Shown here in pieces: positions 1 to 64,000 of a DNA stretch of 64,000 nucleotides (position 1 is the stretch's first letter; every line of letters starts with the position of its first letter). The translations under genes and the position numbers were made by a program. Source of the DNA: an uncultured Synergistales bacterium (GTDB lineage: Bacteria > Synergistota > Synergistia > Synergistales > Aminobacteriaceae); contig CAJOGI010000008.1 in NCBI GenBank assembly GCA_905234075.1, forward strand, positions 1-64,000. The letters are read 5' to 3'. The notes beneath the pieces were generated by a model. It made no database searches, was not told the origin of the DNA, and saw only the letters and a list, made by a program, of their open reading frames with translations.

Positions 1-1268
1 GGCTTGGGCTCTTCTTTAACTTCGGGCTCAACGGCTGGCGCAGGCTCTTCAACAGGAGCAGTAACTACAGCCTCGACTGGAGCTGCCTCTTCAGCTTTCA
101 CTTCTTCAGCTTTAGGAGCTTCGACCTTAGCTTTAGATTTAGAGCTAGATTTTTTCGGCTTCGCGTCTTTTTTAGTCTTGGACTTTACCGGCTTGGGCTC
201 TTCTTCAGTTTCAGGTTCCGGCTGCGTAAAGGCAGATGCAGAATTAGGGGCAAGCGAATAGCCGAGCTCTCTTAGTTTATCTTCAATTTCATCCAGCGAT
301 TTTTTCCCAAGATTACGAACTTTCAGCAAGTCATCATGTGATCTGCTAAGTAAGTCAGATACAAGCTTAATGCCGCCTCTTAATAAACAGTTTTCACTTC
401 TTATTGAAAGTTCTAAATCGTGAATATTATGCGTCAAGAACAGATCCGGATCAGGTCTTGACAGCACTACTACCGGCTCCTCAACAAGAGGCGGCTTTAC
501 AGGCGCAACATGAGGGGCTGTGTTTACGGTATCAGCTACTCTGGCAAAATACGTCTGAGCAATTCTTGATGCCTGCCCTACAGCCTCTTCGGGCGAAATT
601 GCGCCATTCGTCCAAACTTCTAATATAAGTCGCTCGTAATCAATGCTCTGTCCGACTCTTGCCGGCTCGATTTGATAATTAACTCGTTTGACCGGAGAAA
701 ATATTGCATCAGTTAAAAGTGCGTCAACAGGAAGCTGCGGCTGTGCAGGTCTTTCACGCTCAGCGGACAAATAACCGACTCCCTGCGCAATATAAATTTC
801 CATCACCAAATGAGCACCGGGCTCAAGAGTACATAAGACACCGTCGCCGCAAAATTCAAAATCGCTATCCCAAGACAGATCCTTTGCCGTAATAACTCCC
901 GGATTTTCCGCACGATTAAACAAATCTCTGTCTTTTTGCAGTTCATCGGAATCCAAAGTAATAACTTTGAAGGTTTCAACATTTAAGCTGTCATTGTCAG
1001 GATTTGTCTTTACCTTTATAGGAATATGTTTTAAGTTCATTAAGATCTCAATGACATCTTCACGAACACCGGGAATAGTGCTAAATTCGTGAAGTATTCC
1101 GTCAATCCTTACAGCAACAACAGCGGCCCCCCTGATTGATGAAAGGAGCAAGCGTCTCAACGCATTGCCGAGCGTGTCGCCGTAACCCCTTTCGAGAGGC
1201 TCAAGGTATAACCTTCCGTAATCTTGAGCTTTTTCTTCAATATAAACCTTAAAACTGGTGTTCTCCAA
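1..1268 (-). CDS. rpoA: RNA polymerase alpha subunit, 3' end outside window
   Basis: Alpha subunit that nucleates RNA polymerase assembly and contacts promoter DNA and activators. The reading frame starts at a TTG (1268-1266) with AAGGAG upstream and runs off the window without a stop. The N-terminal domain shows the LEPLERGYGDTLGNALRR signature near residue 20. The C-terminal domain shows LLRGGIKLVSDLL and KVRNLGKKSLDEIEDKL and ends near position 255. About 85 further residues follow, first Lys/Ser-rich (SKTKKDAKPKKSSSKSK) and then Glu/Ala/Pro/Val-rich. About 422 residues are visible, against roughly 315-340 for usual alpha subunits. It is the last visible gene of the minus-strand ribosomal cluster, 22 nt after rpsK, with no rpsD between. 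Confidence 0.95.
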   Translation of the reverse strand, partial: MENTSFKVYIEEKAQDYGRLYLEPLERGYGDTLGNALRRLLLSSIRGAAVVAVRIDGILHEFSTIPGVREDVIEILMNLKHIPIKVKTNPDNDSLNVETFKVITLDSDELQKDRDLFNRAENPGVITAKDLSWDSDFEFCGDGVLCTLEPGAHLVMEIYIAQGVGYLSAERERPAQPQLPVDALLTDAIFSPVKRVNYQIEPARVGQSIDYERLILEVWTNGAISPEEAVGQASRIAQTYFARVADTVNTAPHVAPVKPPLVEEPVVVLSRPDPDLFLTHNIHDLELSIRSENCLLRGGIKLVSDLLSRSHDDLLKVRNLGKKSLDEIEDKLRELGYSLAPNSASAFTQPEPETEEEPKPVKSKTKKDAKPKKSSSKSKAKVEAPKAEEVKAEEAAPVEAVVTAPVEEPAPAVEPEVKEEPK

Positions 1269-1290
1269 ATTCCAAAATCTCCTTTAGAAT

Positions 1291-1689
1291 TTAGACACGA
1301 CGCCTCTTTGGTGGTCTGCAGCCGTTGTGAGGAATGGGCGTAGCGTCTTTAATTAAGTTCACCTGAAGCCCTGCTGCCTGCAATGACCTAATCGCGCTTT
1401 CGCGTCCGGGGCCAGGTCCCTTGACGATAACGTCAATTTCCTGAACTCCCTGATCCTGTGCGGCCTTCGCGACCTGTGATGCAGCAGTCTGAGCGGCAAA
1501 CGGTGTTGATTTTCTTGCACCCTTGAAGCCGACGTTTCCGCCGCTTGCCCAAGTGATGATATTTCCGCCTTTGTCGCTGATGCACATAATTGTGTTGTTA
1601 AACGTCGAATAAATGTGCGCAACTCCGTAATTTATATTTTTCTTTTCGCGCCTTTTGCCTTTACGGGCCTGCGCTGTTCTCTTTGCCAA
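1291..1689 (-). CDS. rpsK: 30S ribosomal protein S11
   Basis: Small-subunit platform protein that binds 16S rRNA near the mRNA exit channel. It is 132 residues, the usual length, with a basic N-terminus ([10 protein letters not shown]), the core [20 protein letters not shown] and the conserved C-terminal [16 protein letters not shown]. It lies 30 nt downstream of rpsM with an AAGGAGG-type site before the ATG, and directly upstream of rpoA as in the alpha operon. Confidence 0.97.
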
Positions 1690-1719
1690 GTTTCATTTAC
1701 CTCCTTAATTCAAGCCGCT

Positions 1720-2097
1720 TTACTTCGTCGCCATCTTCTTGTTGGCAACTGTTCTTCTCGGACCTTTGCGCGTTCTAGCGTTGGTCTTTGTGCGCTGGCC
1801 TCTGACGGGAAGTCCGAGACGATGACGCTGGCCGCGATAACAGCCTATGTCAATTAAACGCTTGATGTTCATTGATATTTCACGTCTTAAATCGCCCTCG
1901 ACCTTGTAATTATCTTCAATTTCGCGGCGTAACTTCTGAGTATCCGCTTCCTCAAGGTCTTTAACTCTGATGTCAGGATTTACGCCGGTTGCCGCAAGAA
2001 TTTTCTGCGACGTTTTGAGGCCGATCCCGAAAATATACGTCAAGCCGATTTCAATTCTTTTATCTCTCGGCAAGTCCACACCTGCAATACGTGCCAT
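1720..2097 (-). CDS. rpsM: 30S ribosomal protein S13
   Basis: Small-subunit head protein contacting the P-site tRNA and 50S bridge B1. It is 125 residues and starts [20 protein letters not shown]. The central [20 protein letters not shown] and the basic tail [10 protein letters not shown] are typical. Its ribosome binding site AGGAGG is formed by the last two arginine codons of rpmJ just upstream, so the two genes are tightly linked for translation. Confidence 0.97.
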
Positions 2098-2104
2098 TTA
2101 ATTA

Positions 2105-2230
2105 TTACCTCCTGACACCCTGACGCTGCTTGTGTCGTGGGTTGCGGCTGCAAATTACGCGCACAACTCCATGACGGCGGATTACTCTGCAATATTCACA
2201 AATAGGCTTTACTGAAGGCCCTACTTTCAT
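2105..2230 (-). CDS. rpmJ: 50S ribosomal protein L36
   Basis: A 41-residue zinc-ribbon protein of the large subunit. It reads [20 protein letters not shown], then a run with a second cysteine ([14 protein letters not shown]), then VRR. Three cysteines and a histidine give the zinc-binding C-type form. It lies between infA and rpsM as in most bacteria. The terminal AGG AGG TAA also supplies the ribosome binding site for rpsM. Confidence 0.95.
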
Positions 2231-2245
2231 GCTAATACCACCTTA

Positions 2246-2473
2246 TTATTTATAACGATAAATTATTCTTCCCCTTGTTAAATCATACGGGGAAATTTCA
2301 ACCAGCACCTTATCACCGGGCAAAATCCTGATGAAGTGCATTCTCATTTTTCCGCTGACATGAGCTAAAACCTTGTGCCCGTTTTCAAGTTCAACTCTGA
2401 ACATTGCATTAGGCAGCGGTTCTGAAATTACGCCCTTTACTTCTATTACGTCCTCTTTGCCGGAATTTGCCAT
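2246..2473 (-). CDS. infA: Translation initiation factor IF-1
   Basis: A 75-residue OB-fold factor that occupies the 30S A site during initiation. The signatures [39 protein letters not shown] and [15 protein letters not shown] are all present. Its ATG overlaps the stop of the upstream KOW gene (TAATG), implying coupled translation. Confidence 0.97.
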
Positions 2474-2730
2474 TAATTCCCTACGCTCCTAAAAAAATAT
2501 CCCGCGTCAATGTCTTTACCTGCCTCTATAAAATTTAATAAATTTTCTGCGCGTCTTAACGTCGATTGCAAATGTTTTGGGTTTTTTTTCTTCGGCTTTG
2601 AAATATTAAACCTGCCCGGCCTGATTAATTTTACTCTGCCGTCAGCTTCAAAGCCTGATACAACATAAATAAGCCCTGTATCTTTGCCTTGCCTTGAGAT
2701 TACTATTTGGCCTACCTGATACTCTGCCAT
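2473..2730 (-). CDS. KOW-domain RNA-binding protein, L14e-like
   Basis: A small (85 residues) basic protein with an N-terminal KOW motif ([20 protein letters not shown]) and a Lys-rich centre ([12 protein letters not shown]). It resembles the archaeal/eukaryotic L14e-type proteins that many anaerobes encode between map and infA, and it keeps that position here. Its start overlaps the 3' end of map by 19 nt. A ribosome-associated role is likely from family and context, but no specific function is established. Confidence 0.85.
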
Positions 2731-3491
2731 TTCGTTAAAATCTCAGGCCCGTCGTCAAGAATTACAATCGAGCGTTCAAAGTGTGCCGCGTCAGATCCGT
2801 CAACAGTTGAGACAGTCCAGCCGTTAGCTCCGACCTTCACATCTTCGCGCCCGGACATAATCATAGGCTCAATAGCTATAGTCATGCCAGCTTTTAACGT
2901 CAATCCCTGTCTGGGTTTGCCATAGTTCGGAATTTGAGGAGCCTCGTGCATTTTTTTGCCGATGCCGTGTCCCGTGTAATCGCGAACTACCCCATAATTA
3001 AAGGCCTTGACGTAACTTTCAACCGCGTACCCTATATCGCCGAGAGTGTTGCCCTTCAATGCTGCCGCTATTGCCCTATTCAAAGAGTCTTCCGTAACTT
3101 CAAGAAGTTTCTGCTTCTCGGGGCTGATTGCTCCAACGGGATAAGTGCAGGCCGCATCGCCGCAATAGCCATTGACGTAAGCTCCCACGTCTACGCTTAT
3201 AATGTCGCCTTCCTGTAAAATTCTATTAAAATCAGGTATCCCGTGAACGACCTCTTCATTAACTGAAGCGCATATAGTCCCCGGAAAAGGTGTCATGTCA
3301 TAAGACGGCTTATAATTCTTGAAAGCCGGTATGCCGTTATTCTTGCGGATATGCTCTTCGGCGAGCCTGTCAAGTTCTCCGGTTGAAATTCCGGGTCTGA
3401 CATTTTCACGCATTATATCAAGAACTTCGGCAGTAACGCGCCCGGCCACTCTCATTAATTCGATTTCTTCAGGGCGTTTTATTTTAATCAT
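2712..3491 (-). CDS. map: Methionine aminopeptidase, type I
   Basis: Removes the N-terminal methionine from nascent proteins. It is 259 residues with the pita-bread M24 fold. The metal ligands are visible in order: the Asp of ISVDVGAYVNGYCGDAACTY (two), the His of TGHGIGKKMHEAP, the Glu of IAIEPMIM and the Glu of HFERSIVI. It lies between adk and the KOW gene, overlapping both (8 nt with adk, 19 nt with the KOW gene), as in the spc operon of many anaerobes. Confidence 0.96.
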   Translation of the reverse strand: MIKIKRPEEIELMRVAGRVTAEVLDIMRENVRPGISTGELDRLAEEHIRKNNGIPAFKNYKPSYDMTPFPGTICASVNEEVVHGIPDFNRILQEGDIISVDVGAYVNGYCGDAACTYPVGAISPEKQKLLEVTEDSLNRAIAAALKGNTLGDIGYAVESYVKAFNYGVVRDYTGHGIGKKMHEAPQIPNYGKPRQGLTLKAGMTIAIEPMIMSGREDVKVGANGWTVSTVDGSDAAHFERSIVILDDGPEILTKWQSIR

Positions 3492-4107
3492 GGCTTAATA
3501 ACTTTAGAACAAGCTCAAAAACTTTTTCGGGCTTCTGTCCGTGTCCTGCGTCAACTTCGAGTAACAAGCCTCTATCACGATAAAAATTAATTAAAGGCTC
3601 TGTCTGCTCATGAAAGACTTTCAGACGGCTCCTGATTGTCTCCTCGTTGTCGTCGTCGCGCGTATAAAGTTCACCGCCGCACGAAGGGCATTTATCGTTT
3701 ATAAGTCTGCTCGTAACATTTCCGCAGTCTTTGCAAACGGCACGGCTCGACAATCTTTTAACGATTTCTTCGTCGGAGATATTGAATAAAATAACGCCGT
3801 CAAGTTTTGTTTGAGTCTCGAGAAATTCAGCCTGCGCTACAGTTCTCGGAAATCCGTCAAGCATAAAGCCTTCATCAGGCTTGAACTCGCTCAACTTTTC
3901 CCCGACCATTTTCATAACTGTTTCGTCGGGCACTAGCTGTCCCGCGTCCATGTACTTTTTGGCTTCAAGTCCAAGCGGCGTTTTATTTTTCAAATTTTCT
4001 CTGAAAATATCGCCCGTTGATACGTGAGCTAAGCCATGATGTTCTTTAATAAGTGCAGCCTGAGTACCTTTGCCGGCACCAGGCGCACCAAGTAAAACTA
4101 ATCTCAT
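3484..4107 (-). CDS. adk: Adenylate kinase with zinc LID
   Basis: Interconverts ATP + AMP and 2 ADP. It is 207 residues. The P-loop GAPGAGKGT is at residues 7-15, the AMP-site signature FMLDGFPRT at about 81-89, and the LID carries four cysteines at about 125, 128, 140 and 143 (CxxC...CxxC), so it is a zinc-bound form. It begins 1 nt after secY and overlaps map by 8 nt. Confidence 0.96.
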   Translation of the reverse strand: MRLVLLGAPGAGKGTQAALIKEHHGLAHVSTGDIFRENLKNKTPLGLEAKKYMDAGQLVPDETVMKMVGEKLSEFKPDEGFMLDGFPRTVAQAEFLETQTKLDGVILFNISDEEIVKRLSSRAVCKDCGNVTSRLINDKCPSCGGELYTRDDDNEETIRSRLKVFHEQTEPLINFYRDRGLLLEVDAGHGQKPEKVFELVLKLLSHD

Positions 4108-4108
4108 T

Positions 4109-5413
4109 TTAACCTCTTAAAAGCCCGCGTGAACGTCCGCTGCCGGATTTCTTTAATATTCCGTCATAGTGGCGCATTAATAACTGGGCTTCAATCTGGT
4201 TAATTGTGTCCATAGCAACTCCGACAACGATAAGAACAGCAGTCCCGCCGAAGTAGAAGCTCCTGACATTCAATACAGATGACATTACGTTAGGGATCAG
4301 AGCAACAATCGCAAGAAATACTGCTCCTCCAAGCGTAATTCTCTCCATAACTCGCGTAATGTAATCTGAAGTCGGCTGTCCGGGCCTGATGCCTAAAATA
4401 AATCCGCCGTATTTCTTCATGTTATTTGCAATGTCTGTAGGATTAAAGACGACTGCCGTATAGAAATACGAGAAGAATATAATCAAAGCAACATCGCAGA
4501 TAATATAAAAAACACTGTTTGGAGTAAAGAGCATACTGAAAAATCTTCCGACCGAACTGTCAGTGAAATAATTTGCTATCGTGTACGGGAAAATTAAAAG
4601 CGACGAAGCAAAAATTATCGGAATAACACCTGCCTGATTGACTTTTAACGGGATAAAAGTACTCTGACCGCCGTAAATTTTATTTCCCACTACGCGCTTT
4701 GCATACTGGACGGGCAAACGTCTCTGACCTTCCTGAAGCAGAATACATCCGGCCACGACAACGACCATTAATACAATGCCGAGCAAGAGCGCGATCACGC
4801 TCAGCGAACCCAAGCGCACCATGCTCCAAGTCTGTAAAATTGCCTCAGGTATTCTTGCGACGATACCGGCAAAAATCAATAACGAAATTCCGTTGCCTAT
4901 GCCGTGATCCGTAAGTTCTTCGCCGAGCCACATTACAGCAACTGAACCGGCTACGAGAGTGATAATGACTAAAACCCAGTCAAAAACTCCTCCCTGCATG
5001 ATGCCGAGTCCGCGAAGCCACGCCGTCATTCCTACTGCCTGAACTACTGCGAACAACACTGCACCGTAGCGCGTCCACTGCGTAATTTTTTTATGACCGT
5101 CCGCGCTGTCCTTCTGTAATTTCTCAAGATACGGGAAAATTACAACAAGCAGCTGCATGACGATGCTTGAGTTGATGTAAGGCGCAACGCCCAGCGAGAA
5201 TATTCCGAAACGGCTCAAAGCACCGCCTGAAAATAAATTCAGGAAGTCCATAACGCCGCCGCCGGTGCTGAATAAATTTGCCAAAGCAACACGGTCAACG
5301 CCGGGCGTTGGGATATATGCACCCAGTCTGAAGATGAATAATATCCCAATCGTAAATAATATCCTGCGCTTCAAGTCGGGAAGTCTGAATATATCACCCA
5401 AAGACCCGAACAT
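4109..5413 (-). CDS. secY: Protein translocase subunit SecY
   Basis: Central pore of the Sec translocon in the inner membrane. It is 434 residues with about ten hydrophobic segments. The N-terminal LKRRILFTIGILFIFRLGAY, the plug region LFSGGALSRFGIFSLGVAPY and the cytoplasmic-loop signature NNMKKYGGFILGIRPG are recognisable. It follows rplO with its start on the last base of the rplO stop and is followed by adk. The partner ATPase SecA is encoded at 48.6-51.2 kb. Confidence 0.97.
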   Translation of the reverse strand: MFGSLGDIFRLPDLKRRILFTIGILFIFRLGAYIPTPGVDRVALANLFSTGGGVMDFLNLFSGGALSRFGIFSLGVAPYINSSIVMQLLVVIFPYLEKLQKDSADGHKKITQWTRYGAVLFAVVQAVGMTAWLRGLGIMQGGVFDWVLVIITLVAGSVAVMWLGEELTDHGIGNGISLLIFAGIVARIPEAILQTWSMVRLGSLSVIALLLGIVLMVVVVAGCILLQEGQRRLPVQYAKRVVGNKIYGGQSTFIPLKVNQAGVIPIIFASSLLIFPYTIANYFTDSSVGRFFSMLFTPNSVFYIICDVALIIFFSYFYTAVVFNPTDIANNMKKYGGFILGIRPGQPTSDYITRVMERITLGGAVFLAIVALIPNVMSSVLNVRSFYFGGTAVLIVVGVAMDTINQIEAQLLMRHYDGILKKSGSGRSRGLLRG

Positions 5414-5862
5414 CAGATTACCTCATGAGTTCCGCCTACAGCTTCGATTTTCTTGGCTGCTTCTGCACTGAATGCGGCGGCTTTAATTTTAAGAGCTTTG
5501 CTGAGCTCGCCCCTTGCCAAAATTTTTACGGGAATATTTTTCTTGCGAATAACTCTGGCATTGAAAAGGACTTCAGCGTCAATTTCTGCTCCTGCGTTAA
5601 ATTTCTTTTCGAGAACGTCAAGATTCACAGGCTGAAAAACTTTTGCGAACCTGTAATTATTAAACCCACGCTTCGGCGTTCTCCTTGTTAAGGGCATCTG
5701 ACCGCCCTCAAAACCCGGCTTAACTCCACCGCCCGTTCTGGCTTTGTCTCCCTTATGGCCTTTGCCGGCAGTCTTGCCCGTTCCGCTTCCGATACCCTGA
5801 CCAAGACGCTTCGCCTTATGCGTTGAGCCTTTAGACGGGTGTAAATCGTTTAATGTAATCAT
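5413..5862 (-). CDS. rplO: 50S ribosomal protein L15
   Basis: A 149-residue large-subunit protein. The glycine/lysine-rich extension (KRLGQGIGSGTGKTAGKGHK) and GFEGGQMPLTRRTPKRGFNN are diagnostic. It overlaps rpmD by 4 nt upstream and secY by 1 nt downstream, consistent with coupled translation along the spc cluster. Confidence 0.96.
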   Translation of the reverse strand: MITLNDLHPSKGSTHKAKRLGQGIGSGTGKTAGKGHKGDKARTGGGVKPGFEGGQMPLTRRTPKRGFNNYRFAKVFQPVNLDVLEKKFNAGAEIDAEVLFNARVIRKKNIPVKILARGELSKALKIKAAAFSAEAAKKIEAVGGTHEVI

Positions 5863-6041
5863 TCTACGACCTCACATTTCACCAGATGGCGCACATGCTC
5901 AATCATGCCTCTAATCTGCGGCGTGTCTTCGTGCTCGACCTCTGAATTTAATTTCTTAAATCCAAGTGCTTTAATCGTGCGCTTCTGTCTTTCGGGAAAA
6001 CTTATTGCGCTCTTGATCCACTTTGCCTTAATCTTTGCCAT
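5859..6041 (-). CDS. rpmD: 50S ribosomal protein L30
   Basis: Small large-subunit protein of 60 residues starting MAKIKAKWIKSAISFPERQK. An in-frame GTG lies 9 nt upstream, but it overlaps the GGGGAG Shine-Dalgarno formed by the end of rpsE, so the ATG at 6041 is preferred (8-nt spacing, and it matches the family N-terminus). The ending MIEHVRHLVKCEVVE is typical. Confidence 0.93.
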   Translation of the reverse strand: MAKIKAKWIKSAISFPERQKRTIKALGFKKLNSEVEHEDTPQIRGMIEHVRHLVKCEVVE

Positions 6042-6046
6042 GTGAA

Positions 6047-6586
6047 TCACTCCCCGATTACTGCTTTTTCAGCAGTCGCTTCTTCTGCAGCTTCGTCGCC
6101 GACAAGCCCTCTGAGTTTCATAATTTCGTCCTCAGTTCTGGTTATTTTAATGGCTTCGAGTGTCGCATGAGCAATATTAATGGCGTTTGCGGTACGTCCA
6201 GTAACTTTCGTAACAACGTCTTTAACTCCGCCAAGCTCCATAATTGCACGGACAACTCCGCCTGCTATAACTCCTGTACCTTCGGGGCACGGCTTGAGCA
6301 AAACTCTAGCGGCTCCGAACTCACCGACTACAGGGTGAGGAATTGTGCTGCCCGCATGGCGAACTCTCACCATGTTCTTTTTAGCTTTCTCGATGCCCTT
6401 GCGGACTGCTTCAGCGATTTCTTTAGCTTTGCCGATGCCTGTTCCGACCTGCGTTGCACCGTCGCCGACTACAACAAGAACCGCGAAACGAAAACGTTTA
6501 CCGCCTTTTACAACCTTGCTGACGCGGTTAATAGCGACAACGCGCTCCTGAAACTCTACGACTGCTCCTTCATTTTTTCTGGGCAT
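6047..6586 (-). CDS. rpsE: 30S ribosomal protein S5
   Basis: Small-subunit protein at the mRNA entry site, important for decoding accuracy. From [20 protein letters not shown] it is 179 residues, with the S5 signature [11 protein letters not shown] and the C-terminal domain [21 protein letters not shown] longer in-frame start at 6619 would overlap rplR by 32 nt. The family N-terminus and the GGAGGG upstream favour 6586. Confidence 0.93.
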
Positions 6587-6587
6587 T

Positions 6588-6953
6588 TTAGAATACAAGC
6601 CCTCCTTCGCGTGCGGCATCAGCTACTGCCGCGATTTTTCCGTGATAGGCATGACCTCCGCGATCAAACACTACAGCGTTAATTCCTTTTGCCTTTGCAC
6701 GTTCAGCTATAGTCTTTCCGACGACTTTTGCCGCCGCTATGTTGCATCCGCCCTTTAATTCAGGCTGTAAAGCCTTCTCTAAAGTTGACGCACTTACAAG
6801 CGTATGGCCTTTTTCGTCATCAATAACCTGAACGTAAATATTTTTAAGGCTTCTGAACACGCACATACGGGGCTTTTCAGCAGTTCCCGAAAGTGTGCGA
6901 CGCAGTCTTTCATGCCTTATGACGCGCATATCATTTCTGCTTTTCTTTTTCAT
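6588..6953 (-). CDS. rplR: 50S ribosomal protein L18
   Basis: 5S rRNA-binding protein of the central protuberance, 121 residues. It shows [40 protein letters not shown] and the C-terminal [20 protein letters not shown]. It lies 6 nt after rplF and just before rpsE in the standard order. Confidence 0.96.
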
Positions 6954-6959
6954 GATGTT

Positions 6960-7499
6960 TTACTTCGCCCCAGTCTTTCCGGCCTTGCGGAGAATGTACT
7001 CGTTTTCAAACTTGATACCCTTTCCGTGATAAGGCTCAGGCGGTCTGAACTCTTTTATAAGGGCGCATGTCTGACCTACTAATTCTTTATCTATGCCCTT
7101 AACGTGAAATTTAATCGGGTTCTCGACAACGATTTCAATGCCTTCAGGCGGCGTAAATTCTATCGGGTGCGAATAGCCTAAATTCAAGACTAATTTTTTA
7201 CCCTGCAAAGCTGCACGCCAACCTACTCCGACAATTTCCATTGTTTTCTGGAAGCCCGTTGTAACTCCCGTAACCATGTTAGCAATTAAAGCTCTGGTCA
7301 TTCCGTGCCACGCTCTGGTCTGTTTTTCTTCGTTATTGCGCGAAACTTTTACCTGAGCGTTTTCAATTTCAACATTAATTCCAGGCATTAACTTTGCGTG
7401 AAGTTCACCCTTAGGGCCTTTGACGATAATGTCAGTGCCTTTCACTTCAACGCTTGCGCCTTTCACTATATCTACTGCCTTGCGTCCAATACGAGACAT
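6960..7499 (-). CDS. rplF: 50S ribosomal protein L6
   Basis: Large-subunit protein near the sarcin-ricin loop, 179 residues. It starts MSRIGRKAVDIVKGASVEVK and carries the C-terminal L6 signature PPEPYHGKGIKFENEYILRK. A clear AGGAGG lies upstream of its ATG. It sits between rpsH and rplR as expected. Confidence 0.97.
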   Translation of the reverse strand: MSRIGRKAVDIVKGASVEVKGTDIIVKGPKGELHAKLMPGINVEIENAQVKVSRNNEEKQTRAWHGMTRALIANMVTGVTTGFQKTMEIVGVGWRAALQGKKLVLNLGYSHPIEFTPPEGIEIVVENPIKFHVKGIDKELVGQTCALIKEFRPPEPYHGKGIKFENEYILRKAGKTGAK

Positions 7500-7512
7500 T
7501 TATATAAACCTC

Positions 7513-7917
7513 CTACCAGACATAGCAGAGAACTTCTCCGCCAAGACCGAGCTTGTTAGCTTCCGCGCCCGTCTTCAGTCCTTTTGACGTTGAAAGAATT
7601 GCGAGGCCTAAACCGCCCATGACGACGGGCAATTTATCACTGCCGACGTAAATTCTGCGGCCGGGCTTGCTTATTCTTCTAAGTCCCTGAATGACGCGCT
7701 CGCGACTTGCTCCGTATGATAAATAAATTCTGATTTCAGCATACGGCTTGTCGGGGTCTGTTATCATTCTGAAATTTTTGATATAGCCCTCGTCCTTTAA
7801 TATTCTGGCTAAGGCTAATTTCATTTTGCTCGAAGGAATGTCAACGCTCTCGGCATAAGCCATATTAGCGTTGCGAATCCTTGTGAGCATATCTGCAACA
7901 GGGTCATTTACGTACAA
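7513..7917 (-). CDS. rpsH: 30S ribosomal protein S8
   Basis: Primary 16S rRNA-binding protein, 134 residues, and the known autoregulator of the spc operon in Escherichia coli. It shows [20 protein letters not shown] at the N-terminus and the S8 signature [20 protein letters not shown] near the end. No operator for this autoregulation was identified here. Confidence 0.96.
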
Positions 7918-7932
7918 TTTGACCGTCCCCCT

Positions 7933-8118
7933 TTACCAGCTGGCCTTAACAACGCCCGGGAAAGCTCCCTCGCGTGCCATTTTTCTGAAACAGCAGCGGC
8001 ACATATCGAACATTCTCATATAGCCGTGAATACGTCCGCAGAGCGGGCATCTATTGTGCTGTCTCGTGCTGAATTTAGGGGTTTTCTGTGCTTTAAGTTT
8101 TAATGCTTTTCTTGCCAT
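7933..8118 (-). CDS. rpsN: 30S ribosomal protein S14, zinc-binding type
   Basis: A 61-residue S14 of the short, zinc-containing type. It has CPLCGR and CRCCF cysteine pairs and starts [20 protein letters not shown]. Only this zinc type is seen; a zinc-independent paralogue is not in the window. It lies between rplE and rpsH. Confidence 0.96.
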
Positions 8119-8125
8119 TTTTTAC

Positions 8126-8683
8126 TTATGCCCCCTGATTTCCTGTTCTGAACGGCATTCCAAGTCCCTTTAACAACGCAAAAGCCTCTTCGTCAGTCTT
8201 TGCTGTCGTTACGATTGAAACATTCATGCCGCGAGATCTAATTACTTTGTCATAGCTTATCTCAGGGAAAATTAACTGCTCACGGAGACCTAAATTATAA
8301 TTTCCGCGTCCGTCAAATCCCTTGCGCGTAATTCCTTGAAAGTCTTTAATTCCAGGCAGTGCCAACGAAATAAGCCTGTCAAGAAATTCCCACATTTTTG
8401 CGCCTCTCAAAGTTACAGCGCACGCAACAGGCATATTCTGACGAACTTTGAAACCTGCTATTGACTTTTTCGCACGCTTTAACAAAGGCTGCTGTCCCGT
8501 GATTGCTCTAAGTTCGTTAATAGCCGCGTCCATAAATTTAATATCAAGTTTTGCATCGCCAACGCCAATGTTGACGACAACTTTCTCGATCTTCGGAAGC
8601 TGCATAACGTTCTTATATCCAAACTCACGCGATAACGCCGGAGCTACTTCGTTCTTGTATTTTTCAAGCATTCTTGGTGTCAT
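8126..8683 (-). CDS. rplE: 50S ribosomal protein L5
   Basis: 5S rRNA-binding protein of the central protuberance, 185 residues. Recognisable are [34 protein letters not shown], the L5 signature around [20 protein letters not shown] and the C-terminal [20 protein letters not shown]. It begins 3 nt after rplX. Confidence 0.96.
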
Positions 8684-8686
8684 GGC

Positions 8687-9016
8687 TTAAAGTCCTCCGC
8701 GATCAATAATTTCTCCACACTTTTTGCAAACACGGACTTTTTTGCCGCTCTCAAGGAACGACGCGCCCACTCTCGTTGCCTTTCCGCACTGAGGGCAGAC
8801 AAGCATGACCTTGCTGGCATAAATCGGGGCTTCCTGTTTAATTATCCCGGACTGCGGATTATTCTGCGAAGGCTTGACGTGGCGAGAAACCATATTTACG
8901 CCCTCGACAACGACTAAATCACGCTCAGGAACTCGGCGAATGATTTTGCCCTCTTTACCTTTATCCTTGCCGGAAATAATTTTAACCCGGTCATTCTTTT
9001 TTAATCTTACTGACAT
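8687..9016 (-). CDS. rplX: 50S ribosomal protein L24 with zinc ribbon
   Basis: Assembly-initiating large-subunit protein, 109 residues. The N-terminal KOW motif ([20 protein letters not shown]) is followed by a C-terminal CPQC...CKKC zinc ribbon. It lies between rplN and rplE. Confidence 0.96.
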
Positions 9017-9028
9017 TTTTATTTCTCC

Positions 9029-9397
9029 CTATACGACTTCAGGAGCAAGCGATAATATGCGCATATATTTTTTTGCTCTTAACTCGCGTCCCACAGGCCC
9101 AAAAATACGGGTGCCTCTGGGTTCACCGTTAGCATCAATCAATACTGCCGCATTATCGTCAAAACGGACGTATGTCCCGTCCCTGCGTCTGACTTCTTTT
9201 TTAGTCCTGACTATGACTGCTTTGACTACGCTGCCTTTGGCTATGTTGCTGTTCGGAATAGCCTCACGGACTGACGCGACGATTACATCGCCGATTGTTC
9301 CGTAACGTCTTTTGCTTCCGCCCATAACCTGAATGCAGAATAATTTTCTCGCTCCTGAGTTATCAGCAACGTTCAGTACACTTGTAAGCTGAATCAT
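9029..9397 (-). CDS. rplN: 50S ribosomal protein L14
   Basis: Large-subunit protein at the 30S interface, 122 residues, the standard length. It shows [20 protein letters not shown], the L14 signature around [20 protein letters not shown] and the ending [16 protein letters not shown]. It starts directly after the stop of rpsQ. Confidence 0.97.
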
Positions 9398-9682
9398 TTA
9401 TTCCTGAACCTCCTCTGATACTTCATCAGTGCCGAATACAGGAGCTTTTCTCATAATCTCGACGAGTTCCCAGCGTTTAGTTTTGCTTAACGGCCTTGTC
9501 TCGCGGATTTTGACTTCATCTCCCATGCCGCACTGATTGCTAGCGTCATGAGCCACGTATTTTTTTGCGCGCTTTATTCTTTTTCCATATAACGGGTGTT
9601 CCGCCATTCTTTCAACACGGACGACAACGGTCTTATCCATTTTGTTGCTAACGACGATACCCGTTCTTACTTTACTCGGCAT
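9398..9682 (-). CDS. rpsQ: 30S ribosomal protein S17
   Basis: Primary 16S rRNA-binding OB-fold protein, 94 residues. It shows [38 protein letters not shown] and [18 protein letters not shown]. An acidic C-terminal extension ([11 protein letters not shown]) is slightly longer than usual. It overlaps the end of rpmC by 11 nt. Confidence 0.96.
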
Positions 9683-9902
9683 TGTCTGCTGCTTCCTTTT
9701 CTGTAACGGCCTTCTCAGATGCTATTGTCAAGAGCCTCGCGATAGTCTTTTTGACTTCACGGATCCGGCTTGTGTTCTTCAAATGCCCGACAGCATTCTG
9801 AAAACGAAGGTTGAATAATTCGGTTTTATATTCTTTAACTTTTCCGGCAATCTCTTCGCTTGTAAGCTCTCTGAGTTTTTCCGGCTTTACGCTCGCGTCC
9901 AT
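9672..9902 (-). CDS. rpmC: 50S ribosomal protein L29
   Basis: Helical large-subunit protein near the exit tunnel. From [20 protein letters not shown] it is 76 residues, with the L29 signature [19 protein letters not shown]. An in-frame GTG at 9914 overlaps the GAGGGAG Shine-Dalgarno, so the ATG at 9902 is preferred. The acidic tail ([14 protein letters not shown]) is longer than in many L29 proteins. Confidence 0.92.
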
Positions 9903-9906
9903 CAGG

Positions 9907-10323
9907 CTAATCACTCCCTCCGCTGCGTACCATGCGAACTTTCACGGGCAGTTTATGAGAAGCTGTCCTGAAAGCCTCCTGTGCAAGCTCTTCGCTAATT
10001 CCGGAGAACTCGAACAGAACGCGGCCTCTTTTCACTGCGGCTACCCAAAATTCCGGCGCACCTTTTCCTTTACCCATACGAGTTTCCAAAGGTTTCTTCG
10101 TGTAGGGTCTGTCAGGAAAAACGCGGATCCAGATTTTGCCGCCCTTTTTCATTTTACGCGAAATGGCTATACGTGTCGCTTCAATCTGACGGGCTGTGAG
10201 CCAGACGTTTTCGAGAGCCTGTATACCATAATCGCCGAACGCTATTGTCGTACCGCCCTTTGAGATGCCTCTTAACGGCGAGCGGTGAGACTTTCTAAAT
10301 TTTACACGGCTTGGCATTAACAT
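9907..10323 (-). CDS. rplP: 50S ribosomal protein L16
   Basis: A-site-proximal large-subunit protein, 138 residues. It starts [20 protein letters not shown] and contains the signatures [20 protein letters not shown] and [20 protein letters not shown]. It lies between rpsC and rpmC. Confidence 0.97.
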
Positions 10324-10329
10324 GATAGA

Positions 10330-11013
10330 CTATGCCCCCTTATTCGCCGGTCTGTTACGTGCTGAACGTACAGGTGCAGGTGTTTTTTCATGTTCTCTGT
10401 CTCTGTAAATCCAGATTTTGCAGCCGATTACTCCGTACATCGTTACAGCTTCAGCAAAGCCGTAGTCAATGTCAGCCCTTATCGTTGAAAGAGGAAGCTG
10501 GCCTTCGTTGTACCATTCAGTACGGGCAATTTCCGCACCGCCTAAACGTCCCGCAACTTGGGCTTTAATTCCTTTAACGCCTGCCTTTGTCGCTCTGAAA
10601 ATTGCCTGCTTCATTGCGCGTCTGAATGAAACTCTGCGCTCAAGAGAACTTGCAATTCCTTCAGCTACTAACTGGGCTTCAACGTCAGGATTTTTAATTT
10701 CATGCACGTTGACCATGACTTTTCCGCCGGTAAGAGCCTGAAGTTCATTTTTGATGTTCTGAATTTCATTGCCGCCCTTGCCGATGACAACGCCTGGTCT
10801 TGCTGTATGAATAGTGAAACGGACAACAGGCCCAACGCGCTCGATCTCGATGCGTGAAATTCCTGCGCCTTCCCACTTTTTCATGATATATTTACGCAGT
10901 TTTATATCTTCATGAAGCTTTTTTGCGTAATTCTTTTTATCGGCGTACCATCTTGACTGCCACTCGGTTGACACGCCGAGACGATAGCCTATTGGGTGAA
11001 CTTTCTGTCCCAT
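10330..11013 (-). CDS. rpsC: 30S ribosomal protein S3
   Basis: mRNA-entry helicase-site protein, 227 residues. It shows [20 protein letters not shown], the KH-domain GxxG in [16 protein letters not shown], and the S3 signature around [20 protein letters not shown]. The tail is Pro/Arg-rich ([15 protein letters not shown]). Its start shares one base with the rplV stop. Confidence 0.97.
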
Positions 11014-11375
11014 TATTTATTTCCTCCTTGACGTTCGCAAAGCGTAATCGTTATATGCGATGTCTTATGCACATAAGGGTGAGCGCGGCCCATTGAAACA
11101 GGACGAAATCTCTTCATCATCGGCCCCTGATTCGCAAAAGCCTCACAGACATATAACTTATCCAAGTCCATGCCCTCATTATGCTCTGCGTTCGCCATTG
11201 CGCTGTTCAGCACCTTCAATATTATTCCAGCGGCTTTTTTGTCGCTAAATTTTAATATGGTTACGGCATTTTCCGCACTTTTTCCGCGAATAAGCTCCAA
11301 GACCTGACGGACTTTATACGGGGAAATTCTAGCGTTTTTTGTCATTGCCGTTGCAAATGTTAATTCTTCCGCCAT
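11013..11375 (-). CDS. rplV: 50S ribosomal protein L22
   Basis: Exit-tunnel protein, 120 residues. It shows [40 protein letters not shown] and the tunnel loop [20 protein letters not shown]. Its N-terminal [15 protein letters not shown] is a short extension. It lies between rpsS and rpsC. Confidence 0.96.
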
Positions 11376-11387
11376 TATTTATTTCTC

Positions 11388-11657
11388 CTATTTCTTTTTG
11401 TCCTGTCCGGCGTGATGTCCGAATTTTCTTGTCGGAGCAAATTCGCCGAGTTTATGACCTACCATATTTTCGCTTATATAAACGGGAAGGTGCATACGTC
11501 CGTTATGTACAGCGATTGTGTGCCCGATCATCTGCGGCACGACGGTTGAACGCCTCGACCAAGTTTTTACGACTTTTTTATTGCCGGAAACGTTCATTGC
11601 TTCTATTCTGTCTAGGAGCCTCTGTTCAACAAAAGGCCCTTTCTTAGTTGAGCGCAT
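11388..11657 (-). CDS. rpsS: 30S ribosomal protein S19
   Basis: Small-subunit head protein, 89 residues. It starts [20 protein letters not shown] and carries the signature [20 protein letters not shown] and [19 protein letters not shown]. It lies between rplB and rplV as in the S10 operon. Confidence 0.97.
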
Positions 11658-11674
11658 TTATTTTTCAGCTCCTT

Positions 11675-12502
11675 TTACTTTTCATAACGCCTGCGGATAA
11701 TCAGCCTGTCTGAAGGCTTGCGCTTGCGTGTCTTGTAACCCTTTGCAGGAGTTCCCCAAGGCGATACGGGATGCTTGTTGGATTTTGATTTTCCTTCACC
11801 GCCGCCCATCGGGTGGTCTACAGGGTTCATTACCATTCCTCTGACTGACGGCCTGCGCCCCTTCCAGCGAGTTTTACCGGCCTTGCCCCAAGAAATGTTA
11901 TCGTAATCTTCGTTGCCTACCTGTCCGATAGTGGCCATGCACTCTAAAAGAATTAAGCGAAGCTCGCCGCTCGGCATTCTGATATAAGCATATTTGCCCT
12001 CTTTGGACATTAACTGCGCACTTGTTCCGGCAGAACGGACAAGTTTTGCACCGCAGCCGGGCTGAAGTTCTATATTATGAATAACCGTACCTACGGGAAT
12101 GTCTTTTAATTTTAAGGCGTTGCCGGGAGTTATATCGCTCTCAGGCCCGGAATAAATCATATCGCCGACATTCAAGCCCTTAGGCATGATTATGTAACGC
12201 TTTTCTCCGTCAGCGTAATTAATGAGGCCGATTCTGGCGTTGCGGTTAGGATCGTATTCAATCGTTGCAACCTTGCCGGGAATGCCTAATTTTTCACGCT
12301 TGAAATCTATAATGCGGTAGGCTCTCCTGTGTCCTCCTCCGATGTGGCGCATAGTAATGCGGCCCGTATTATTGCGGCCTCCATGCTTGCGGAGATGAAC
12401 AACAAGCGAACGCTCCGGTTTATCTGCCGTAATATCTTCGCGGCCCTGAATGCTCATATGGCGGCGTGCGGGCGTATACGGCTTAAACTGTTTAATTGAC
12501 AT
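11675..12502 (-). CDS. rplB: 50S ribosomal protein L2
   Basis: Peptidyl-transferase-proximal large-subunit protein, 275 residues. It shows [30 protein letters not shown]-type core ([20 protein letters not shown]) and the C-terminal [20 protein letters not shown], which contains the catalytic-region histidine. The order rplW-rplB-rpsS is standard. Confidence 0.97.
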
Positions 12503-12520
12503 GTTCGTGTTTCTCCTGTT

Positions 12521-12817
12521 TTATATCGAAGCACCCTCGAAGAACTCGATATGCTGATCCGGTTTGAGGGCTACTATCGCTTTTTTCCATGAGCGCGTAT
12601 ATCCCTTTGTCATTCCGCGACGACGCATCTTGCCCTTAACGTTAATCGTGTTCACTCCGGCTACTTTAACGTTGAAAACTTCTTCAACGGCCTTGCGAAT
12701 CTGAATTTTATTCGCGCTCTTGTGAACTTCAAACGTATATTTATTAAGAGCCATGAGGGAGCTGGATTTTTCCGTAATTACCGGACGGATAATAATATCG
12801 TGAGCAGTTAAATTCAT
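12521..12817 (-). CDS. rplW: 50S ribosomal protein L23
   Basis: Exit-site protein that docks SRP and trigger factor, 98 residues. It shows [40 protein letters not shown] and [20 protein letters not shown]. It overlaps the end of rplD by 4 nt. Confidence 0.96.
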
Positions 12818-13440
12818 TTTGAATATACCTCCTCAATTTTTGCTACAACCTCAGGCGTTACGATCAAGTTTTTAGCGTTCAAAATGTCATAAACATTAAT
12901 GCTTGCGACATTGATGCACTTTGCGCCGGGTAAATTTCTTACTGAGCGTGTTACGTTAAAAGCGTTGTTGTGATAAATCACGAGAGTCTTGCCAACGCCG
13001 AGCGCGGTAAATAAATTCTTTATCGCCTTTGTTGACGGCTTCTCGATTGTATCAAAGCCCTTAACGACCGCCATTAAATCCTCGCGGACTTTATCAGAAA
13101 GAACGCTCCTTAAAGCAAGCTGACGGACTTTCTGATTAACTTTCTGATGATAATCTCTTGGATGAGGCCCGTGAGCTACGCCGCCATGCACCCAAATCGG
13201 CGAACGTGTACTTCCCTGACGTGCGCGGCCCGTGTGCTTCTGTCTCCAAGGCTTCTTTCCGCCGCCTGAAACGTCTCCGCGTGTCTTAGTGCTGTGAGTT
13301 CCCTGACGGCAGTTAGCTAAATGCGCCACGACTACCTGATGAATTGCGGCCATATGCACAGGAGTGTCAAAAACTTTGTCAGAAAGTTCCATTTCTCCGG
13401 CTCTTTCGCCCGTGAACTCGTATACTTTTACAAAAGGCAT
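12814..13440 (-). CDS. rplD: 50S ribosomal protein L4
   Basis: Exit-tunnel protein, 208 residues. In Escherichia coli it is also the autogenous regulator of the S10 operon. It shows the tunnel loop [20 protein letters not shown] and [20 protein letters not shown], typical of the family. The ending [16 protein letters not shown] is conserved. Confidence 0.96.
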
Positions 13441-13458
13441 AGTATTTCTTTTCCCTCC

Positions 13459-14085
13459 TTATGATTTTTTGTAGAGGGCAAGCAGGCTGTTTTTCGCGCC
13501 CGGTACTGCACCTTTTACTAAAATTAAATTGTTCTCAATGTCTACGGCCATGACGGTGAGATTCTTCACGGTAACTTTATCGCTTCCCATGTGTCCGGGC
13601 ATTCTCTTGCCGGGAAATACGCGGCCGGGATACGAAATTGCTCCGCTTGAACCTCCGTGTCTGTGTTCGACCGAAGTACCATGACTGAACTGCTGACCCC
13701 CAAAGTGATGACGCTTCATAACACCTGCGAAGCCCTTACCTTTGGAAATACCCTTGACGTTGATTTTCTCTCCGGCCTCGAATAAGTCAGCTTTAATTTC
13801 CTGTCCAACTTCATAGCCCTTAACATCGTCAAGCCTAAATTCCCGAAGTGTCTTTTTGGGTTCGAGTTTTAATTTCTCAAACATAACCCTCTGCGGTTTG
13901 GACAGCTTATGAGCTTTTACAGCTCCGAAGCCGAGAAGAACGGCGGAATATCCGTTCTGTTCAGGGGTTCTCAAAGCGACGACTGAACACGGCCCCGCAA
14001 GGACGACCGTAACAGCTACGGCCTGCCCTTCGGAGTCATATATCTGCGTCATTCCGAGTTTCTTCCCCAGAATCCCTATTGACAT
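13459..14085 (-). CDS. rplC: 50S ribosomal protein L3
   Basis: Early-assembly large-subunit protein, 208 residues. It shows GILGKKLGMTQIYDSEGQAV and the conserved central loop KGFAGVMKRHHFGGQQFSHG, with HRHGGSSGAISYPGRVFPGK following. The Gln residue of FGGQQ, which is methylated in some bacteria, is present. It lies between rpsJ and rplD. Confidence 0.97.
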   Translation of the reverse strand: MSIGILGKKLGMTQIYDSEGQAVAVTVVLAGPCSVVALRTPEQNGYSAVLLGFGAVKAHKLSKPQRVMFEKLKLEPKKTLREFRLDDVKGYEVGQEIKADLFEAGEKINVKGISKGKGFAGVMKRHHFGGQQFSHGTSVEHRHGGSSGAISYPGRVFPGKRMPGHMGSDKVTVKNLTVMAVDIENNLILVKGAVPGAKNSLLALYKKS

Positions 14086-14110
14086 GATGAAAATTTCTCC
14101 TTAAAAAAAA

Positions 14111-14416
14111 CTAAAATTTAATCTGAATGTCCACACCCGAAGCTAAATTAAGCTGCATAAGCGCGTCCATTGTTCTCTGTGTCGGTTCGATAATATCTAT
14201 TAATCTTTTGTGAGTGCGCATTTCAAACTGCTCTCTCGCGTCCTTGTCTTTATGGGGCGATTTCAAGATTGTAATTCTTCCGACTTCGGTAGGAAGCGGA
14301 ATAGGACCTGAAACTCTCGCGCCCGTTGACTGTGCAGTCTCTGCGATTTGAGCCGCTGACGTGTCAAGCACTCTGTGGTCAAAAGATTTTAATCTTATGC
14401 GGATTTTGCGTGCCAT
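14111..14416 (-). CDS. rpsJ: 30S ribosomal protein S10
   Basis: Small-subunit head protein that doubles as the NusE transcription-antitermination factor, 101 residues. It shows [20 protein letters not shown] and the signature [20 protein letters not shown]. It is 5 nt after tuf, so the str and S10 gene sets are joined here into one run without an obvious promoter between them. Confidence 0.97.
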
Positions 14417-14421
14417 GATAA

Positions 14422-15624
14422 TTACTCGATAATCTGGGTTACAACTCCCGCTCCGACTGTATGTCCGCCTTCACGAACTGCAAAGCGAAGGCCTTCTTCC
14501 ATCGCTATCGGCACGATTAACTCGACTTCAAATGTCGCGTTGTCGCCCGGCATGACCATTTCAACGCCCTCAGGAAGTTTGATGTTTCCGGTAACGTCCG
14601 TCGTTCTGAAGTAGAACTGCGGCTTGTAGCCTGCAAAGAACGGTGTATGACGTCCGCCCTCTTCCTTCTTTAAGACGTAAACTTCGCCCTTGAATTTCGT
14701 ATGAGGAGTAACAGTCTTCGGCTTTGCAAGAACCTGTCCGCGCTGTACGTCGGTCTTGTCAATTCCGCGTAATAATACGCCTACGTTGTCTCCGGCCTCT
14801 GCGCTGTCAAGGATCTTTCTGAACATTTCAAGCGATGTTGCGACTGAAGTCTGGGTGTCTCTGACCATACCGACGATTTCAACAGGCTCGCCGGCTTTGA
14901 TTACGCCGCGCTCAACACGTCCGGTAACAACTGTGCCGCGTCCTGAAATCGTGAATACGTCCTCGATAGGCATAAGGAACGGCTTATCAATATCGCGTAC
15001 AGGCGCAGGAATGTAGCTGTCGCAAGCGTCCATTAAGTCCCAAATCGGTTTGCAGATCGGGTCTTCGCGTGTGCCGTTGCCCTTCTCAAGAACTTCAAGA
15101 GCTGAACCGCGAATAATGGGAATGTCATCGCCGGGGAACTCGTATTTATTAAGAAGCTCGCGGACTTCCATTTCAACGAGGTCTAATAATTCAGGGTCGT
15201 CAACCTGGTCAGTCTTGTTCATGAAAACGACAAGCGCAGGAACGTTGACCTGACGGGCAAGAAGAACGTGCTCACGGGTCTGAGGCATCGGGCCGTCTGC
15301 TGCTGAAACAACGAGAATAGCTCCGTCCATCTGAGCTGCGCCGGTGATCATGTTCTTGATGTAGTCGGCGTGGCCGGGGCAGTCGATGTGCGCGTAGTGG
15401 CGTTTGTCTGTCTGATACTCAACGTGAGCGATGTTAATCGTAATTCCGCGCTCTCTCTCTTCAGGGGCCTTGTCGATCATGTCATATGCCGTAAATTCTG
15501 CATAGTTCTGTGTGGCAAGGCACTTTGTAATAGCTGCTGTAAGTGTTGTTTTGCCGTGATCGATATGTCCAATCGTTCCGATATTTAAGTGAGGCTTAGT
15601 GCGCTCAAACTTTTCTTTTGCCAT
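14422..15624 (-). CDS. tuf: Elongation factor Tu
   Basis: GTPase that delivers aminoacyl-tRNA to the ribosome, 400 residues. G1 is [10 protein letters not shown]2 region is [16 protein letters not shown]3 is [11 protein letters not shown] and G4 is NKTD (NKxD, usually NKCD). Domains 2 and 3 follow with the typical ending [20 protein letters not shown]. It is followed 5 nt later by rpsJ. No second tuf gene is in the window. Confidence 0.97.
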
Positions 15625-15653
15625 AATTCTAAACTCCTTTAATAAACTAAAAA

Positions 15654-17714
15654 TTAAATTTTTCCCTGCAAAATCTTTTCGCTGACTTCGGCAGGTGTCT
15701 GTTCATAGTGATCAAACTGCATCGAGTAATTTGCGCGTCCTGAGGTCTTGCTTCTTAAATCAGTCGCGTAACCGAACATTCCGACTAACGGGACGAAAGC
15801 CCTGATAATTCTTGCGTTGGCTCTCATGTCCATTCCGTCAATGCGTCCGCGCCTCGACGATAAATCACCGATTACGTCTCCTACATACTCTTCGGGCGTT
15901 ACAACTTCAACCGACATAACAGGCTCCATTAAAACCGGATCGGCTTTCTTCATTGCCTCTTTGAAACCCATTGACGCGGCGATTTTGAATGCCATTTCGG
16001 AGCTGTCAACTTCGTGATACGAACCGTCAACGAGAGTAACTTTCACGCCGATAACGGGATAACCGCCAAGAACGCCTGATTGTACTGCTTCCTCAAGTCC
16101 TTTTTCAACGGCTGTGATAAATTCTTTCGGAATTGCTCCGCCGACAATTTTATCAACAAACTCGTATTTTCCTTCTTCAAGCGGCTCAATGTCAAATACA
16201 ACGTGTCCGTACTGACCGCGACCGCCCGACTGACGAATATATTTGCCTTCAGCGTGCGCCGGTTTTCTGATTGCTTCACGGTACGCAACTTGAGGATTGC
16301 CGACCTTTACATCAACACCGAACTCGCGCTTTAATCTGTCGACGATGATTTCAAGATGTAATTCGCCCATTCCTGAAATTACTGTCTGTCCGCTCTCTTC
16401 GTCATTATGGACTTTGAAAGTCGGGTCTTCGTCTGCAAGAGCGTTAAGCCCTTTAGCAAGTTTAACTTTATCCTGCTGTGTAGCCGGCTCGACTGCTAAT
16501 GAGATAACAGGCTCAGGAAATTCGAGGCTCTCTAAAACAATTTGATTGCTCTCATCGCAAAGAGTGTCGCCCGTCTTTGTTGCTTTTAACGAAGGAACTG
16601 CGACTATCATTCCGGCTTCCATCGAGTCAATATCTTCGCGCTTGTTCGAGTGCATTCTCATGATACGCCCAATACGCTCTTTCTGTCCTGAAGTCGGATT
16701 ATAAACCGCGCTGCCCTTTTCAAGTTTTCCCGAATAAACCCTCAAGAAAAATAATTTTCCTAAGAACGGGTCAACCGCAACTTTGAAAGCTAACGCCGTA
16801 AAAGGCTCTTTCGGATCGCTGTGTCTCTCAATAACTTTTTCGGAATCGCTCGGCGATACTCCCTTAATCGGCGGTAAATCGACCGGGCTCGGAAGATATT
16901 CGACGACCGCATCAAGCAAAGGCTCGACACATTTATTCTTGAAAGCTGAACCGCATAACACCGGCACGGCCTTGAGATTAATTACAGCCTCGCGCAAAGT
17001 CTTGCGGATTAACTCAGAACTTACGGGCTTACCCTCAAGATAAAGCGTCATTAAATCATCGCTGTAATCTGAAAGAGCTTCGATAATATTATCGCGTCCC
17101 TGCTTGGCTTCCATTGCAAGCTCGGCAGGAATTGTTCCCTCTCTCGGAGGCTGGCCCAAGACTCCCGAAAAATATAAAGCCTTTTGGTCAATTAAATCTA
17201 CTACTCCGGCAAAATCGTCTTCAGCTCCGATCGGAAGCTGTAAAGGTATCGCGTTCGCTCCAAGCCTTTCACGCATGGCCTTGACAACTGAAGCAAAATC
17301 CGCGCCTATTCTGTCCATCTTATTCACAAACGCGACTCTCGGCACGTGATATTTATCAGCCTGTCTCCAAACCGTTTCTGACTGAGGCTCGACACCTCCG
17401 ACCGCACAGAATACCGCGACGGCTCCGTCAAGAACACGCATTGAGCGTTCAACTTCAACCGTAAAATCCACGTGGCCTGGCGTATCAATTAAATTAATAG
17501 TAAATCCCTTCCAAGCGCACGTCGTAGCGGCTGAGGTTATCGTGATACCGCGCTCTCTTTCCTGCTCCATCCAGTCCATCGTGGCTGTGCCCTCGTGAAC
17601 TTCGCCGACTTTATAATTACTTCCCGTGTAATATAGTATTCGCTCGCTCGTCGTTGTCTTTCCGGCGTCAATATGAGCCGCAATACCTATATTTCTTACT
17701 TTAGTGATTTCCAA
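15654..17714 (-). CDS. fusA: Elongation factor G
   Basis: Translocase GTPase, 686 residues. It shows the P-loop [39 protein letters not shown] and the domain IV loop around [20 protein letters not shown]. Its length and residues are those of a canonical EF-G. It lies between rpsG and tuf as in the str operon. Confidence 0.97.
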
Positions 17715-17747
17715 AAATCTACACCTGCAAAAATTAAATTTTTCAAC

Positions 17748-18218
17748 TTACCAGCGGTAATGTGCGAACGCTCTGTTAGCTTCGGCCATTCTGTGAGTGT
17801 CATCACGGCGTTTAATTGAAGCTCCTTCGTTTTTATAAGCGTCCATTAACTCGCGCATAAGTCTTTCGTGCATCGGCATTCCCTTTTTAGCTCTGGCGAA
17901 AGAAACTATCCAGCGGATTGAAAGCTGAACTCCTCTTTCAGGCGTAACTTCTACCGGAACCTGATACGTTGCTCCGCCGACGCGGCGCGGACGAACTTCA
18001 ATATTCGGCGTTACGTTAGCCATTGCCTTTTCAAAAACTTCAAAGGGTTCTACGCCTAACTTCTCCGCAGCTCCTTCTAATGCGCCGTAAAAAATTTTTT
18101 CGGCTAAGCTGCGTTTTCCGCCCTTCATCAATGCACTGATAAATCTCGACGCTGCCGGATTGTTAAATCTGATGTCCGGCACGGGCGGACGTTTCTTAAT
18201 ATGTCCTTTTCTCGGCAT
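17748..18218 (-). CDS. rpsG: 30S ribosomal protein S7
   Basis: Small-subunit head protein that nucleates 3' domain assembly, 156 residues. In Escherichia coli S7 is the autoregulator of the str operon. It shows MPRKGHIKKRPPVPDIRFNN, VEVRPRRVGGATYQVPVEV-type core and HRMAEANRAFAHYRW at the end. It lies 17 nt after rpsL. Confidence 0.97.
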   Translation of the reverse strand: MPRKGHIKKRPPVPDIRFNNPAASRFISALMKGGKRSLAEKIFYGALEGAAEKLGVEPFEVFEKAMANVTPNIEVRPRRVGGATYQVPVEVTPERGVQLSIRWIVSFARAKKGMPMHERLMRELMDAYKNEGASIKRRDDTHRMAEANRAFAHYRW

Positions 18219-18235
18219 AATTAATAATCCTCCTG

Positions 18236-18613
18236 CTAATTAGCCTTCGGTTTACGCGCACCATATTTCGAGCGGCTTCTCTTGCGGTTTTCGACTCCTC
18301 CGCAGTCTAAAGTTCCTCTTATAATATGATAACGAACGCCGGGCAAGTCCTTTACACGTCCTCCGCGAACAAGCACAACCGAGTGTTCCTGTAAGTTATG
18401 CCCGATTCCGGGAATGTATGATGTAACTTCGATGCCGTTAGTAAGTCTAACACGCGCAACTTTTCTTAAAGCTGAGTTCGGCTTCTTGGGCGTTATCGTG
18501 TAAACACGAGTGCAAACACCTCTGCGAGCCGGGTTTCCCTGTAATGCCGGAGAATTACTCTTGCTCTTCTTCTCTTCGCGTCCTAAGCGGACAAGCTGAT
18601 TAATTGTCGGCAC
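18236..18613 (-). CDS. rpsL: 30S ribosomal protein S12
   Basis: Decoding-centre protein, 125 residues, first gene of the minus-strand cluster. It starts at a GTG ([11 protein letters not shown]). The conserved [20 protein letters not shown] and [13 protein letters not shown] loops, where streptomycin-resistance substitutions usually fall, have the common wild-type residues. The only local Shine-Dalgarno (CAGGAG) is just 3 nt from the GTG. A stronger AGGAGG sits further upstream behind a stem (see leader). Confidence 0.96.
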
Positions 18614-18618
18614 AGACT

Positions 18619-18695
18619 CCTGCTGTCAAAATAAAACTTAAAAATTTTTCGGACGAGCTGAAATTTCGCCCTATCAACAGCAGGTTACACCTCCT
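18619..18695 (-). promoter_or_regulatory. Structured rpsL leader with distant Shine-Dalgarno
   Basis: The rpsL 5' leader contains CCTGCTGT (18684-18677) and its perfect complement ACAGCAGG (18626-18619), which includes part of the local Shine-Dalgarno. An inner hairpin (18671-18666 with 18656-18651) lies inside the loop. Immediately 5' of the stem is a strong AGGAGG (18695-18690). Folding the stem leaves TGTAA plus AGTCT, 10 nt, between that AGGAGG and the GTG start. A regulatory or start-selecting role is inference. Confidence 0.5.
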
Positions 18696-18726
18696 CTCTC
18701 AAAATTTCTATCTAAATAGCTTGTAA

Positions 18727-18755
18727 ATATTAGCAATCAAGAACGTTAATGTCAA
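18727..18755 (-). promoter_or_regulatory. Sigma-70 promoter of the rpsL cluster
   Basis: Reading the minus strand, TTGACA (18755-18750) and TAATAT (18732-18727) are separated by exactly 17 nt, close to full consensus. Transcription would begin near 18720 and give a leader of about 107 nt before rpsL. It is the only strong promoter seen for the ribosomal cluster. Confidence 0.85.
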
Positions 18756-18759
18756 GAAT

Positions 18760-19083
18760 TTTTTTTGAAAAAGATTTTTTTTGCGAGTCTCAAAAAAAAC
18801 ACTCATGATATAATAAACGCGAAAAAATTTTTCCCACAAGATTAAATTTTTTTTGCAACTACATTTACAATTACAAAAATATTAAAATTTTTTAGCCCTT
18901 CAAAAAATTTCCAGAGCAAATAAAAAAAATAAGTTCGCAAATTTTTTCACGGCCTCTTAAAAAAAATTCTTCTTTTAATTTCAAGTGCATAAAAATTTAT
19001 AAACGTTCGTAAAAATTTTTTAGGACTTTGATAAAATATTCTCGAAATTTTTTCAGAATTTTTCGGAGGGGGAATTTTTTACA
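18760..19083 (+). promoter_or_regulatory. AT-rich leu upstream region
   Basis: No gene is seen here. It is dominated by A-runs and T-runs. Two extended -10 elements point toward leuC: TGaTATAAT (18806-18814) and TGaTAAAAT (19029-19037). Neither has a convincing -35. A GGAGGGG lies upstream of the leuC ATG. No T-box, leucine-rich leader peptide or clear attenuator was recognised. Confidence 0.4.
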
Positions 19084-20355
19084 ATGCCAATGACGATGAC
19101 GCAGAAAATTCTTGCGGCTCATGCAGGGCTTGACGAAGTTCACGCAGGACAATTAATTCAAGCGAAACTCGATTTAACGCTCGGCAATGACATCACAGCT
19201 CCCGTTGCCATTAACGAATTTGAAGCGGCCGGCTTCGATAAAATTTTTGACGATAAAAAAGTAGTCTTAGTTATGGATCACTTCACGCCCAACAAAGATA
19301 TTAAATCCGCAACGCAGTGCAAACAGTGCAGAACTTTCGCAAAAAGATTTAATCTCAAAAATTTTTTTGATGTCGGCACTATGGGAATAGAACACGCGCT
19401 CTTGCCTGAACAGGGACTTGTTGCTCCGGGCGAGGCGATTATCGGCGCAGACTCACACACCTGCACTTACGGAGCTGTCAACGCATTTTCAACGGGTGTC
19501 GGCTCAACGGACTTGGGCGCGGCTATGGCGGTCGGCTATACGTGGTTCAAAGTCCCGGCAGCTATTAAAGTCAACGTAACGGGCAAGAAAAAAGATTTTG
19601 TTTCGGGCAAGGACGTAATTTTATATTTAATCGGCAAAATCGGAGTCGACGGAGCTTTATATAAATCGCTCGAATTTTGCGGCGAGGGCCTGAAAGAATT
19701 GACGATGGCCGACCGCTTGACTATTGCTAACATGGCTATCGAAGCAGGCGGCAAAAACGGAATATTCCCGGTCGATGACATCACACGCGAATTTTTGAAG
19801 GGCCGGGTTACTCGCGAATGGACAGCTTACGACCCCGACCCCGATGCGGAATATGAAAGCACCGTTGAATTAAATCTCAATGAGATCGACTGCACGGTGT
19901 CTTGGCCTCATTTACCTGAAAACGCAAAACCTGCTACAGAAGGAAAAAATATAAAGATCGATCAAATTGTAATCGGCTCATGCACTAACGGAAGAATTGA
20001 AGATTTGAAAGCCGCCGCAGAAATTTTTAAGGGCAGGCACTTGGCTGACGGCGTTCGGGGAATTATTATACCGGCTACTCAGAGCGTTTATAGAGAAGCT
20101 ATTAAGCGCGGCTATGTTGAAATTTTCCTTGACGCAGGCTGTATCGTATCAACTCCGACCTGCGGGCCGTGCTTGGGCGGTCATATGGGAGTTTTAGCGA
20201 AGGGCGAACGCTGTGTATCAACAACAAACCGCAATTTTGTCGGCAGAATGGGACACACCGAGAGCGAAGTTTATTTAGCGTCTCCGGCCGTCGCTGCTGC
20301 GTCAGGAATTGCCGGGCACATCGCGCACCCAAGTCAGGTAGGAGTTAGGAGTTAG
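19084..20355 (+). CDS. leuC: 3-isopropylmalate dehydratase large subunit
   Basis: Aconitase-family enzyme isomerising 2- to 3-isopropylmalate in leucine synthesis, with LeuD. It is 423 residues, the shorter type-2 (archaeal/Thermotoga-like) form. It shows the [20 protein letters not shown] region, and [4Fe-4S] ligand cysteines in [14 protein letters not shown] and [14 protein letters not shown]. The last codons and stop fall in a TAGGAG heptad repeat (QVGVRS*). No leuA is in the window, so substrate range (for example citramalate-derived) cannot be fixed from context alone. Confidence 0.95.
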
Positions 20356-20367
20356 GAGGTAGGAGTT
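20337..20367 (+). repeat. Heptanucleotide repeat, leuC-leuD junction
   Basis: Four heptads of the type GTTAGGA/GGTAGGA in tandem, preceded by CAGG. They encode the end of leuC, include its TAG stop, and continue to the ribosome binding site of leuD. It is one of several copies of the same repeat family in the window. Confidence 0.9.
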
Positions 20368-20370
20368 ATT

Positions 20371-20850
20371 ATGAAGGCTCATAAATACGGAGACCATGTT
20401 GACACGGACGTTATAATCCCTGCGCGTTATTTAGCGAGTCAGGACGAAAAAGAATTAGCGTCGCACTGCATGGAAGACATAGACAAAAATTTCCGCTCAA
20501 AAGTTAAAGAAGGCGATATTATTGTCGCAGGCTTGAATTTCGGCTGCGGTTCATCGCGTGAACATGCGCCGGTTGCTATCAAAGCGTCAGGAATTTCATG
20601 CGTCATTGCGAAAAGTTTTGCGCGAATTTTTTACCGCAACGCGATTAATATCGGCCTCGCCATTCTTGAATGTCCCGAAGCTGCCGAAGATATTTCAGAC
20701 GGCGACGAAGTTAAAATTAATTTCGACACGGGATTAATCACGAACGAAACTAAAAATAAAACTTATAAGGCCGAACCGTTCCCGGAGTTCATCAAAAAAA
20801 TGATTGACAACGGCGGTTTAATGGCAAGCCTGAAGGCAGGTAGGAATTAG
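20371..20850 (+). CDS. leuD: 3-isopropylmalate dehydratase small subunit
   Basis: Swivel-domain partner of LeuC, 159 residues, matching the short LeuD paired with type-2 LeuC. It shows [13 protein letters not shown], the loop [20 protein letters not shown] and [15 protein letters not shown]. It lies 15 nt after leuC with the heptad repeat acting as its ribosome binding region. Its own stop (AAT TAG) also lies in a copy of the heptad repeat. Confidence 0.95.
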
Positions 20851-20868
20851 GAAGTAGGAGGTAGGAGG
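20841..20868 (+). repeat. Heptanucleotide repeat after leuD
   Basis: Units TAGGAAT, TAGGAAG, TAGGAGG and TAGGAGG in tandem, again preceded by GCAGG and again carrying the stop codon of the upstream gene. It is followed by TAAAAAAA, as in the copy before yvcK. Confidence 0.9.
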
Positions 20869-20918
20869 TAAAAAAATCCTTCACCCCTCATTAAAAAAAT
20901 AAAGGAGAAAAAATAATT

Positions 20919-21590
20919 ATGAAAGCGTTATTCATCAACGGCTCGCCGCGAAAAAACTGGAACACCGCAAAAATGCTTGAGAGCGCGATGAAGGGAGCTT
21001 CTGACGCAGGAGCAGAGACGGAATTAATTAACCTTTATGATTTTGTTTTCAAAGGCTGTGTGTCATGTTTCGCGTGCAAGTTAAAAACTGCGAAGACTCA
21101 CGGACTTTGTGCCTTCAAAGACGCTTTAACGCCCGTGCTTGAAAAAGCTCTGCACTCTGACGTTATCGTCATGGGAAGCCCGATTTATTTCAGCTTTCCT
21201 ACGGGAATGATGCGCTCATTCATTGAAAGATTTTTATTCCCGATTATGCACTACAGCAATGACGAGAACGGAAACAGAATCAGGGACATCGACAGGACGA
21301 TTTACAGCGCAAGCATTTACACAATGAACGCTCCGAAAGAAATTGCCGAGAAAATTCACTATGACACGATAATTAATACTAACGCAGCGGCTCTTGAAGT
21401 CGTGTTGGGCTACACGGAAAATTTATGCGCCTATAACACTTATCAATTTAATGATTATTCGCGCTACGATGCAAACATGTTCAGCGAAGAAGTTAAAGCG
21501 AAATACCGCGACGAACATTTTGACAAAGATTTACAAGCGGCCTACGAACTCGGCAAGCGTTTAACGGAAAAAGCAAAAGGGGATAAATAA
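20919..21590 (+). CDS. Flavodoxin-fold NAD(P)H:FMN oxidoreductase
   Basis: A 223-residue protein of the flavodoxin-like/iron-sulfur flavoprotein superfamily. The FMN phosphate loop is INGSPRKNWNTAKML at the N-terminus. A cysteine cluster GCVSCFACK plus a later GLCAF, and the MGSPIYFSFPTGMMRSFIER segment, are typical. It has its own AAAGGAG site. It sits between leuD and leuB in one transcription unit. Its physiological electron acceptor is unknown. Confidence 0.75.
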   Translation: MKALFINGSPRKNWNTAKMLESAMKGASDAGAETELINLYDFVFKGCVSCFACKLKTAKTHGLCAFKDALTPVLEKALHSDVIVMGSPIYFSFPTGMMRSFIERFLFPIMHYSNDENGNRIRDIDRTIYSASIYTMNAPKEIAEKIHYDTIINTNAAALEVVLGYTENLCAYNTYQFNDYSRYDANMFSEEVKAKYRDEHFDKDLQAAYELGKRLTEKAKGDK

Positions 21591-21594
21591 TTAA

Positions 21595-22662
21595 ATGTCA
21601 AGGAAAAATGTTGCAGTCATTCCCGGCGACGGCATAGGCCCGGAAGTTATTAAAGCCACTCTCGAAGTTTTAGAGAAAGCCGCGCCCGGTAAGTTTGATT
21701 TTACAGAAGTCGCTATGGGCGGAAACGCTATTGATAAATACGGCGAGCCCCTGCCCGATTTCAGCCTCAAGACCTGCCAGAACGCTGACGCAACTTTACT
21801 CGGAGCAGTCGGCGGCCCTAAGTGGGACAATCAGCCCCCCGAAAAACGTCCTGAACGCGGATTGCTCGGAGTTAGAAGCGGCCTTGAAGTTTTTGCGAAT
21901 ATCAGACCGGCAAAAATTTTCGCGCCCTTAGCGTCAGCCTGCCCGTTAAGAAAAGACATTGCGGAAAAGGGAATTGATTTTATTATCGTCCGCGAATTAA
22001 CGGGCGGAATTTATTTCGGCAAGCACGAAGCCTTCAAAACTTCCGACGGCGAACGCGCTGCGCGTGATGTTATGGAATACAGCGAACACGAGATTAAACG
22101 CATTGCCCACGTAGCTTTCAAAATGGCAATGGGCCGAAGAAAAATTGTAACGTCGATCGACAAGGCGAATATCTTAACGACTTCGAGATTATGGCGCGAA
22201 GTTGTCGAGGAGGTCGCGAAAGAATATCCAGAAGTGAAATTAAATCATCTTTATGTCGATAACGCTTCGATGCAGTTAGTCCGCGCTCCTTCGGATTTTG
22301 ACGTTATCGTAACTGAAAACACATTCGGCGATATTCTCTCGGACGAGGCCAGCCAGATTGTCGGCTCAATCGGAATGATACCGAGTGCGAGCTTGGGCGA
22401 AAATAATCGCGGACTTTACGAGCCCATTCACGGGTCAGCCCCCGACATCGCAGGTCAGGACAAGGCCAACCCGATCGGAACGATTTTAGCCGGAGCTATG
22501 ATGCTGCGCTACAGTTTCGCAATGAACAAGGAAGCGGATAAAATTGAAAACGCCGTTGACGAAGTTTTGAGGGACGGATTGAGAACGCCGGATATTTTTA
22601 TGGACGGCACGAAATTAATCACGGGCTCTCAGATGAGGGACGCAATAATAGCTAAGTTATAA
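21595..22662 (+). CDS. leuB: 3-isopropylmalate dehydrogenase
   Basis: NAD-dependent oxidative decarboxylase, third step of leucine synthesis, 355 residues. It shows VIPGDGIGPEVIKATLEVLE, the LGAVGGPKWD loop, the substrate-contact RPERGLLGVRSGLEVFANIR and the metal site around VTENTFGDILSDEASQIVGS. It begins 4 nt after the flavoprotein gene and is the last gene before a terminator. Confidence 0.96.
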   Translation: MSRKNVAVIPGDGIGPEVIKATLEVLEKAAPGKFDFTEVAMGGNAIDKYGEPLPDFSLKTCQNADATLLGAVGGPKWDNQPPEKRPERGLLGVRSGLEVFANIRPAKIFAPLASACPLRKDIAEKGIDFIIVRELTGGIYFGKHEAFKTSDGERAARDVMEYSEHEIKRIAHVAFKMAMGRRKIVTSIDKANILTTSRLWREVVEEVAKEYPEVKLNHLYVDNASMQLVRAPSDFDVIVTENTFGDILSDEASQIVGSIGMIPSASLGENNRGLYEPIHGSAPDIAGQDKANPIGTILAGAMMLRYSFAMNKEADKIENAVDEVLRDGLRTPDIFMDGTKLITGSQMRDAIIAKL

Positions 22663-22668
22663 ATCAGG

Positions 22669-22712
22669 AAAATTTCCCTTGAAAAAATTTTTTTTTCGGG
22701 GGAATTTTTTTA
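22669..22712 (+). terminator. Terminator after leuB
   Basis: A long A/T-rich hairpin: AAAATTTCCCTTGAAAAAA pairs with TTTTTTCGGGGGAATTTT (two G-U pairs) and is followed by a T-run. It closes the leu unit before the pilin genes. Confidence 0.65.
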
Positions 22713-22717
22713 TTCAG

Positions 22718-22726
22718 TGCTATAAT
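22718..22726 (+). promoter_or_regulatory. Extended -10 promoter of first prepilin
   Basis: TGcTATAAT, a consensus extended -10, lies 64 nt upstream of the first prepilin ATG and just after the leu terminator. No good -35 is visible, as expected for extended -10 promoters. Confidence 0.5.
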
Positions 22727-22790
22727 CAAAATTGTTTTCCAAGAAAAATTAATAAAGCATTAAAAATTTCATGGGAGGGAATTATTTTTC

Positions 22791-23408
22791 ATGGCAAACA
22801 GGAAAAAGGGTTTCACGCTTGTTGAATTGTTAATTGTTATTGTCGTCATTGGCGTATTGAGCGCGATGATGATGTTGTCGAGCACAGAGGCGGTCAGCTC
22901 CGCGAAGGCCGCTAAAGTAATTGCGGATCTCACGAACCTGAAAAAAGCCCTTGCGGTCTGGTATGCAGATAATTACGACAAAATTCAACATGACTCCAGC
23001 AGTAAGTTTGCGGGTATGGTTCTCGCTCCTAATAACAATGGGAAGGAAGAAAATGGCGGATGGAATCCTATTCAGGAGACTAACATAATGGACGAAATAT
23101 CAAGACACATAGAAGGTGCCTCAATCAATAAAGGGGAAAGAAAAGCAGATAAGGAAATGGCAGAGGGAAGTTACGGAGTGTTTGACGGAGGCAAGAAAAA
23201 GAACTGGGCAGGACTTCCGTCTAATGTTCAGCAGGGTAGACTTGCGTGGTTTGTTGGTTACAGGTTCACAAGCTCTGAACGAGACAGACTATACGAAAAA
23301 CTTAAAACGAAAGAAAAATCACTTGGTCTTGTGTTCGCTGGGAAATATCCTAATACAGCATGGGGAAGCGATAATAATTGCTATACCGTGTGGATGCGTG
23401 TCATTTGA
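22791..23408 (+). CDS. Type IV prepilin-like protein 1
   Basis: Exported pilin-like protein, 205 residues. A class III leader MANRKKG precedes the cleavage site and mature FTLVELLIVIVVIGVL helix with Glu5. After about residue 43 the sequence becomes specific to this gene, with WYADNYDKIQ and a Gly/Trp-containing C-terminal domain. GGGAGGG precedes the ATG. No pilus ATPase, platform protein or prepilin peptidase is near. Bases 22803-22910 match the second prepilin at 103 of 108 positions. Confidence 0.8.
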   Translation: MANRKKGFTLVELLIVIVVIGVLSAMMMLSSTEAVSSAKAAKVIADLTNLKKALAVWYADNYDKIQHDSSSKFAGMVLAPNNNGKEENGGWNPIQETNIMDEISRHIEGASINKGERKADKEMAEGSYGVFDGGKKKNWAGLPSNVQQGRLAWFVGYRFTSSERDRLYEKLKTKEKSLGLVFAGKYPNTAWGSDNNCYTVWMRVI

Positions 23409-23541
23409 CCAATGTCATTATTACTTCTGCGGATATAAAAATGATAAAAAAAATTTCTGAATAAAAATCTGTTGAAACTGATAGAAATGCGTTCTAAAAA
23501 TTTTTTCAAAGAATCATGTTTTTAATCACGAAGGTAATAAC

Positions 23542-23569
23542 TTGATAATAAAAATTCGCGTTTTATAAT
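23542..23569 (+). promoter_or_regulatory. Promoter of second prepilin
   Basis: TTGATA (23542-23547) and TATAAT (23564-23569) with 16-nt spacing, 64 nt upstream of the second prepilin ATG. The rest of the 224-nt gap between the two pilin genes is AT-rich and holds nothing else recognised. Confidence 0.6.
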
Positions 23570-23632
23570 TGTCATTGCTTTTCAGATTTTTAAATACAAT
23601 TCTTCATAAAATATTATGGGAGTGAATTTTTT

Positions 23633-24202
23633 ATGTGTCGTAAAAAGGGTTTCACGCTTGTTGAATTATTAATTGTCATTGTCGTCATTGGCGTGTTGAG
23701 CGCGATGATGATGTTGTCGAGTACGGAGGCGGTCAGCTCCGCGAAGGCCACGAATATTATTAACAATCTTCGCAACTGGAAGACAGCGGCTCTTGAGTGG
23801 TACGCAGATCATACGGATATAGTTAATGATAAAGGAAAAATTAAAACAAGTGATACTGATAACAGTTATAGCGGAAATTTTGCTGCTAATGTTAAGGCTA
23901 AAGACATACTGCCGTACTTAGGTGCTGGATTAAAAGAAGATGGAGATAATGTAAAAGATTCTTCAGGAGGCGTATATCAAACGGACTTCGCAGAAGTAAA
24001 TAATAAGCATATTTGGTGCATTATTTATACTATGCCCACTGAAGATGAAAGGATTAAAGAAAAATTAGAAGCACGCGCTGCAAACGTACTTCTTAGAAAT
24101 AAGGCAGTAAATAATAGCGATAAAGGACGATACACGGCAGCCCAAGCAACTGGTGTTTGGGCAAAAGCTGTTGCTATTGAGGTTATACAATTTGATAACT
24201 AA
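23633..24202 (+). CDS. Type IV prepilin-like protein 2
   Basis: Tandem paralogue of the preceding gene, 189 residues. The leader MCRKKG is followed by the same mature N-terminus FTLVELLIVIVVIGVL and MMLSSTEAVSSAKA. Downstream the proteins diverge, sharing only traces such as a WYAD motif near residue 60. Over the shared 108-nt block all five differences are synonymous. It has its own GGGAG site and promoter, so the two genes can be expressed independently. Confidence 0.8.
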   Translation: MCRKKGFTLVELLIVIVVIGVLSAMMMLSSTEAVSSAKATNIINNLRNWKTAALEWYADHTDIVNDKGKIKTSDTDNSYSGNFAANVKAKDILPYLGAGLKEDGDNVKDSSGGVYQTDFAEVNNKHIWCIIYTMPTEDERIKEKLEARAANVLLRNKAVNNSDKGRYTAAQATGVWAKAVAIEVIQFDN

Positions 24203-24238
24203 CCGCCACGCAACACTACGCACGCTTTGAAAACAAAA

Positions 24239-24275
24239 ACTCCCCAGCCGTAACGGTCGGGGAGAATTTTTTTTA
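24239..24275 (+). terminator. Terminator after second prepilin
   Basis: CTCCCC...GCCG TAA CGGT...GGGGAG hairpin followed by a run of T. Its 5' arm AAAAACTCCCCAGCCGTAA (24235-24253) recurs exactly at 24769-24787, on the far side of the toxin-antitoxin genes. Confidence 0.75.
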
Positions 24276-24319
24276 CATGATAAAATTTGCCTGACATTTT
24301 AGGGAGGGGAGATAGAACA

Positions 24320-24525
24320 ATGATAATAGAACTTGCACCCGAAATCGAAACGCGGTTACAAACGAGCCGCCGGAAAAATTTATAAAACAAAAATTAGAAG
24401 AGGCCCTCGAAGATTGGGAAGATTATACGGACGCTTTGAAAATCTGTGAGCTCGTTAATGCCGGCAAAATGAAAACACATTCACTCGAAGAAGTAGAGAG
24501 ACTGTCAAATGAAATGGACGATTGA
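24320..24525 (+). pseudogene. RelB-like antitoxin, frameshifted
   Basis: GGAGGGGA precedes the ATG. Frame 0 reads MIIELAPEIETRLQTSRRKNL and then stops at TAA. The -1 frame continues as IKQKLEEALEDWEDYTDALK and ends EEVERLSNEMDD, overlapping the toxin start by 17 nt. The two halves together look like a ribbon-helix-helix RelB-type antitoxin. The switch falls at A_AAT_TTA directly before the stop, a classical -1 slippery heptamer, so either the gene is broken by one base or it uses frameshifting. No start codon exists for the second half alone. Confidence 0.6.
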
Positions 24526-24787
24526 ATATACAGATGACGCCCAAAAAACTTTTCTCAAACTTGACAGACTGATACGAGAGCAGATCATAAAGTATCTTAA
24601 AAATTTGAGTTCGTTACAAAATCCGCGACTGCTAGGTGAAAAGCTCAAAGGCAATCTTTCTGAATTTTGGAAATATAGGGTAGGAGATTATCGCCTAATA
24701 TGTAATATTCAAGATGAGAAACTGTTAGTCTTAATAGTTAAAATTGGGCACAGAAGTGAAGTATATAAAAAAACTCCCCAGCCGTAA
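24509..24787 (+). CDS. RelE/ParE-family toxin
   Basis: A 92-residue mRNA-interferase-type fold. It shows WTIEYTDDAQKTFLKLDRL, GEKLKGNLSEFWKYRVGDYR and the C-terminal LIVKIGHRSEVYK, matching active RelE proteins of this group. It overlaps the antitoxin frame. Its last residues (KTPQP) and stop are encoded by the 5' arm of a terminator hairpin, so the C-terminus was probably acquired with that repeat. Intact toxin beside a frameshifted antitoxin is odd. Confidence 0.8.
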   Translation: MKWTIEYTDDAQKTFLKLDRLIREQIIKYLKNLSSLQNPRLLGEKLKGNLSEFWKYRVGDYRLICNIQDEKLLVLIVKIGHRSEVYKKTPQP

Positions 24788-24800
24788 AACTGGGGAAAAT
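24774..24800. terminator. Bidirectional terminator, toxin / C1 peptidase
   Basis: CCCCAG...CTGGGG hairpin. On the minus strand it is followed by AGTTTTTTTATA, a good terminator for the peptidase gene. On the plus strand it closes the toxin gene, whose stop codon it contains. Confidence 0.75.
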
Positions 24801-24814
24801 TTCAAAATTATTCC

Positions 24815-24934
24815 TTATTCCGAATCTTTAACCGCGACCACCGGCGCGTAAACATCTCCGCTGTTAAGCCACACCGAAATTAAAATCTTATGACCCTCAG
24901 GCGTTGCCGTTATCTCGCTGCCGTCAGCGAAATT
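24815..24934 (-). pseudogene. Out-of-frame C-terminus of the C1 peptidase
   Basis: If one T of the TTT at 24932-24930 is ignored, the peptidase frame continues past its TGA for 38 residues: FADGSEITATPEGHKILISV, then a segment containing YAPVVAVKDSE and a TAA. This looks like the natural end of the C-terminal domain, so a single-base insertion or a +1 shift is likely. Confidence 0.6.
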
Positions 24935-27900
24935 CTACAATGTCATCGTCGTCAGTTTTCTCGCGGTTCTGCGGAAACGCAAACCACAATAATTTTTTCC
25001 CAGCCTCTATCTCCGGCGCAATATCGACCTCAATATCGTACATGTTGCTTTCAGAAACAGTCAGCTCCGGCAAAACCGCCGCTATAGTGCAGCCGTCAAG
25101 CGCGTCAGCGTCAATAGCCCTTATCGATGAAATTTCACGCTCCGAGCCAAAATTTATAGCAGGAACATTCGCTAAAATTTCTTCATTTACATCATCAGCT
25201 TCAATTTCTTTTTCAGTCGCGCTGATTTCTTCGGGCGTTTCGCTCACGGCCTTCGCCGCTGTGTCGCCCGTCCCGTCATTCGTAACGTTGAGAGTAATTT
25301 TTTTCGTGGCCTTCCCGTCCGCATTGGCCGCAGTAACTTTTATGTTATATTTCCCGGTTTTTGACGGCACTGTCCCCGAAATTGTCGCGCTGTCCTCGTC
25401 GTCCTGAGTTATATAAAGCCCTCCTATGGCGTTCATGCTGAAAGTAATTTGTTTCGAGCCCGTAACGTTCACGGAGAGGCTCAAAGTTTCGCCGGCTGAC
25501 TTAGTAATAACTTCAGTCGCTGAAGCAAAATTCGGTTTAGTTCCAGAAGCGGTGAAGCTGACTTTTTTCGATGCAGTCGTAGTGGTTGCAGTGTTGGACG
25601 CGCTCAAATATATCGGCAGTGATTTTATTGACTGCGTGGGCGTGCCGGTAATCATTGCCGTTCCCGTTGAAGGATCGGAAGTAAACGCCAGGCCCAAGTC
25701 GTCAAGGTCATCAATCCCAAATTTATTTTTATCAGAGTCGCTTATCGTGTATGTTATGTAGATAGGCAATGTTCCAGTCGCGGAAATTGACGCGCTGTAC
25801 GCACTGCCGACTTTCGCTTTTGGCAGGGAGGCTTTTAATTTCGGAGCAACGCCCTTGACGGTAAAATTAACTGTCGTCTCGTCGCTGCCGACGCTGTTTG
25901 AGGCCGTTATGCCAAGCTCGTAAGTCCCTGCTTCGGTCGGAGTGCCCGTGATTGTCGCCTGCAGTCCGTTCTTCGCAAGCGTTACAGTCAAAGTGTCGGG
26001 AAGGTTTGAAATATCCCACGTAATAGGCCCCGTCCCTTTAGCAGTAAGTTTCGCAGTATATTTTTTGCCCGTCGTAGCGTCTGAAAATTTTGCCTTCGTT
26101 ATTGCAGGCACCTCGTAAACAGTAAAAGGAACTTTCAGCGAAGTTTTACCGCCGTTGTTAGCGGCTTTAATGGTCATGTTAAAATTCCCGGCCTTCGTCG
26201 GAGTTCCAGTAAGAAGCCCGGCACTGCTCAACGTCATTCCTCTTGGAAGCCCTGAGGCCGACCACTCCACCGAATCGCTTTCACTTGACAATGAAAATTG
26301 ATAGTCTTCGTAATCTTCACCTAAGACGGCGATCGGCATATCGGACGGCGAAGCAATAATCGGAGCTATTGCCCTGATAGTTATCTTAACGTTCTTTGTT
26401 ACGGTCGTTCTGTTCAGCTGCGTATAAATATTTTCTGCCGTAACCTTCATCGTAAAAGTTCCTGACGATTCCGGAGTGCCGCTTAATTCGCCCGTTGACG
26501 TGTCAAAAGTCAGACCGTCCGGCAGATTTTCTATAGCGAACGTTACGGGCTCGGTGCCGGAGAAAGAAATTCTCTGCGAGTAAGCCCGGCCGACTGTCCC
26601 TTCAGAAAATTTTGAAGTCTTGATTTTTGGCTTCACGGGCCTGGAATTTATGATTATGTTCACTCTTGACGAAACGCTGCCGTAAGTCGTCGTTGCCGTG
26701 AAAGTTACGGCGTATGTCCCGGTCTTTGACGGCTTGCCTGAAATAACTCCGCTCGATGAATTTAGAGAGAGACCCTTCGGCAGACTTCCTGATGTAATGC
26801 TCCATGTTGCGCTCATGCTCGAAGAAAGCTCAAGAGTTCCACTGAACGTGTAGCCGATGTAGCCTTTTAATTCTGTCGTCTTGATTGTCGGCATTGCGAT
26901 AACGTTCATTGTATAGTTTTTTGTGTCTGACTTAGTTTCGCCGTTAATGGTATTCGTAACCGTTATGCTGAAGCTCACGGAGTTTTGTACAGTCGTCGGA
27001 GTGCCGGATATAACGCCCGTCTCTGTATCAAATTCAAGGCCCGCCGGAAGAGTTCCGGTCATTGACCACGTAATGGGCCGCGTGCCTTTAGCCGTGAGCT
27101 TGTAATAATATTCAGCACCGCGAACGGCATCGGGCGGATAACTGCTCGTAATTTCCGCAGGCACTCCTGCTGCGCTGTCTTTAAGCGTGAAAGCTTTGAT
27201 GCAGGAGTTTCGATCTGTCGCGGCTGTCCAGTATGTGCCGGTAGGTGAATAAAAACTTCCCTTCTCTGCCTTAAAATTCTGCGACATGTTGTCGTTCTTG
27301 GCCTCGAAAGGTATTTTATTTCCGCTCATTCTTACGACGACTGAAAAATATTCGCCGTTCGTGAGTGCGACGGGGCTGTCAAGAGTTACTGTGTGGTAGC
27401 CGGCAAAAGGAATTGTCCCGGACTGTGTCGAAACTGCCGAGCCGTTCACGGGGGTTGACGATGGCATTGACGACATGCCCGTATAAATCTTTATTTCATA
27501 GTCGATATTATTATCAGGCGTGTAAAAACCGACTTCGGTTAAATATTCGCCGTCGCGTTCGGACTTAAAAACGTTCGCTGAATAAACGCTGCTGACATTT
27601 GAGTAGCTCATCGTGGTCGTCCAGCCGAGAGCGTCATAATAATATGCCTTCATGTCATCGTTAGCTGCCTCGACAATGTACGCGGAGCCCTCGTCTAAAT
27701 ACTGCTCGTATGACATCCAGAAGCAGCCGTTGTCCCCAACTGTTGTAGAGCCGTTCCACCACGTGTCGCCCCATGAATTTTTTATGAGCCATGCTCCATT
27801 AATGCTCGGCTGAGTTTTGAAATTTGCCCTTGAATAATTATCGTCCCAGCCGATTATCTGGATCGCGTGAGTAAGGGTTTTGCCCGTTGTAAAGAATGAC

Positions 27901-28631
27901 GTGCTGCCGTCCGAAGCTTTGTAATATTCATATTGATTATTGTTATAGTTCGCGACGACTGCGCCGCTTGCCATTATTCTGCTTTTAATTATATTTCTTG
28001 CTTCTTCGCTGGCGTTTACGTTGCTTTGAGAGAAAGAAATATAATAAACATCGCGGAGCCTCAAAGCTCTCGTGTAAGAGCCGGGAGTTGCCGCTGAAGG
28101 GGCTGTGCCGAAGGGCACGTCGCGTTCAAGGACAGGGCCGTCGAGTCTTCCGTAAAGAGCCGCAGGATAAAACGAGTTGCCGCCTTGAGACTTAATAGTA
28201 TCAAAATTCGAGCTTGAAAAATTTTTGAACGCTTTGGACTTGTCAGAGTTCTTAAAAGTAAACCAGGCCAAGTGCATTACTGACAGGTCTAACTCCTCGC
28301 CGTACTTCATTAAATAATTTGACTCCATTGCTCCGATAGCAGAGAATGCCCAGCACCAGTTATATTGTCCCTGATTTTTTACGCTCGTTACGTAGCTTTT
28401 CCCGTTTACTTTTCTAAGATCGTAAGCTGAAGGCAGGGGGTCCTCTCCGACTTCGGCCTTTAATAAATTTTTTCCTGTTTCTGTTTTTTCCTTCGGGGGA
28501 TTGTCAGCTAAATATGACAGGTCAACGGGGAAGCGGACAACGCCGTTCATCTCAGCGAATGCCGCCGGCGGAAAAATCAAAGCAGACACTAGCGCGGTCA
28601 TAATTAAAACGCGCCAGATTTTTTTTAGCAT
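24924..28631 (-). CDS. Secreted C1 (papain-fold) peptidase with Ig-like repeats
   Basis: A 1235-residue exported protein. Signal peptide 1-26 (ends AAFA). Peptidase domain about 66-310: oxyanion Gln87, nucleophile Cys93 in NWCWAFS, His255 in LTHAIQIIGWDD and Asn285 in IKNSWG. Next comes a lectin-like domain (EYLTEVGFYTPDNNIDYEIK). Seven repeats of about 85-100 residues follow, each with the LPxGL...G.ISGTP pattern of putative Ig (He_PIG) domains. An acidic linker (PEEISATEKEIEADD) and a final domain close it, cut by a frameshift. AAAGGAG precedes the ATG. It probably degrades or binds host or dietary protein at the surface (inference). Confidence 0.85.
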   Translation of the reverse strand: MLKKIWRVLIMTALVSALIFPPAAFAEMNGVVRFPVDLSYLADNPPKEKTETGKNLLKAEVGEDPLPSAYDLRKVNGKSYVTSVKNQGQYNWCWAFSAIGAMESNYLMKYGEELDLSVMHLAWFTFKNSDKSKAFKNFSSSNFDTIKSQGGNSFYPAALYGRLDGPVLERDVPFGTAPSAATPGSYTRALRLRDVYYISFSQSNVNASEEARNIIKSRIMASGAVVANYNNNQYEYYKASDGSTSFFTTGKTLTHAIQIIGWDDNYSRANFKTQPSINGAWLIKNSWGDTWWNGSTTVGDNGCFWMSYEQYLDEGSAYIVEAANDDMKAYYYDALGWTTTMSYSNVSSVYSANVFKSERDGEYLTEVGFYTPDNNIDYEIKIYTGMSSMPSSTPVNGSAVSTQSGTIPFAGYHTVTLDSPVALTNGEYFSVVVRMSGNKIPFEAKNDNMSQNFKAEKGSFYSPTGTYWTAATDRNSCIKAFTLKDSAAGVPAEITSSYPPDAVRGAEYYYKLTAKGTRPITWSMTGTLPAGLEFDTETGVISGTPTTVQNSVSFSITVTNTINGETKSDTKNYTMNVIAMPTIKTTELKGYIGYTFSGTLELSSSMSATWSITSGSLPKGLSLNSSSGVISGKPSKTGTYAVTFTATTTYGSVSSRVNIIINSRPVKPKIKTSKFSEGTVGRAYSQRISFSGTEPVTFAIENLPDGLTFDTSTGELSGTPESSGTFTMKVTAENIYTQLNRTTVTKNVKITIRAIAPIIASPSDMPIAVLGEDYEDYQFSLSSESDSVEWSASGLPRGMTLSSAGLLTGTPTKAGNFNMTIKAANNGGKTSLKVPFTVYEVPAITKAKFSDATTGKKYTAKLTAKGTGPITWDISNLPDTLTVTLAKNGLQATITGTPTEAGTYELGITASNSVGSDETTVNFTVKGVAPKLKASLPKAKVGSAYSASISATGTLPIYITYTISDSDKNKFGIDDLDDLGLAFTSDPSTGTAMITGTPTQSIKSLPIYLSASNTATTTTASKKVSFTASGTKPNFASATEVITKSAGETLSLSVNVTGSKQITFSMNAIGGLYITQDDEDSATISGTVPSKTGKYNIKVTAANADGKATKKITLNVTNDGTGDTAAKAVSETPEEISATEKEIEADDVNEEILANVPAINFGSEREISSIRAIDADALDGCTIAAVLPELTVSESNMYDIEVDIAPEIEAGKKLLWFAFPQNREKTDDDDIVEFR

Positions 28632-28738
28632 GGTAAAATCTCCTTTCGAGTTTGATTTTTAGCCTTATTAATTAAATTTCGGTGCATAGTTTCATATATT
28701 TTATAATTTTATTATAGTTATTGCGGAGGAAAAAAATT

Positions 28739-28939
28739 TTGAGATTATTTATAACAACTCTTTCATTGCTCTGCGTGATAGCGTTCGGCTACGCGCTTGC
28801 GGGCTACGGAAGTTCATTAATGGGCGGAGCAATTAATACGGACTACGTAATAAAAGGACTTGGAGCCGGAATTATCTGCGGCGGCCTTGCTATGATTTTA
28901 TGGTACAGGCATAGAAAAGATTTTTTTGATGAAGAGTGA
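28739..28939 (+). CDS. Small two-helix membrane protein
   Basis: Not assigned to a family. From a TTG at 28739 it is 66 residues with two hydrophobic segments (LFITTLSLLCVIAFGYALAG and GLGAGIICGGLAMILWY) and a charged tail (RHRKDFFDEE). An in-frame TTG at 28721 is unlikely because the GGAGG site (28725-28729) lies within it. A TATAAT at 28702-28707 may be its promoter, back to back with the peptidase promoter. Confidence 0.55.
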   Translation: MRLFITTLSLLCVIAFGYALAGYGSSLMGGAINTDYVIKGLGAGIICGGLAMILWYRHRKDFFDEE

Positions 28940-29015
28940 GGGGTAAAATTTGTTTTTGCTATAATTTCAAGACTCGTATAGTTCTAATTTTATGACGTAA
29001 GGAAAACGCAGGCTT

Positions 29016-29471
29016 ATGACAGAAAAAGAAATTTGGGGATTTGTTGATGAGTGCCTAGAAAATTATCCGGCAAACTTGGCCCGACTCGACACAATGAAAA
29101 AGAATTTGCAGATTCTTCGTATGCGTGGCGATGTTCAGGCACAGAACTATGTCAGAATTTATAATAACGACAGCAGAACGCGCCATTCTGATCCCGTTCC
29201 GATATACGTGGAAAGTATCCAGCGTATTGAAAAAGAAATCGAAAGACTGACTCAAATAACAGAACCGATCACGAGAATGATTGAAGATTTGAGGAGTCCT
29301 TATTCTCTTGACTCATCATTAAATTCAGATTTTTTGGAGATTATGGGACTGGGCTATTTCGGCCGAAATAATGTTGCAAGTATTCTTGACACTACGGGCA
29401 TGAGCCGTGCCGGATATTTCCGCAAAAAAAAGCAGCTTGCGGGACTTGCCCGAAGCTACTTAGGACTTTAA
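29016..29471 (+). CDS. Putative HTH regulator, ArpU/RinA-like
   Basis: A 151-residue soluble, mostly helical protein. A central region with IQRIEKEIERLTQI looks like a coiled coil, and the C-terminal VASILDTTGMSRAGYFRKKK resembles a sigma region 4-like helix-turn-helix. Size and layout recall phage late-gene regulators of the ArpU/RinA type, but no phage gene is near. TGcTATAAT (28957-28965) is a plausible promoter. Confidence 0.4.
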   Translation: MTEKEIWGFVDECLENYPANLARLDTMKKNLQILRMRGDVQAQNYVRIYNNDSRTRHSDPVPIYVESIQRIEKEIERLTQITEPITRMIEDLRSPYSLDSSLNSDFLEIMGLGYFGRNNVASILDTTGMSRAGYFRKKKQLAGLARSYLGL

Positions 29472-29500
29472 TAGGGAGCTAGAAAATTTTTTCGTGAATT

Positions 29501-30940
29501 TTACTTTTCTGCTAATTTCATAATCTCGTCATAAACAAACTGAACTTTTGTTCCGATTACAACCTGAACATTATTTTTTGAAGGTTTTACAACTCCAAGA
29601 ACACCGGCGGAATTAATTTTCGCATCGTCAACTCGTGAGCCGTCGTCAACAGTTGCTCGGATTCTTGTCGCGCAGTAGCTGAAGTCCTTAATGTTATCGA
29701 AGCCGCCAAGTCCTTCAAGAATCATTTTTGCCATGTCCTTGTAATTATTGCTCGTAACTATTACAGCCTTCTTTGCCTTAGCTTCAGCATCTTCGCGTCC
29801 CGGCGTTTTTAAGTCGAAAGTTTTTATAGCCCACGTAAAAACAAAATAATATATCACTGCAAACACAAGCCCGATCGGAATTATTAACAGCGGATTGACA
29901 GCCATCGGGGCTTTGAAGCTCAAGATATAGTCAACAAGTCCGGCACTGAAATTAAATCCGCAGCGCACAGGAAGATATGCGCAGACCGCCGCAGAAATTC
30001 CCGTCAAGACCGCGTGAATTAAATATAATCCCGGAGCAAGGAACATGAACGAAAATTCTATAGGCTCTGTTATTCCCGTGAAGAACGACGCAAGAGCACC
30101 GGCTAACAATAAACTCGCGGCCATGTTCTTCCTTTCGGAGTTGGCTGCTTTGTACATCGCGTAAGCTCCAGCGACAAGACCGAACATCATAACCGGGAAA
30201 AATCCCGTCATATATATTCCCGTGACTCCTAAAGTTCCAGTACCTGCCCAGAAGTTTCCTAAGTCATTAATTCCTGCCGTATCGAACCAGAAAACCGCAT
30301 TCAAGGCATGATGAAGTCCGAGAGGTATTAATGCCCTGTTCAACATTCCGTAAATTCCCGCGCCTATAGGGCCAAGACTTAAAGTATAAATTCCAAAGTT
30401 CACGAGTGCGCCGTAAAGCATGGGCCAGACGTAATATAAAATTATGGACACGACTATCGACACTGCGGCGGTAACGATCGCGACACACCTCTTGCCGCTG
30501 AAAAATGCAAGGCCCTCAGGAAGCTCCGTATGCTTAAATTTATTGAAGCACTCTGCGCCGATTATACCGGCTAAAATTCCGATGAAAGCATTTTGAATTT
30601 TTCCAAACGCCGCCGGAACTTGAGCAGCTTCAACTTTCGTGTACATGGCTATTGCATTCGTAGATAGCAGCGTCGTAATCATCAGCCAAGAGACTAGGCC
30701 GGCAAGAGCCGATGTTCCGTCCTGCTCATCCGCCATTCCGATTGATACGCCGAGCGCAAAAAGCAAAGGAATTTGATCGATTATTGCTGAAGCCGCCTTA
30801 ATGCAGAACGCTGCGACTATGCTGTTGCTCCCCCAGCCTACAGGGTCAATCCAGTAGCCTATGCCGTATAAAATTCCTGCAACAGGAAGACACGCCACAG
30901 GGAGCATCAAAGATCGCCCGATCTTTTGAAGATACTTCAT
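29501..30940 (-). CDS. PTS EIICB, N-acetylglucosamine type
   Basis: Membrane permease and phosphocarrier that imports and phosphorylates an amino sugar, 479 residues. The IIC domain (about 1-375) has many hydrophobic segments, GITEP at 289-293 and GLHHALNAVFWFDTAG, close to NagE. The IIB domain (about 395-479) carries its phosphorylation Cys423 in YCATRIR. No IIA domain is fused, so a separate EIIA is needed. The substrate is assigned by similarity only. Confidence 0.85.
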   Translation of the reverse strand: MKYLQKIGRSLMLPVACLPVAGILYGIGYWIDPVGWGSNSIVAAFCIKAASAIIDQIPLLFALGVSIGMADEQDGTSALAGLVSWLMITTLLSTNAIAMYTKVEAAQVPAAFGKIQNAFIGILAGIIGAECFNKFKHTELPEGLAFFSGKRCVAIVTAAVSIVVSIILYYVWPMLYGALVNFGIYTLSLGPIGAGIYGMLNRALIPLGLHHALNAVFWFDTAGINDLGNFWAGTGTLGVTGIYMTGFFPVMMFGLVAGAYAMYKAANSERKNMAASLLLAGALASFFTGITEPIEFSFMFLAPGLYLIHAVLTGISAAVCAYLPVRCGFNFSAGLVDYILSFKAPMAVNPLLIIPIGLVFAVIYYFVFTWAIKTFDLKTPGREDAEAKAKKAVIVTSNNYKDMAKMILEGLGGFDNIKDFSYCATRIRATVDDGSRVDDAKINSAGVLGVVKPSKNNVQVVIGTKVQFVYDEIMKLAEK

Positions 30941-30970
30941 GATAATAAATTTTTTCCTCCTTAAAAATTT

Positions 30971-31021
30971 TTTTTCACTCGGATATTATATTACCTCAAA
31001 AAATTTGCTCCAGTGAAAAAT
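30971..31021. promoter_or_regulatory. PTS promoter with flanking inverted repeat
   Basis: Minus-strand TATAAT (30990-30985) lies between TTTTTCACT (30971-30979) and its complement AGTGAAAAA (31013-31021). The inverted repeat surrounds the likely PTS promoter and could be an operator, which is inference. Confidence 0.35.
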
Positions 31022-31051
31022 TAATTTCTAAGTCTAAGTTAATTTCACTTG

Positions 31052-31060
31052 TGTTATAAT
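31052..31060 (+). promoter_or_regulatory. Extended -10 promoter of rpmH
   Basis: TGtTATAAT 47 nt upstream of rpmH, followed by a GAGAGGAG ribosome binding site. The -35 is weak. Confidence 0.55.
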
Positions 31061-31106
31061 TTCTCGCGTTATTTATTAATTTTAGAGAGGAGCATCTTCA
31101 CACAAA

Positions 31107-31247
31107 ATGAAAAAGGGAACTTATCAGCCCCATGTAATACCCAGAAGACGCAAAATAGGATTCTTAGCTCGTTCGGCCTCGCCATCGGGGCGCACAATTC
31201 TTCGCAACAGAAGACGCAAAGGACGCAAGTGTTTGACCCGTGTCTGA
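31107..31247 (+). CDS. rpmH: 50S ribosomal protein L34
   Basis: A 46-residue basic protein: MKKGTYQPHVIPRRRKIGFL, then an Arg/Ser-rich centre and RNRRRKGRKCLTRV. It is the first gene of the conserved rpmH-rnpA-yidD-yidC-jag cluster. Its 3' end overlaps the GTG start of rnpA by 8 nt. dnaA, often upstream, is absent here. Confidence 0.94.
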   Translation: MKKGTYQPHVIPRRRKIGFLARSASPSGRTILRNRRRKGRKCLTRV

Positions 31248-31581
31248 TATTGTCAGGCTCAAAAAAGGCTGGGAATTTGATTTGATATTCCGCACCGGTG
31301 TTCGTATCAACGGGGATCTGGTGCGGTTATTATATTTGAAGAGTGAGGAGAAAAACGAAATAAAATTCGGCTGCACAGTCGGAAAAAAATTGGGCAAAGC
31401 TCACGTCCGAAATCGCGGAAAAAGAATTTTGCGTGCGGCCTTCGTTCAGTTTTCAGGGAAATTAATTCCGGGTCTTCAAATAATTCTCAGCCTCAGAGAA
31501 AAAGGGCTTGACGTTAAAACTCAAGACATCGCTAGCGAGCTTGAAAAATTATTCAGGCGAAAGAAATTGTTGACAGTGTAA
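31240..31581 (+). CDS. rnpA: Ribonuclease P protein component
   Basis: Protein subunit that helps the RNase P RNA mature tRNA 5' ends, 113 residues from a GTG. It shows FDLIFRTGVRINGDLVRLLY and the RNR signature GKAHVRNRGKRILRAAF. The RNase P RNA gene is not in the window. Confidence 0.94.
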   Translation: MSDIVRLKKGWEFDLIFRTGVRINGDLVRLLYLKSEEKNEIKFGCTVGKKLGKAHVRNRGKRILRAAFVQFSGKLIPGLQIILSLREKGLDVKTQDIASELEKLFRRKKLLTV

Positions 31582-31585
31582 AATC

Positions 31586-31819
31586 ATGCTTTCCCGTCTG
31601 GCCGTAATATTAATTCGTGCGTATCAGCTTTTTATTTCGCCCTATCTGGGTAAGAACTGCCGCTTTTATCCGACCTGCTCAAGCTATGCCATTCAAGTTT
31701 ATGAAGAGTGGGGATTTCTGCGCGGCACGTGGCTGACGCTGAAACGGCTGGCGAAGTGCGGAGCATGGAACCCGGGAGGATACGATCCTCCGCCGAAAAA
31801 ATTAAGAGGTGAAAAATAA
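31586..31819 (+). CDS. yidD: Membrane insertion efficiency factor YidD
   Basis: A 77-residue protein with the family motif LFISPYLGKNCRFYPTCSSY and the Cys pair, followed by AIQVYEEWGFLRGTWLTLKR and NPGGYDPPP. It probably assists YidC-mediated insertion. It is 4 nt after rnpA and 2 nt before yidC. Confidence 0.94.
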   Translation: MLSRLAVILIRAYQLFISPYLGKNCRFYPTCSSYAIQVYEEWGFLRGTWLTLKRLAKCGAWNPGGYDPPPKKLRGEK

Positions 31820-31821
31820 TT

Positions 31822-32652
31822 ATGTGGGAACAGGCAAAATCCTTGCTGCTCGGTCTGCTTCAACTTATTCACAACACGATAACGGGCATCGGAATAGGCA
31901 GCAACTTTGCGTGGGGACTTGCGATAATAATTTTGACTCTGCTCGTCCGCGCCGCAATGCACCCGTTGACGCAAAAGCAAATGGTCAGTATGCAGAGAAT
32001 GCAGAAATTACAGCCCATGCTGAAAGTTTTGCAGGACAAGTACGGCGACGATAAAGACGCTCTCAACCGTGAAACAATGGCTTTATATAAAGAGCATAAA
32101 GTTAATCCGGCAAGCGGCTGTCTTCCGTTGTTGATTCAGCTTCCGATTTTTATTCTGCTCTACGGTGTCCTTTATGATTTAACTAAAACGGAAGCATTCA
32201 CTAACGTTACATTCTTGGGCGTGAACTTGGGCGGCAGCGTTTTAACGACCGTCGCGGACGCTCTGAATTTAGTTGACGAGGCCGGAGTGAGAATACCCGA
32301 TGAACAGTTAGGCTTTATCATGGTATTTTTCTCGTCGTTCACGAATTTGAGCTTATTATTTTCAAATATCGGCATGTGGATTTTTAATTTCATTCTGCTG
32401 ATTTTAATCGCGTGGCTTACATGGTACCAGCAGCATATTTCAAGCGCAGGCAATCCTCAAATGGCAATGATGAGCTGGTTTATGCCGCTGTTTTTAACTT
32501 TTATATGCTTCGGACTTCCAGGAGGAGTGCTTTTATACTGGGGCATATCGTCTTTAATGGGAATAGTTCATCAAGTTAGAGTCTCCCGTAAGACGAGCGA
32601 AGAAATGAAGACCAAACCTGTTTTATATCAGGAGAAGCCTAAAAACAGGTAG
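31822..32652 (+). CDS. yidC: Membrane protein insertase YidC
   Basis: Inserts membrane proteins alone or with Sec. It is 276 residues, the short form without the large periplasmic domain, with five hydrophobic segments. The conserved Arg of LLVRAAMHPLTQKQM (substrate groove) is present. NPASGCLPLLIQLPIFILLY and GLPGGVLLYWGISSLMGI are family signatures. The stop (AGG TAG) is followed by a single unit of the heptad repeat and then a terminator. Confidence 0.95.
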   Translation: MWEQAKSLLLGLLQLIHNTITGIGIGSNFAWGLAIIILTLLVRAAMHPLTQKQMVSMQRMQKLQPMLKVLQDKYGDDKDALNRETMALYKEHKVNPASGCLPLLIQLPIFILLYGVLYDLTKTEAFTNVTFLGVNLGGSVLTTVADALNLVDEAGVRIPDEQLGFIMVFFSSFTNLSLLFSNIGMWIFNFILLILIAWLTWYQQHISSAGNPQMAMMSWFMPLFLTFICFGLPGGVLLYWGISSLMGIVHQVRVSRKTSEEMKTKPVLYQEKPKNR

Positions 32653-32658
32653 GAGTCA

Positions 32659-32685
32659 GCCTGCCTGCTGCGGCAGGTGCTTTTT
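32659..32685 (+). terminator. Terminator-like hairpin after yidC
   Basis: CCTGCC, loop TGCTGC, GGCAGG, then TGCTTTTT. It may only attenuate, since jag follows in the same direction 36 nt later with its own AGAGGTGA site. Confidence 0.6.
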
Positions 32686-32720
32686 ATCTGTTAATTTTTT
32701 AATACAGAGGTGATGAATAA

Positions 32721-33497
32721 TTGATTCACGAAAAAAAAATCACGGTCGAGGCTTCAAGTATCGAGGAGGCTCTGAATGACGTTTCGGGCCGCTGGCAGAT
32801 TCCTGCTGAAAAACTTCACGCTGAAATAATCGGCGAGGAACGCAAGGGCTTTTTAGGTCTTGGCGGAAAAACTTTGAGGGTCGAAATCACTGCTAACCTT
32901 GATGAAAATCATGACGCTAAAGAAAATCGTCAGGATTTATTTTTGCGCGGTGCGGATTTTGTCAACGAGACATTGAAGTTAATGGATTTCAATGCTCAAG
33001 CGGTGATTTCCGAGAGCGACAAAAACACCTTAGACATTCAAGGCGAAGATGCTTCTGATTACGTTGTCGGACGCTACGGCGACGCGCTCAAAGGAATGGA
33101 ATATCTTGTCAATCTTGCGTTAAGAGACCCTAAATACGAGCCAAGAATTAAAATTGACAGCTGTGGCTACCGTGAACGCAGGACGAAAAGTCTTGAGAGG
33201 CTTGCTGAGGCTACGGCGCGGCAGGCTGTTAAGTACGGCCGTCCTGTAAGGCTTGAGCCTATGGCTAGCTGGGAACGCTGGGTCATTCACACGACGCTGA
33301 AGGACAGAAGCGACATAACGACCGAGTCAGTCGGCGAACCGCCGCTTAGAAAAGTTGTCGTTATGCCCAAGTATGATCCTGAACGCGATGGAGCGGCAGG
33401 CCCTGCAATGATGCGTGTAAGAGCGAGGCGCGAGAGAGTTAGCAGACCTGTCAGCAGACCTCCGCGAAGGGGCTCAAGACGTTCAGCAAAGCAATAA
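32721..33497 (+). CDS. jag: Jag/KhpB RNA-binding protein
   Basis: A 258-residue protein from a TTG. The Jag-N domain (KKITVEASSIEEALNDVSGR with KGFLGLGGKTLRVEI) comes first, then a KH-type domain around DASDYVVGRYGDALKGMEYL, then R3H (RRTKSLERLAEATARQAVKY). A basic Arg/Pro/Ser tail (about 45 residues) extends past R3H. The family acts in post-transcriptional control linked to cell division and envelope growth. Confidence 0.9.
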   Translation: MIHEKKITVEASSIEEALNDVSGRWQIPAEKLHAEIIGEERKGFLGLGGKTLRVEITANLDENHDAKENRQDLFLRGADFVNETLKLMDFNAQAVISESDKNTLDIQGEDASDYVVGRYGDALKGMEYLVNLALRDPKYEPRIKIDSCGYRERRTKSLERLAEATARQAVKYGRPVRLEPMASWERWVIHTTLKDRSDITTESVGEPPLRKVVVMPKYDPERDGAAGPAMMRVRARRERVSRPVSRPPRRGSRRSAKQ

Positions 33498-33529
33498 CCT
33501 CCTACCTCCTACTTCCTAACTCCTACCTC
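33498..33529 (-). repeat. Heptanucleotide repeat after jag
   Basis: CCTCCTA, CCTCCTA, CTTCCTA, ACTCCTA, CCTC on the plus strand, which is TAGGAGK-type repeat on the minus strand. This is the only copy oriented against its neighbouring genes. It begins at the jag stop. Confidence 0.85.
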
Positions 33530-33541
33530 AAAACTCAAGTG

Positions 33542-33569
33542 TCCGGGTGTGAAAGCCCGGCATTTTTTT
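33542..33569 (+). terminator. Terminator after jag
   Basis: CCGGG, loop TGTGAAAG, CCCGG, then CATTTTTTT. A standard intrinsic terminator. Confidence 0.8.
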
Positions 33570-33572
33570 CGG

Positions 33573-33581
33573 TGCTACAAT
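33573..33581 (+). promoter_or_regulatory. Extended -10 promoter of rapZ
   Basis: TGcTACAAT directly after the jag terminator, with GGAGGGAG and the rapZ ATG 27 nt later. Confidence 0.45.
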
Positions 33582-33608
33582 ATCCATTAAGGAGGGAGTA
33601 AAAAAATT

Positions 33609-34469
33609 ATGAAACAGTTTATAATCGTTACGGGAATGAGCGGAGCAGGAAAGACAATGACGTTAAAAGTTCTTGAAGATTTCGGCTTCATCACTATAGA
33701 TAATCTTCCGCCGGCTCTTTTGCCACAGCTGTTCACTCTCATATCTGAACGCCCTGAGGCATCAAAGAGCAGGGGTGTTGCCGCGACTGTCGATATTCGC
33801 AACGTTAGCAGGGATTTTGTCAAAGTCATTGATGAAATTTCAGACGCTTGGGAAGGCGTTGTGAAGGTCTTGTTTTTGACGGCTTCGGACGAGGAATTAT
33901 TGAGACGCTATGAAAGAACACGGCGTATTCACCCGTTAAGTCATGGACGTTCGACACGCGAGGGAATTATGACTGAAAGAGATTTGCTTGCTCCTGTTCT
34001 CGACAGAGCTGACATTATCATAGATACTTCTTTGATGGATTTACATCAGCACAGAGAAAGATTATTAAAAGAATTTTTCAATCAAAACGAGGGCGGAATT
34101 TCTATTTTAATAAGCTCGTTCGGCTATAAATACGGCGTTCCTCAAGACAGCAGTTTTGTTATGGACGTTCGCTGCCTGCCTAACCCTTATTATGTTGACG
34201 AATTGAAAAATTTAACAGGCGAGGACCAGCCGGTTAAAGACTTTTTATTAAAATTTCCTGAGACCCATAAATTTTTGGAGCTGACGAAAAATTTTCTTGA
34301 CTTCTTTATTCCGCAGTTCTTGAATAACGTGAGGGGACAGCTTCATATTTCAGTCGGCTGCACGGGCGGACGTCATCGTTCTGTTGCGGTGGCCGAGTGG
34401 CTAGGAGAATTTTATTCTAAAAATTACAGCGGCGTCTGCGTCATGCATAGGGACATAAAAAGCAGGTAG
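33609..34469 (+). CDS. rapZ: RNase adaptor / nucleotide-binding protein RapZ
   Basis: A 286-residue P-loop protein (GMSGAGKT at residues 8-15). It shows DNLPPALLPQLFTLI, RRIHPLSHGRSTREGI and the C-terminal SVGCTGGRHRSVAVAEWLGE. In enterobacteria RapZ controls glmS by binding small RNAs; in other bacteria its role is less clear. It is paired with yvcK as in most genomes. The stop (AGG TAG) begins a heptad repeat. Confidence 0.92.
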   Translation: MKQFIIVTGMSGAGKTMTLKVLEDFGFITIDNLPPALLPQLFTLISERPEASKSRGVAATVDIRNVSRDFVKVIDEISDAWEGVVKVLFLTASDEELLRRYERTRRIHPLSHGRSTREGIMTERDLLAPVLDRADIIIDTSLMDLHQHRERLLKEFFNQNEGGISILISSFGYKYGVPQDSSFVMDVRCLPNPYYVDELKNLTGEDQPVKDFLLKFPETHKFLELTKNFLDFFIPQFLNNVRGQLHISVGCTGGRHRSVAVAEWLGEFYSKNYSGVCVMHRDIKSR

Positions 34470-34494
34470 GAGTTAGGAGGCAGGAGTTAGGAGG
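34467..34494 (+). repeat. Heptanucleotide repeat, rapZ-yvcK junction
   Basis: TAGGAGT, TAGGAGG, CAGGAGT, TAGGAGG in tandem. The first unit is the rapZ stop codon and the last, followed by TAAAAAA, is the ribosome binding site of yvcK. Confidence 0.9.
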
Positions 34495-34501
34495 TAAAAA
34501 A

Positions 34502-35590
34502 ATGAGTTTTATTTTAGGCGTGGCGACAACGCTCGCTATTTTATTTTTATTCGGCCGGATTAAATTCAAGTCCGGCAGGCCCGTTATAGAACGCGCGATA
34601 ACCCGAAGGCTCTCAAACGGCCCTTATATTGTCGCGGTCGGAGGAGGCACGGGGCTTTCAACGCTATTAAGGGGAATAAAAGCCTTCACTCGAAATATTA
34701 CGGCCGTTGTCGCAGTTACTGACGAGGGCGGAAGCTCTGGACGAATACGCAACGAGTGGGGAATGCTGCCGCCCGGCGATGTCAGAAACTGTATAGCGGC
34801 ACTCGCTGAAAATGACAACGAGCTGAAAAAAATTCTTGACTTCAGATTTGACAGAGGCGAATTGTCCGGGCACAGTCTTGGAAATTTATTATTGCTTGCT
34901 GTAACTGAAATGAGCGGAGATTTCAGCACGGCCGTAGAAAAAATGAATCACTTATTATCAATTCGAGGGCGCGTCCTTCCCGTTACGACTGAGAGCATAA
35001 CTTTAATGGGCAAAACTAAGAGCGGCCTTGAAGTTAAAGGAGAGCTTGATATTTCTGAACATGGCAGCGAACTTGACGAGATATGGCTTGAGCCTATGAA
35101 CGCACGGCCCCTGCCTGACGTTTTGAACGCAGTTGACGAGGCCGACGTAATTTTACTGGGGCCCGGAAGTTTATTTACGAGCGTAATTCCTAATTTATTG
35201 CTGCCGGATTTCGCGGATAAATTAAAAGACGCTCAAATCCCTAAAATTTATATCTGCAACTTAATGACGCAGCCTGACGAGACGCAGGGCATGAATATTT
35301 TACAGCATATCGAATGGGTAAGCGTCGCGCTCGGCTGTCCTCCAGATTTCGTCATAGCTAACAGCGAGCCCATTCCTGAAGATATTATCAGGGCATATAA
35401 AGAAAAAGGCGCGTCGCCGTTATTCCTTGACTATCATCAAAGAGAAGCGATAAAAGATATGGGCTGTATATGCGTTGAAGCTCCTATCATGTCAGTTTTT
35501 GAAAACGAAAAAGAAGGCCGTGTCATGAGGCACGACCCGCAAAAACTTGCTTCGGCAATTTTTAGACTCGTCAGAAAATTAGACGATTAG
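34502..35590 (+). CDS. yvcK: Gluconeogenesis factor, YvcK/CofD-like
   Basis: A 362-residue UPF0052 protein. An N-terminal hydrophobic segment (FILGVATTLAILFLFGRIKF) precedes the domain IVAVGGGTGLSTLLRGIKAF with DEGGSSGRIRNEWGMLPPGD. YvcK binds UDP-sugars and supports peptidoglycan synthesis during gluconeogenic growth in Firmicutes. whiA, which often follows, is absent. Confidence 0.9.
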   Translation: MSFILGVATTLAILFLFGRIKFKSGRPVIERAITRRLSNGPYIVAVGGGTGLSTLLRGIKAFTRNITAVVAVTDEGGSSGRIRNEWGMLPPGDVRNCIAALAENDNELKKILDFRFDRGELSGHSLGNLLLLAVTEMSGDFSTAVEKMNHLLSIRGRVLPVTTESITLMGKTKSGLEVKGELDISEHGSELDEIWLEPMNARPLPDVLNAVDEADVILLGPGSLFTSVIPNLLLPDFADKLKDAQIPKIYICNLMTQPDETQGMNILQHIEWVSVALGCPPDFVIANSEPIPEDIIRAYKEKGASPLFLDYHQREAIKDMGCICVEAPIMSVFENEKEGRVMRHDPQKLASAIFRLVRKLDD

Positions 35591-35591
35591 A

Positions 35592-37997
35592 CTACGCCGG
35601 TAAAAGCTCGTCTGAAAATTTCAAAGCCCTTCCGAGTTTTTTCAGCGCGTCTTTAAGGCGCGGAGTTTCGTCCTTTAATTCATCGGCATAACGCTTGAGA
35701 AGCTCGTAATATAAATTCTGGGCGTCAGAGAGAATTAAATTCCACTCAAATTTTTCGCTGAATAAAATAATTAATTCGTTAAGATCCTCGATCGTCTGAA
35801 TGTCGAGACCGCTCATGCACAGCCCCGTAAGCATTTCGGTTATGCAAGCGGCAAAAACGAAACTTATGCGTTCCTCATCGGGCTTAACCTGCCAGAACTT
35901 TGCTATTTCAAAATCGCGCCGTATTCCGGGCAGGTCCGGATAGTCCTGTTCGAGCTTATTCACAATTTCTGAAGTCAGAGTAAATTCCGCTGCCGTTGTG
36001 ATTATTGCCGGCGGCTTTGAGCCCAAGAGCGTTAAATATTCAAGGAGCTGATCATAATTTTCAACGATGCTCTTCATTCTATTTTCAAGCGTTCTTATAT
36101 CCTGCTGCAGAAGTTCATTAACGAGCCAGTGCCTTGAATTATACGGAATATTATTCAGCGTGAACTGGTCATAGCCGAATTTTTTGAATAATAATTCAGA
36201 ACTGTTTTCGCTGTCGAAAAGTGCCTGAAGTTCTTTAGCTTCGTCAAAAGTCAGCGGCTCACGTGTATCAGTCTCGCAAATTCCGCATGAAATTAAAGGA
36301 GTGCTTCCCCTGTATTTTACGGCAAAAAGATAATCGCCTTCATAGCCCGTTATGTTCGAGCGGACGTGGACTTTACCGGCAGCGAAAGATCTTTTCATGT
36401 CCGTTTCAATTTTTAAGGCACTGCCCGACATATCCCAGCAGCCTTCTGAAAATTCACTGCGGAAATCCTCTAAAAGAGCGGTTATTCCGTAATATGCGGC
36501 TATTTGCTTGCGGTCTATTCTGCCCTGCTTCGCCCTAAGCTCATAAATTTTCGCGCCGTCCTGTAATTCCGGGACATTGCTTGGAGCTTCGGCTAATAAT
36601 TTTAGGAACGGCGGCTCTAAATCAACATCGAAAAGCAATTTTGCAAGCTCAATGGCTCTCGCGGCATAACGCATAATCTGCACGGGCTCAATTCTCGAAA
36701 TCTCATCAAAAAACCAGCCGCACGACGTGAACATTAAAAGCGAATTTCTTTCCATTTCGAGCAGTGCAAGGGCTCTAATTCTTTCATTGTAAGTCAATTC
36801 ATCATTAACATTTTCTTTTAAGAACTCGTTTACGTTCTCGTCAGACCTGTCAAGAATTACGTTAATATAATCATTCCGGGCTTTCCATGCGTCATAAAAA
36901 ACACTGCTGCTCTCAAATAAACCGGCCATTCTGTCGCGCAGATGATTTAATGCCACGCGGAGGGGCTTTCTCCATTTATGATGATAGCCCGGAGTTCCGT
37001 CTCCGCATGAGCAGTCGCCGCACCAGCGTTCAACGCCGTGAGAACAGCTCCACGAAGAATTTTCGATTATTTTTACTTCACATTCGGGCGGATAAAACGA
37101 TAAAAATTCGCCGTATACGGTTAATTGAGCTTCTGCGGAGTTGTCGATACATTCAAGACAGTAAGCTAGAGCCATATCTCCGTTTTTATGATGATGTCCG
37201 TACGATTCGCCGTCGGTTGCTACGTGGGATAAGACGGGCCTTCCGTGCGCAGGGTTGGCGTTGATTAACTCACGAGCAAAATTTCCGCCGTCGTTCAATA
37301 ATCCCCCGAAGGCAATTCTTTGCGAGAGTATGCCGTCATAAAAAAATAAATTTATTTTTCGTCCTGAAGGCAAATTGCAGACATAAGCCTGACGGGTGTC
37401 AATTCTTCCGCCCGAAACGTCCTGCCAGCCTCCCCAGCCCTGAACGCGGACTGCAGCGGCCTGATACGGTGAAAGAATTGTGAATGAAATATTATTTTCT
37501 GCTAAGACTTCTAAAGTTTCAGTGTCGACTGCGCATTCGGCGAGCCACATTCCTTCGGGCATACGGCTAAATCTTTTTTGAAAGTCGGCTATGCCCCATT
37601 TAACTTGAGTTTCTTTGTCGCGCCGTGAAGCAAGCGGCATTATTATATGATTATAAACTTGAGCGATTGCCGGGCCATGCCCTGAAAATCTTTTGCGGCC
37701 TTCAATATCGGCTTCGATTATCGCGTTATAGCATAAAGGGTCGTTATATTCGAGCCATGTTAAAAGCGTCGGCCCTATATTAAAACTCATTCGTGAATAA
37801 TTGTTGCAAATTTTTCTTATAAATCCCTGTTCGTTCAAAATTCTTGATGCTGCATTGCGGCTGTAACACTCCGCTGAAATTCTCGCGTTCCAGTCGTGCC
37901 ACGGGGCTGCAGATTCTTGAAGTTCTACTGTTTCAAGCCATGGATTTTCACGCGGCGGCTGGTAAAAATGTCCGTGAATGCAAATATATCGCGGCAA
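35592..37997 (-). CDS. GH57-type glycoside hydrolase with DUF3536
   Basis: An 801-residue cytosolic-type protein starting MPRYICIHGHFYQPPRENPW, typical of GH57. The probable nucleophile is Glu154 (GMWLAECAVD) and the acid/base Asp262 (TDGESYGHHH). The C-terminal half matches the DUF3536 layout, with SFAAGKVHVRSNITGYEGDY-like sheets and a helical end. Its likely substrate is an alpha-glucan. The stop is 2 nt from the convergent yvcK stop. Confidence 0.85.
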   Translation of the reverse strand: MPRYICIHGHFYQPPRENPWLETVELQESAAPWHDWNARISAECYSRNAASRILNEQGFIRKICNNYSRMSFNIGPTLLTWLEYNDPLCYNAIIEADIEGRKRFSGHGPAIAQVYNHIIMPLASRRDKETQVKWGIADFQKRFSRMPEGMWLAECAVDTETLEVLAENNISFTILSPYQAAAVRVQGWGGWQDVSGGRIDTRQAYVCNLPSGRKINLFFYDGILSQRIAFGGLLNDGGNFARELINANPAHGRPVLSHVATDGESYGHHHKNGDMALAYCLECIDNSAEAQLTVYGEFLSFYPPECEVKIIENSSWSCSHGVERWCGDCSCGDGTPGYHHKWRKPLRVALNHLRDRMAGLFESSSVFYDAWKARNDYINVILDRSDENVNEFLKENVNDELTYNERIRALALLEMERNSLLMFTSCGWFFDEISRIEPVQIMRYAARAIELAKLLFDVDLEPPFLKLLAEAPSNVPELQDGAKIYELRAKQGRIDRKQIAAYYGITALLEDFRSEFSEGCWDMSGSALKIETDMKRSFAAGKVHVRSNITGYEGDYLFAVKYRGSTPLISCGICETDTREPLTFDEAKELQALFDSENSSELLFKKFGYDQFTLNNIPYNSRHWLVNELLQQDIRTLENRMKSIVENYDQLLEYLTLLGSKPPAIITTAAEFTLTSEIVNKLEQDYPDLPGIRRDFEIAKFWQVKPDEERISFVFAACITEMLTGLCMSGLDIQTIEDLNELIILFSEKFEWNLILSDAQNLYYELLKRYADELKDETPRLKDALKKLGRALKFSDELLPA

Positions 37998-38047
37998 ATA
38001 AAAAAACTCCTTTATGAAAAATTTTTTTTAAATTATATATCTATTTC

Positions 38048-39463
38048 CTACTTCCAATAGTCTAAAGTGTCCGGGTTAATGCCGATGCTCTCAGCTTTGA
38101 ATACAGGGTCTTTTCCTTCGCGTCTTTGTCTCTGATAATCATCAAGGGCTTTATAGACGACTCCGCCGAGAAGAATTATGCACGGAATATTAATCACGGT
38201 CATGAATGCCATCGTTATATCCGCAAGTGCCCAAGCCGCCGACATAGGAAGCACGGCACCGGCCAAAATTATAAGAGCGCAGATTATTCTGTAGCACGTC
38301 AAGAAAGTTTTTCCGGGCATTTTTTTATTATTCAGGAAAGCTAAGGCGTTATCGACGTAAAATAAATTTCCAAGAAGAGTAGTGAACGCAAACAGAATCA
38401 TCGAGAAAGTTATAAATAACGGCCCGACCGTTCCGAACTCGGCTGAAATTGCTGCTTGGACGTATTTTGCTCCGGCAGCGTCCGCGTTAGCTTCAACGCC
38501 TGATAAAAGGCACATGAAAGCCGTAGCTGAACAAATTAATATTGTGTCGATATAAACAGAAAGCATCTGCACAAGCCCCTGCTTGACCGGGTGGGAAGTG
38601 TCCGCTGAAGCTGCTGCGTTAGGAGCTGAACCGACTCCGGCCTCGTTTGAATAAAGTCCGCGCTTAACTCCGTACATTAGACATGAACCGGCTATTCCGC
38701 TTCCGATTGCTTGGAAATTGAAAGCGTCATCGAAAATTAATTTGAAGACAGCAGGCAGCTCGTTAGCTCTCAAAATCATTAAAAATATTGCGACTGCTAC
38801 ATAGATAACTCCCATTAAAGGAACTAAACGGCTTGTAACATATACGATTCTTTTTCCGCCTCCGAAAAGACACCACGCCACTATGAGGGCTAAGATGAGG
38901 CCGATTATGCAGGGTGTTGTTTCGGCGTTATAAAATTCATATGCCGTAAACGTTGACTGAAGGTTATACGAGCATAGCGCATTAAATCCAAAGGCATACG
39001 TCGCAATTAAGAATATAGAAAATAAAACCGCTATGAATTTGCTGTGCAGGACCTGCTCAATATAATAGGCTGGGCCTCCGTAGCTTCCGCCGTCATCGTC
39101 GCGTTTCTTATAAATTTGAGCGAGTGTGCTTTCAACGAGTGCGCTTGCTCCTCCGAGAACTGCAAGGATCCACATCCAAAAGACCGCGCCCGGACCGCCC
39201 AGACAAATTGCCGTAGATACGCCGATTATATTTCCCGTCCCTACCCTTGAGGCCGTTGAGACCATGAGAGCTTGAAACGGAGATATTGCGCCCTTCTCGT
39301 TAGGGTTTTCCGTAACAACACGAAGCGACTCAGCGCAAAGCCTAATCTGTGCGAATTTTGTACGGAACGAAAAATAAATTCCGGCAAAAGTTAAAACTAC
39401 AATTAAAACAGGATAATAAAGAAAATCATCAATAGATTCTAAAATCGGCAGAATGTTCTGCAA
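38048..39463 (-). CDS. Sodium/alanine symporter, AGCS family
   Basis: A 471-residue membrane carrier with about ten hydrophobic segments. It shows FQALMVSTASRVGTGNIIGV, GPGAVFWMWILAVLGGASAL, YGGPAYYIEQVL and GVKRGLYSNEAGVGSAPNAA, all diagnostic of AlsT/DagA. It probably imports alanine or glycine with sodium. AAGGAGG precedes the ATG. Confidence 0.92.
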   Translation of the reverse strand: MQNILPILESIDDFLYYPVLIVVLTFAGIYFSFRTKFAQIRLCAESLRVVTENPNEKGAISPFQALMVSTASRVGTGNIIGVSTAICLGGPGAVFWMWILAVLGGASALVESTLAQIYKKRDDDGGSYGGPAYYIEQVLHSKFIAVLFSIFLIATYAFGFNALCSYNLQSTFTAYEFYNAETTPCIIGLILALIVAWCLFGGGKRIVYVTSRLVPLMGVIYVAVAIFLMILRANELPAVFKLIFDDAFNFQAIGSGIAGSCLMYGVKRGLYSNEAGVGSAPNAAASADTSHPVKQGLVQMLSVYIDTILICSATAFMCLLSGVEANADAAGAKYVQAAISAEFGTVGPLFITFSMILFAFTTLLGNLFYVDNALAFLNNKKMPGKTFLTCYRIICALIILAGAVLPMSAAWALADITMAFMTVINIPCIILLGGVVYKALDDYQRQRREGKDPVFKAESIGINPDTLDYWK

Positions 39464-39545
39464 GGAAAAAACCTCCTTAGTAAAATTAAAAATTATTTAA
39501 GTTTATAATATTTTATCAGTTAGAAAATGAGAGGAGAGAGCAAAA

Positions 39546-40649
39546 ATTAACACAGAAATAATAAAATCACGGGTTGAAAAGCTGCGTGCTTTGATGTCGG
39601 AAAAGAATCTTGACGCATTCGTCCTGCTCGTTGAAGAACGCGCAAATTCAGAGAGCTGTCATTATATTTCGGGATTTCGCGGAAGTTCGGCAGCCCTCAT
39701 CATCAGCATGGACGAGGAAATTTTAATCACTGACGGACGCTATAAAACACAATCTAAAAATCAATCGCCTTTTGAAATTATAATTCAGTCTGAATTTTCA
39801 CTGCCTGAATATATCGCGAAGGCCGTTAAAGATTCTGATTTTAAGCGTATAGGCTTTGAGGCTGAAAAAATTTCCCACGCTGAATTTGAAAAATATTTTG
39901 CTCCCGTAAAAGTTGAATGGATTGACGCTTCGGAATTAATTTTGAAACTGCGCCGGACGAAAGATTTTTACGAGATTTCGAGAATTAAAGAGGCCGCTAA
40001 AATCGCCCGTGAGGCATACGGAAACGTCTTAAAAAAAGTTCACGAAGGAATGAGCGAGATTGAATTTGAAATAAAACTCATGGAAGAGATTAAATTATCA
40101 GGGGCTGAAAAGGGCTGGGCGCATGATGATTTTATTGTAGCGTCGGGGACGAGGAGCGCGATGTGCCACGCTCCTGCGACATTGAAAAAATTTGAACTTG
40201 GCGAGACAGTTACTGTAGATTACGGCGCGATGGTCGAGGGCTATATGTGCGACATAACAAGAAATTTTGCGATAGGACGCGCAGATAAGAAAGCACTGGA
40301 AATTAATGAGGTGTTATTGAAAGCGCACAGGGAGGCTGTGAAAATTTTGAGGCCGGGAATTTCAGGGCGTGAAGTTGACGCGGAAGCGCGGAGGGTTATT
40401 TCGGACGCAGGCTACGGGAAAAATTTTCTTCACGGGCTTGGGCACGGGCTTGGCCTTGAGGTTCACGAAGCACCAAGACTTTCAAGAAGTTCTGAAGATA
40501 TTTTACAGGCCGGCGATGTTGTTACTATTGAGCCGGGAATTTATATTGAGGGCTGGGGCGGTTTGAGAATTGAGGACGATTATTTAATCACTGAAGACGG
40601 TGCGGAGTGTCTCACTCTCAACGACAATCAAAGTCTTGAAATAATTTAG
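39546..40649 (+). CDS. M24 aminopeptidase (Xaa-Pro type), probable ATT start
   Basis: A cytosolic dipeptidase/aminopeptidase P-like enzyme. Metal ligands are visible in VTVDYGAMVEGYMCDITRNF, FLHGLGHGLGLEVHEAP, TIEPGIY and GLRIEDDYLI. The conserved N-terminal SRVEKLRALMSEKNLDAF begins before the first standard start codons (TTG 39591, ATG 39594), which have no ribosome binding site. GAGGAG (39531-39536) lies 9 nt before an in-frame ATT at 39546, which is chosen here, giving 367 residues. Its stop is in a heptad repeat. Confidence 0.85.
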   Translation: MNTEIIKSRVEKLRALMSEKNLDAFVLLVEERANSESCHYISGFRGSSAALIISMDEEILITDGRYKTQSKNQSPFEIIIQSEFSLPEYIAKAVKDSDFKRIGFEAEKISHAEFEKYFAPVKVEWIDASELILKLRRTKDFYEISRIKEAAKIAREAYGNVLKKVHEGMSEIEFEIKLMEEIKLSGAEKGWAHDDFIVASGTRSAMCHAPATLKKFELGETVTVDYGAMVEGYMCDITRNFAIGRADKKALEINEVLLKAHREAVKILRPGISGREVDAEARRVISDAGYGKNFLHGLGHGLGLEVHEAPRLSRSSEDILQAGDVVTIEPGIYIEGWGGLRIEDDYLITEDGAECLTLNDNQSLEII

Positions 40650-40660
40650 GAGTTAGGAGG
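40647..40660 (+). repeat. Heptanucleotide repeat after M24 peptidase
   Basis: Two units, TAGGAGT and TAGGAGG. The first supplies the stop codon of the peptidase gene. Confidence 0.7.
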
Positions 40661-40737
40661 GCACCCCCGTTTTCGGTAGCGGTTATGTAATATTACTTAA
40701 ATAAAAATATTTACCCGTTACGAAAATTAGGGGGTGT
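40661..40737. repeat. 77-bp imperfect palindrome, MITE-like
   Basis: CACCCCC (40662-40668), TTTTCG and TAGCGG on the left pair with CCGTTA, CGAAAA and GGGGGTG (40730-40736) on the right, leaving a loop of about 30 nt. It separates two convergent genes. It may be a miniature inverted-repeat element or a shared terminator. A T-run follows on the plus strand. Confidence 0.6.
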
Positions 40738-40744
40738 GTCCTTT

Positions 40745-41452
40745 TTACCAGTCGAAACCGTCTTCGGGCGGCATGTCCGGGTTAGCTGCAGGGGCAGGAT
40801 TTTGAGGAGCATCAAACTTTTCTCCCGTTGTGTTCGTTGAAGCTGCTGCGGCTGGCTTAGGCTCGTCGTCCTCGTCCTCGTCAAAGTCAGCGTCGTGGGC
40901 GTGAGAGCGTTTAATCTGCACAGCTTTCGGCTCTCTAACCTGAACATAAGTTGCGGCATTATTGATCACGTACCAGAGACCGTCATCAAATTTTTGCACC
41001 CAGATAATTCTTGGGCTGTCAGCTCCGGAACTTTCAAGCGGCACTCTTAAATAACCCCCGGGATCTTTCACGGGCTTTCCTGCGTACATGATTTCAAAAT
41101 TATCCGGCGACATCTTGTAATTATTTTCGGGCGTTGCTCCTTCGGCGTAGCTCCTGAACATGTAATTATAGTCAGGGTCTTTCATGCGTTCTACAAAAGT
41201 TGCGTAAAAAGTTGAGCGTTCGATCGGCCTGTCAGAGTGCATTGAATAACGAAGCATTTTTCCGCCTTCTTTTCGGGTTGTCTCGTTCATGAAAGCAAAA
41301 ACGCCCTCAAAATATAATTTCACTGCGCCTTCAATCGTCTTGCCTTCGGTCTGATAACGTGCCTTAAATTCTTTGTAAGTTGCCGGAAGTTTTGCAGAAG
41401 CGGCTGAACTTAACACGAGCGCGAATAAAATTGCAAAAGTAATTTTTTTCAT
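40745..41452 (-). CDS. Exported protein of unknown function, acidic C-terminus
   Basis: Not assigned. From the ATG at 41452 (AAGGAGG, 8-nt spacing) it has a signal peptide MKKITFAILFALVLSSAASA and 235 residues in total. The middle (about 40-170) looks like a compact alpha/beta domain with WVQKFDDGLWYVINNAATYV. The end is an Asp/Glu then Pro/Ala-rich low-complexity tail. A start at 41506 would run into the neighbouring gene. It is the third gene of a three-gene exported-protein operon. Confidence 0.7.
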   Translation of the reverse strand: MKKITFAILFALVLSSAASAKLPATYKEFKARYQTEGKTIEGAVKLYFEGVFAFMNETTRKEGGKMLRYSMHSDRPIERSTFYATFVERMKDPDYNYMFRSYAEGATPENNYKMSPDNFEIMYAGKPVKDPGGYLRVPLESSGADSPRIIWVQKFDDGLWYVINNAATYVQVREPKAVQIKRSHAHDADFDEDEDDEPKPAAAASTNTTGEKFDAPQNPAPAANPDMPPEDGFDW

Positions 41453-41465
41453 AGTTAATTCCTCC

Positions 41466-42074
41466 TTATTCTTTGACGTAATAAATATCATAGGCAAGCT
41501 GTGCAATGTCGTATGACTTCACAGGAACATGTCTCATTGAAGCGGATCTGAAGAAAGCATGACCGAAAGTGTAGCGCGATTTACACTTGGGAATTTTTCT
41601 GCCGCCCTTGAGGCTGACAATTTTATCGATTTGAGCTTCCCAGTCCCTTATCATTAAGTTTTCGTCGTTGAGCGTATAAATTTTATCCTGCTTGCAGTCA
41701 GGAGCCATGCAGACCCATTCTGAAATATCCGCATTTTTTAAGTTCGGGCCGTCTTTAACGACCGCAATTCTTGAAGCGTTCCTGATAATTTCGCTCAGAG
41801 GTTTGCTCGCAGTCCCTTTCTTGTCAAAAACATGAGCTTTGAAATTACTGCTGCAAGGCTCTAAATTTTTTCCCCTGTCGAGAAGCTGAAAAACTCTTTT
41901 CGGCTGAATGTCGGGGTCGTTGAGTTCTTCAGAATCCAATTCGTCGCCGTCAAAGCCGTAAAAATATTTTTGACATATCAGGCATTTATATTGGACGATT
42001 GAAACTTTAGCGTTTGCAAAGGCTGAAGTTGTCATTAACGCGAGAAGCAGTGCGCATAAAAAAATTTTTTTCAT
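41466..42074 (-). CDS. Exported Cys-rich protein A
   Basis: A 202-residue protein with a signal peptide (MKKIFLCALLLALMTTSAFA). It has a CxxC (YKCLICQKYFYGF), then RVFQLLDRGKNLEPC, a second Cys pair (WVCMAPDCKQDKIYTLNDEN), RDWEAQ and a conserved end (KSYDIAQLAYDIYYVK). This suggests a rubredoxin- or zinc-ribbon-like domain pair outside the cytoplasm. It is a paralogue of the next gene upstream (42099-42686). No known family is recognised. Confidence 0.75.
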   Translation of the reverse strand: MKKIFLCALLLALMTTSAFANAKVSIVQYKCLICQKYFYGFDGDELDSEELNDPDIQPKRVFQLLDRGKNLEPCSSNFKAHVFDKKGTASKPLSEIIRNASRIAVVKDGPNLKNADISEWVCMAPDCKQDKIYTLNDENLMIRDWEAQIDKIVSLKGGRKIPKCKSRYTFGHAFFRSASMRHVPVKSYDIAQLAYDIYYVKE

Positions 42075-42098
42075 GTTTTTCTCACTTCCTTTTTAATT

Positions 42099-42686
42099 TT
42101 AATTCTTGACCCAGTAAAGATCATAAACAATCGTGGCAAGCTCATAAGATTTTACGGAGCCTGTTTTCTTCGGAAAGAATATATGCCCCCATGTGTCAGG
42201 TACTGTGCATTTCGGGATTGCCTGTCTCTTCAAATTATAAAGGTAACTTGTCTGCTGTTCCCAGTCGCGTATATTCAAATTTTCGTTGTTGAGAGAGTAA
42301 TAATGTTTTTTGCAATAAACACATTCCCATTCGGTTAAACTAATTCCGCTGAGTGCGCCGCCGTCCCTGATAACTCCGACGGTTTCTGCGAATGGATTAC
42401 AAAGCACGTCAAGCCCTGCGGAAATGCTGCCTTTCTTTTCTAAGGCATGAAATTTCATACCATTTTTACATTCGGGAAAATTTTTGCCCCTGTTGCTGAA
42501 TTGAAAGACACGGCGCATTTGTTCTTTGCCGCTGACATCTTTTGCGGTAAGGTCATCGCCGGGCAAACTCTCGAACATTTTTCCGCAGACACGGCACTGA
42601 TAAGAAATGAAGTTAATTTTAGGGTTTGCAGAAGCGCACGAGGCCATTAACATAACGAAAAAAAACAAAGCAAAAAATTTTTTCAT
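42099..42686 (-). CDS. Exported Cys-rich protein B
   Basis: A 195-residue paralogue of protein A. Signal sequence MKKFFALFFFVMLMASCASA, whose Cys might be a weak lipobox. It shares YQCRVCGKMFE, RVFQFSNRGKNFPEC, WECVYCKKHYYSLNNENLNI, RDWEQQ and KSYELATIVYDLYWVK with protein A. All four CxxC-type cysteines and the CK(x)-spaced ones are kept. It is the first gene of the three-gene unit, with AAGGAGG upstream. Confidence 0.75.
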   Translation of the reverse strand: MKKFFALFFFVMLMASCASANPKINFISYQCRVCGKMFESLPGDDLTAKDVSGKEQMRRVFQFSNRGKNFPECKNGMKFHALEKKGSISAGLDVLCNPFAETVGVIRDGGALSGISLTEWECVYCKKHYYSLNNENLNIRDWEQQTSYLYNLKRQAIPKCTVPDTWGHIFFPKKTGSVKSYELATIVYDLYWVKN

Positions 42687-42720
42687 GAAAATTCCTCCTT
42701 TATATTTTTTCGTTATGCTA

Positions 42721-44718
42721 TCATAAATCCTTTTTAATTGCAGTTATCGCGTCCCTAAGCACGGCAGCTCGCTCAAAATCAAGTTTTTCGACAGCTTCCC
42801 ACATCTCTAGCTCAAGTTCCGAAATTGTTTTGCGTGGAATTTTTAACCCCTTTTTATTTTTGCCCTGCCCCAAAAATTTTCCTCCTCCCTCAACTTTTTC
42901 ATAAGCCGCTGAAAGTTCGGGAGGCAATAAATCAGAGACATCTTTAACAATGCTCACGGGAGTTATATTATTTTTTTTGTTAAAGGCAATCTGCTTTTCT
43001 CGCCGTCTTTTTGTTTCATTAACGGCAGTTTTTATGCTGTCTGTCATTTCATCAGCGTATAAAATAATTTTGCTGTCAATGTTCCGCGCCGCTCGTCCCA
43101 TAATCTGAATTAATGACCTGTACGAGCGCAGATAGCCTTCTCTGTCAGCATCCAAAATTGCAGCTAAAGCAACTTCGGGCAGATCCATTCCCTCACGCAG
43201 CAAATTAATCCCGACAAGCACGTCAATTTTTCCGGCCCTTAAATCCCGTATCAATTCAGCACGCTCAAAAGTATTCAGCTCCGAATGAATATACTTGACT
43301 TTGAATTTTAATTCTTTCAGATAGTCCGCTAAATCCTCCGAAGATTTTTTAGTCAGAGTCAGAACTAAAGCACGCTGATTTCTTTTGACGCTCTCCCGTA
43401 ATTTGTCGATTAAGTCGTCAATTTGAGTTTTAGCCGGTAAAATTTCAACTTCGGGGTCGGGGATTCCCGTCGGCCTGATAATCTGCTCGACGATGACATT
43501 AGAAACTTCAATCTCGTAATCTCCCGGAGTCGCCGACACAAAAACAGCCTGCCTCATTCTCTGCTCAAATTCGTGCCACTCTAGCGGCCTGTTGTCCAGG
43601 CATGAAGGAAGCCTGAAACCGTTTTCAACTAGAGATTTTTTTCTTGCTCTGTCGCCGTTGAACATGCCTCGAACCTGCGGTAAAGTTATATGAGACTCAT
43701 CGACAATGCACAAATAATCTTCTGGAAAAAAGTCAATTAAAGTTCCGGGCGGCTGACCGTGTTTTCTTCCGTCAAGATAGACAGAATAATTTTCAATGCC
43801 TGAACAGTAGCCGGTCTCCTGCAACATTTCTAAGTCGTAGGCAGTCCGTGATTTTATTCTTTGAGCCTCGATAAATTTGCCCTTGTCCGTAAAATCTTTT
43901 TCAATTTTTGCGGCCTCTTTTTGAATTAGCGGCACTGAACGCTCTATAGCGTCGGTCTGTGTAACATAATGCTGTGCAGGGAAAATTGAAGCCTCTTTGA
44001 CATTTTCAATAACATGCCCCGTAAGCGGCTGTGTTAAATCTATTCTTTCAATCTCGTCATCAAAAAAAGTTATCCTGATACAAATATCTTCTTCGTAGGC
44101 CGGAAATACGTCAACGGTGTCTCCGCGCACTCGAAATTTTCCAGGCTCCGGCGTGTAGTCGCTGCGTTCGTAATAATTTCCTACAAGACGCGCTAAAAAA
44201 TCTCTCTGGTCTATTTTTTCTCCGGCGTAGAAGGAAATTATAGCCTCCTCGTAAGTTTCTTTGAGGCCGAGCCCGTAAATGCATGATACGCTTGCAACGA
44301 CAATAACGTCTCGCCGTTCAATTAGTGCCTTCGTCGCAGCAAGCCTTAATCTTTCTATTCTGTCATTGATTGAAGCGTCCTTTTCAATGTAAGTGTCGCT
44401 TGAAGGGATATAGGCTTCGGGCTGATAATAATCGTAGTAGCTCACAAAATATCTTACGGCATTTTCGGGAAAAAAATTTTTGAACTCGCTGTAAAGCTGG
44501 GCGGCTAAAGTTTTATTATGAGCCAAAACTAAAGCCGGCCTGTTAAGATTTGCGATGACGCTTGCAATCGTAAAAGTCTTTCCGCTCCCAGTAACGCCCA
44601 TTAAAGTTTGAAAACGGTTATTATTTTTTATGCTTTGAGTTAATGCTTCAATGGCTTCGGGCTGATCTCCTGAGGGCGGCCAATTTGAATGCAAAATAAA
44701 ATTTTTTGAATTACTCAT
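42721..44718 (-). CDS. uvrB: UvrABC excinuclease subunit B
   Basis: Helicase-like damage-verification subunit of nucleotide excision repair. From ATG 44718 it is 665 residues; a start at 44736 is also possible and neither has a clear ribosome binding site. It shows the P-loop GVTGSGKT, the beta-hairpin region YYDYYQPEAYIPSSDTYIEK, DESHITLPQVRGMF, and the UvrC-binding C-terminal coiled coil (LEMWEAVEKLDFERAAVLRD). It overlaps the ftsB-like gene. Confidence 0.95.
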   Translation of the reverse strand: MSNSKNFILHSNWPPSGDQPEAIEALTQSIKNNNRFQTLMGVTGSGKTFTIASVIANLNRPALVLAHNKTLAAQLYSEFKNFFPENAVRYFVSYYDYYQPEAYIPSSDTYIEKDASINDRIERLRLAATKALIERRDVIVVASVSCIYGLGLKETYEEAIISFYAGEKIDQRDFLARLVGNYYERSDYTPEPGKFRVRGDTVDVFPAYEEDICIRITFFDDEIERIDLTQPLTGHVIENVKEASIFPAQHYVTQTDAIERSVPLIQKEAAKIEKDFTDKGKFIEAQRIKSRTAYDLEMLQETGYCSGIENYSVYLDGRKHGQPPGTLIDFFPEDYLCIVDESHITLPQVRGMFNGDRARKKSLVENGFRLPSCLDNRPLEWHEFEQRMRQAVFVSATPGDYEIEVSNVIVEQIIRPTGIPDPEVEILPAKTQIDDLIDKLRESVKRNQRALVLTLTKKSSEDLADYLKELKFKVKYIHSELNTFERAELIRDLRAGKIDVLVGINLLREGMDLPEVALAAILDADREGYLRSYRSLIQIMGRAARNIDSKIILYADEMTDSIKTAVNETKRRREKQIAFNKKNNITPVSIVKDVSDLLPPELSAAYEKVEGGGKFLGQGKNKKGLKIPRKTISELELEMWEAVEKLDFERAAVLRDAITAIKKDL

Positions 44719-45010
44719 CAAATATTTTTTGTTCATCGGGACTTACGAGCAAAAACACGCGCTCATTATCTCCGATGAGATTATATTGTTCGCGTGCAAG
44801 ATGCTCTATGCCCTCTTTAGTTTTGTAAAATTCAGCTTTCTCACGGTAAACTCTGACAATCTCGCGTTTTTTTTCTAACTCGGCTTCACTCTTGGCTATG
44901 GCCGCTTTTATGCTGGATATTCTCTCAATTTCAAACATATAATAAACGCATGTCATAACGAGCCCCAGCATAATTAAAAAAGCTATTATTATCCGCTTGA
45001 TTGACAGCAT
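44711..45010 (-). CDS. Septum formation initiator, FtsB/DivIC-like
   Basis: A 99-residue bitopic protein: one transmembrane helix (RIIIAFLIMLGLVMTCVYYM), a coiled coil (KAAIAKSEAELEKKREIVRV) and the family motif KEGIEHLAREQYNLIGDNER. It is probably a divisome component. It lies between argS and uvrB. Confidence 0.85.
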   Translation of the reverse strand: MLSIKRIIIAFLIMLGLVMTCVYYMFEIERISSIKAAIAKSEAELEKKREIVRVYREKAEFYKTKEGIEHLAREQYNLIGDNERVFLLVSPDEQKIFDE

Positions 45011-45016
45011 ACCGCG

Positions 45017-46675
45017 CTACATTCTTTCCGGCGCATTAACGCCGATTAATTCAAGGCATTTCGCGACAACTTTTCCGGCAGCGCAAGAAATTTTTACACG
45101 TCCGGCAGAGTCTGGAGCGTCAATAATTCTGCCGGAATTGTAGAACGAGTGAAAAGCTCCGGCAAGTGAAGCAGCGTAAGCCGTCAGAACGTGAGGAGCA
45201 AGCGTTGATGACGCGGATTTAATTTCGTCAGGGAAAAATGCAATCATGTCCGCAAGCTCTCTAGCTTCTTTTTCGCTAAAAATATTTTCAGAAATTTTTT
45301 CGTCAGAAATTTTTTCGCCCTGCTTTTCATATTCGCGCATAATTCCGCAGACCCGTGCGTGAGCGTATTGGACATAATAAACGGGATTTTCGTTGCCCTG
45401 TTTTTTTGCCAAGTCCATATCGAAATCTATTTTGCTGTCGCTCTTCCGCATTAATAAGAAAAATCGCGCTGCGTCAACTCCGGCCTCGTCAAGGACTTCT
45501 GAAAGAGTTACAAATTCTCCTGCGCGTGTTGACATGTTGACGGTCTTGCCGTCGCGGATTAAATTAACGAGCTGAATTAACAGAACGTCAAAGTCATCGG
45601 GATTTTTTCCCATTGCCTTAATAGCTGCCTTAACGCGTGCTATATAGCCGTGATGGTCAGCTCCCCAAACGTCAATGACGCGCTCAAAGCCGCGAGTTAT
45701 AAATTTATTTCTGTGATATGCAATGTCAGAAGCGAAATAAGTCGGCACGCCGTTAGCTCTGATTAAAACTCTGTCCTTGTCGTCGCCGATAGTGTCTTCT
45801 GTTTTGAACCATAATGCGCCGTCCTGCTCGTAAGCAAAGCCGTTAGTTTTTAATTCATTCATTGCGGACATGACTAAATTATTTTCGTGCAAAAATCCTT
45901 CAGAGAAAAATTTATCGAATTTAACCCTAAATCTTTCCAAGTCGTTTTTAATTTCGCCCATGATTTTTTCAGCGGCGTATTTCTTAAAATAATTAACGCT
46001 TTCATTTTCGGGCATTTCTAAAAATTTTTCGCCCTCAAGATTAATAATTTCTTTTGCAATGTCGTAAATATAATCGCCTTTATAGCCGTTTTCAGGGAAT
46101 GAAAATTTATTGCCCTGCCCTAAAATTTCAAAATATCTTGCAAGCGTCGAGCGTCCGAGCGTCTCAATTTGAAGGCCGGAGTCGTTTACGTAATATTCGC
46201 GCTGAACGTTCCAGCCGGTGAACTCTAAAATCCTTGCGACAGAGTCTCCGAGTGCCGCACCTCGTCCGTGTCCTATATGAAGGGGCCCGGTCGGGTTTGC
46301 GCTGACAAATTCAACCTGAACTTTTTTATTATTGCCGAGATTTACGGAGCCGTAATTATTTTCCTGCTTCAATGCGTCCTCAATGACATCAGCATAAAAT
46401 TTTTTATTCAAGAATACATTTACAAACCCTGCTCCGGCGGTCTCAACTTTTTCAATATATTCGCACTGTAAATTTTCAGAAATTTTTTTAGCAATATCGA
46501 GCGGCTTCTGTCTTAAAGTTTTCGCAAGTTTCATAGCCGCGCTTGAAGCTCTGTCGCCGTGTCCCTCATTTCTCGGTCTCTCGAAAACTTCATCAGTGCT
46601 TTCAATACCTAGTAATTTTATAGCGTTTTGAAGAGCCTCATTTAATTTTATTACCGCGTTGTTTTCGCCTTTCAT
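45017..46675 (-). CDS. argS: Arginyl-tRNA synthetase
   Basis: Class I synthetase, 552 residues. N-terminal Add-1 domain, then ANPTGPLHIGHGRGAALGDS carrying the HIGH motif, WGADHHGYIARVKAAIKAMG and NLIRDGKTVNMSTRAGEFVT, which is the KMSKS-equivalent region. The ending is the conserved LELIGVNAPERM. GGAGAA precedes the ATG. Confidence 0.96.
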   Translation of the reverse strand: MKGENNAVIKLNEALQNAIKLLGIESTDEVFERPRNEGHGDRASSAAMKLAKTLRQKPLDIAKKISENLQCEYIEKVETAGAGFVNVFLNKKFYADVIEDALKQENNYGSVNLGNNKKVQVEFVSANPTGPLHIGHGRGAALGDSVARILEFTGWNVQREYYVNDSGLQIETLGRSTLARYFEILGQGNKFSFPENGYKGDYIYDIAKEIINLEGEKFLEMPENESVNYFKKYAAEKIMGEIKNDLERFRVKFDKFFSEGFLHENNLVMSAMNELKTNGFAYEQDGALWFKTEDTIGDDKDRVLIRANGVPTYFASDIAYHRNKFITRGFERVIDVWGADHHGYIARVKAAIKAMGKNPDDFDVLLIQLVNLIRDGKTVNMSTRAGEFVTLSEVLDEAGVDAARFFLLMRKSDSKIDFDMDLAKKQGNENPVYYVQYAHARVCGIMREYEKQGEKISDEKISENIFSEKEARELADMIAFFPDEIKSASSTLAPHVLTAYAASLAGAFHSFYNSGRIIDAPDSAGRVKISCAAGKVVAKCLELIGVNAPERM

Positions 46676-46733
46676 GTAATTTTTAATTCTCCTAAATTTT
46701 TATAAATAGTCTTGTGAGAAATTATTTTACTCC

Positions 46734-48590
46734 CTACCGGACTGGAATATTACGAGCTGAAAAAGCCCGCCATTGGTCAAGACATCTTCTTAAAGTCGTC
46801 ATGTTGCCCGAAGTTATTTGATTAAGTCCGACCTCAAATCTTGCTTCAGCTACGAGCCTGCGCCTTCGATTACTATAATTATGGCTGTAATTTATTTTAT
46901 CCGGGCCCTTGTCAACTTTGCCTGAAATTAAAGATTCTTTCACGTTTTCCGGGTAAGCTAAATTAATGCTCTGGTCAATTATAAACGGAAAAAGAACTTC
47001 GACGGGCGGTTCATAGACGCCGAGCTTCCTGACTTTAATCGGCTCAAAAAACGGAAGTACCGCTAAAATTCCCGTGCCTGACCCTGCAACGCCGGGTTTG
47101 TTTTCAATTTTGAAAGAAATTTCCGGCACGCCTTTATTATTTTTGAAATCTATGCCGCTGTAATTTCTTAAATCCGGGAATAGAGAAAGCACTGCCGCTT
47201 GTAACTTTTCCGCGTCATTTTCGCCCTCGCCAAGAATAAAGCCTGCCCACGAGCCGCGCAGAATTATTCTGACTGTTCCGTTCAAAAGCCCCTTGTCGCT
47301 TAATTGAAGATCCATTATAGCCGAGAGCCTGTTGTCGCCGGATTTTGATGAAGGCACCCTGCGCGAGGTTAATTTGCCTGCGTCGGCGTTAAACCCGAAA
47401 ATTTTTGCTCCTGTCAATAATCCCGGATCATTCATAGCATGAAAATCAAGCCCCCTGACGCCCGTAAACTCAAGCACGGGACTTGAAAACATATCCATGC
47501 ACAGCGGAGTATCTTCATCGGGTTCAAAAGGCAGCTGCCAATCGAGAGCAACATTAAAATTTTTTGCAGTCAGCCAAGATTTTACGAGCAAAATTTTTTC
47601 CCGTTTAGTGAGCGGAGAAGCGATTGACGGAATTGTCCGCGCTGTTCCTTCGGCAAGTTCTATTTCCGGCTTTTTCATGAGCCACGAGACTATTCTTTGA
47701 GGAGTTGTCCCGGCTTCGGCAGGCGCAGAAATATTTACGGTGCTTTCAATTTCTTTCAACATGCCGTTTAATACGGCTCCGCCCTTTCTTGTTCCGAAGA
47801 TTACGCCTTCCCTTTTCATTCTTGCAAGTTCTCCGGACGCATAAGGGTCAATGTTAATCCTTCGCCATGCATATGAATGTTCGCCGTTTATATATTCAGT
47901 CTCGGACGGATAAATCGCCGGGAAAGTCTCATATTTAAGCTCCTGCGTCGAATGAATATCGACAACGGACTCCCACACCCTTAAATCTTCCTGAAACCAG
48001 CAGATACCCTCAACAGATAACTGCTTCGGCAAAGTTTCGCGCCACGCGACGGCCAAGATAAAACTTTCAGGAAGTCCGACAAAATTTATGACTTTTATTC
48101 CTTCTGCTTCGTTATATTTAGGAGCTTCAGTTGAAATTTTTGCAAGGTTAGTAAAATCATAAACATCAGATAATAAAATTTCGGCTTCACCGTTAGCAGG
48201 AACGGGAATATTCCACGTGAGCCATTTTTTATTAATTCCCTGACGGCCTAAAATTACATAAAGGCGCGTGATCTCAAGTCCCTTTTCAGAGTGCGATACG
48301 TCAACGTATTTTTGCCAGATAATTCCATATTCATCGGGATAAGTCGTAAAATCCGGGTTTACGCTCTTCATTCGGGATAAATTAAAATCCGGCTGTGCTG
48401 AAGCGTCATTGAAAGAGCCTGTGCCTTTATAATTCGGCATAATGCCGGACATGTTAAGGTCATTCAGCTTTAAGGGAGCTTTCAAGATGCTCTTATCAAC
48501 TAAATCGCTTGAAAAAGCTGCTCCCGTGAACATAAAAACTATAAAAACAGCGAAAAAAAACCTCCTAACTCCTAACTCCTCACTCCTCAC
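46734..48590 (-). CDS. Exported DUF3857-like protein
   Basis: About 618 residues from the GTG at 48590, which has AGGGGG 8 nt upstream. A start at 48614 would overlap secA. The signal segment RRFFFAVFIVFMFTGAAFSS is followed by an N-terminal beta-rich region (KSVNPDFTTYPDEYGIIWQK) resembling DUF3857. A later region (KREKILLVKSWLTAKNFNVA and LPFEPDEDTPLCMDMFSSPV) is where transglutaminase-like domains sit in that family, but no Cys/His/Asp triad is obvious. The family assignment is tentative. Its N-terminal codons are made of the heptad repeat. Confidence 0.6.
   Translation of the reverse strand: MRSEELGVRRFFFAVFIVFMFTGAAFSSDLVDKSILKAPLKLNDLNMSGIMPNYKGTGSFNDASAQPDFNLSRMKSVNPDFTTYPDEYGIIWQKYVDVSHSEKGLEITRLYVILGRQGINKKWLTWNIPVPANGEAEILLSDVYDFTNLAKISTEAPKYNEAEGIKVINFVGLPESFILAVAWRETLPKQLSVEGICWFQEDLRVWESVVDIHSTQELKYETFPAIYPSETEYINGEHSYAWRRINIDPYASGELARMKREGVIFGTRKGGAVLNGMLKEIESTVNISAPAEAGTTPQRIVSWLMKKPEIELAEGTARTIPSIASPLTKREKILLVKSWLTAKNFNVALDWQLPFEPDEDTPLCMDMFSSPVLEFTGVRGLDFHAMNDPGLLTGAKIFGFNADAGKLTSRRVPSSKSGDNRLSAIMDLQLSDKGLLNGTVRIILRGSWAGFILGEGENDAEKLQAAVLSLFPDLRNYSGIDFKNNKGVPEISFKIENKPGVAGSGTGILAVLPFFEPIKVRKLGVYEPPVEVLFPFIIDQSINLAYPENVKESLISGKVDKGPDKINYSHNYSNRRRRLVAEARFEVGLNQITSGNMTTLRRCLDQWRAFSARNIPVR
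48561..48590 (-). repeat. Heptanucleotide repeat, secA / DUF3857-like junction
   Basis: On the minus strand: GTGAGGA, GTGAGGA, GTTAGGA, GTTAGGA, GG. It starts 3 nt after the secA stop and is translated as the first residues of the next gene (RSEELGVRR). Confidence 0.85.
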
Positions 48591-48592
48591 AG

Positions 48593-51157
48593 TTAAAGCC
48601 CCCTTCCATGACAATATTTATATTTTTTGCCGCTTCCGCAGGGGCACGGGTCATTGCGTCCGACCTTCTGAATTTTTTTATGAGCCTGTGCGGTATTTGC
48701 CAGTGAAAATTCCTGCTTCTGCATTGTCATTTCGCGCTTGCGTTTCATTTCATCGCTCAAAATTTTCACTCTGAACGCCTGTTGAGAGAATGAATCTTTT
48801 ACGCGCTCCATCATTTCTTGGAAAAGATTATAAGACTCGAACTGATATTCGATTAACGGGTCTTTTTGGCCTATTGCACGAAGACCTATGCCGCGCCGTA
48901 ACTCGTCCATGCCGGTTAAATGCTCGCGCCAAGCAGCGTCGAGAGTGTTCAATAAAATGTAGCGCATTATCACGCCTGCCGGGCTGCCCTCGTTTCCTGC
49001 ATTAAGTTCAGAAATTTTTGCGTCGTATAATTTTTTTACGCCGTCAATAATTTCTTCCCTCATGCCTTCCATATCCAAGCGATTGTCAACGCTTGTGATT
49101 TTTCCTTCAGCTCCTGCACCGAAGAGGGATTTTAATCTTGCCGCAGCGCGTTCGGGGTCGGCCTGTGAATTATCTTCAGGGAAATATTTATCGAGAGTGT
49201 CATTGATAACGCCCTTGATAACGTCCCAGCCGTATTCCGGCATTTCTTCGTTAGGCGTTGAAATTATATCGGCGCGTTCGGCGTAAATAGCTTCTCTCTG
49301 CTGGTTCATAACGTTGTCATAAGCTAATAACTGTCTGCGAATATCAAAATGCAGCTCTTCAACTTTTTTCTGCGAGTTCTCAATAATTTTAGAGAGCATT
49401 GAGGACTCGATAGCTTCGCCGTCTTTTAATCCGAGCTTGCCCATTAACGGCTGAATTTTTTCAGAGCCGAATAACCTCAATAAATTATCTTCGAGCGATA
49501 AATAAAATCTTGAAGTTCCCGGATCTCCCTGACGGCCTGAACGTCCCCGAAGCTGATTATCAATGCGTCTTGACTCGTGGCGTTCTGTTCCGATTATTGC
49601 AAGCCCTCCGGCTTTTACGACTCTGTCATGTTCTTCTAAGTCGGGAGGATTTCCGCCAAGCATAATATCAGTTCCGCGCCCTGCCATGTTCGTAGCGACA
49701 GTAACGGCTCCCTCGCGTCCTGCCTGAGCAACTATCCCGGCTTCCTGTTCATGATATTTTGCGTTCAAGACCTGATGGGGAATTTTCCGGGCCTTTAATA
49801 ATTTGCTGACACGCTCGGAATTTTCTATTGAAGTTGTGCCGACTAGGACGGGCTGACCGTTCTTATGACGCTCGGCGACTTCATCAACGACAGCTGAAAA
49901 TTTTTCATGTTCAGTCGCAAAAATTACGTCGGGATTGTCAACCCTTATCATTTTTTTATGCGTCGGAATTGTGACAACCTGAAGGCCGTAAATTTCTTTG
50001 AACTCTTCGGCTTCAGTTGCGGCAGTTCCCGTCATTCCGGCGAGTTTATGATACATTCTAAAATAATTTTGAAGGGTTATTGTCGCAAGCGTTTGACTTT
50101 CACGCCCGATTTTTACGCGCTCTTTAGCTTCGATTGCCTGATGTAAGCCGTCAGAATAGCGTCTGCCGATCATTAAACGCCCTGTGAACTCGTCAACGAT
50201 GATAACTTCGCCGTCTTTGACGACATAATCAGTATCGCGCTTGTATAATCTATGAGCTTTCAAAGCCTGCACTACTCTGTGAGCTAAATCCGAGTGGGCA
50301 GCGTCGGAAAAAAGTCCCGGCATTTTCAGATAATCTTCGCATTTCTGAATACCTGCTTCGGTCATGGAAATGCTTTTTTCTTTTTCGTCTTTTTCATAAT
50401 CCGCGCCTTCTTTCAAAATCCGCGCTGCGCTGTCAGCTTTTATATATAAGCCTGCGTCATCGTCGGAAGGCCCGGAAATTATTAACGGCGTTCGGGCTTC
50501 GTCAATTAAAATCGAGTCAACTTCGTCAACTATGCAGAAATTATGACCGCGCTGAACCATTTCGTCAGCACTCATGACCATGTTGTCGCGAAGATAATCA
50601 AAGCCGAACTCGCTGTTAGTTCCGTAAGTAACGTCGGCGTTATATGCGTCAATTCTTTCGTCATTAGGCATATACGGATAAATTACTCCGGCCCTAAGCC
50701 CTAAAAAATTATAAACGGGGCTCATCCATTCAGCGTCTCTTTTAGCTAAATAGTCGTTGACAGTAACGAGGTGAACTCCCTCGCCTTTCATGGCATTTAA
50801 CACGACAGCGAGAGGAGCTACGAGAGTTTTTCCTTCGCCTGTTTTCATTTCTGCTATGCGCCCGTCATGAAGAGCCATACCGCCGATTAATTGAACGTCA
50901 TAATGACGCAGGCCTATAGTTCTTTCTGAGACTTCGCGGACTATAGCAAAGACTTCCGGCAGTAAATCATCAAGCACGTCAGGATTTTCATTAACCTGCG
51001 TTCTAAGCTCGGCAAAGCGGGATTTAATTTCGTCGTCAGATTTTGCTTTAATCTCGTCTGCATAAGAATTAATAATTTCGACAAGAGCCGAATATTTTTT
51101 CAAAGCGTTTTCGTTAGGGTCTAAGCCTAAAAATTTTTTTATTTTATTAAAAATCAT
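48593..51157 (-). CDS. secA: Preprotein translocase ATPase SecA
   Basis: Motor of Sec-dependent export, 854 residues. It shows RHYDVQLIGGMALHDGRIAE, the Walker A MKTGEGKTL, the DEVD of the Walker B region, GRGTDIMLGGNPPDLEEHD and a C-terminal zinc motif CPCGSGKKYKYCH. Full length, one copy. It works with SecY at 4.1-5.4 kb. Confidence 0.97.
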   Translation of the reverse strand: MIFNKIKKFLGLDPNENALKKYSALVEIINSYADEIKAKSDDEIKSRFAELRTQVNENPDVLDDLLPEVFAIVREVSERTIGLRHYDVQLIGGMALHDGRIAEMKTGEGKTLVAPLAVVLNAMKGEGVHLVTVNDYLAKRDAEWMSPVYNFLGLRAGVIYPYMPNDERIDAYNADVTYGTNSEFGFDYLRDNMVMSADEMVQRGHNFCIVDEVDSILIDEARTPLIISGPSDDDAGLYIKADSAARILKEGADYEKDEKEKSISMTEAGIQKCEDYLKMPGLFSDAAHSDLAHRVVQALKAHRLYKRDTDYVVKDGEVIIVDEFTGRLMIGRRYSDGLHQAIEAKERVKIGRESQTLATITLQNYFRMYHKLAGMTGTAATEAEEFKEIYGLQVVTIPTHKKMIRVDNPDVIFATEHEKFSAVVDEVAERHKNGQPVLVGTTSIENSERVSKLLKARKIPHQVLNAKYHEQEAGIVAQAGREGAVTVATNMAGRGTDIMLGGNPPDLEEHDRVVKAGGLAIIGTERHESRRIDNQLRGRSGRQGDPGTSRFYLSLEDNLLRLFGSEKIQPLMGKLGLKDGEAIESSMLSKIIENSQKKVEELHFDIRRQLLAYDNVMNQQREAIYAERADIISTPNEEMPEYGWDVIKGVINDTLDKYFPEDNSQADPERAAARLKSLFGAGAEGKITSVDNRLDMEGMREEIIDGVKKLYDAKISELNAGNEGSPAGVIMRYILLNTLDAAWREHLTGMDELRRGIGLRAIGQKDPLIEYQFESYNLFQEMMERVKDSFSQQAFRVKILSDEMKRKREMTMQKQEFSLANTAQAHKKIQKVGRNDPCPCGSGKKYKYCHGRGL

Positions 51158-51188
51158 AATATCTCCTTAAAAAATTAAGTGGCGATAA

Positions 51189-51980
51189 TTAAACACGTGT
51201 AATATTATCATACAAGAGCGGAATTGAACTTTGAATAATTCTGAATTTTGTGCCATGATTATGACCAGTTCGGGCATCAAAATCTACAAAAATGTTTCTT
51301 TCCTTTATATTAAGCAAGAACTTTTCAAGAGAAAAGCCGGATAACTGCATTATATCTGAATACTTGAAAAAATATTCTCCGTCTTCTTTTTTTACGTCAG
51401 CTATTATATAAAAACAATTTCCCAGCTTTACTCCGGCTTTATGATATAAATCATAAAATCCCCAATATGGCATATAATCTTTATCATATTTTATTTTACC
51501 GTTTTTTATCAGCTCGTTTTTCCAATCGTTTACTTCATTTCCTATTTTTTCAGGGCTAAATTTTACAATTATCCTTTCGTTTTCATCATCGACATCAACG
51601 AAAAAACCACGCAATGTAGGCTGTCTATAAGATAAAGTTTGACGAAAACTTTTTTCGTTTTCAGGATATTTTTTCCCTGCTTCTTTATGACTCCAGCCAT
51701 AATTTAATAAAAGATAATCAACAATATGTAAAGCTCTCGGCGAAGGTTCTAAATGAAATAACGTCAGCAAAGCTGAAGTATTTCTTTTTTGCGTTTTTAG
51801 TTCCCATTCAGCAGCATTTGGCAATGGTAAATTATTTTCCGGGATACCTAACAAATCTTCAAGCGTATTTCCTATTGCGCCATCATTATTTGCATTGCGA
51901 TGACTTTTGATCCAACCAAGATTTCTTATTTCTTCTAAAGCGGAAATAAGAGTTCTCTTTGTATATTTTGTAATTGACAT
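51189..51980 (-). CDS. MvaI/BcnI-family type II restriction endonuclease
   Basis: A 263-residue nuclease. The N-terminal NNDGAIGNTLEDLLGIPENN and EWELKTQKR (Glu60-x-Lys62, with acidic residues at 41-42) match the MvaI/BcnI catalytic region. Family members cut CCWGG or CCSGG as monomers; the exact site here is not determinable from sequence alone. Its start overlaps the methyltransferase gene by 46 nt, so the two are co-translated. Confidence 0.8.
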   Translation of the reverse strand: MSITKYTKRTLISALEEIRNLGWIKSHRNANNDGAIGNTLEDLLGIPENNLPLPNAAEWELKTQKRNTSALLTLFHLEPSPRALHIVDYLLLNYGWSHKEAGKKYPENEKSFRQTLSYRQPTLRGFFVDVDDENERIIVKFSPEKIGNEVNDWKNELIKNGKIKYDKDYMPYWGFYDLYHKAGVKLGNCFYIIADVKKEDGEYFFKYSDIMQLSGFSLEKFLLNIKERNIFVDFDARTGHNHGTKFRIIQSSIPLLYDNITRV

Positions 51981-52696
51981 TTTAACCTTTCCTTTGACAT
52001 CTCGCAGTATTCCGGTGCAATTTCAATTCCGATAAAATTTCTATTAAGTTTTTTCGCGGCCACTGCGGTAGTACCGCTTCCCATAAACGGGTCTAAAATA
52101 ATTTTTGCGTCTGTGCTTGAGATTATGCGCTCAACTAAAGCAACAGGAAAAGGTGCCGGGTGTTTATTTTTCATTTCCTGCGGAAATTCCCAGACATCTC
52201 CGAATGAATTTGCATGAGGGACGAGCTTAAATCCGGGCTTGGCTATGAGATAAATTACTTCGTACGTAGGCAGAAAATATCCCGGATTAAAATTTATTCC
52301 GCCTTTCCTCCTCCAAATAATTATCTGTCTCACCGGGAAGCCGTCAATTATTTCCCGTCTATCCTGAATTAATCCTTTTTGGACGCGCCATTTATGATTG
52401 TAAAATATTGCGCCGTTATCTTTTATTAGACGCATCATTTCGCTTAAACAATCACGCTGCCATTTTATATAATCATCATAAGGCATATTGTCATCATAAT
52501 TAGAATAGCCTTTTATGAGAGCCGCATTAGCCCATTTTCCGCAGCTGCCGTTTTTCATTCCGTTTCCTGTTGAATTTTTCAAATTATACGGTGGTGAGGT
52601 AACAATTAAATCAATACTTTCATCAGGAATTTTTTTCATTTCCTGAACAGCGTCTCCGCAGATAAAAACATTTTTGATTTTTTCTAATTCGTACAT
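51935..52696 (-). CDS. DNA (cytosine-N4 type) methyltransferase
   Basis: A 253-residue beta-class methyltransferase. TSPPYNL (33-39) is motif IV, and LDPFMGSGTTAVAAKKLN near the C-terminus is motif I. The SPPY form is usual for N4-cytosine enzymes, as in M.MvaI and M.BcnI. It lies upstream of and overlaps the cognate nuclease. Confidence 0.8.
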   Translation of the reverse strand: MYELEKIKNVFICGDAVQEMKKIPDESIDLIVTSPPYNLKNSTGNGMKNGSCGKWANAALIKGYSNYDDNMPYDDYIKWQRDCLSEMMRLIKDNGAIFYNHKWRVQKGLIQDRREIIDGFPVRQIIIWRRKGGINFNPGYFLPTYEVIYLIAKPGFKLVPHANSFGDVWEFPQEMKNKHPAPFPVALVERIISSTDAKIILDPFMGSGTTAVAAKKLNRNFIGIEIAPEYCEMSKERLKCQLQNIQRELLFPL

Positions 52697-52717
52697 ATTT
52701 AGAATTATAACCTCAAT

Positions 52718-52765
52718 ATAAAAAATACTGCATTTCGCAGCCGTAACTGATACTCATGCAGTATT
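52718..52765 (-). terminator. Terminator of the CPxC protein gene
   Basis: AATACTGCAT (52724-52733) is the exact complement of ATGCAGTATT (52756-52765), with a 22-nt loop. On the minus strand it ends in TTTTTTATATT. Confidence 0.7.
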
Positions 52766-52789
52766 CTTAGAAAAAGTTATTGGGATTAT

Positions 52790-53125
52790 TTACGCTAAAG
52801 CCTCTTTGTTTTCGTAAATTTTCGAGCCTGCCTGACACGCCGGGCAGAAGCAATATTTTTCGCCCTTTGCCTTTAATTCTTTGCCAAGTTTCACCATGTT
52901 GGCAGCCTGTTCGTCTCCGAAAAGTTTTTTGCCCATGTCCGAATCAGCAAGTGCTATCGTCTCATCGATGCTGTTCACGTGGGTTTCAAGAACTTTTATT
53001 AATGCGTCGGCAGCGGTTTTGTCCTGCTTAGCGAGATACGCTTCGGCAGCTGATTTTACTTCCGGGTTGCATGAGGGGGCAGCGATGAGTTCCTTTACCT
53101 TTTCAATGATTTCATTTTTCGTCAT
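52790..53125 (-). CDS. Small CPxC-tail cytosolic protein
   Basis: A 111-residue helical protein from MTKNEIIEKVKELIAAPSCN, with AAGGAGG 8 nt before the ATG. The conserved end is KYCFCPACQAGSKIYENKEA, a CxCPxC metal or redox motif. It belongs to a small family that databases often label Hsp90, although it is unrelated to the chaperone. Function unknown. A start at 53167 would include the ribosome binding site. Confidence 0.7.
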   Translation of the reverse strand: MTKNEIIEKVKELIAAPSCNPEVKSAAEAYLAKQDKTAADALIKVLETHVNSIDETIALADSDMGKKLFGDEQAANMVKLGKELKAKGEKYCFCPACQAGSKIYENKEALA

Positions 53126-53280
53126 GAAAAATTCCTCCTTAAAAAATTTTTTTTTAATATACCACAAAAATTAATTATCCAGTGATAAATATAATAGCGG
53201 TTAGTGAAATTGCTGAAAAAATTTTTAGCAAAATTCGCAAGATAAAATTAAAAAAGTTAATTAGGGAAGGACATTTTATT

Positions 53281-54252
53281 ATGGCAGACAGAATAGAAAA
53301 AATCGGAGTAATCGGGGTCGGGCATTTAGGACAGCACCACGCAAGGATATACACGGAACTTCTTGATGCAAGGCTCGTGGGCGTGGCTGACAGCGATTTA
53401 GACCGCGCAAAATTCATCGGGGATCATCTCGGCGTTCCTGCTTACAATTCGCTAGAAGAACTTATAAAAAGAAAATCGCCTGACGCTATCTCCGTTGTTG
53501 TGCCGACAAGCCAGCATTATGAAATTGCAAAGAAAGCATTAGAGGCCGGAATACATGTCCTTGTCGAAAAACCCGTTACTATAAAACCGGAAGAGGCCGG
53601 AGAACTTTTAGAGATTGCCGACAGAAAAAATCTTGTGCTTCAAGTCGGCCATATAGAACGCTTCAACAGCGCGATACGTTATATTTCGCAAATTCCCTGC
53701 AGCCCCGTTTATTTAGATTCGAGACGCACGGCACCGTTCAGCCCAAGAATTAATGATGTCGGAGTCGTTCTGGATTTAATGATACATGATATTGATATTG
53801 TGATGTCGCTTGTTCATTCAAAAATTTCAAAAATCGCCGCGACAGGCGCGTGTGTATTCACTGACCACGAGGACATTGCCGACGCTCAAATTACTTTTGA
53901 AAACGGAGTGGTTGCTCATATACTTGTGAGCCGCTGTGCTGAAAAAAAATGCCGTCAGCTTGAAATAGTCGAACGCGAGAGACAGATTACCATTAACTAT
54001 GAACTTCAGACCGTGCAGATTTCGCGCTGCGTCAACAATCCCGAAGGACAGGTCGAAATTCGCGAAGTTCCTGTTTTCCCGAAGAGCGAGCCGCTGAAAT
54101 TAGAGCTTGCTGATTTTGTGCGCTGTGTGAAAGAAAAAAGACCGCCGGTTGTGGGAGGCAGAGACGGCAAAAAAGCGTTAGAAGTTGCCGTTGAAATTTT
54201 AAGGCAGATTCACGGGGGAAATAACGGTCAGTCGATACAGAGAGCAATATAA
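53281..54252 (+). CDS. Gfo/Idh/MocA family oxidoreductase
   Basis: A 323-residue NAD(P)-dependent sugar oxidoreductase. It shows KIGVIGVGHLGQHHARIYTE, VEKPVTIKPEEAGELLEIAD (the EKP signature) and HIERFNSAIRYISQ. The start at ATG 53281 has GGAAGGA upstream; an earlier ATG at 53182 adds 33 residues with no domain. The substrate is unknown. GnnA-type UDP-GlcNAc 3-dehydrogenase of lipid A synthesis is one possibility, but no partner gene is near. Confidence 0.8.
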   Translation: MADRIEKIGVIGVGHLGQHHARIYTELLDARLVGVADSDLDRAKFIGDHLGVPAYNSLEELIKRKSPDAISVVVPTSQHYEIAKKALEAGIHVLVEKPVTIKPEEAGELLEIADRKNLVLQVGHIERFNSAIRYISQIPCSPVYLDSRRTAPFSPRINDVGVVLDLMIHDIDIVMSLVHSKISKIAATGACVFTDHEDIADAQITFENGVVAHILVSRCAEKKCRQLEIVERERQITINYELQTVQISRCVNNPEGQVEIREVPVFPKSEPLKLELADFVRCVKEKRPPVVGGRDGKKALEVAVEILRQIHGGNNGQSIQRAI

Positions 54253-54263
54253 ATAAAAAAATT

Positions 54264-54357
54264 GTCCGGTATTCAATGGCACCCGGAGAATTTTGCTTAG
54301 TGCTGCTTCCTTCCAGACCTGACACGATTCACAAACCTCCGCCGCATTGAGCCGGAC
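54264..54357 (-). ncRNA. ffs: Signal recognition particle RNA, small bacterial type
   Basis: Minus strand. Closing stem GTCCGG...CCGGAC. The conserved GGAGGTTTGTGAATC and the tetraloop/symmetric loop GGTCTGGAAGGAAGCAGCA of 4.5S RNA are present. A T-run follows the 3' end (AATTTTTTTATTT). No Alu domain, so it is the short form, about 94 nt. Confidence 0.93.
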
Positions 54358-54369
54358 GCAAGTATTCTA

Positions 54370-55467
54370 TCATAAATCCATTAATTCACACCATATTGAA
54401 TTTCCAAGTCTCATGCCGCGAGGACTTAAAGCTATTCGTTCTGGCGACTTTATAAATAAATCGTCAGGCATTGAGTCTAAGATTTTTTCAGCTTCGGGCA
54501 AAAGATTTCCGCGCTTTATTCCCCATTTCGTTCGCAACGATAAAATCGCAAGCTCTATGGATTTTTCACGCGGCGTTAATTTTTCCCTTTCAATCAATAA
54601 TTCTTCAGGAAAATTTTTTTGAGCAGCATAAAAATATTTTTCGAGCGTGTCAGGATTTTTATAGCGAACGCCGTTAATATAGCTGACTGCTGACGGGCCA
54701 AGCGCGATGACGTTTTCCTGATGCCAGTATGCAATATTATGCAGACACTCTTGGCCTTCGGGAGCAAAATTTGAAATCTCGTACTGCAAAAAATTTTTTC
54801 GCGGCAAAAAAAATTGAGCGTAACGATAAAATTTATAGCCGTCCTCGTTTAGTTCTTCGTTATTATATTTTTTTCCGAGCGGCGTATCAGGTTCGAGCGT
54901 TAATTGATAAGTCGAAACGTGCCCGGCGAATTTTATAACGTTCTTCAAAGAATTTGCCCACGTTCTTAAATTCTGTCCGGGAATTGCAAAAATTAAATCA
55001 CAGCTTAAAAATAATTTTGAATTTTTCACAAGTTCCATAGCCTGCAAAGCCTTTTTAGAATCATGAAGGCGGCCTAAAATTTTTAGCTCGTCATCGTTGA
55101 GGCTCTGAACGCCCAAGCTTATACGGGTAAAATTATTTTCAGAAAAAAATTTTACATGCTCATGAGTTAAAGAATTGGGATTAGCCTCGCTCGTAGCTTC
55201 GATTAAATCTTCTAGAGAAAAATATTTATTGACTATCTCAAAAAGTTTTCGCCACTGTGAAATATTTAAGACGGTCGGAGTTCCGCCGCCGATGTAAAGA
55301 GTTTTGATTTTTATTTTTTCGCCGTTAAGATAAAAATATTTTTTAGCTTCGACTTCAAGAGCTTCGAGCCAAGAATTTATTTTGCTGCTGCGCCCTGCGA
55401 CACTGTAAAAAGAACAATAGCCGCATTTTTTTTCACAGAAGGGGACGTGAATGTACAATCCATTCAT
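54370..55467 (-). CDS. hemW: Radical SAM heme chaperone HemW
   Basis: A 365-residue HemN-like protein. The radical SAM cysteines are Cys11, Cys15 and Cys18 (CEKKCGYC). The YIGGGTPTVL loop and the HNIAYW motif, which binds heme in HemW, are both present, and there is no HemN N-terminal extension. It usually follows lepA; here a 2.5-kb island lies between them. Confidence 0.88.
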   Translation of the reverse strand: MNGLYIHVPFCEKKCGYCSFYSVAGRSSKINSWLEALEVEAKKYFYLNGEKIKIKTLYIGGGTPTVLNISQWRKLFEIVNKYFSLEDLIEATSEANPNSLTHEHVKFFSENNFTRISLGVQSLNDDELKILGRLHDSKKALQAMELVKNSKLFLSCDLIFAIPGQNLRTWANSLKNVIKFAGHVSTYQLTLEPDTPLGKKYNNEELNEDGYKFYRYAQFFLPRKNFLQYEISNFAPEGQECLHNIAYWHQENVIALGPSAVSYINGVRYKNPDTLEKYFYAAQKNFPEELLIEREKLTPREKSIELAILSLRTKWGIKRGNLLPEAEKILDSMPDDLFIKSPERIALSPRGMRLGNSIWCELMDL

Positions 55468-55478
55468 AATCGCTTCTC

Positions 55479-55745
55479 TTATTCCATTCTAAGCGTCTGA
55501 TAAGCATGTGCCGCAATATCTCTCATTCCTGCAATGGCTTTCCATGAGATGTGGTTATATTTCGTCCTTGTCTCTTCCGTAATATTTTTTACAAGTTCTC
55601 CGATGTTAATAACCGTCATTGCACACGCCCTTTTTAGTTTTTCATCGACAAGAAAATCTTTTAATGATGTATCAGCAAGCATTTCCATGCAAATATCCGT
55701 TTCAGATATATTCTTATTAAAGATAATATGATCCCTACGCCGCAT
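55479..55745 (-). CDS. HepT-like toxin/RNase, C-terminally truncated
   Basis: DUF86/HepT protein, 88 residues from MRRRDHIIFNKNISETDICM. The Rx4HxY motif is present (RDIAAHAY), but the gene stops right after QTLRME, where family members usually continue for another helix. Its ATG overlaps the mntA stop. hemW follows 12 nt later, so the missing end may have been lost when the locus joined hemW. Confidence 0.75.
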   Translation of the reverse strand: MRRRDHIIFNKNISETDICMEMLADTSLKDFLVDEKLKRACAMTVINIGELVKNITEETRTKYNHISWKAIAGMRDIAAHAYQTLRME

Positions 55746-56016
55746 AAATTTCAATCTCCTTATCAATTTCAAGCATGTCAGTATCTCTCAAAGGGCCGTG
55801 AATTATGTCAACACTTGTTTTTAATATACTTTCAAGTCTTTCTTTCAAAAGTCCGAGTGTTATAAGTGTTACAGGCGTGTTAAATTCTATTATCAAATCT
55901 ACATCACTTTCAGCAGTAAAAGAACCATTAGCACGAGAGCCGAAAAGTACGGCTCTCTTTATGGAAAAATCTGCCGATGCTGTTGCAACGGCTGATTTAA
56001 TATCATCAATATTCAT
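55735..56016 (-). CDS. MntA-like nucleotidyltransferase antitoxin
   Basis: A 93-residue minimal nucleotidyltransferase. The motif GS-x10-DxD is visible as GSRANGSFTAESDVDLIIEF. In studied HepT/MntA pairs MntA adenylylates HepT on the Tyr of its RxxxxHxY motif. It precedes and overlaps hepT. Confidence 0.82.
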   Translation of the reverse strand: MNIDDIKSAVATASADFSIKRAVLFGSRANGSFTAESDVDLIIEFNTPVTLITLGLLKERLESILKTSVDIIHGPLRDTDMLEIDKEIEIYAA

Positions 56017-56059
56017 TTATTCTTCCCATCCGTATTCATAATTTATCCTTTAATAAAAA

Positions 56060-57160
56060 TTAACAATTTACAGCGATAAATGTATATTCACCGACATTAT
56101 TTTCACGAATTATTTTTATTGCGGCTTCGGACTTGTCAACGCCGATCCATCTGCGGCCAAGAGCATTAGCGCAAACAAGAGCCGCACCGCTTCCTGCAAA
56201 ACAATCAAGAACAATGCTGTTACTTAACGAAGACTGCGCGATAATTAATTTCAGCATATCGTGATTTTTTTCAGTAGGGTAAACAGGATATTGAGGGTCT
56301 TTGAACGTCCAGACATCTTGAATTTTTTTGCCGCAGTGTTCGTCTGCAAATTTTTTAATTCTAGGGTTGCCGTTTGAAGACCACTCTATTTTCCCCTCTG
56401 CATCGAGTTTATCAAATTCTGCCGGATTTGTCCGCCAATGCCGCCCGGCCGGGACTTGAATATTTCGCCACGCTTGGCCTGTAATGCCGTCTTTAGTTTC
56501 GCCCGGAGCATGAAGAGGGATTGTCGTGTATCGTCTGCCGCTGCTGTCAATTTTGGGGAATTTCTTTATAATTTCGTCTTCGATTAAAGATTCTTTAATG
56601 TCGTTCCAAATATTTTGTTGAGAATTTTTTGCGTAAAACAAAATCATATCTTTTTCATTTCCCCAAGCCCTTCGGTGAAAATTTTTCGGATTAGATTTAA
56701 TTCTGGCAATATCGTTTTTGAAATTATCTGCGCCGAAAATTTCATCAAGAATAATTTTGATATAGTGGCCTGTCTTTGAGTCTATGTGAAGATATAAAGA
56801 GCCTTTTTCAGATAAAAGTTCATGAATCAAAATCAGACGCTCCCACATGAAAGCTAAAAATTTTTCTAACGGCATTTTGTCGCTATAGGCTTTTGATTTT
56901 TTAATTGAGCTGATAGTGTTTGCTCGCCCGTCTGAAATAAAAAAATCCTGCATAGTGTTGAAAGGCGGATCAATATAAACTAAATCAATTTTTCTGCTGT
57001 ACTTTTTTAACATTAACGATAATGCTAAAAAATTTTCAGACTGAAACAAAATATTTCCAGCTTCAGGCAATTCAATATTATTAAAATTTTTTGCTGTCCT
57101 TTCTGCTTTATATAAAACATCGGCGCGTAAAAATTTTTTTTCAAAATTAAGCATTAACAT
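56060..57160 (-). CDS. Site-specific DNA methyltransferase
   Basis: A 366-residue beta-class methyltransferase. VYIDPPFNT near residue 65 (motif IV) and DCFAGSGAALVCANALGRRW near 320 (motif I) are present. DPPF suggests an adenine-N6 or cytosine-N4 enzyme. It lies 3 nt after its probable nuclease partner. Confidence 0.82.
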   Translation of the reverse strand: MLMLNFEKKFLRADVLYKAERTAKNFNNIELPEAGNILFQSENFLALSLMLKKYSRKIDLVYIDPPFNTMQDFFISDGRANTISSIKKSKAYSDKMPLEKFLAFMWERLILIHELLSEKGSLYLHIDSKTGHYIKIILDEIFGADNFKNDIARIKSNPKNFHRRAWGNEKDMILFYAKNSQQNIWNDIKESLIEDEIIKKFPKIDSSGRRYTTIPLHAPGETKDGITGQAWRNIQVPAGRHWRTNPAEFDKLDAEGKIEWSSNGNPRIKKFADEHCGKKIQDVWTFKDPQYPVYPTEKNHDMLKLIIAQSSLSNSIVLDCFAGSGAALVCANALGRRWIGVDKSEAAIKIIRENNVGEYTFIAVNC

Positions 57161-57163
57161 TTT

Positions 57164-57964
57164 TTAGAGCGAATATAAAAACTCACGAAGAACAAGAGCA
57201 GAGAATATATTATCTTTACGATGATTAATAATATATTCGTGCATTTTATTTCTGCCTTTTATATAAAGTACACCGTCAAGAATTGCAACAGGTATAACCT
57301 CACTTTCAATTTGTTTTTTACCTTTGAAGCTATGAATTGAGCTTAAAGCATCCTCAAATTGAGCGTTTTGATGTCCGCCGAAATCTGTTAAAAATTTAGC
57401 TTCACCCACAATATATCTACTATTGAACTTCGCTAAAAAATCAACGCCCTTATCGCGTATAAAGCCTAAATAATCTCTTGCGAAAATCTGCATGGCACTA
57501 TCCGAAGAATTTAATATGCAATTTATATTTGAACTTAAAAATTCATCAGCGTCTTTCAAAATTGGAACGCCGATTGTATTTTTCTGAATCCAGTTTTTGA
57601 AAAGCGGCCCGATTTGTCTGTTAGTTTCTTTAGGGTTCGTACATTTTTCAATAATTGTTTCAAGTCCCATTTGATATAAATTTCCGGCTATGCGGTTGAC
57701 AGTCTGGGGATTTCTGGTTATTGCGTCCCTGTCATGACGTAAAAACGGAATATAAGAGTCCTTTAATGGAAAAAGCTCGGCTTCTAAAAGCGTTTGTATA
57801 AGTTGAACATTATCGCGCTGTTCATAAGCTGACGAAATTTTATCAATCTGTATTTTAGAAAGTTCGCGCCGCAAATTTGGATTTAACGGATAAACTTTGA
57901 AAAGTTCGTCCAAATAATTTCTCTGCTGTGCAAACTCGATACTTTGCTTAGTCCAGTGATTCAT
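57164..57964 (-). CDS. PD-(D/E)xK type II restriction endonuclease
   Basis: A 266-residue protein with a helical N-terminal half and a nuclease core. FIRDKGVDFLAKFN (Asp175) is followed by RYIVGEAKFLTDFGGHQN (Glu188-Ala-Lys190), the D...ExK signature. Similar sequences occur in type II enzymes; specificity cannot be read from the sequence. Its ATG follows the lepA stop without a gap (TAAATG), so it rides on lepA expression. Confidence 0.7.
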   Translation of the reverse strand: MNHWTKQSIEFAQQRNYLDELFKVYPLNPNLRRELSKIQIDKISSAYEQRDNVQLIQTLLEAELFPLKDSYIPFLRHDRDAITRNPQTVNRIAGNLYQMGLETIIEKCTNPKETNRQIGPLFKNWIQKNTIGVPILKDADEFLSSNINCILNSSDSAMQIFARDYLGFIRDKGVDFLAKFNSRYIVGEAKFLTDFGGHQNAQFEDALSSIHSFKGKKQIESEVIPVAILDGVLYIKGRNKMHEYIINHRKDNIFSALVLREFLYSL

Positions 57965-59770
57965 TTATTTTTCCTGCCCGTCAACCTGCATAAAAGCCAA
58001 GAACGCTTCTTGAGGAATCGCAACTTTTCCGATCTGCTTCATGCGTTTCTTGCCTTCTTTCTGTTTTTCTAATAATTTTCTTTTTCGCGTTATGTCTCCG
58101 CCGTAACATTTAGCTAAAACATCTTTCCTTAACGCCTTGACGTTCACGCGGACAATAACGCGCCGGCCGATTGAAGCCTGTATAGGAATTTCAAATAACT
58201 GGCTGGGAATTAACTCTTTTAATTTTGTAACGACTGCATGACCGCGATTATAGGCTTGGTCTTTGTGGCATATAAAAGAAAAAGCGTCAGCCGCCTCGCC
58301 GTTTACTAAAATATCAACGCGGACTAATTCGCTTGCCCTAAGTCCTATTAATTCATAATCGAGTGAAGCATAGCCGCGAGTCTGTGATTTTAATTTGTCG
58401 TGAAAGTCAACAATAAATTCTGACAGCGGCATCTCGTAAACGAGCCTCACTCTTTCCGGCGTTATATAATCCATTGATTTATAAGTTCCCCGTTTGTCTT
58501 GAACTAACTGCATGACGCGCCCCGTAAATTCTGAAGGCATAAAAACAGAAAGTTTTATGTAAGGCTCCCGGATTTCTTCAATCTCTGAAGGGTCGGGGAA
58601 GTCTGACGGGCGGTGAGCTTCAATAACTTCTCCTGAAGATTTAACGACTTCATAAATAACGTTCGGAGCAGTCGCGACTAATTCAACGCCGTACTCCTCG
58701 CGCAGTCTTTCTCTTACCACGTCCATATGAAGAAGGCCAAGAAAACCGCATCTGAAACCAAAGCCTAACGCTTCCGAACTTTCAGGCTCGTAAGTTACTG
58801 CGCTGTCATTGAGGCATAATTTTTCCAGAGCGTCCCTTAATTGCGGATAGTTATCTCTTTCAACAGGATAGAAGCCGCAGAAAACAACGCTCTTAACTTT
58901 TTTATAACCGGGCAGCGGAGCGTCCGCAGGGTTATCCGCGTCAGTGATCGTGTCGCCGACTTGAGCTTCTGCCAATGTCTTTATGCTCGCCGTGATGTAA
59001 CCGACTTCGCCGGCCTTTAATTCTTTTACGGGAGTGAATCCGGGTTTGAAAACTCCGACCTCATTAACCGGATAATTTATGCCGTTAGCCATGAATAAAA
59101 TATTCTGCCCTGTCTTTATGCTTCCGTTCACAACACGGACGTAGCAAATTACTCCGCGATAATTATCGTAAACTGAATCAAAAATTAACGCCTGCAAAGG
59201 TAAATTTTCATTGCCTTCAGGAGCAGGAATTTCTTTAACTATTTTCTCTAAAATTTCATTAACGCCCTCGCCGGTTTTCGCGCTCGTTAGAATTGCGTCG
59301 GAAGCATCAAGGCCAACTACATCGGAAATTTCTTGCTTAGCGTTGTCGGGTCTTGCTGAAGGTAGATCAATTTTATTAATGACGGGTAAAATTTCGAGCC
59401 CCTGTTCGATAGCCTGATAAGCATTAGCGACTGTCTGAGCCTCAACGCCCTGCGAAGCGTCAACGACTAATAATGCTCCTTCACATGCGGCGAGCGAGCG
59501 CGAAACTTCATAGGCGAAGTCAACGTGTCCGGGAGTGTCGATTAAATTTAAGATATATTTATTCCCGTCCTGCGCTGTGTAATCCATGCGAACCGGGACG
59601 AGCTTTATTGTTATTCCGCGCTCGCGTTCAAGGGTCAGGCTGTCTAAAATCTGCGCTTTCATGTCGCGGCTTGCGATTGTTCCCGTAGCTTCGAGCAGTC
59701 TGTCGGCAAGCGTTGATTTTCCGTGATCTATGTGAGCAATTATGCAAAAATTTCTTATGTTATTATTCAT
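57965..59770 (-). CDS. lepA: Elongation factor 4 (LepA)
   Basis: Ribosome-associated GTPase, 601 residues. It shows [52 protein letters not shown] and the LepA-specific C-terminal [20 protein letters not shown]. Its usual neighbour hemW is separated from it by the restriction/HepT island. Confidence 0.96.
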
Positions 59771-59849
59771 GTCCTAAAAATTTTTTCACCTCGCGCAAAA
59801 TAATATCATTTTATTTTTATAATATACTGTATTTTTAAGAGGTGTAAAA

Positions 59850-60380
59850 ATGGAATTTAGAAATGCTGAAAATTATGAAAAACAAATTTCAAGTTTATAT
59901 AATGAAGCGTTCCCGCAATGTGAAAAATTATCGCTCAAATTTCTTTTTGACCGCGCTGTAGAAGGCAAAGCCGCTTTTTATGCAGTCTTTGATGACGGCG
60001 TATTTGTTGGGTTAGTCTATGTTATATTAATGCAAAAATTAGTATGCCTCTATTATTTCGCTGTAGTTAAAAATAAAAGAAATTGCGGTTACGGAAGAAA
60101 AATTCTTGATTTATTGAGAAAAATATATTCTGACCGGGCAATAGTGCTTTTAATAGAAGATACTGCGGACGTTGATGCAGATAATTATGAACAGCGCATT
60201 AGAAGGCTTCATTTTTACGAAGCAAATAAATATAAACAGCTCCATATAAATATAAATGAAGCCGGCGTTGATTATGAATTATTAGGGACAGAAAGCACAA
60301 TTACACGGAAAGCCTATATGTTAATGCTGAAAAATTATTTTGGAACCGAGCTTTTCAGAGTTATGTATAAAGGGGAGTGA
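59850..60380 (+). CDS. GNAT-family acetyltransferase
   Basis: A 176-residue acetyl-CoA-dependent N-acyltransferase. The acetyl-CoA site is KNKRNCGYGRKILDLLRKIY (Rx2GxG-type). The substrate is unknown. It is 6 nt upstream of the DUF5714 gene, so probably co-transcribed. Confidence 0.75.
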   Translation: MEFRNAENYEKQISSLYNEAFPQCEKLSLKFLFDRAVEGKAAFYAVFDDGVFVGLVYVILMQKLVCLYYFAVVKNKRNCGYGRKILDLLRKIYSDRAIVLLIEDTADVDADNYEQRIRRLHFYEANKYKQLHININEAGVDYELLGTESTITRKAYMLMLKNYFGTELFRVMYKGE

Positions 60381-60386
60381 ATTTTT

Positions 60387-61097
60387 TTGAGCGACGAGTG
60401 TTTAATCTGCAACGCGCCGTTAAAATATCTTGAGCATGATAAATTAATGGAGTGTTCAATCTGCCATAAAAAAGAAAACAGCAAGACTGAATGTATAAAC
60501 GGCCATTATGTCTGCAACGAGTGCCACACAGAAGGAATGGACGCAATAAATTCTCTGTGCCTGAACGAAAAATCTAAAAATCCCGTGAAAATTATTGAAA
60601 AGATGATGTCAATGCCTTTCTGTCATATGCACGGGCCTGAACATCACGTCATGGTCGGGGCGGCTTTGCTGACGGCTTACAAAAATTCCGGCGGCGATAT
60701 AAATCTCGAAGAGGCTTTGAAAGAAATCATAAGTCGCGGAAAAAATGTTCCGGGCGGTTCGTGCGGTTTCTGGGGAGCCTGCGGAGCCGGCATAAGTTCG
60801 GGAATGTTCGTCTCAATAATTTCAAATTCAACTCCGCTGACGGAAAAATCTTTCGGACTTTCTCATAAAATGACGGCAAAGTCGCTTGAAAAAATCGGAG
60901 AAATCGGCGGCCCGCGCTGCTGCAAGAGAGATTCATATATTTCTATTCTGTCTGCGGTTGACTTCGTGAAAGAAAATTTTAATATCGAAATGGAAAGCGA
61001 AAAAATCATCTGCACCCACTCGCAAAAAAATAATCAGTGTATCGGAAAACGCTGTCCGTTCTCAAAAATTAATAACAAGGAGGAAATTTTTTCATGA
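60387..61097 (+). CDS. DUF5714 Cys-rich protein
   Basis: A 236-residue protein from a TTG with GGGGAG upstream. Cys pairs in CLICNAPL, CSICHKKE and VCNECHTEG form a zinc-ribbon-like N-terminus. Then come FCHMHGPEHHVMVGAALLTA and GGSCGFWGACGAGISSGMFV, the core of the DUF5714 domain found mainly in anaerobes. Its stop overlaps the ATG of the next gene (ATGA). No activity is established. Confidence 0.75.
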   Translation: MSDECLICNAPLKYLEHDKLMECSICHKKENSKTECINGHYVCNECHTEGMDAINSLCLNEKSKNPVKIIEKMMSMPFCHMHGPEHHVMVGAALLTAYKNSGGDINLEEALKEIISRGKNVPGGSCGFWGACGAGISSGMFVSIISNSTPLTEKSFGLSHKMTAKSLEKIGEIGGPRCCKRDSYISILSAVDFVKENFNIEMESEKIICTHSQKNNQCIGKRCPFSKINNKEEIFS

Positions 61098-62086
61098 AAA
61101 TTTGTTTTTATGCCCTTCGTGAATTTGACGAGCTTCATTTTTGCCGCGAAATGAAAGAAAAATATAAAATTGATTTCGTCTACTCGACAGAATACCCGAA
61201 CGAAAAAAATATTTCGCTTGCAACGGGCTGCGACGGTGTGAGCTGTACGCCGTGCGATATGTCCGCAAAAGTTTTGAAAAGTTTTCATGATGTCGGAGTT
61301 AAATATATTCTTACGCGCTCAATAGGTTATGACCATATCGACCTAAAGGCCGCCCGTGAACTTGGAATGAAAGTCGATAACGTTACGTACACGCCGACTG
61401 GTGTAGCTGATTATGCGATTATGTTAATGCTTGCGAGCGTGAGACGCTTGGCACATATTTTGAAACGCGCCGAACTTCAGGACTATTCGCTGAAAAATAA
61501 ATTAGGGCGTGATTTTTCCGTCTGCACCATCGGAATTATGGGAACGGGCAAAATCGGACGGACTGTACTAAAACATTTATCGGGCTTCGGCTGCAAATTG
61601 CTAGCTTATGATATTTATGAAAACGACGAGGCAAAGAAATATGCGCGTTACGTAAGCCTTGACGAAATTTTGAGAGAGTCCGATATTATTTCGCTTCACA
61701 TGAACGCCAACAAAGAAAATTATCATATTATCGACATGGCCGCAATTTCAAAAATGAAAGACGGTGCGTACATCATCAACACGGCACGGGGAAAATTAAT
61801 TGACTCTGAAGCTTTGATTCATGGAATTGAAATAGGCAAACTCGGCGGAGTTGCTCTTGATGTCTTGGAATTTGAGAACGGTCTTTATTATTATAATTTA
61901 ATGGGCGAAGTAATGGTCAATCCTAAATTAGCTTTATTGCGCTCGTTCCCGAACGTAATTTTGACGCCCCATACGGCTTTTTATACTGCTGAGGACGTTC
62001 GCGAGATGGTCGAGGGAAATTTCAAGAGCTGCTTCGAGTTTGGAACGGGCAAAAAAATTAACGGCTTTGAAAACCAAACCGCATGA
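61094..62086 (+). CDS. D-2-hydroxyacid dehydrogenase, VanH/D-lactate type
   Basis: A 330-residue NAD-dependent dehydrogenase. The nucleotide loop is GIMGTGKIGRT. The catalytic Arg (NTARGKLID), Glu (DVLEFENGLYYY) and His (LTPHTAFYT) are in the expected order. It probably reduces a 2-oxo acid such as pyruvate. It is translationally coupled to the DUF5714 gene, an unusual pairing. Confidence 0.85.
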   Translation: MKICFYALREFDELHFCREMKEKYKIDFVYSTEYPNEKNISLATGCDGVSCTPCDMSAKVLKSFHDVGVKYILTRSIGYDHIDLKAARELGMKVDNVTYTPTGVADYAIMLMLASVRRLAHILKRAELQDYSLKNKLGRDFSVCTIGIMGTGKIGRTVLKHLSGFGCKLLAYDIYENDEAKKYARYVSLDEILRESDIISLHMNANKENYHIIDMAAISKMKDGAYIINTARGKLIDSEALIHGIEIGKLGGVALDVLEFENGLYYYNLMGEVMVNPKLALLRSFPNVILTPHTAFYTAEDVREMVEGNFKSCFEFGTGKKINGFENQTA

Positions 62087-62185
62087 AAAAAAAATTTGTG
62101 ATTCTATTTTTTCAAATTGCTCCGTAAAAATTTTTGAACTCTAAAAAATTTTGAGATTTTTGTAGGTGTAAATGTAATTGTAAAA

Positions 62186-62213
62186 ATCCCCCTGCCTTAA
62201 AAAACAGGGGGAT
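62186..62213 (-). terminator. Terminator after ispDF
   Basis: ATCCCCCTG...CAGGGGGAT perfect 9-bp stem. On the minus strand it is followed by TTTTTAC, closing the recR-ispDF unit. On the plus strand the T-run is poor, so it is a weaker terminator for the dehydrogenase. Confidence 0.8.
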
Positions 62214-62250
62214 CGTCTTGTTTGATTAGTCAATTATAATTTATTTCGTG

Positions 62251-63375
62251 TTATTTTTCCAGCGTAGCCGCTGCCCAGCAGGTCATCGAGAGACCGCGCC
62301 CGGCATCGTCAAGATTTTCAGCGGACTTGAATTTTATATTGACATCAAAAAATTTTTGAAGATTATTTTTTATTTCTTCCCTGTACTTATTCAAGTGCGG
62401 GACTTGAGCCTCAACAACGGCATCAACAAATTCAACGCGCCAGCCCTCTGCTTTAATTCGACTCAAAACTTCTTCGAGTAATTTTATGCTGTCGGCATTT
62501 TTGAATTTTTCATCATCGGCCGGAAAAATATTCCCGATGTCAGCAAGCCCTGCCGCCCCTAAAATTGCGTCCATTATCGCGTGGGTTAATAAATCAGCGT
62601 CGGAATGACCGAGAAGGCCGAGCGGAGAATTTTTTATTTCAATGCCGCCTAAAATTAATTTTCTTTCCGGCACAAGCTGATGAACATCGTAGCCAATTCC
62701 CGTGCGCATGATTTTTTGTTCGGATATTGCCTTCGCCATTCTCATATCCTCCTGCCAAGTAATTTTGAAATTCAGCCGCTGGCCCTCGACTTGAGTCAGT
62801 TTATGCCCGGCATTGAGCCACGACTCGGCCTCGTCCTTAGCAGATAAATTTTTTTCAACGGCTTCAATTAATTTTTTTCGGTGAAAACTCTGCGGGGTCT
62901 GCGTAATATAAAGCCCGTCGCGCTCAATTACGGAAATTTTTTTTTCGTTGCTGCCGTCAATTTTTTTCAGAGCGTCCGCAACCGGCAGAAGGGGTATTGC
63001 TCCGGTCTCTTCGTCAGTTGCGTTCATCAAGGCAAGAAATAAATTTTTATCTGCGAACGGCCTCGCCGCGTCATGAATTAAAACATAATCGCACTTGGCC
63101 GCGTTCAAACCGTTAAGAACGGACTCGGCACGCTGTGAACCGCCGCGAACTATTTTGAAATCTAAATCAAAATTTTTATGTGAAATATTTTTTTCTTCAA
63201 AGTCCTGCGGAATTACTAAAATTATTTCAGAAATACCGGAATTTTTGAGCTTTGCTGCCTCGTCCGCGCTCCATTGCCACACGGGTTTATTATCGAGCAG
63301 CAAAAATTGCTTGGGCACGCCTCCCATTCGTGAACCTTTTCCGCCGGCGACAATAATAAAAGAAAATTCTTTCAT
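62251..63375 (-). CDS. ispDF: Bifunctional IspD/IspF of the MEP pathway
   Basis: A 374-residue fusion for isoprenoid precursor synthesis. IspD comes first (IVAGGKGSRMGGVPKQFLLL, HDAARPFAD, TQTPQSF). IspF begins near residue 217 (GIGYDVHQLV) with GHSDADLLTHAIMDA and DIGNIFPADD. At its end the usual KATTTE motif reads KFKSAE, while GRG is kept, so the CDP-contacting threonines are altered. The gene starts 3 nt after recR. Confidence 0.93.
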   Translation of the reverse strand: MKEFSFIIVAGGKGSRMGGVPKQFLLLDNKPVWQWSADEAAKLKNSGISEIILVIPQDFEEKNISHKNFDLDFKIVRGGSQRAESVLNGLNAAKCDYVLIHDAARPFADKNLFLALMNATDEETGAIPLLPVADALKKIDGSNEKKISVIERDGLYITQTPQSFHRKKLIEAVEKNLSAKDEAESWLNAGHKLTQVEGQRLNFKITWQEDMRMAKAISEQKIMRTGIGYDVHQLVPERKLILGGIEIKNSPLGLLGHSDADLLTHAIMDAILGAAGLADIGNIFPADDEKFKNADSIKLLEEVLSRIKAEGWRVEFVDAVVEAQVPHLNKYREEIKNNLQKFFDVNIKFKSAENLDDAGRGLSMTCWAAATLEK

Positions 63376-63378
63376 GTG

Positions 63379-63972
63379 CTATTCAACCGGCCTCCTTGCC
63401 GCAAGCGAGGTGTGAAGGGTTAATTTGTCGGCAAACTCGATGCTGCCGCCGAGCGGAAGTCCGAATGCAAGCCGTGTAATTTTAGCGTTCTTTATATTTT
63501 TCAAAACTTCCATCAAAGAAAATTTTGTCATGTCGCCCTCAACGGTGGGACTTGTAGCTATTATTATTTCAGAGGGCTTGAGCTTTTTTATGTGCTTCAA
63601 TAAAAATTTAGCGCTTTCCTCGCTGATGTCCTGATCGCTTAGGGGCGACACCTGTCCCCCTAAAACGTGATAGAGCCCGTTATAAATTTTCGCCTGCTCA
63701 AAAGCGTTTAATGCTTCAATATCTTCGACTATGCAGAGAGTTTTTCTGTCCCTTAACGGATCGGAGCATATCGGGCATAAATCCTCGTATGAAAGATTCC
63801 CGCAGTCAGAACATACTTTGAGATTTTTTTTCAGATTTGCGATGAGAGAGCCCAGACGATTCAGCTCTTCTTCATTCTGTTTCAATAAATAAAAAACAAT
63901 CCGGCTTGCGCTTTTATTGCCAAGTCCGGGAAATTTTTTGAAGGCGTTTGTTAAATCGGTAATAAGGTTCAT
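63379..63972 (-). CDS. recR: Recombination mediator RecR
   Basis: A 197-residue protein loading RecA with RecF/RecO. It has a helix-hairpin-helix (FKKFPGLGNKSASRIVFYLL), a C4 zinc motif (CSDCGNLSYEDLCPIC) and a Toprim domain (LCIVEDIEALNAFEQ) with ATSPTVEGD. The ATG has no clear ribosome binding site. It probably follows dnaX/ybaB, which would lie beyond the window. Confidence 0.95.
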   Translation of the reverse strand: MNLITDLTNAFKKFPGLGNKSASRIVFYLLKQNEEELNRLGSLIANLKKNLKVCSDCGNLSYEDLCPICSDPLRDRKTLCIVEDIEALNAFEQAKIYNGLYHVLGGQVSPLSDQDISEESAKFLLKHIKKLKPSEIIIATSPTVEGDMTKFSLMEVLKNIKNAKITRLAFGLPLGGSIEFADKLTLHTSLAARRPVE

Positions 63973-63981
63973 TAGAAAAAG

Positions 63982-64000
63982 TTAAAATCCCATTCCCATT
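63982..64000 (-). CDS. 3' end of the gene upstream of recR (fragment)
   Basis: Only the last codons and a TAA stop (MGMGF*) are visible. YbaB/EbfC, which often precedes recR, would fit, but the fragment is too short to identify. Confidence 0.25.

Follow-up and report, generated by a model that had tools for sequence, protein, structure and literature searches.

A repeated, charged C-terminal tail on the RNA polymerase alpha subunit of an uncultured Synergistales bacterium and its relatives

Among transcription proteins, the RNA polymerase alpha subunit is highly conserved, and it usually ends just past its C-terminal domain (CTD). The closest described counterparts of the alpha tail reported here are found on other polymerase proteins. 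In Bacillus subtilis, the delta subunit (RpoE) has an acidic disordered region that displaces nucleic acid, with a positively charged stretch ahead of the acidic region (PMC7749165). In delta, as is predicted for the alpha subunit described here, a long charged region without order is anchored to the polymerase through a folded domain. However, delta is a separate subunit with a HARE-HTH fold, lacks repeats and is strongly acidic overall, whereas the alpha tail consists of repeats and its charges nearly balance. The HARE-HTH domain (PF05066) was matched neither on alpha nor elsewhere in the host genome, and delta was not found in the genus under study, nor in most of the other, short-tailed Synergistales searched. 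A delta-like displacement of nucleic acid by the alpha tail is offered as an analogy only. The CTD of RNA polymerase II, a disordered repeat tail, has been linked to clustering (PMC9312465). It resembles the alpha tail, for which disorder is predicted, in being made of tandem repeats at the end of a core subunit, but it belongs to another subunit and is built from a heptad rather than a charged unit of 62 amino acids; the two are not homologous, and the likeness is one of layout only. In Escherichia coli, clusters of polymerase with NusA are held by weak contacts (PMC9312465). Those clusters, which also serve only as an analogy, are attributed to a factor, whereas the tails described here belong to core subunits, and NusA of the host genome carries no charged tail.

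The DNA analysed (the window) is a stretch of 64,000 nucleotides that begins at base 1 of contig C8 (C8:1-64000) in genome G000, which comprises 1.84 Mb in 18 contigs. The rpoA gene, encoding alpha, occupies positions 3-1268 on the reverse strand, with 422 codons up to the contig end and its 3' end on contig C12 of the same genome. The start codon is TTG at 1268, with AAAGGAG just 5' of it. Matches to PF01193, PF01000 and PF03118, each above its own cut-off and in the order expected for RpoA, place the dimerization and insert domains between residues 23 and 238 and the CTD at residues 278-334 (window 267-437, reverse strand). The CTD is folded in an AlphaFold2 model, with a pLDDT of about 90. 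An rpsK-like open reading frame lies beside rpoA at 1291-1689. Thus far the gene resembles other bacterial rpoA genes, which share the three alpha domains, the conserved CTD and the gene order rpsK-rpoA-rplQ. The difference lies in the tail, which is usually a few residues long (a usual, not a defining, feature) and reaches at least about 160 residues in G000. Separately, rpsD is missing between rpsK and rpoA (window 1268-2097), unlike in the usual alpha operon.

CTD-like sequence stops at window position 252 with the residues LGYSL, and a further 83 residues without a stop run to base 1, in line with the original prediction of a frame open for some 85 residues past the CTD. On the reverse strand, the translation of this tail begins with an acidic leader, APNSASAFTQPEPETEEE (198-251), followed by a K/S-rich basic stretch, PKPVKSKTKKDAKPKKSSSKSKAKVEAPK (111-197), and an E/A/P-rich acidic stretch, AEEVKAEEAAPVEAVVTAPVEEPAPAVEPEVKEEPK (3-110), which is cut by the contig end. 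The latter two stretches are the halves of a repeat unit delimited from the array of a close relative (186 nt x 4.2). A Pfam search of the rpoA product returned no known domain downstream of residue 334. Residues 341-422 were modelled with a pLDDT of 36-48 and no secondary structure, a low confidence that is to be expected because the AlphaFold2 alignment contained no tail homologues.

The rest of the gene was sought and found at C12:3-230 (L032:3-230). The first 230 bases of C12 encode 76 residues that start inside a repeat unit and finish with KKTASKPRAKKAKTHTTNETNNNE and a stop codon; an rplQ-like open reading frame follows, as read by eye from the sequence and the expected gene order. Over the stretch shared by the two contigs (window 13-160), the repeat copies are identical at 145 of 148 nucleotides. 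The two copies differ, and therefore G000 contains at least two of them; the contig end at base 1 is an assembly break that most likely arose because of the tandem repeat. The two contig pieces (83 and at least 76 residues) put the G000 tail at no less than about 160 residues, and alpha would measure about 506 residues, by our estimate, if exactly two units are present.

An intact rpoA gene is available in G007, an independent assembly from a close relative whose alpha core is 92% identical to that of G000. The alpha tail of G007 has 301 amino acids and contains 4.2 in-frame copies of a 186-nt (62-amino acid) basic-then-acidic unit that match at 93%, and the C-terminal end of alpha is nearly identical in the two genomes. 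The single basic-then-acidic tail originally described thus holds as regards its K/S-rich and E/A/P-rich blocks, but these form a tandem array of units (in G007, and as two copies in G000) behind an acidic leader, rather than one pair of blocks. A frameshift or assembly join near 255, which had been named as one finding that would undo the prediction, was not seen: the junction from CTD to tail at 252 is the same in G007, and the assembly break lies at base 1 instead.

It is very improbable that the tail is an artefact of assembly or binning, such as a chimeric join or a frame that happens to be open at a contig end. The window does stop at a contig end, and a contig of G014 likewise ends within the alpha tail; nevertheless, the tail, its stop and rplQ were found on C12, the homologous gene in G007 is intact, alpha tails of at least 60 amino acids occur in many separate assemblies, and breaks within repeats are expected. 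The idea of a mobile or shared element was likewise rejected, as the sole other copy of the tail in the genome is its own continuation on C12. The presence of a long charged tail on alpha is confirmed. In G014 (C129, L006), the contig end falls, as in the window, past an acidic stretch that is turning basic. In G024 (C36:16500-21000, L038), alpha lies in two frames, an N-terminal part and then the CTD with a 111-amino acid tail, reflecting a frameshift or an assembly error.

Tail length was surveyed through a phylum-wide search of 188 genomes, with alpha tails measured in 73 loci. The genus of the window spans 21-324 amino acids. In the measured loci of other Synergistota genera, the tail has 4-49 amino acids; the exception is a second genus from the family of the window (G100-G103), with tails of 52, 67, 68 and 126. 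The 79 named alpha loci of other bacteria have a median tail of 5 residues, and their longest tail, 48 residues, comes from within that family. Ordinary alpha subunits do, as had been predicted, stop soon after the CTD, and the length survey and the unstructured model agree with the view that a disordered basic-then-acidic tail is not found on most of them. Relatives whose alpha ends at the CTD had been named as a possible refutation; short tails do exist in all but one of the other measured genera. On a tree of the alpha core, tails of at least 60 amino acids need about eight changes, at least four of which are forced by well-supported branches; the 60-amino acid cut was our own choice, and the changes do not tell gains from losses.

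Tandem Repeats Finder located arrays with periods of 186 nt in G007, 183 in G013, 123 in G020, 114 in G009, 111 and 87 in G015, 60 in G005 and 36-81 in G103. Differing long arrays are thus present in at least five species besides G007, and the periods from 36 nt upwards are all multiples of three. Synonymous differences (pS) between units amount to 0.03-0.14 within G007 and 0.06 within G000, but to 0.19-0.25 between the two species, as expected if unequal exchange or slippage homogenizes the arrays. Several lineages have built different in-frame alpha-tail arrays, the tail having grown repeatedly by tandem duplication.

Such growth could also occur without function. A short acidic alpha end, present across the order, may tolerate in-frame slippage and duplication and so lengthen and shrink by near-neutral drift, a serious rival to a functional tail that we regard as possible though somewhat doubtful. 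The 21-324 amino acid range and the eight or so changes at the 60-amino acid cut favour it, whereas the retention of frame in the arrays, together with their charge blocks, speaks against it. Substitution rates fall on both sides. Between G000 and G007, the two closest species, the repeats keep their protein sequence, contrary to drift: their dN/dS is 0.10-0.20, near the 0.136 of the N-terminal domain with its linker (the CTD has 0.026), and replacements are in shortage (binomial P 0.0008-0.011 in four comparisons that are not independent). Array homogenization blurs orthology, and the low repeat dN/dS therefore supports, but does not prove, constraint on the repeat protein sequence in this pair. 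In nine other species pairs, tail dN/dS ranges from 0.20 to 0.93 and exceeds that of the core in every pair, and units within the G020 array differ from one another at ratios of 0.73-1.02; the pair values of up to 0.93 and the G020 ratios count in favour of drift.

The charge pattern was analysed in the same tails. Single-base replacements stay within a charge class slightly more often than they should by expectation (P 0.01-0.04 across mutation models), against drift. No depletion of charge sign flips was seen in the tails, and strong selection against such flips was rejected. The alpha tail is nearly charge-balanced overall, and in most tails of at least 60 residues positive and negative charges fall into separate blocks more strongly than in shuffled sequences; the two pieces of the G000 tail reach z values of 3.0-3.8 at a 20-residue scale. 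Segregation beyond shuffles was not found in the long tails of G009, G103, G019 and G097.

The good preservation of the repeat between two species would also suit an arm that serves mainly as a docking platform for a single partner, be it a regulator or a protein of the ribosome or nucleoid, instead of for nucleic acid and polymerases in general, and a basic motif resembling KKSSSKxKxKAE recurs in several species. However, the arrays are unlike in sequence between species and no genus-wide shared motif fit for a single partner was found, so that we consider docking of this kind improbable.

Charged segments are not confined to alpha. A proteome comparison sampled 596 kb of G000, a third of the genome, with 531 gene proxies. 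In this sample, segments of at least 58 amino acids that are charged and of low complexity were found on alpha, in an insertion in beta-prime, on a 207-amino acid protein that is probably omega, and on two proteins with membrane- or signal-like starts. Among the sampled proteins without membrane or signal sequences, only alpha, beta-prime and omega carry them; a Fisher value of 1.6e-6 for this pattern was computed after the pattern was seen and is descriptive only. Proteome-wide low complexity was rejected as an explanation, with 10 segments per 531 gene proxies. In the short-tailed G030 there are two segments per 387 gene proxies, none of them on polymerase. The concentration of similar segments on polymerase subunits is a further point against near-neutral drift.

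The 207-amino acid protein (C6:34271-34891, L192:14271-14891, reverse strand) has a charged tail of 136 amino acids that is acidic, then basic, then acidic. It is most likely omega, a name that rests on homology and neighbourhood because Pfam gives no match for the G000 protein: a homologue in G035 shows a weak match to PF01192 (E 0.03), and both proteins adjoin coaBC and priA, as read by eye. The omega tail is shorter than 25 amino acids in most species of the genus, long ones occurring mainly in one clade and in G099. Beta-prime (C1:103287-108665, L187:3287-8665, reverse strand) is interrupted ahead of its last conserved block by an insertion, acidic and of low complexity, that spans about 99 amino acids; across most of the genus, this insertion measures 16-128 amino acids. 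The lengths of the alpha, omega and beta-prime segments are correlated in raw form (Spearman 0.38-0.44). After correction for relatedness, alpha and omega are borderline (r 0.33, p 0.05) and no correlation is found between alpha and beta-prime; coordinated growth of the three arms is accordingly not claimed.

Several other charged or repetitive sequences were observed. Beta (in L187) has an acidic C-terminal stretch of roughly 40 amino acids, and the N-terminus of a sigma factor (C3, L352) is basic, then acidic. A SurA/PpiD-like protein of G000 (L188:6527-7891) has a charged tail of about 107 amino acids, and another G000 protein (L325:2840-4144) combines a signal-like start with two lysine-rich segments. 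In G009 (C1, L200:17979-18800), a 274-amino acid protein contains short repeats, weakly helix-turn-helix-like, with K/A/P-rich linkers between them.

The tail truly belongs to alpha. In the functional reading that we find best supported, and to which we give an even chance, it is a disordered, block-charged arm that tunes the contacts of polymerase with nucleic acid and with other polymerases. The arm is built from tandem in-frame copies of the 62-amino acid unit, in which a basic K/S-rich half is joined to an acidic E/A/P-rich one, and since it extends from the alpha-CTD, itself on a flexible linker, each polymerase would bear two such arms, in addition to the omega tail and the beta-prime insertion as further charged parts. 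The basic blocks may touch DNA or RNA weakly and regardless of sequence, and may also contact acidic blocks on neighbouring polymerase subunits, while the acidic blocks would compete with nucleic acid. Jointly, the two block types could tune how polymerase is retained, released and locally clustered, and the copy number of the unit would set the strength of the effect. The open frame, the junction, the repeats, the length variation, the constraint in one species pair, the charge blocks, the predicted disorder and the omega and beta-prime segments are observed, and each functional step is inferred from them. In favour of the arm count the recurrence of junction and repeat in an independent assembly, the low repeat dN/dS in one species pair, the differing in-frame arrays of other species, the charge blocks, the predicted lack of structure, the concentration of such segments on alpha, beta-prime and omega in the sampled sequence, and the absence from the genus of delta, which is known for an arm of this kind. 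Against it count the hypervariable length among close species, the tail dN/dS above that of the core in other pairs, the undepleted sign flips, the four long tails without charge segregation, the borderline length correlation between alpha and omega and the lack of one between alpha and beta-prime, and the absence of delta from most short-tailed Synergistales as well. A bolder version, in which alpha, omega and beta-prime jointly acquired charged disordered arms and the expandable alpha array is laid out like the CTD of RNA polymerase II, its repeat number setting the strength of clustering or retention, seems to us unlikely.

The original interpretation is partly supported: the predicted disorder of a basic-then-acidic tail that most alpha subunits lack, its charge blocks and the constraint on the repeat between two species agree with it, and any effect of the tail on UP-element binding, regulators or polymerase clustering is a prediction. 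The tandem array, the 21-324 amino acid range in the genus, the contig break and the comparable segments on omega and beta-prime go beyond it. No published description of such an alpha tail was found in a search that was sparse in subscription journals, and this is weak evidence of novelty. The interest of the tail lies in its repeats, in the several forms that have arisen and in its counterparts elsewhere on the core enzyme. Taken as a whole, the findings suggest, without proving it, that the charged segments on alpha, omega and beta-prime tune the hold of polymerase on DNA, RNA or other polymerases. A genus in which the end of alpha has repeatedly been rebuilt from differing arrays, together with the omega and beta-prime arms, offers natural length variants of 21-324 amino acids. 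Such variants could show if disordered tails, when carried by nothing but the core enzyme, alter promoter binding, recycling or clustering of polymerase in bacteria.
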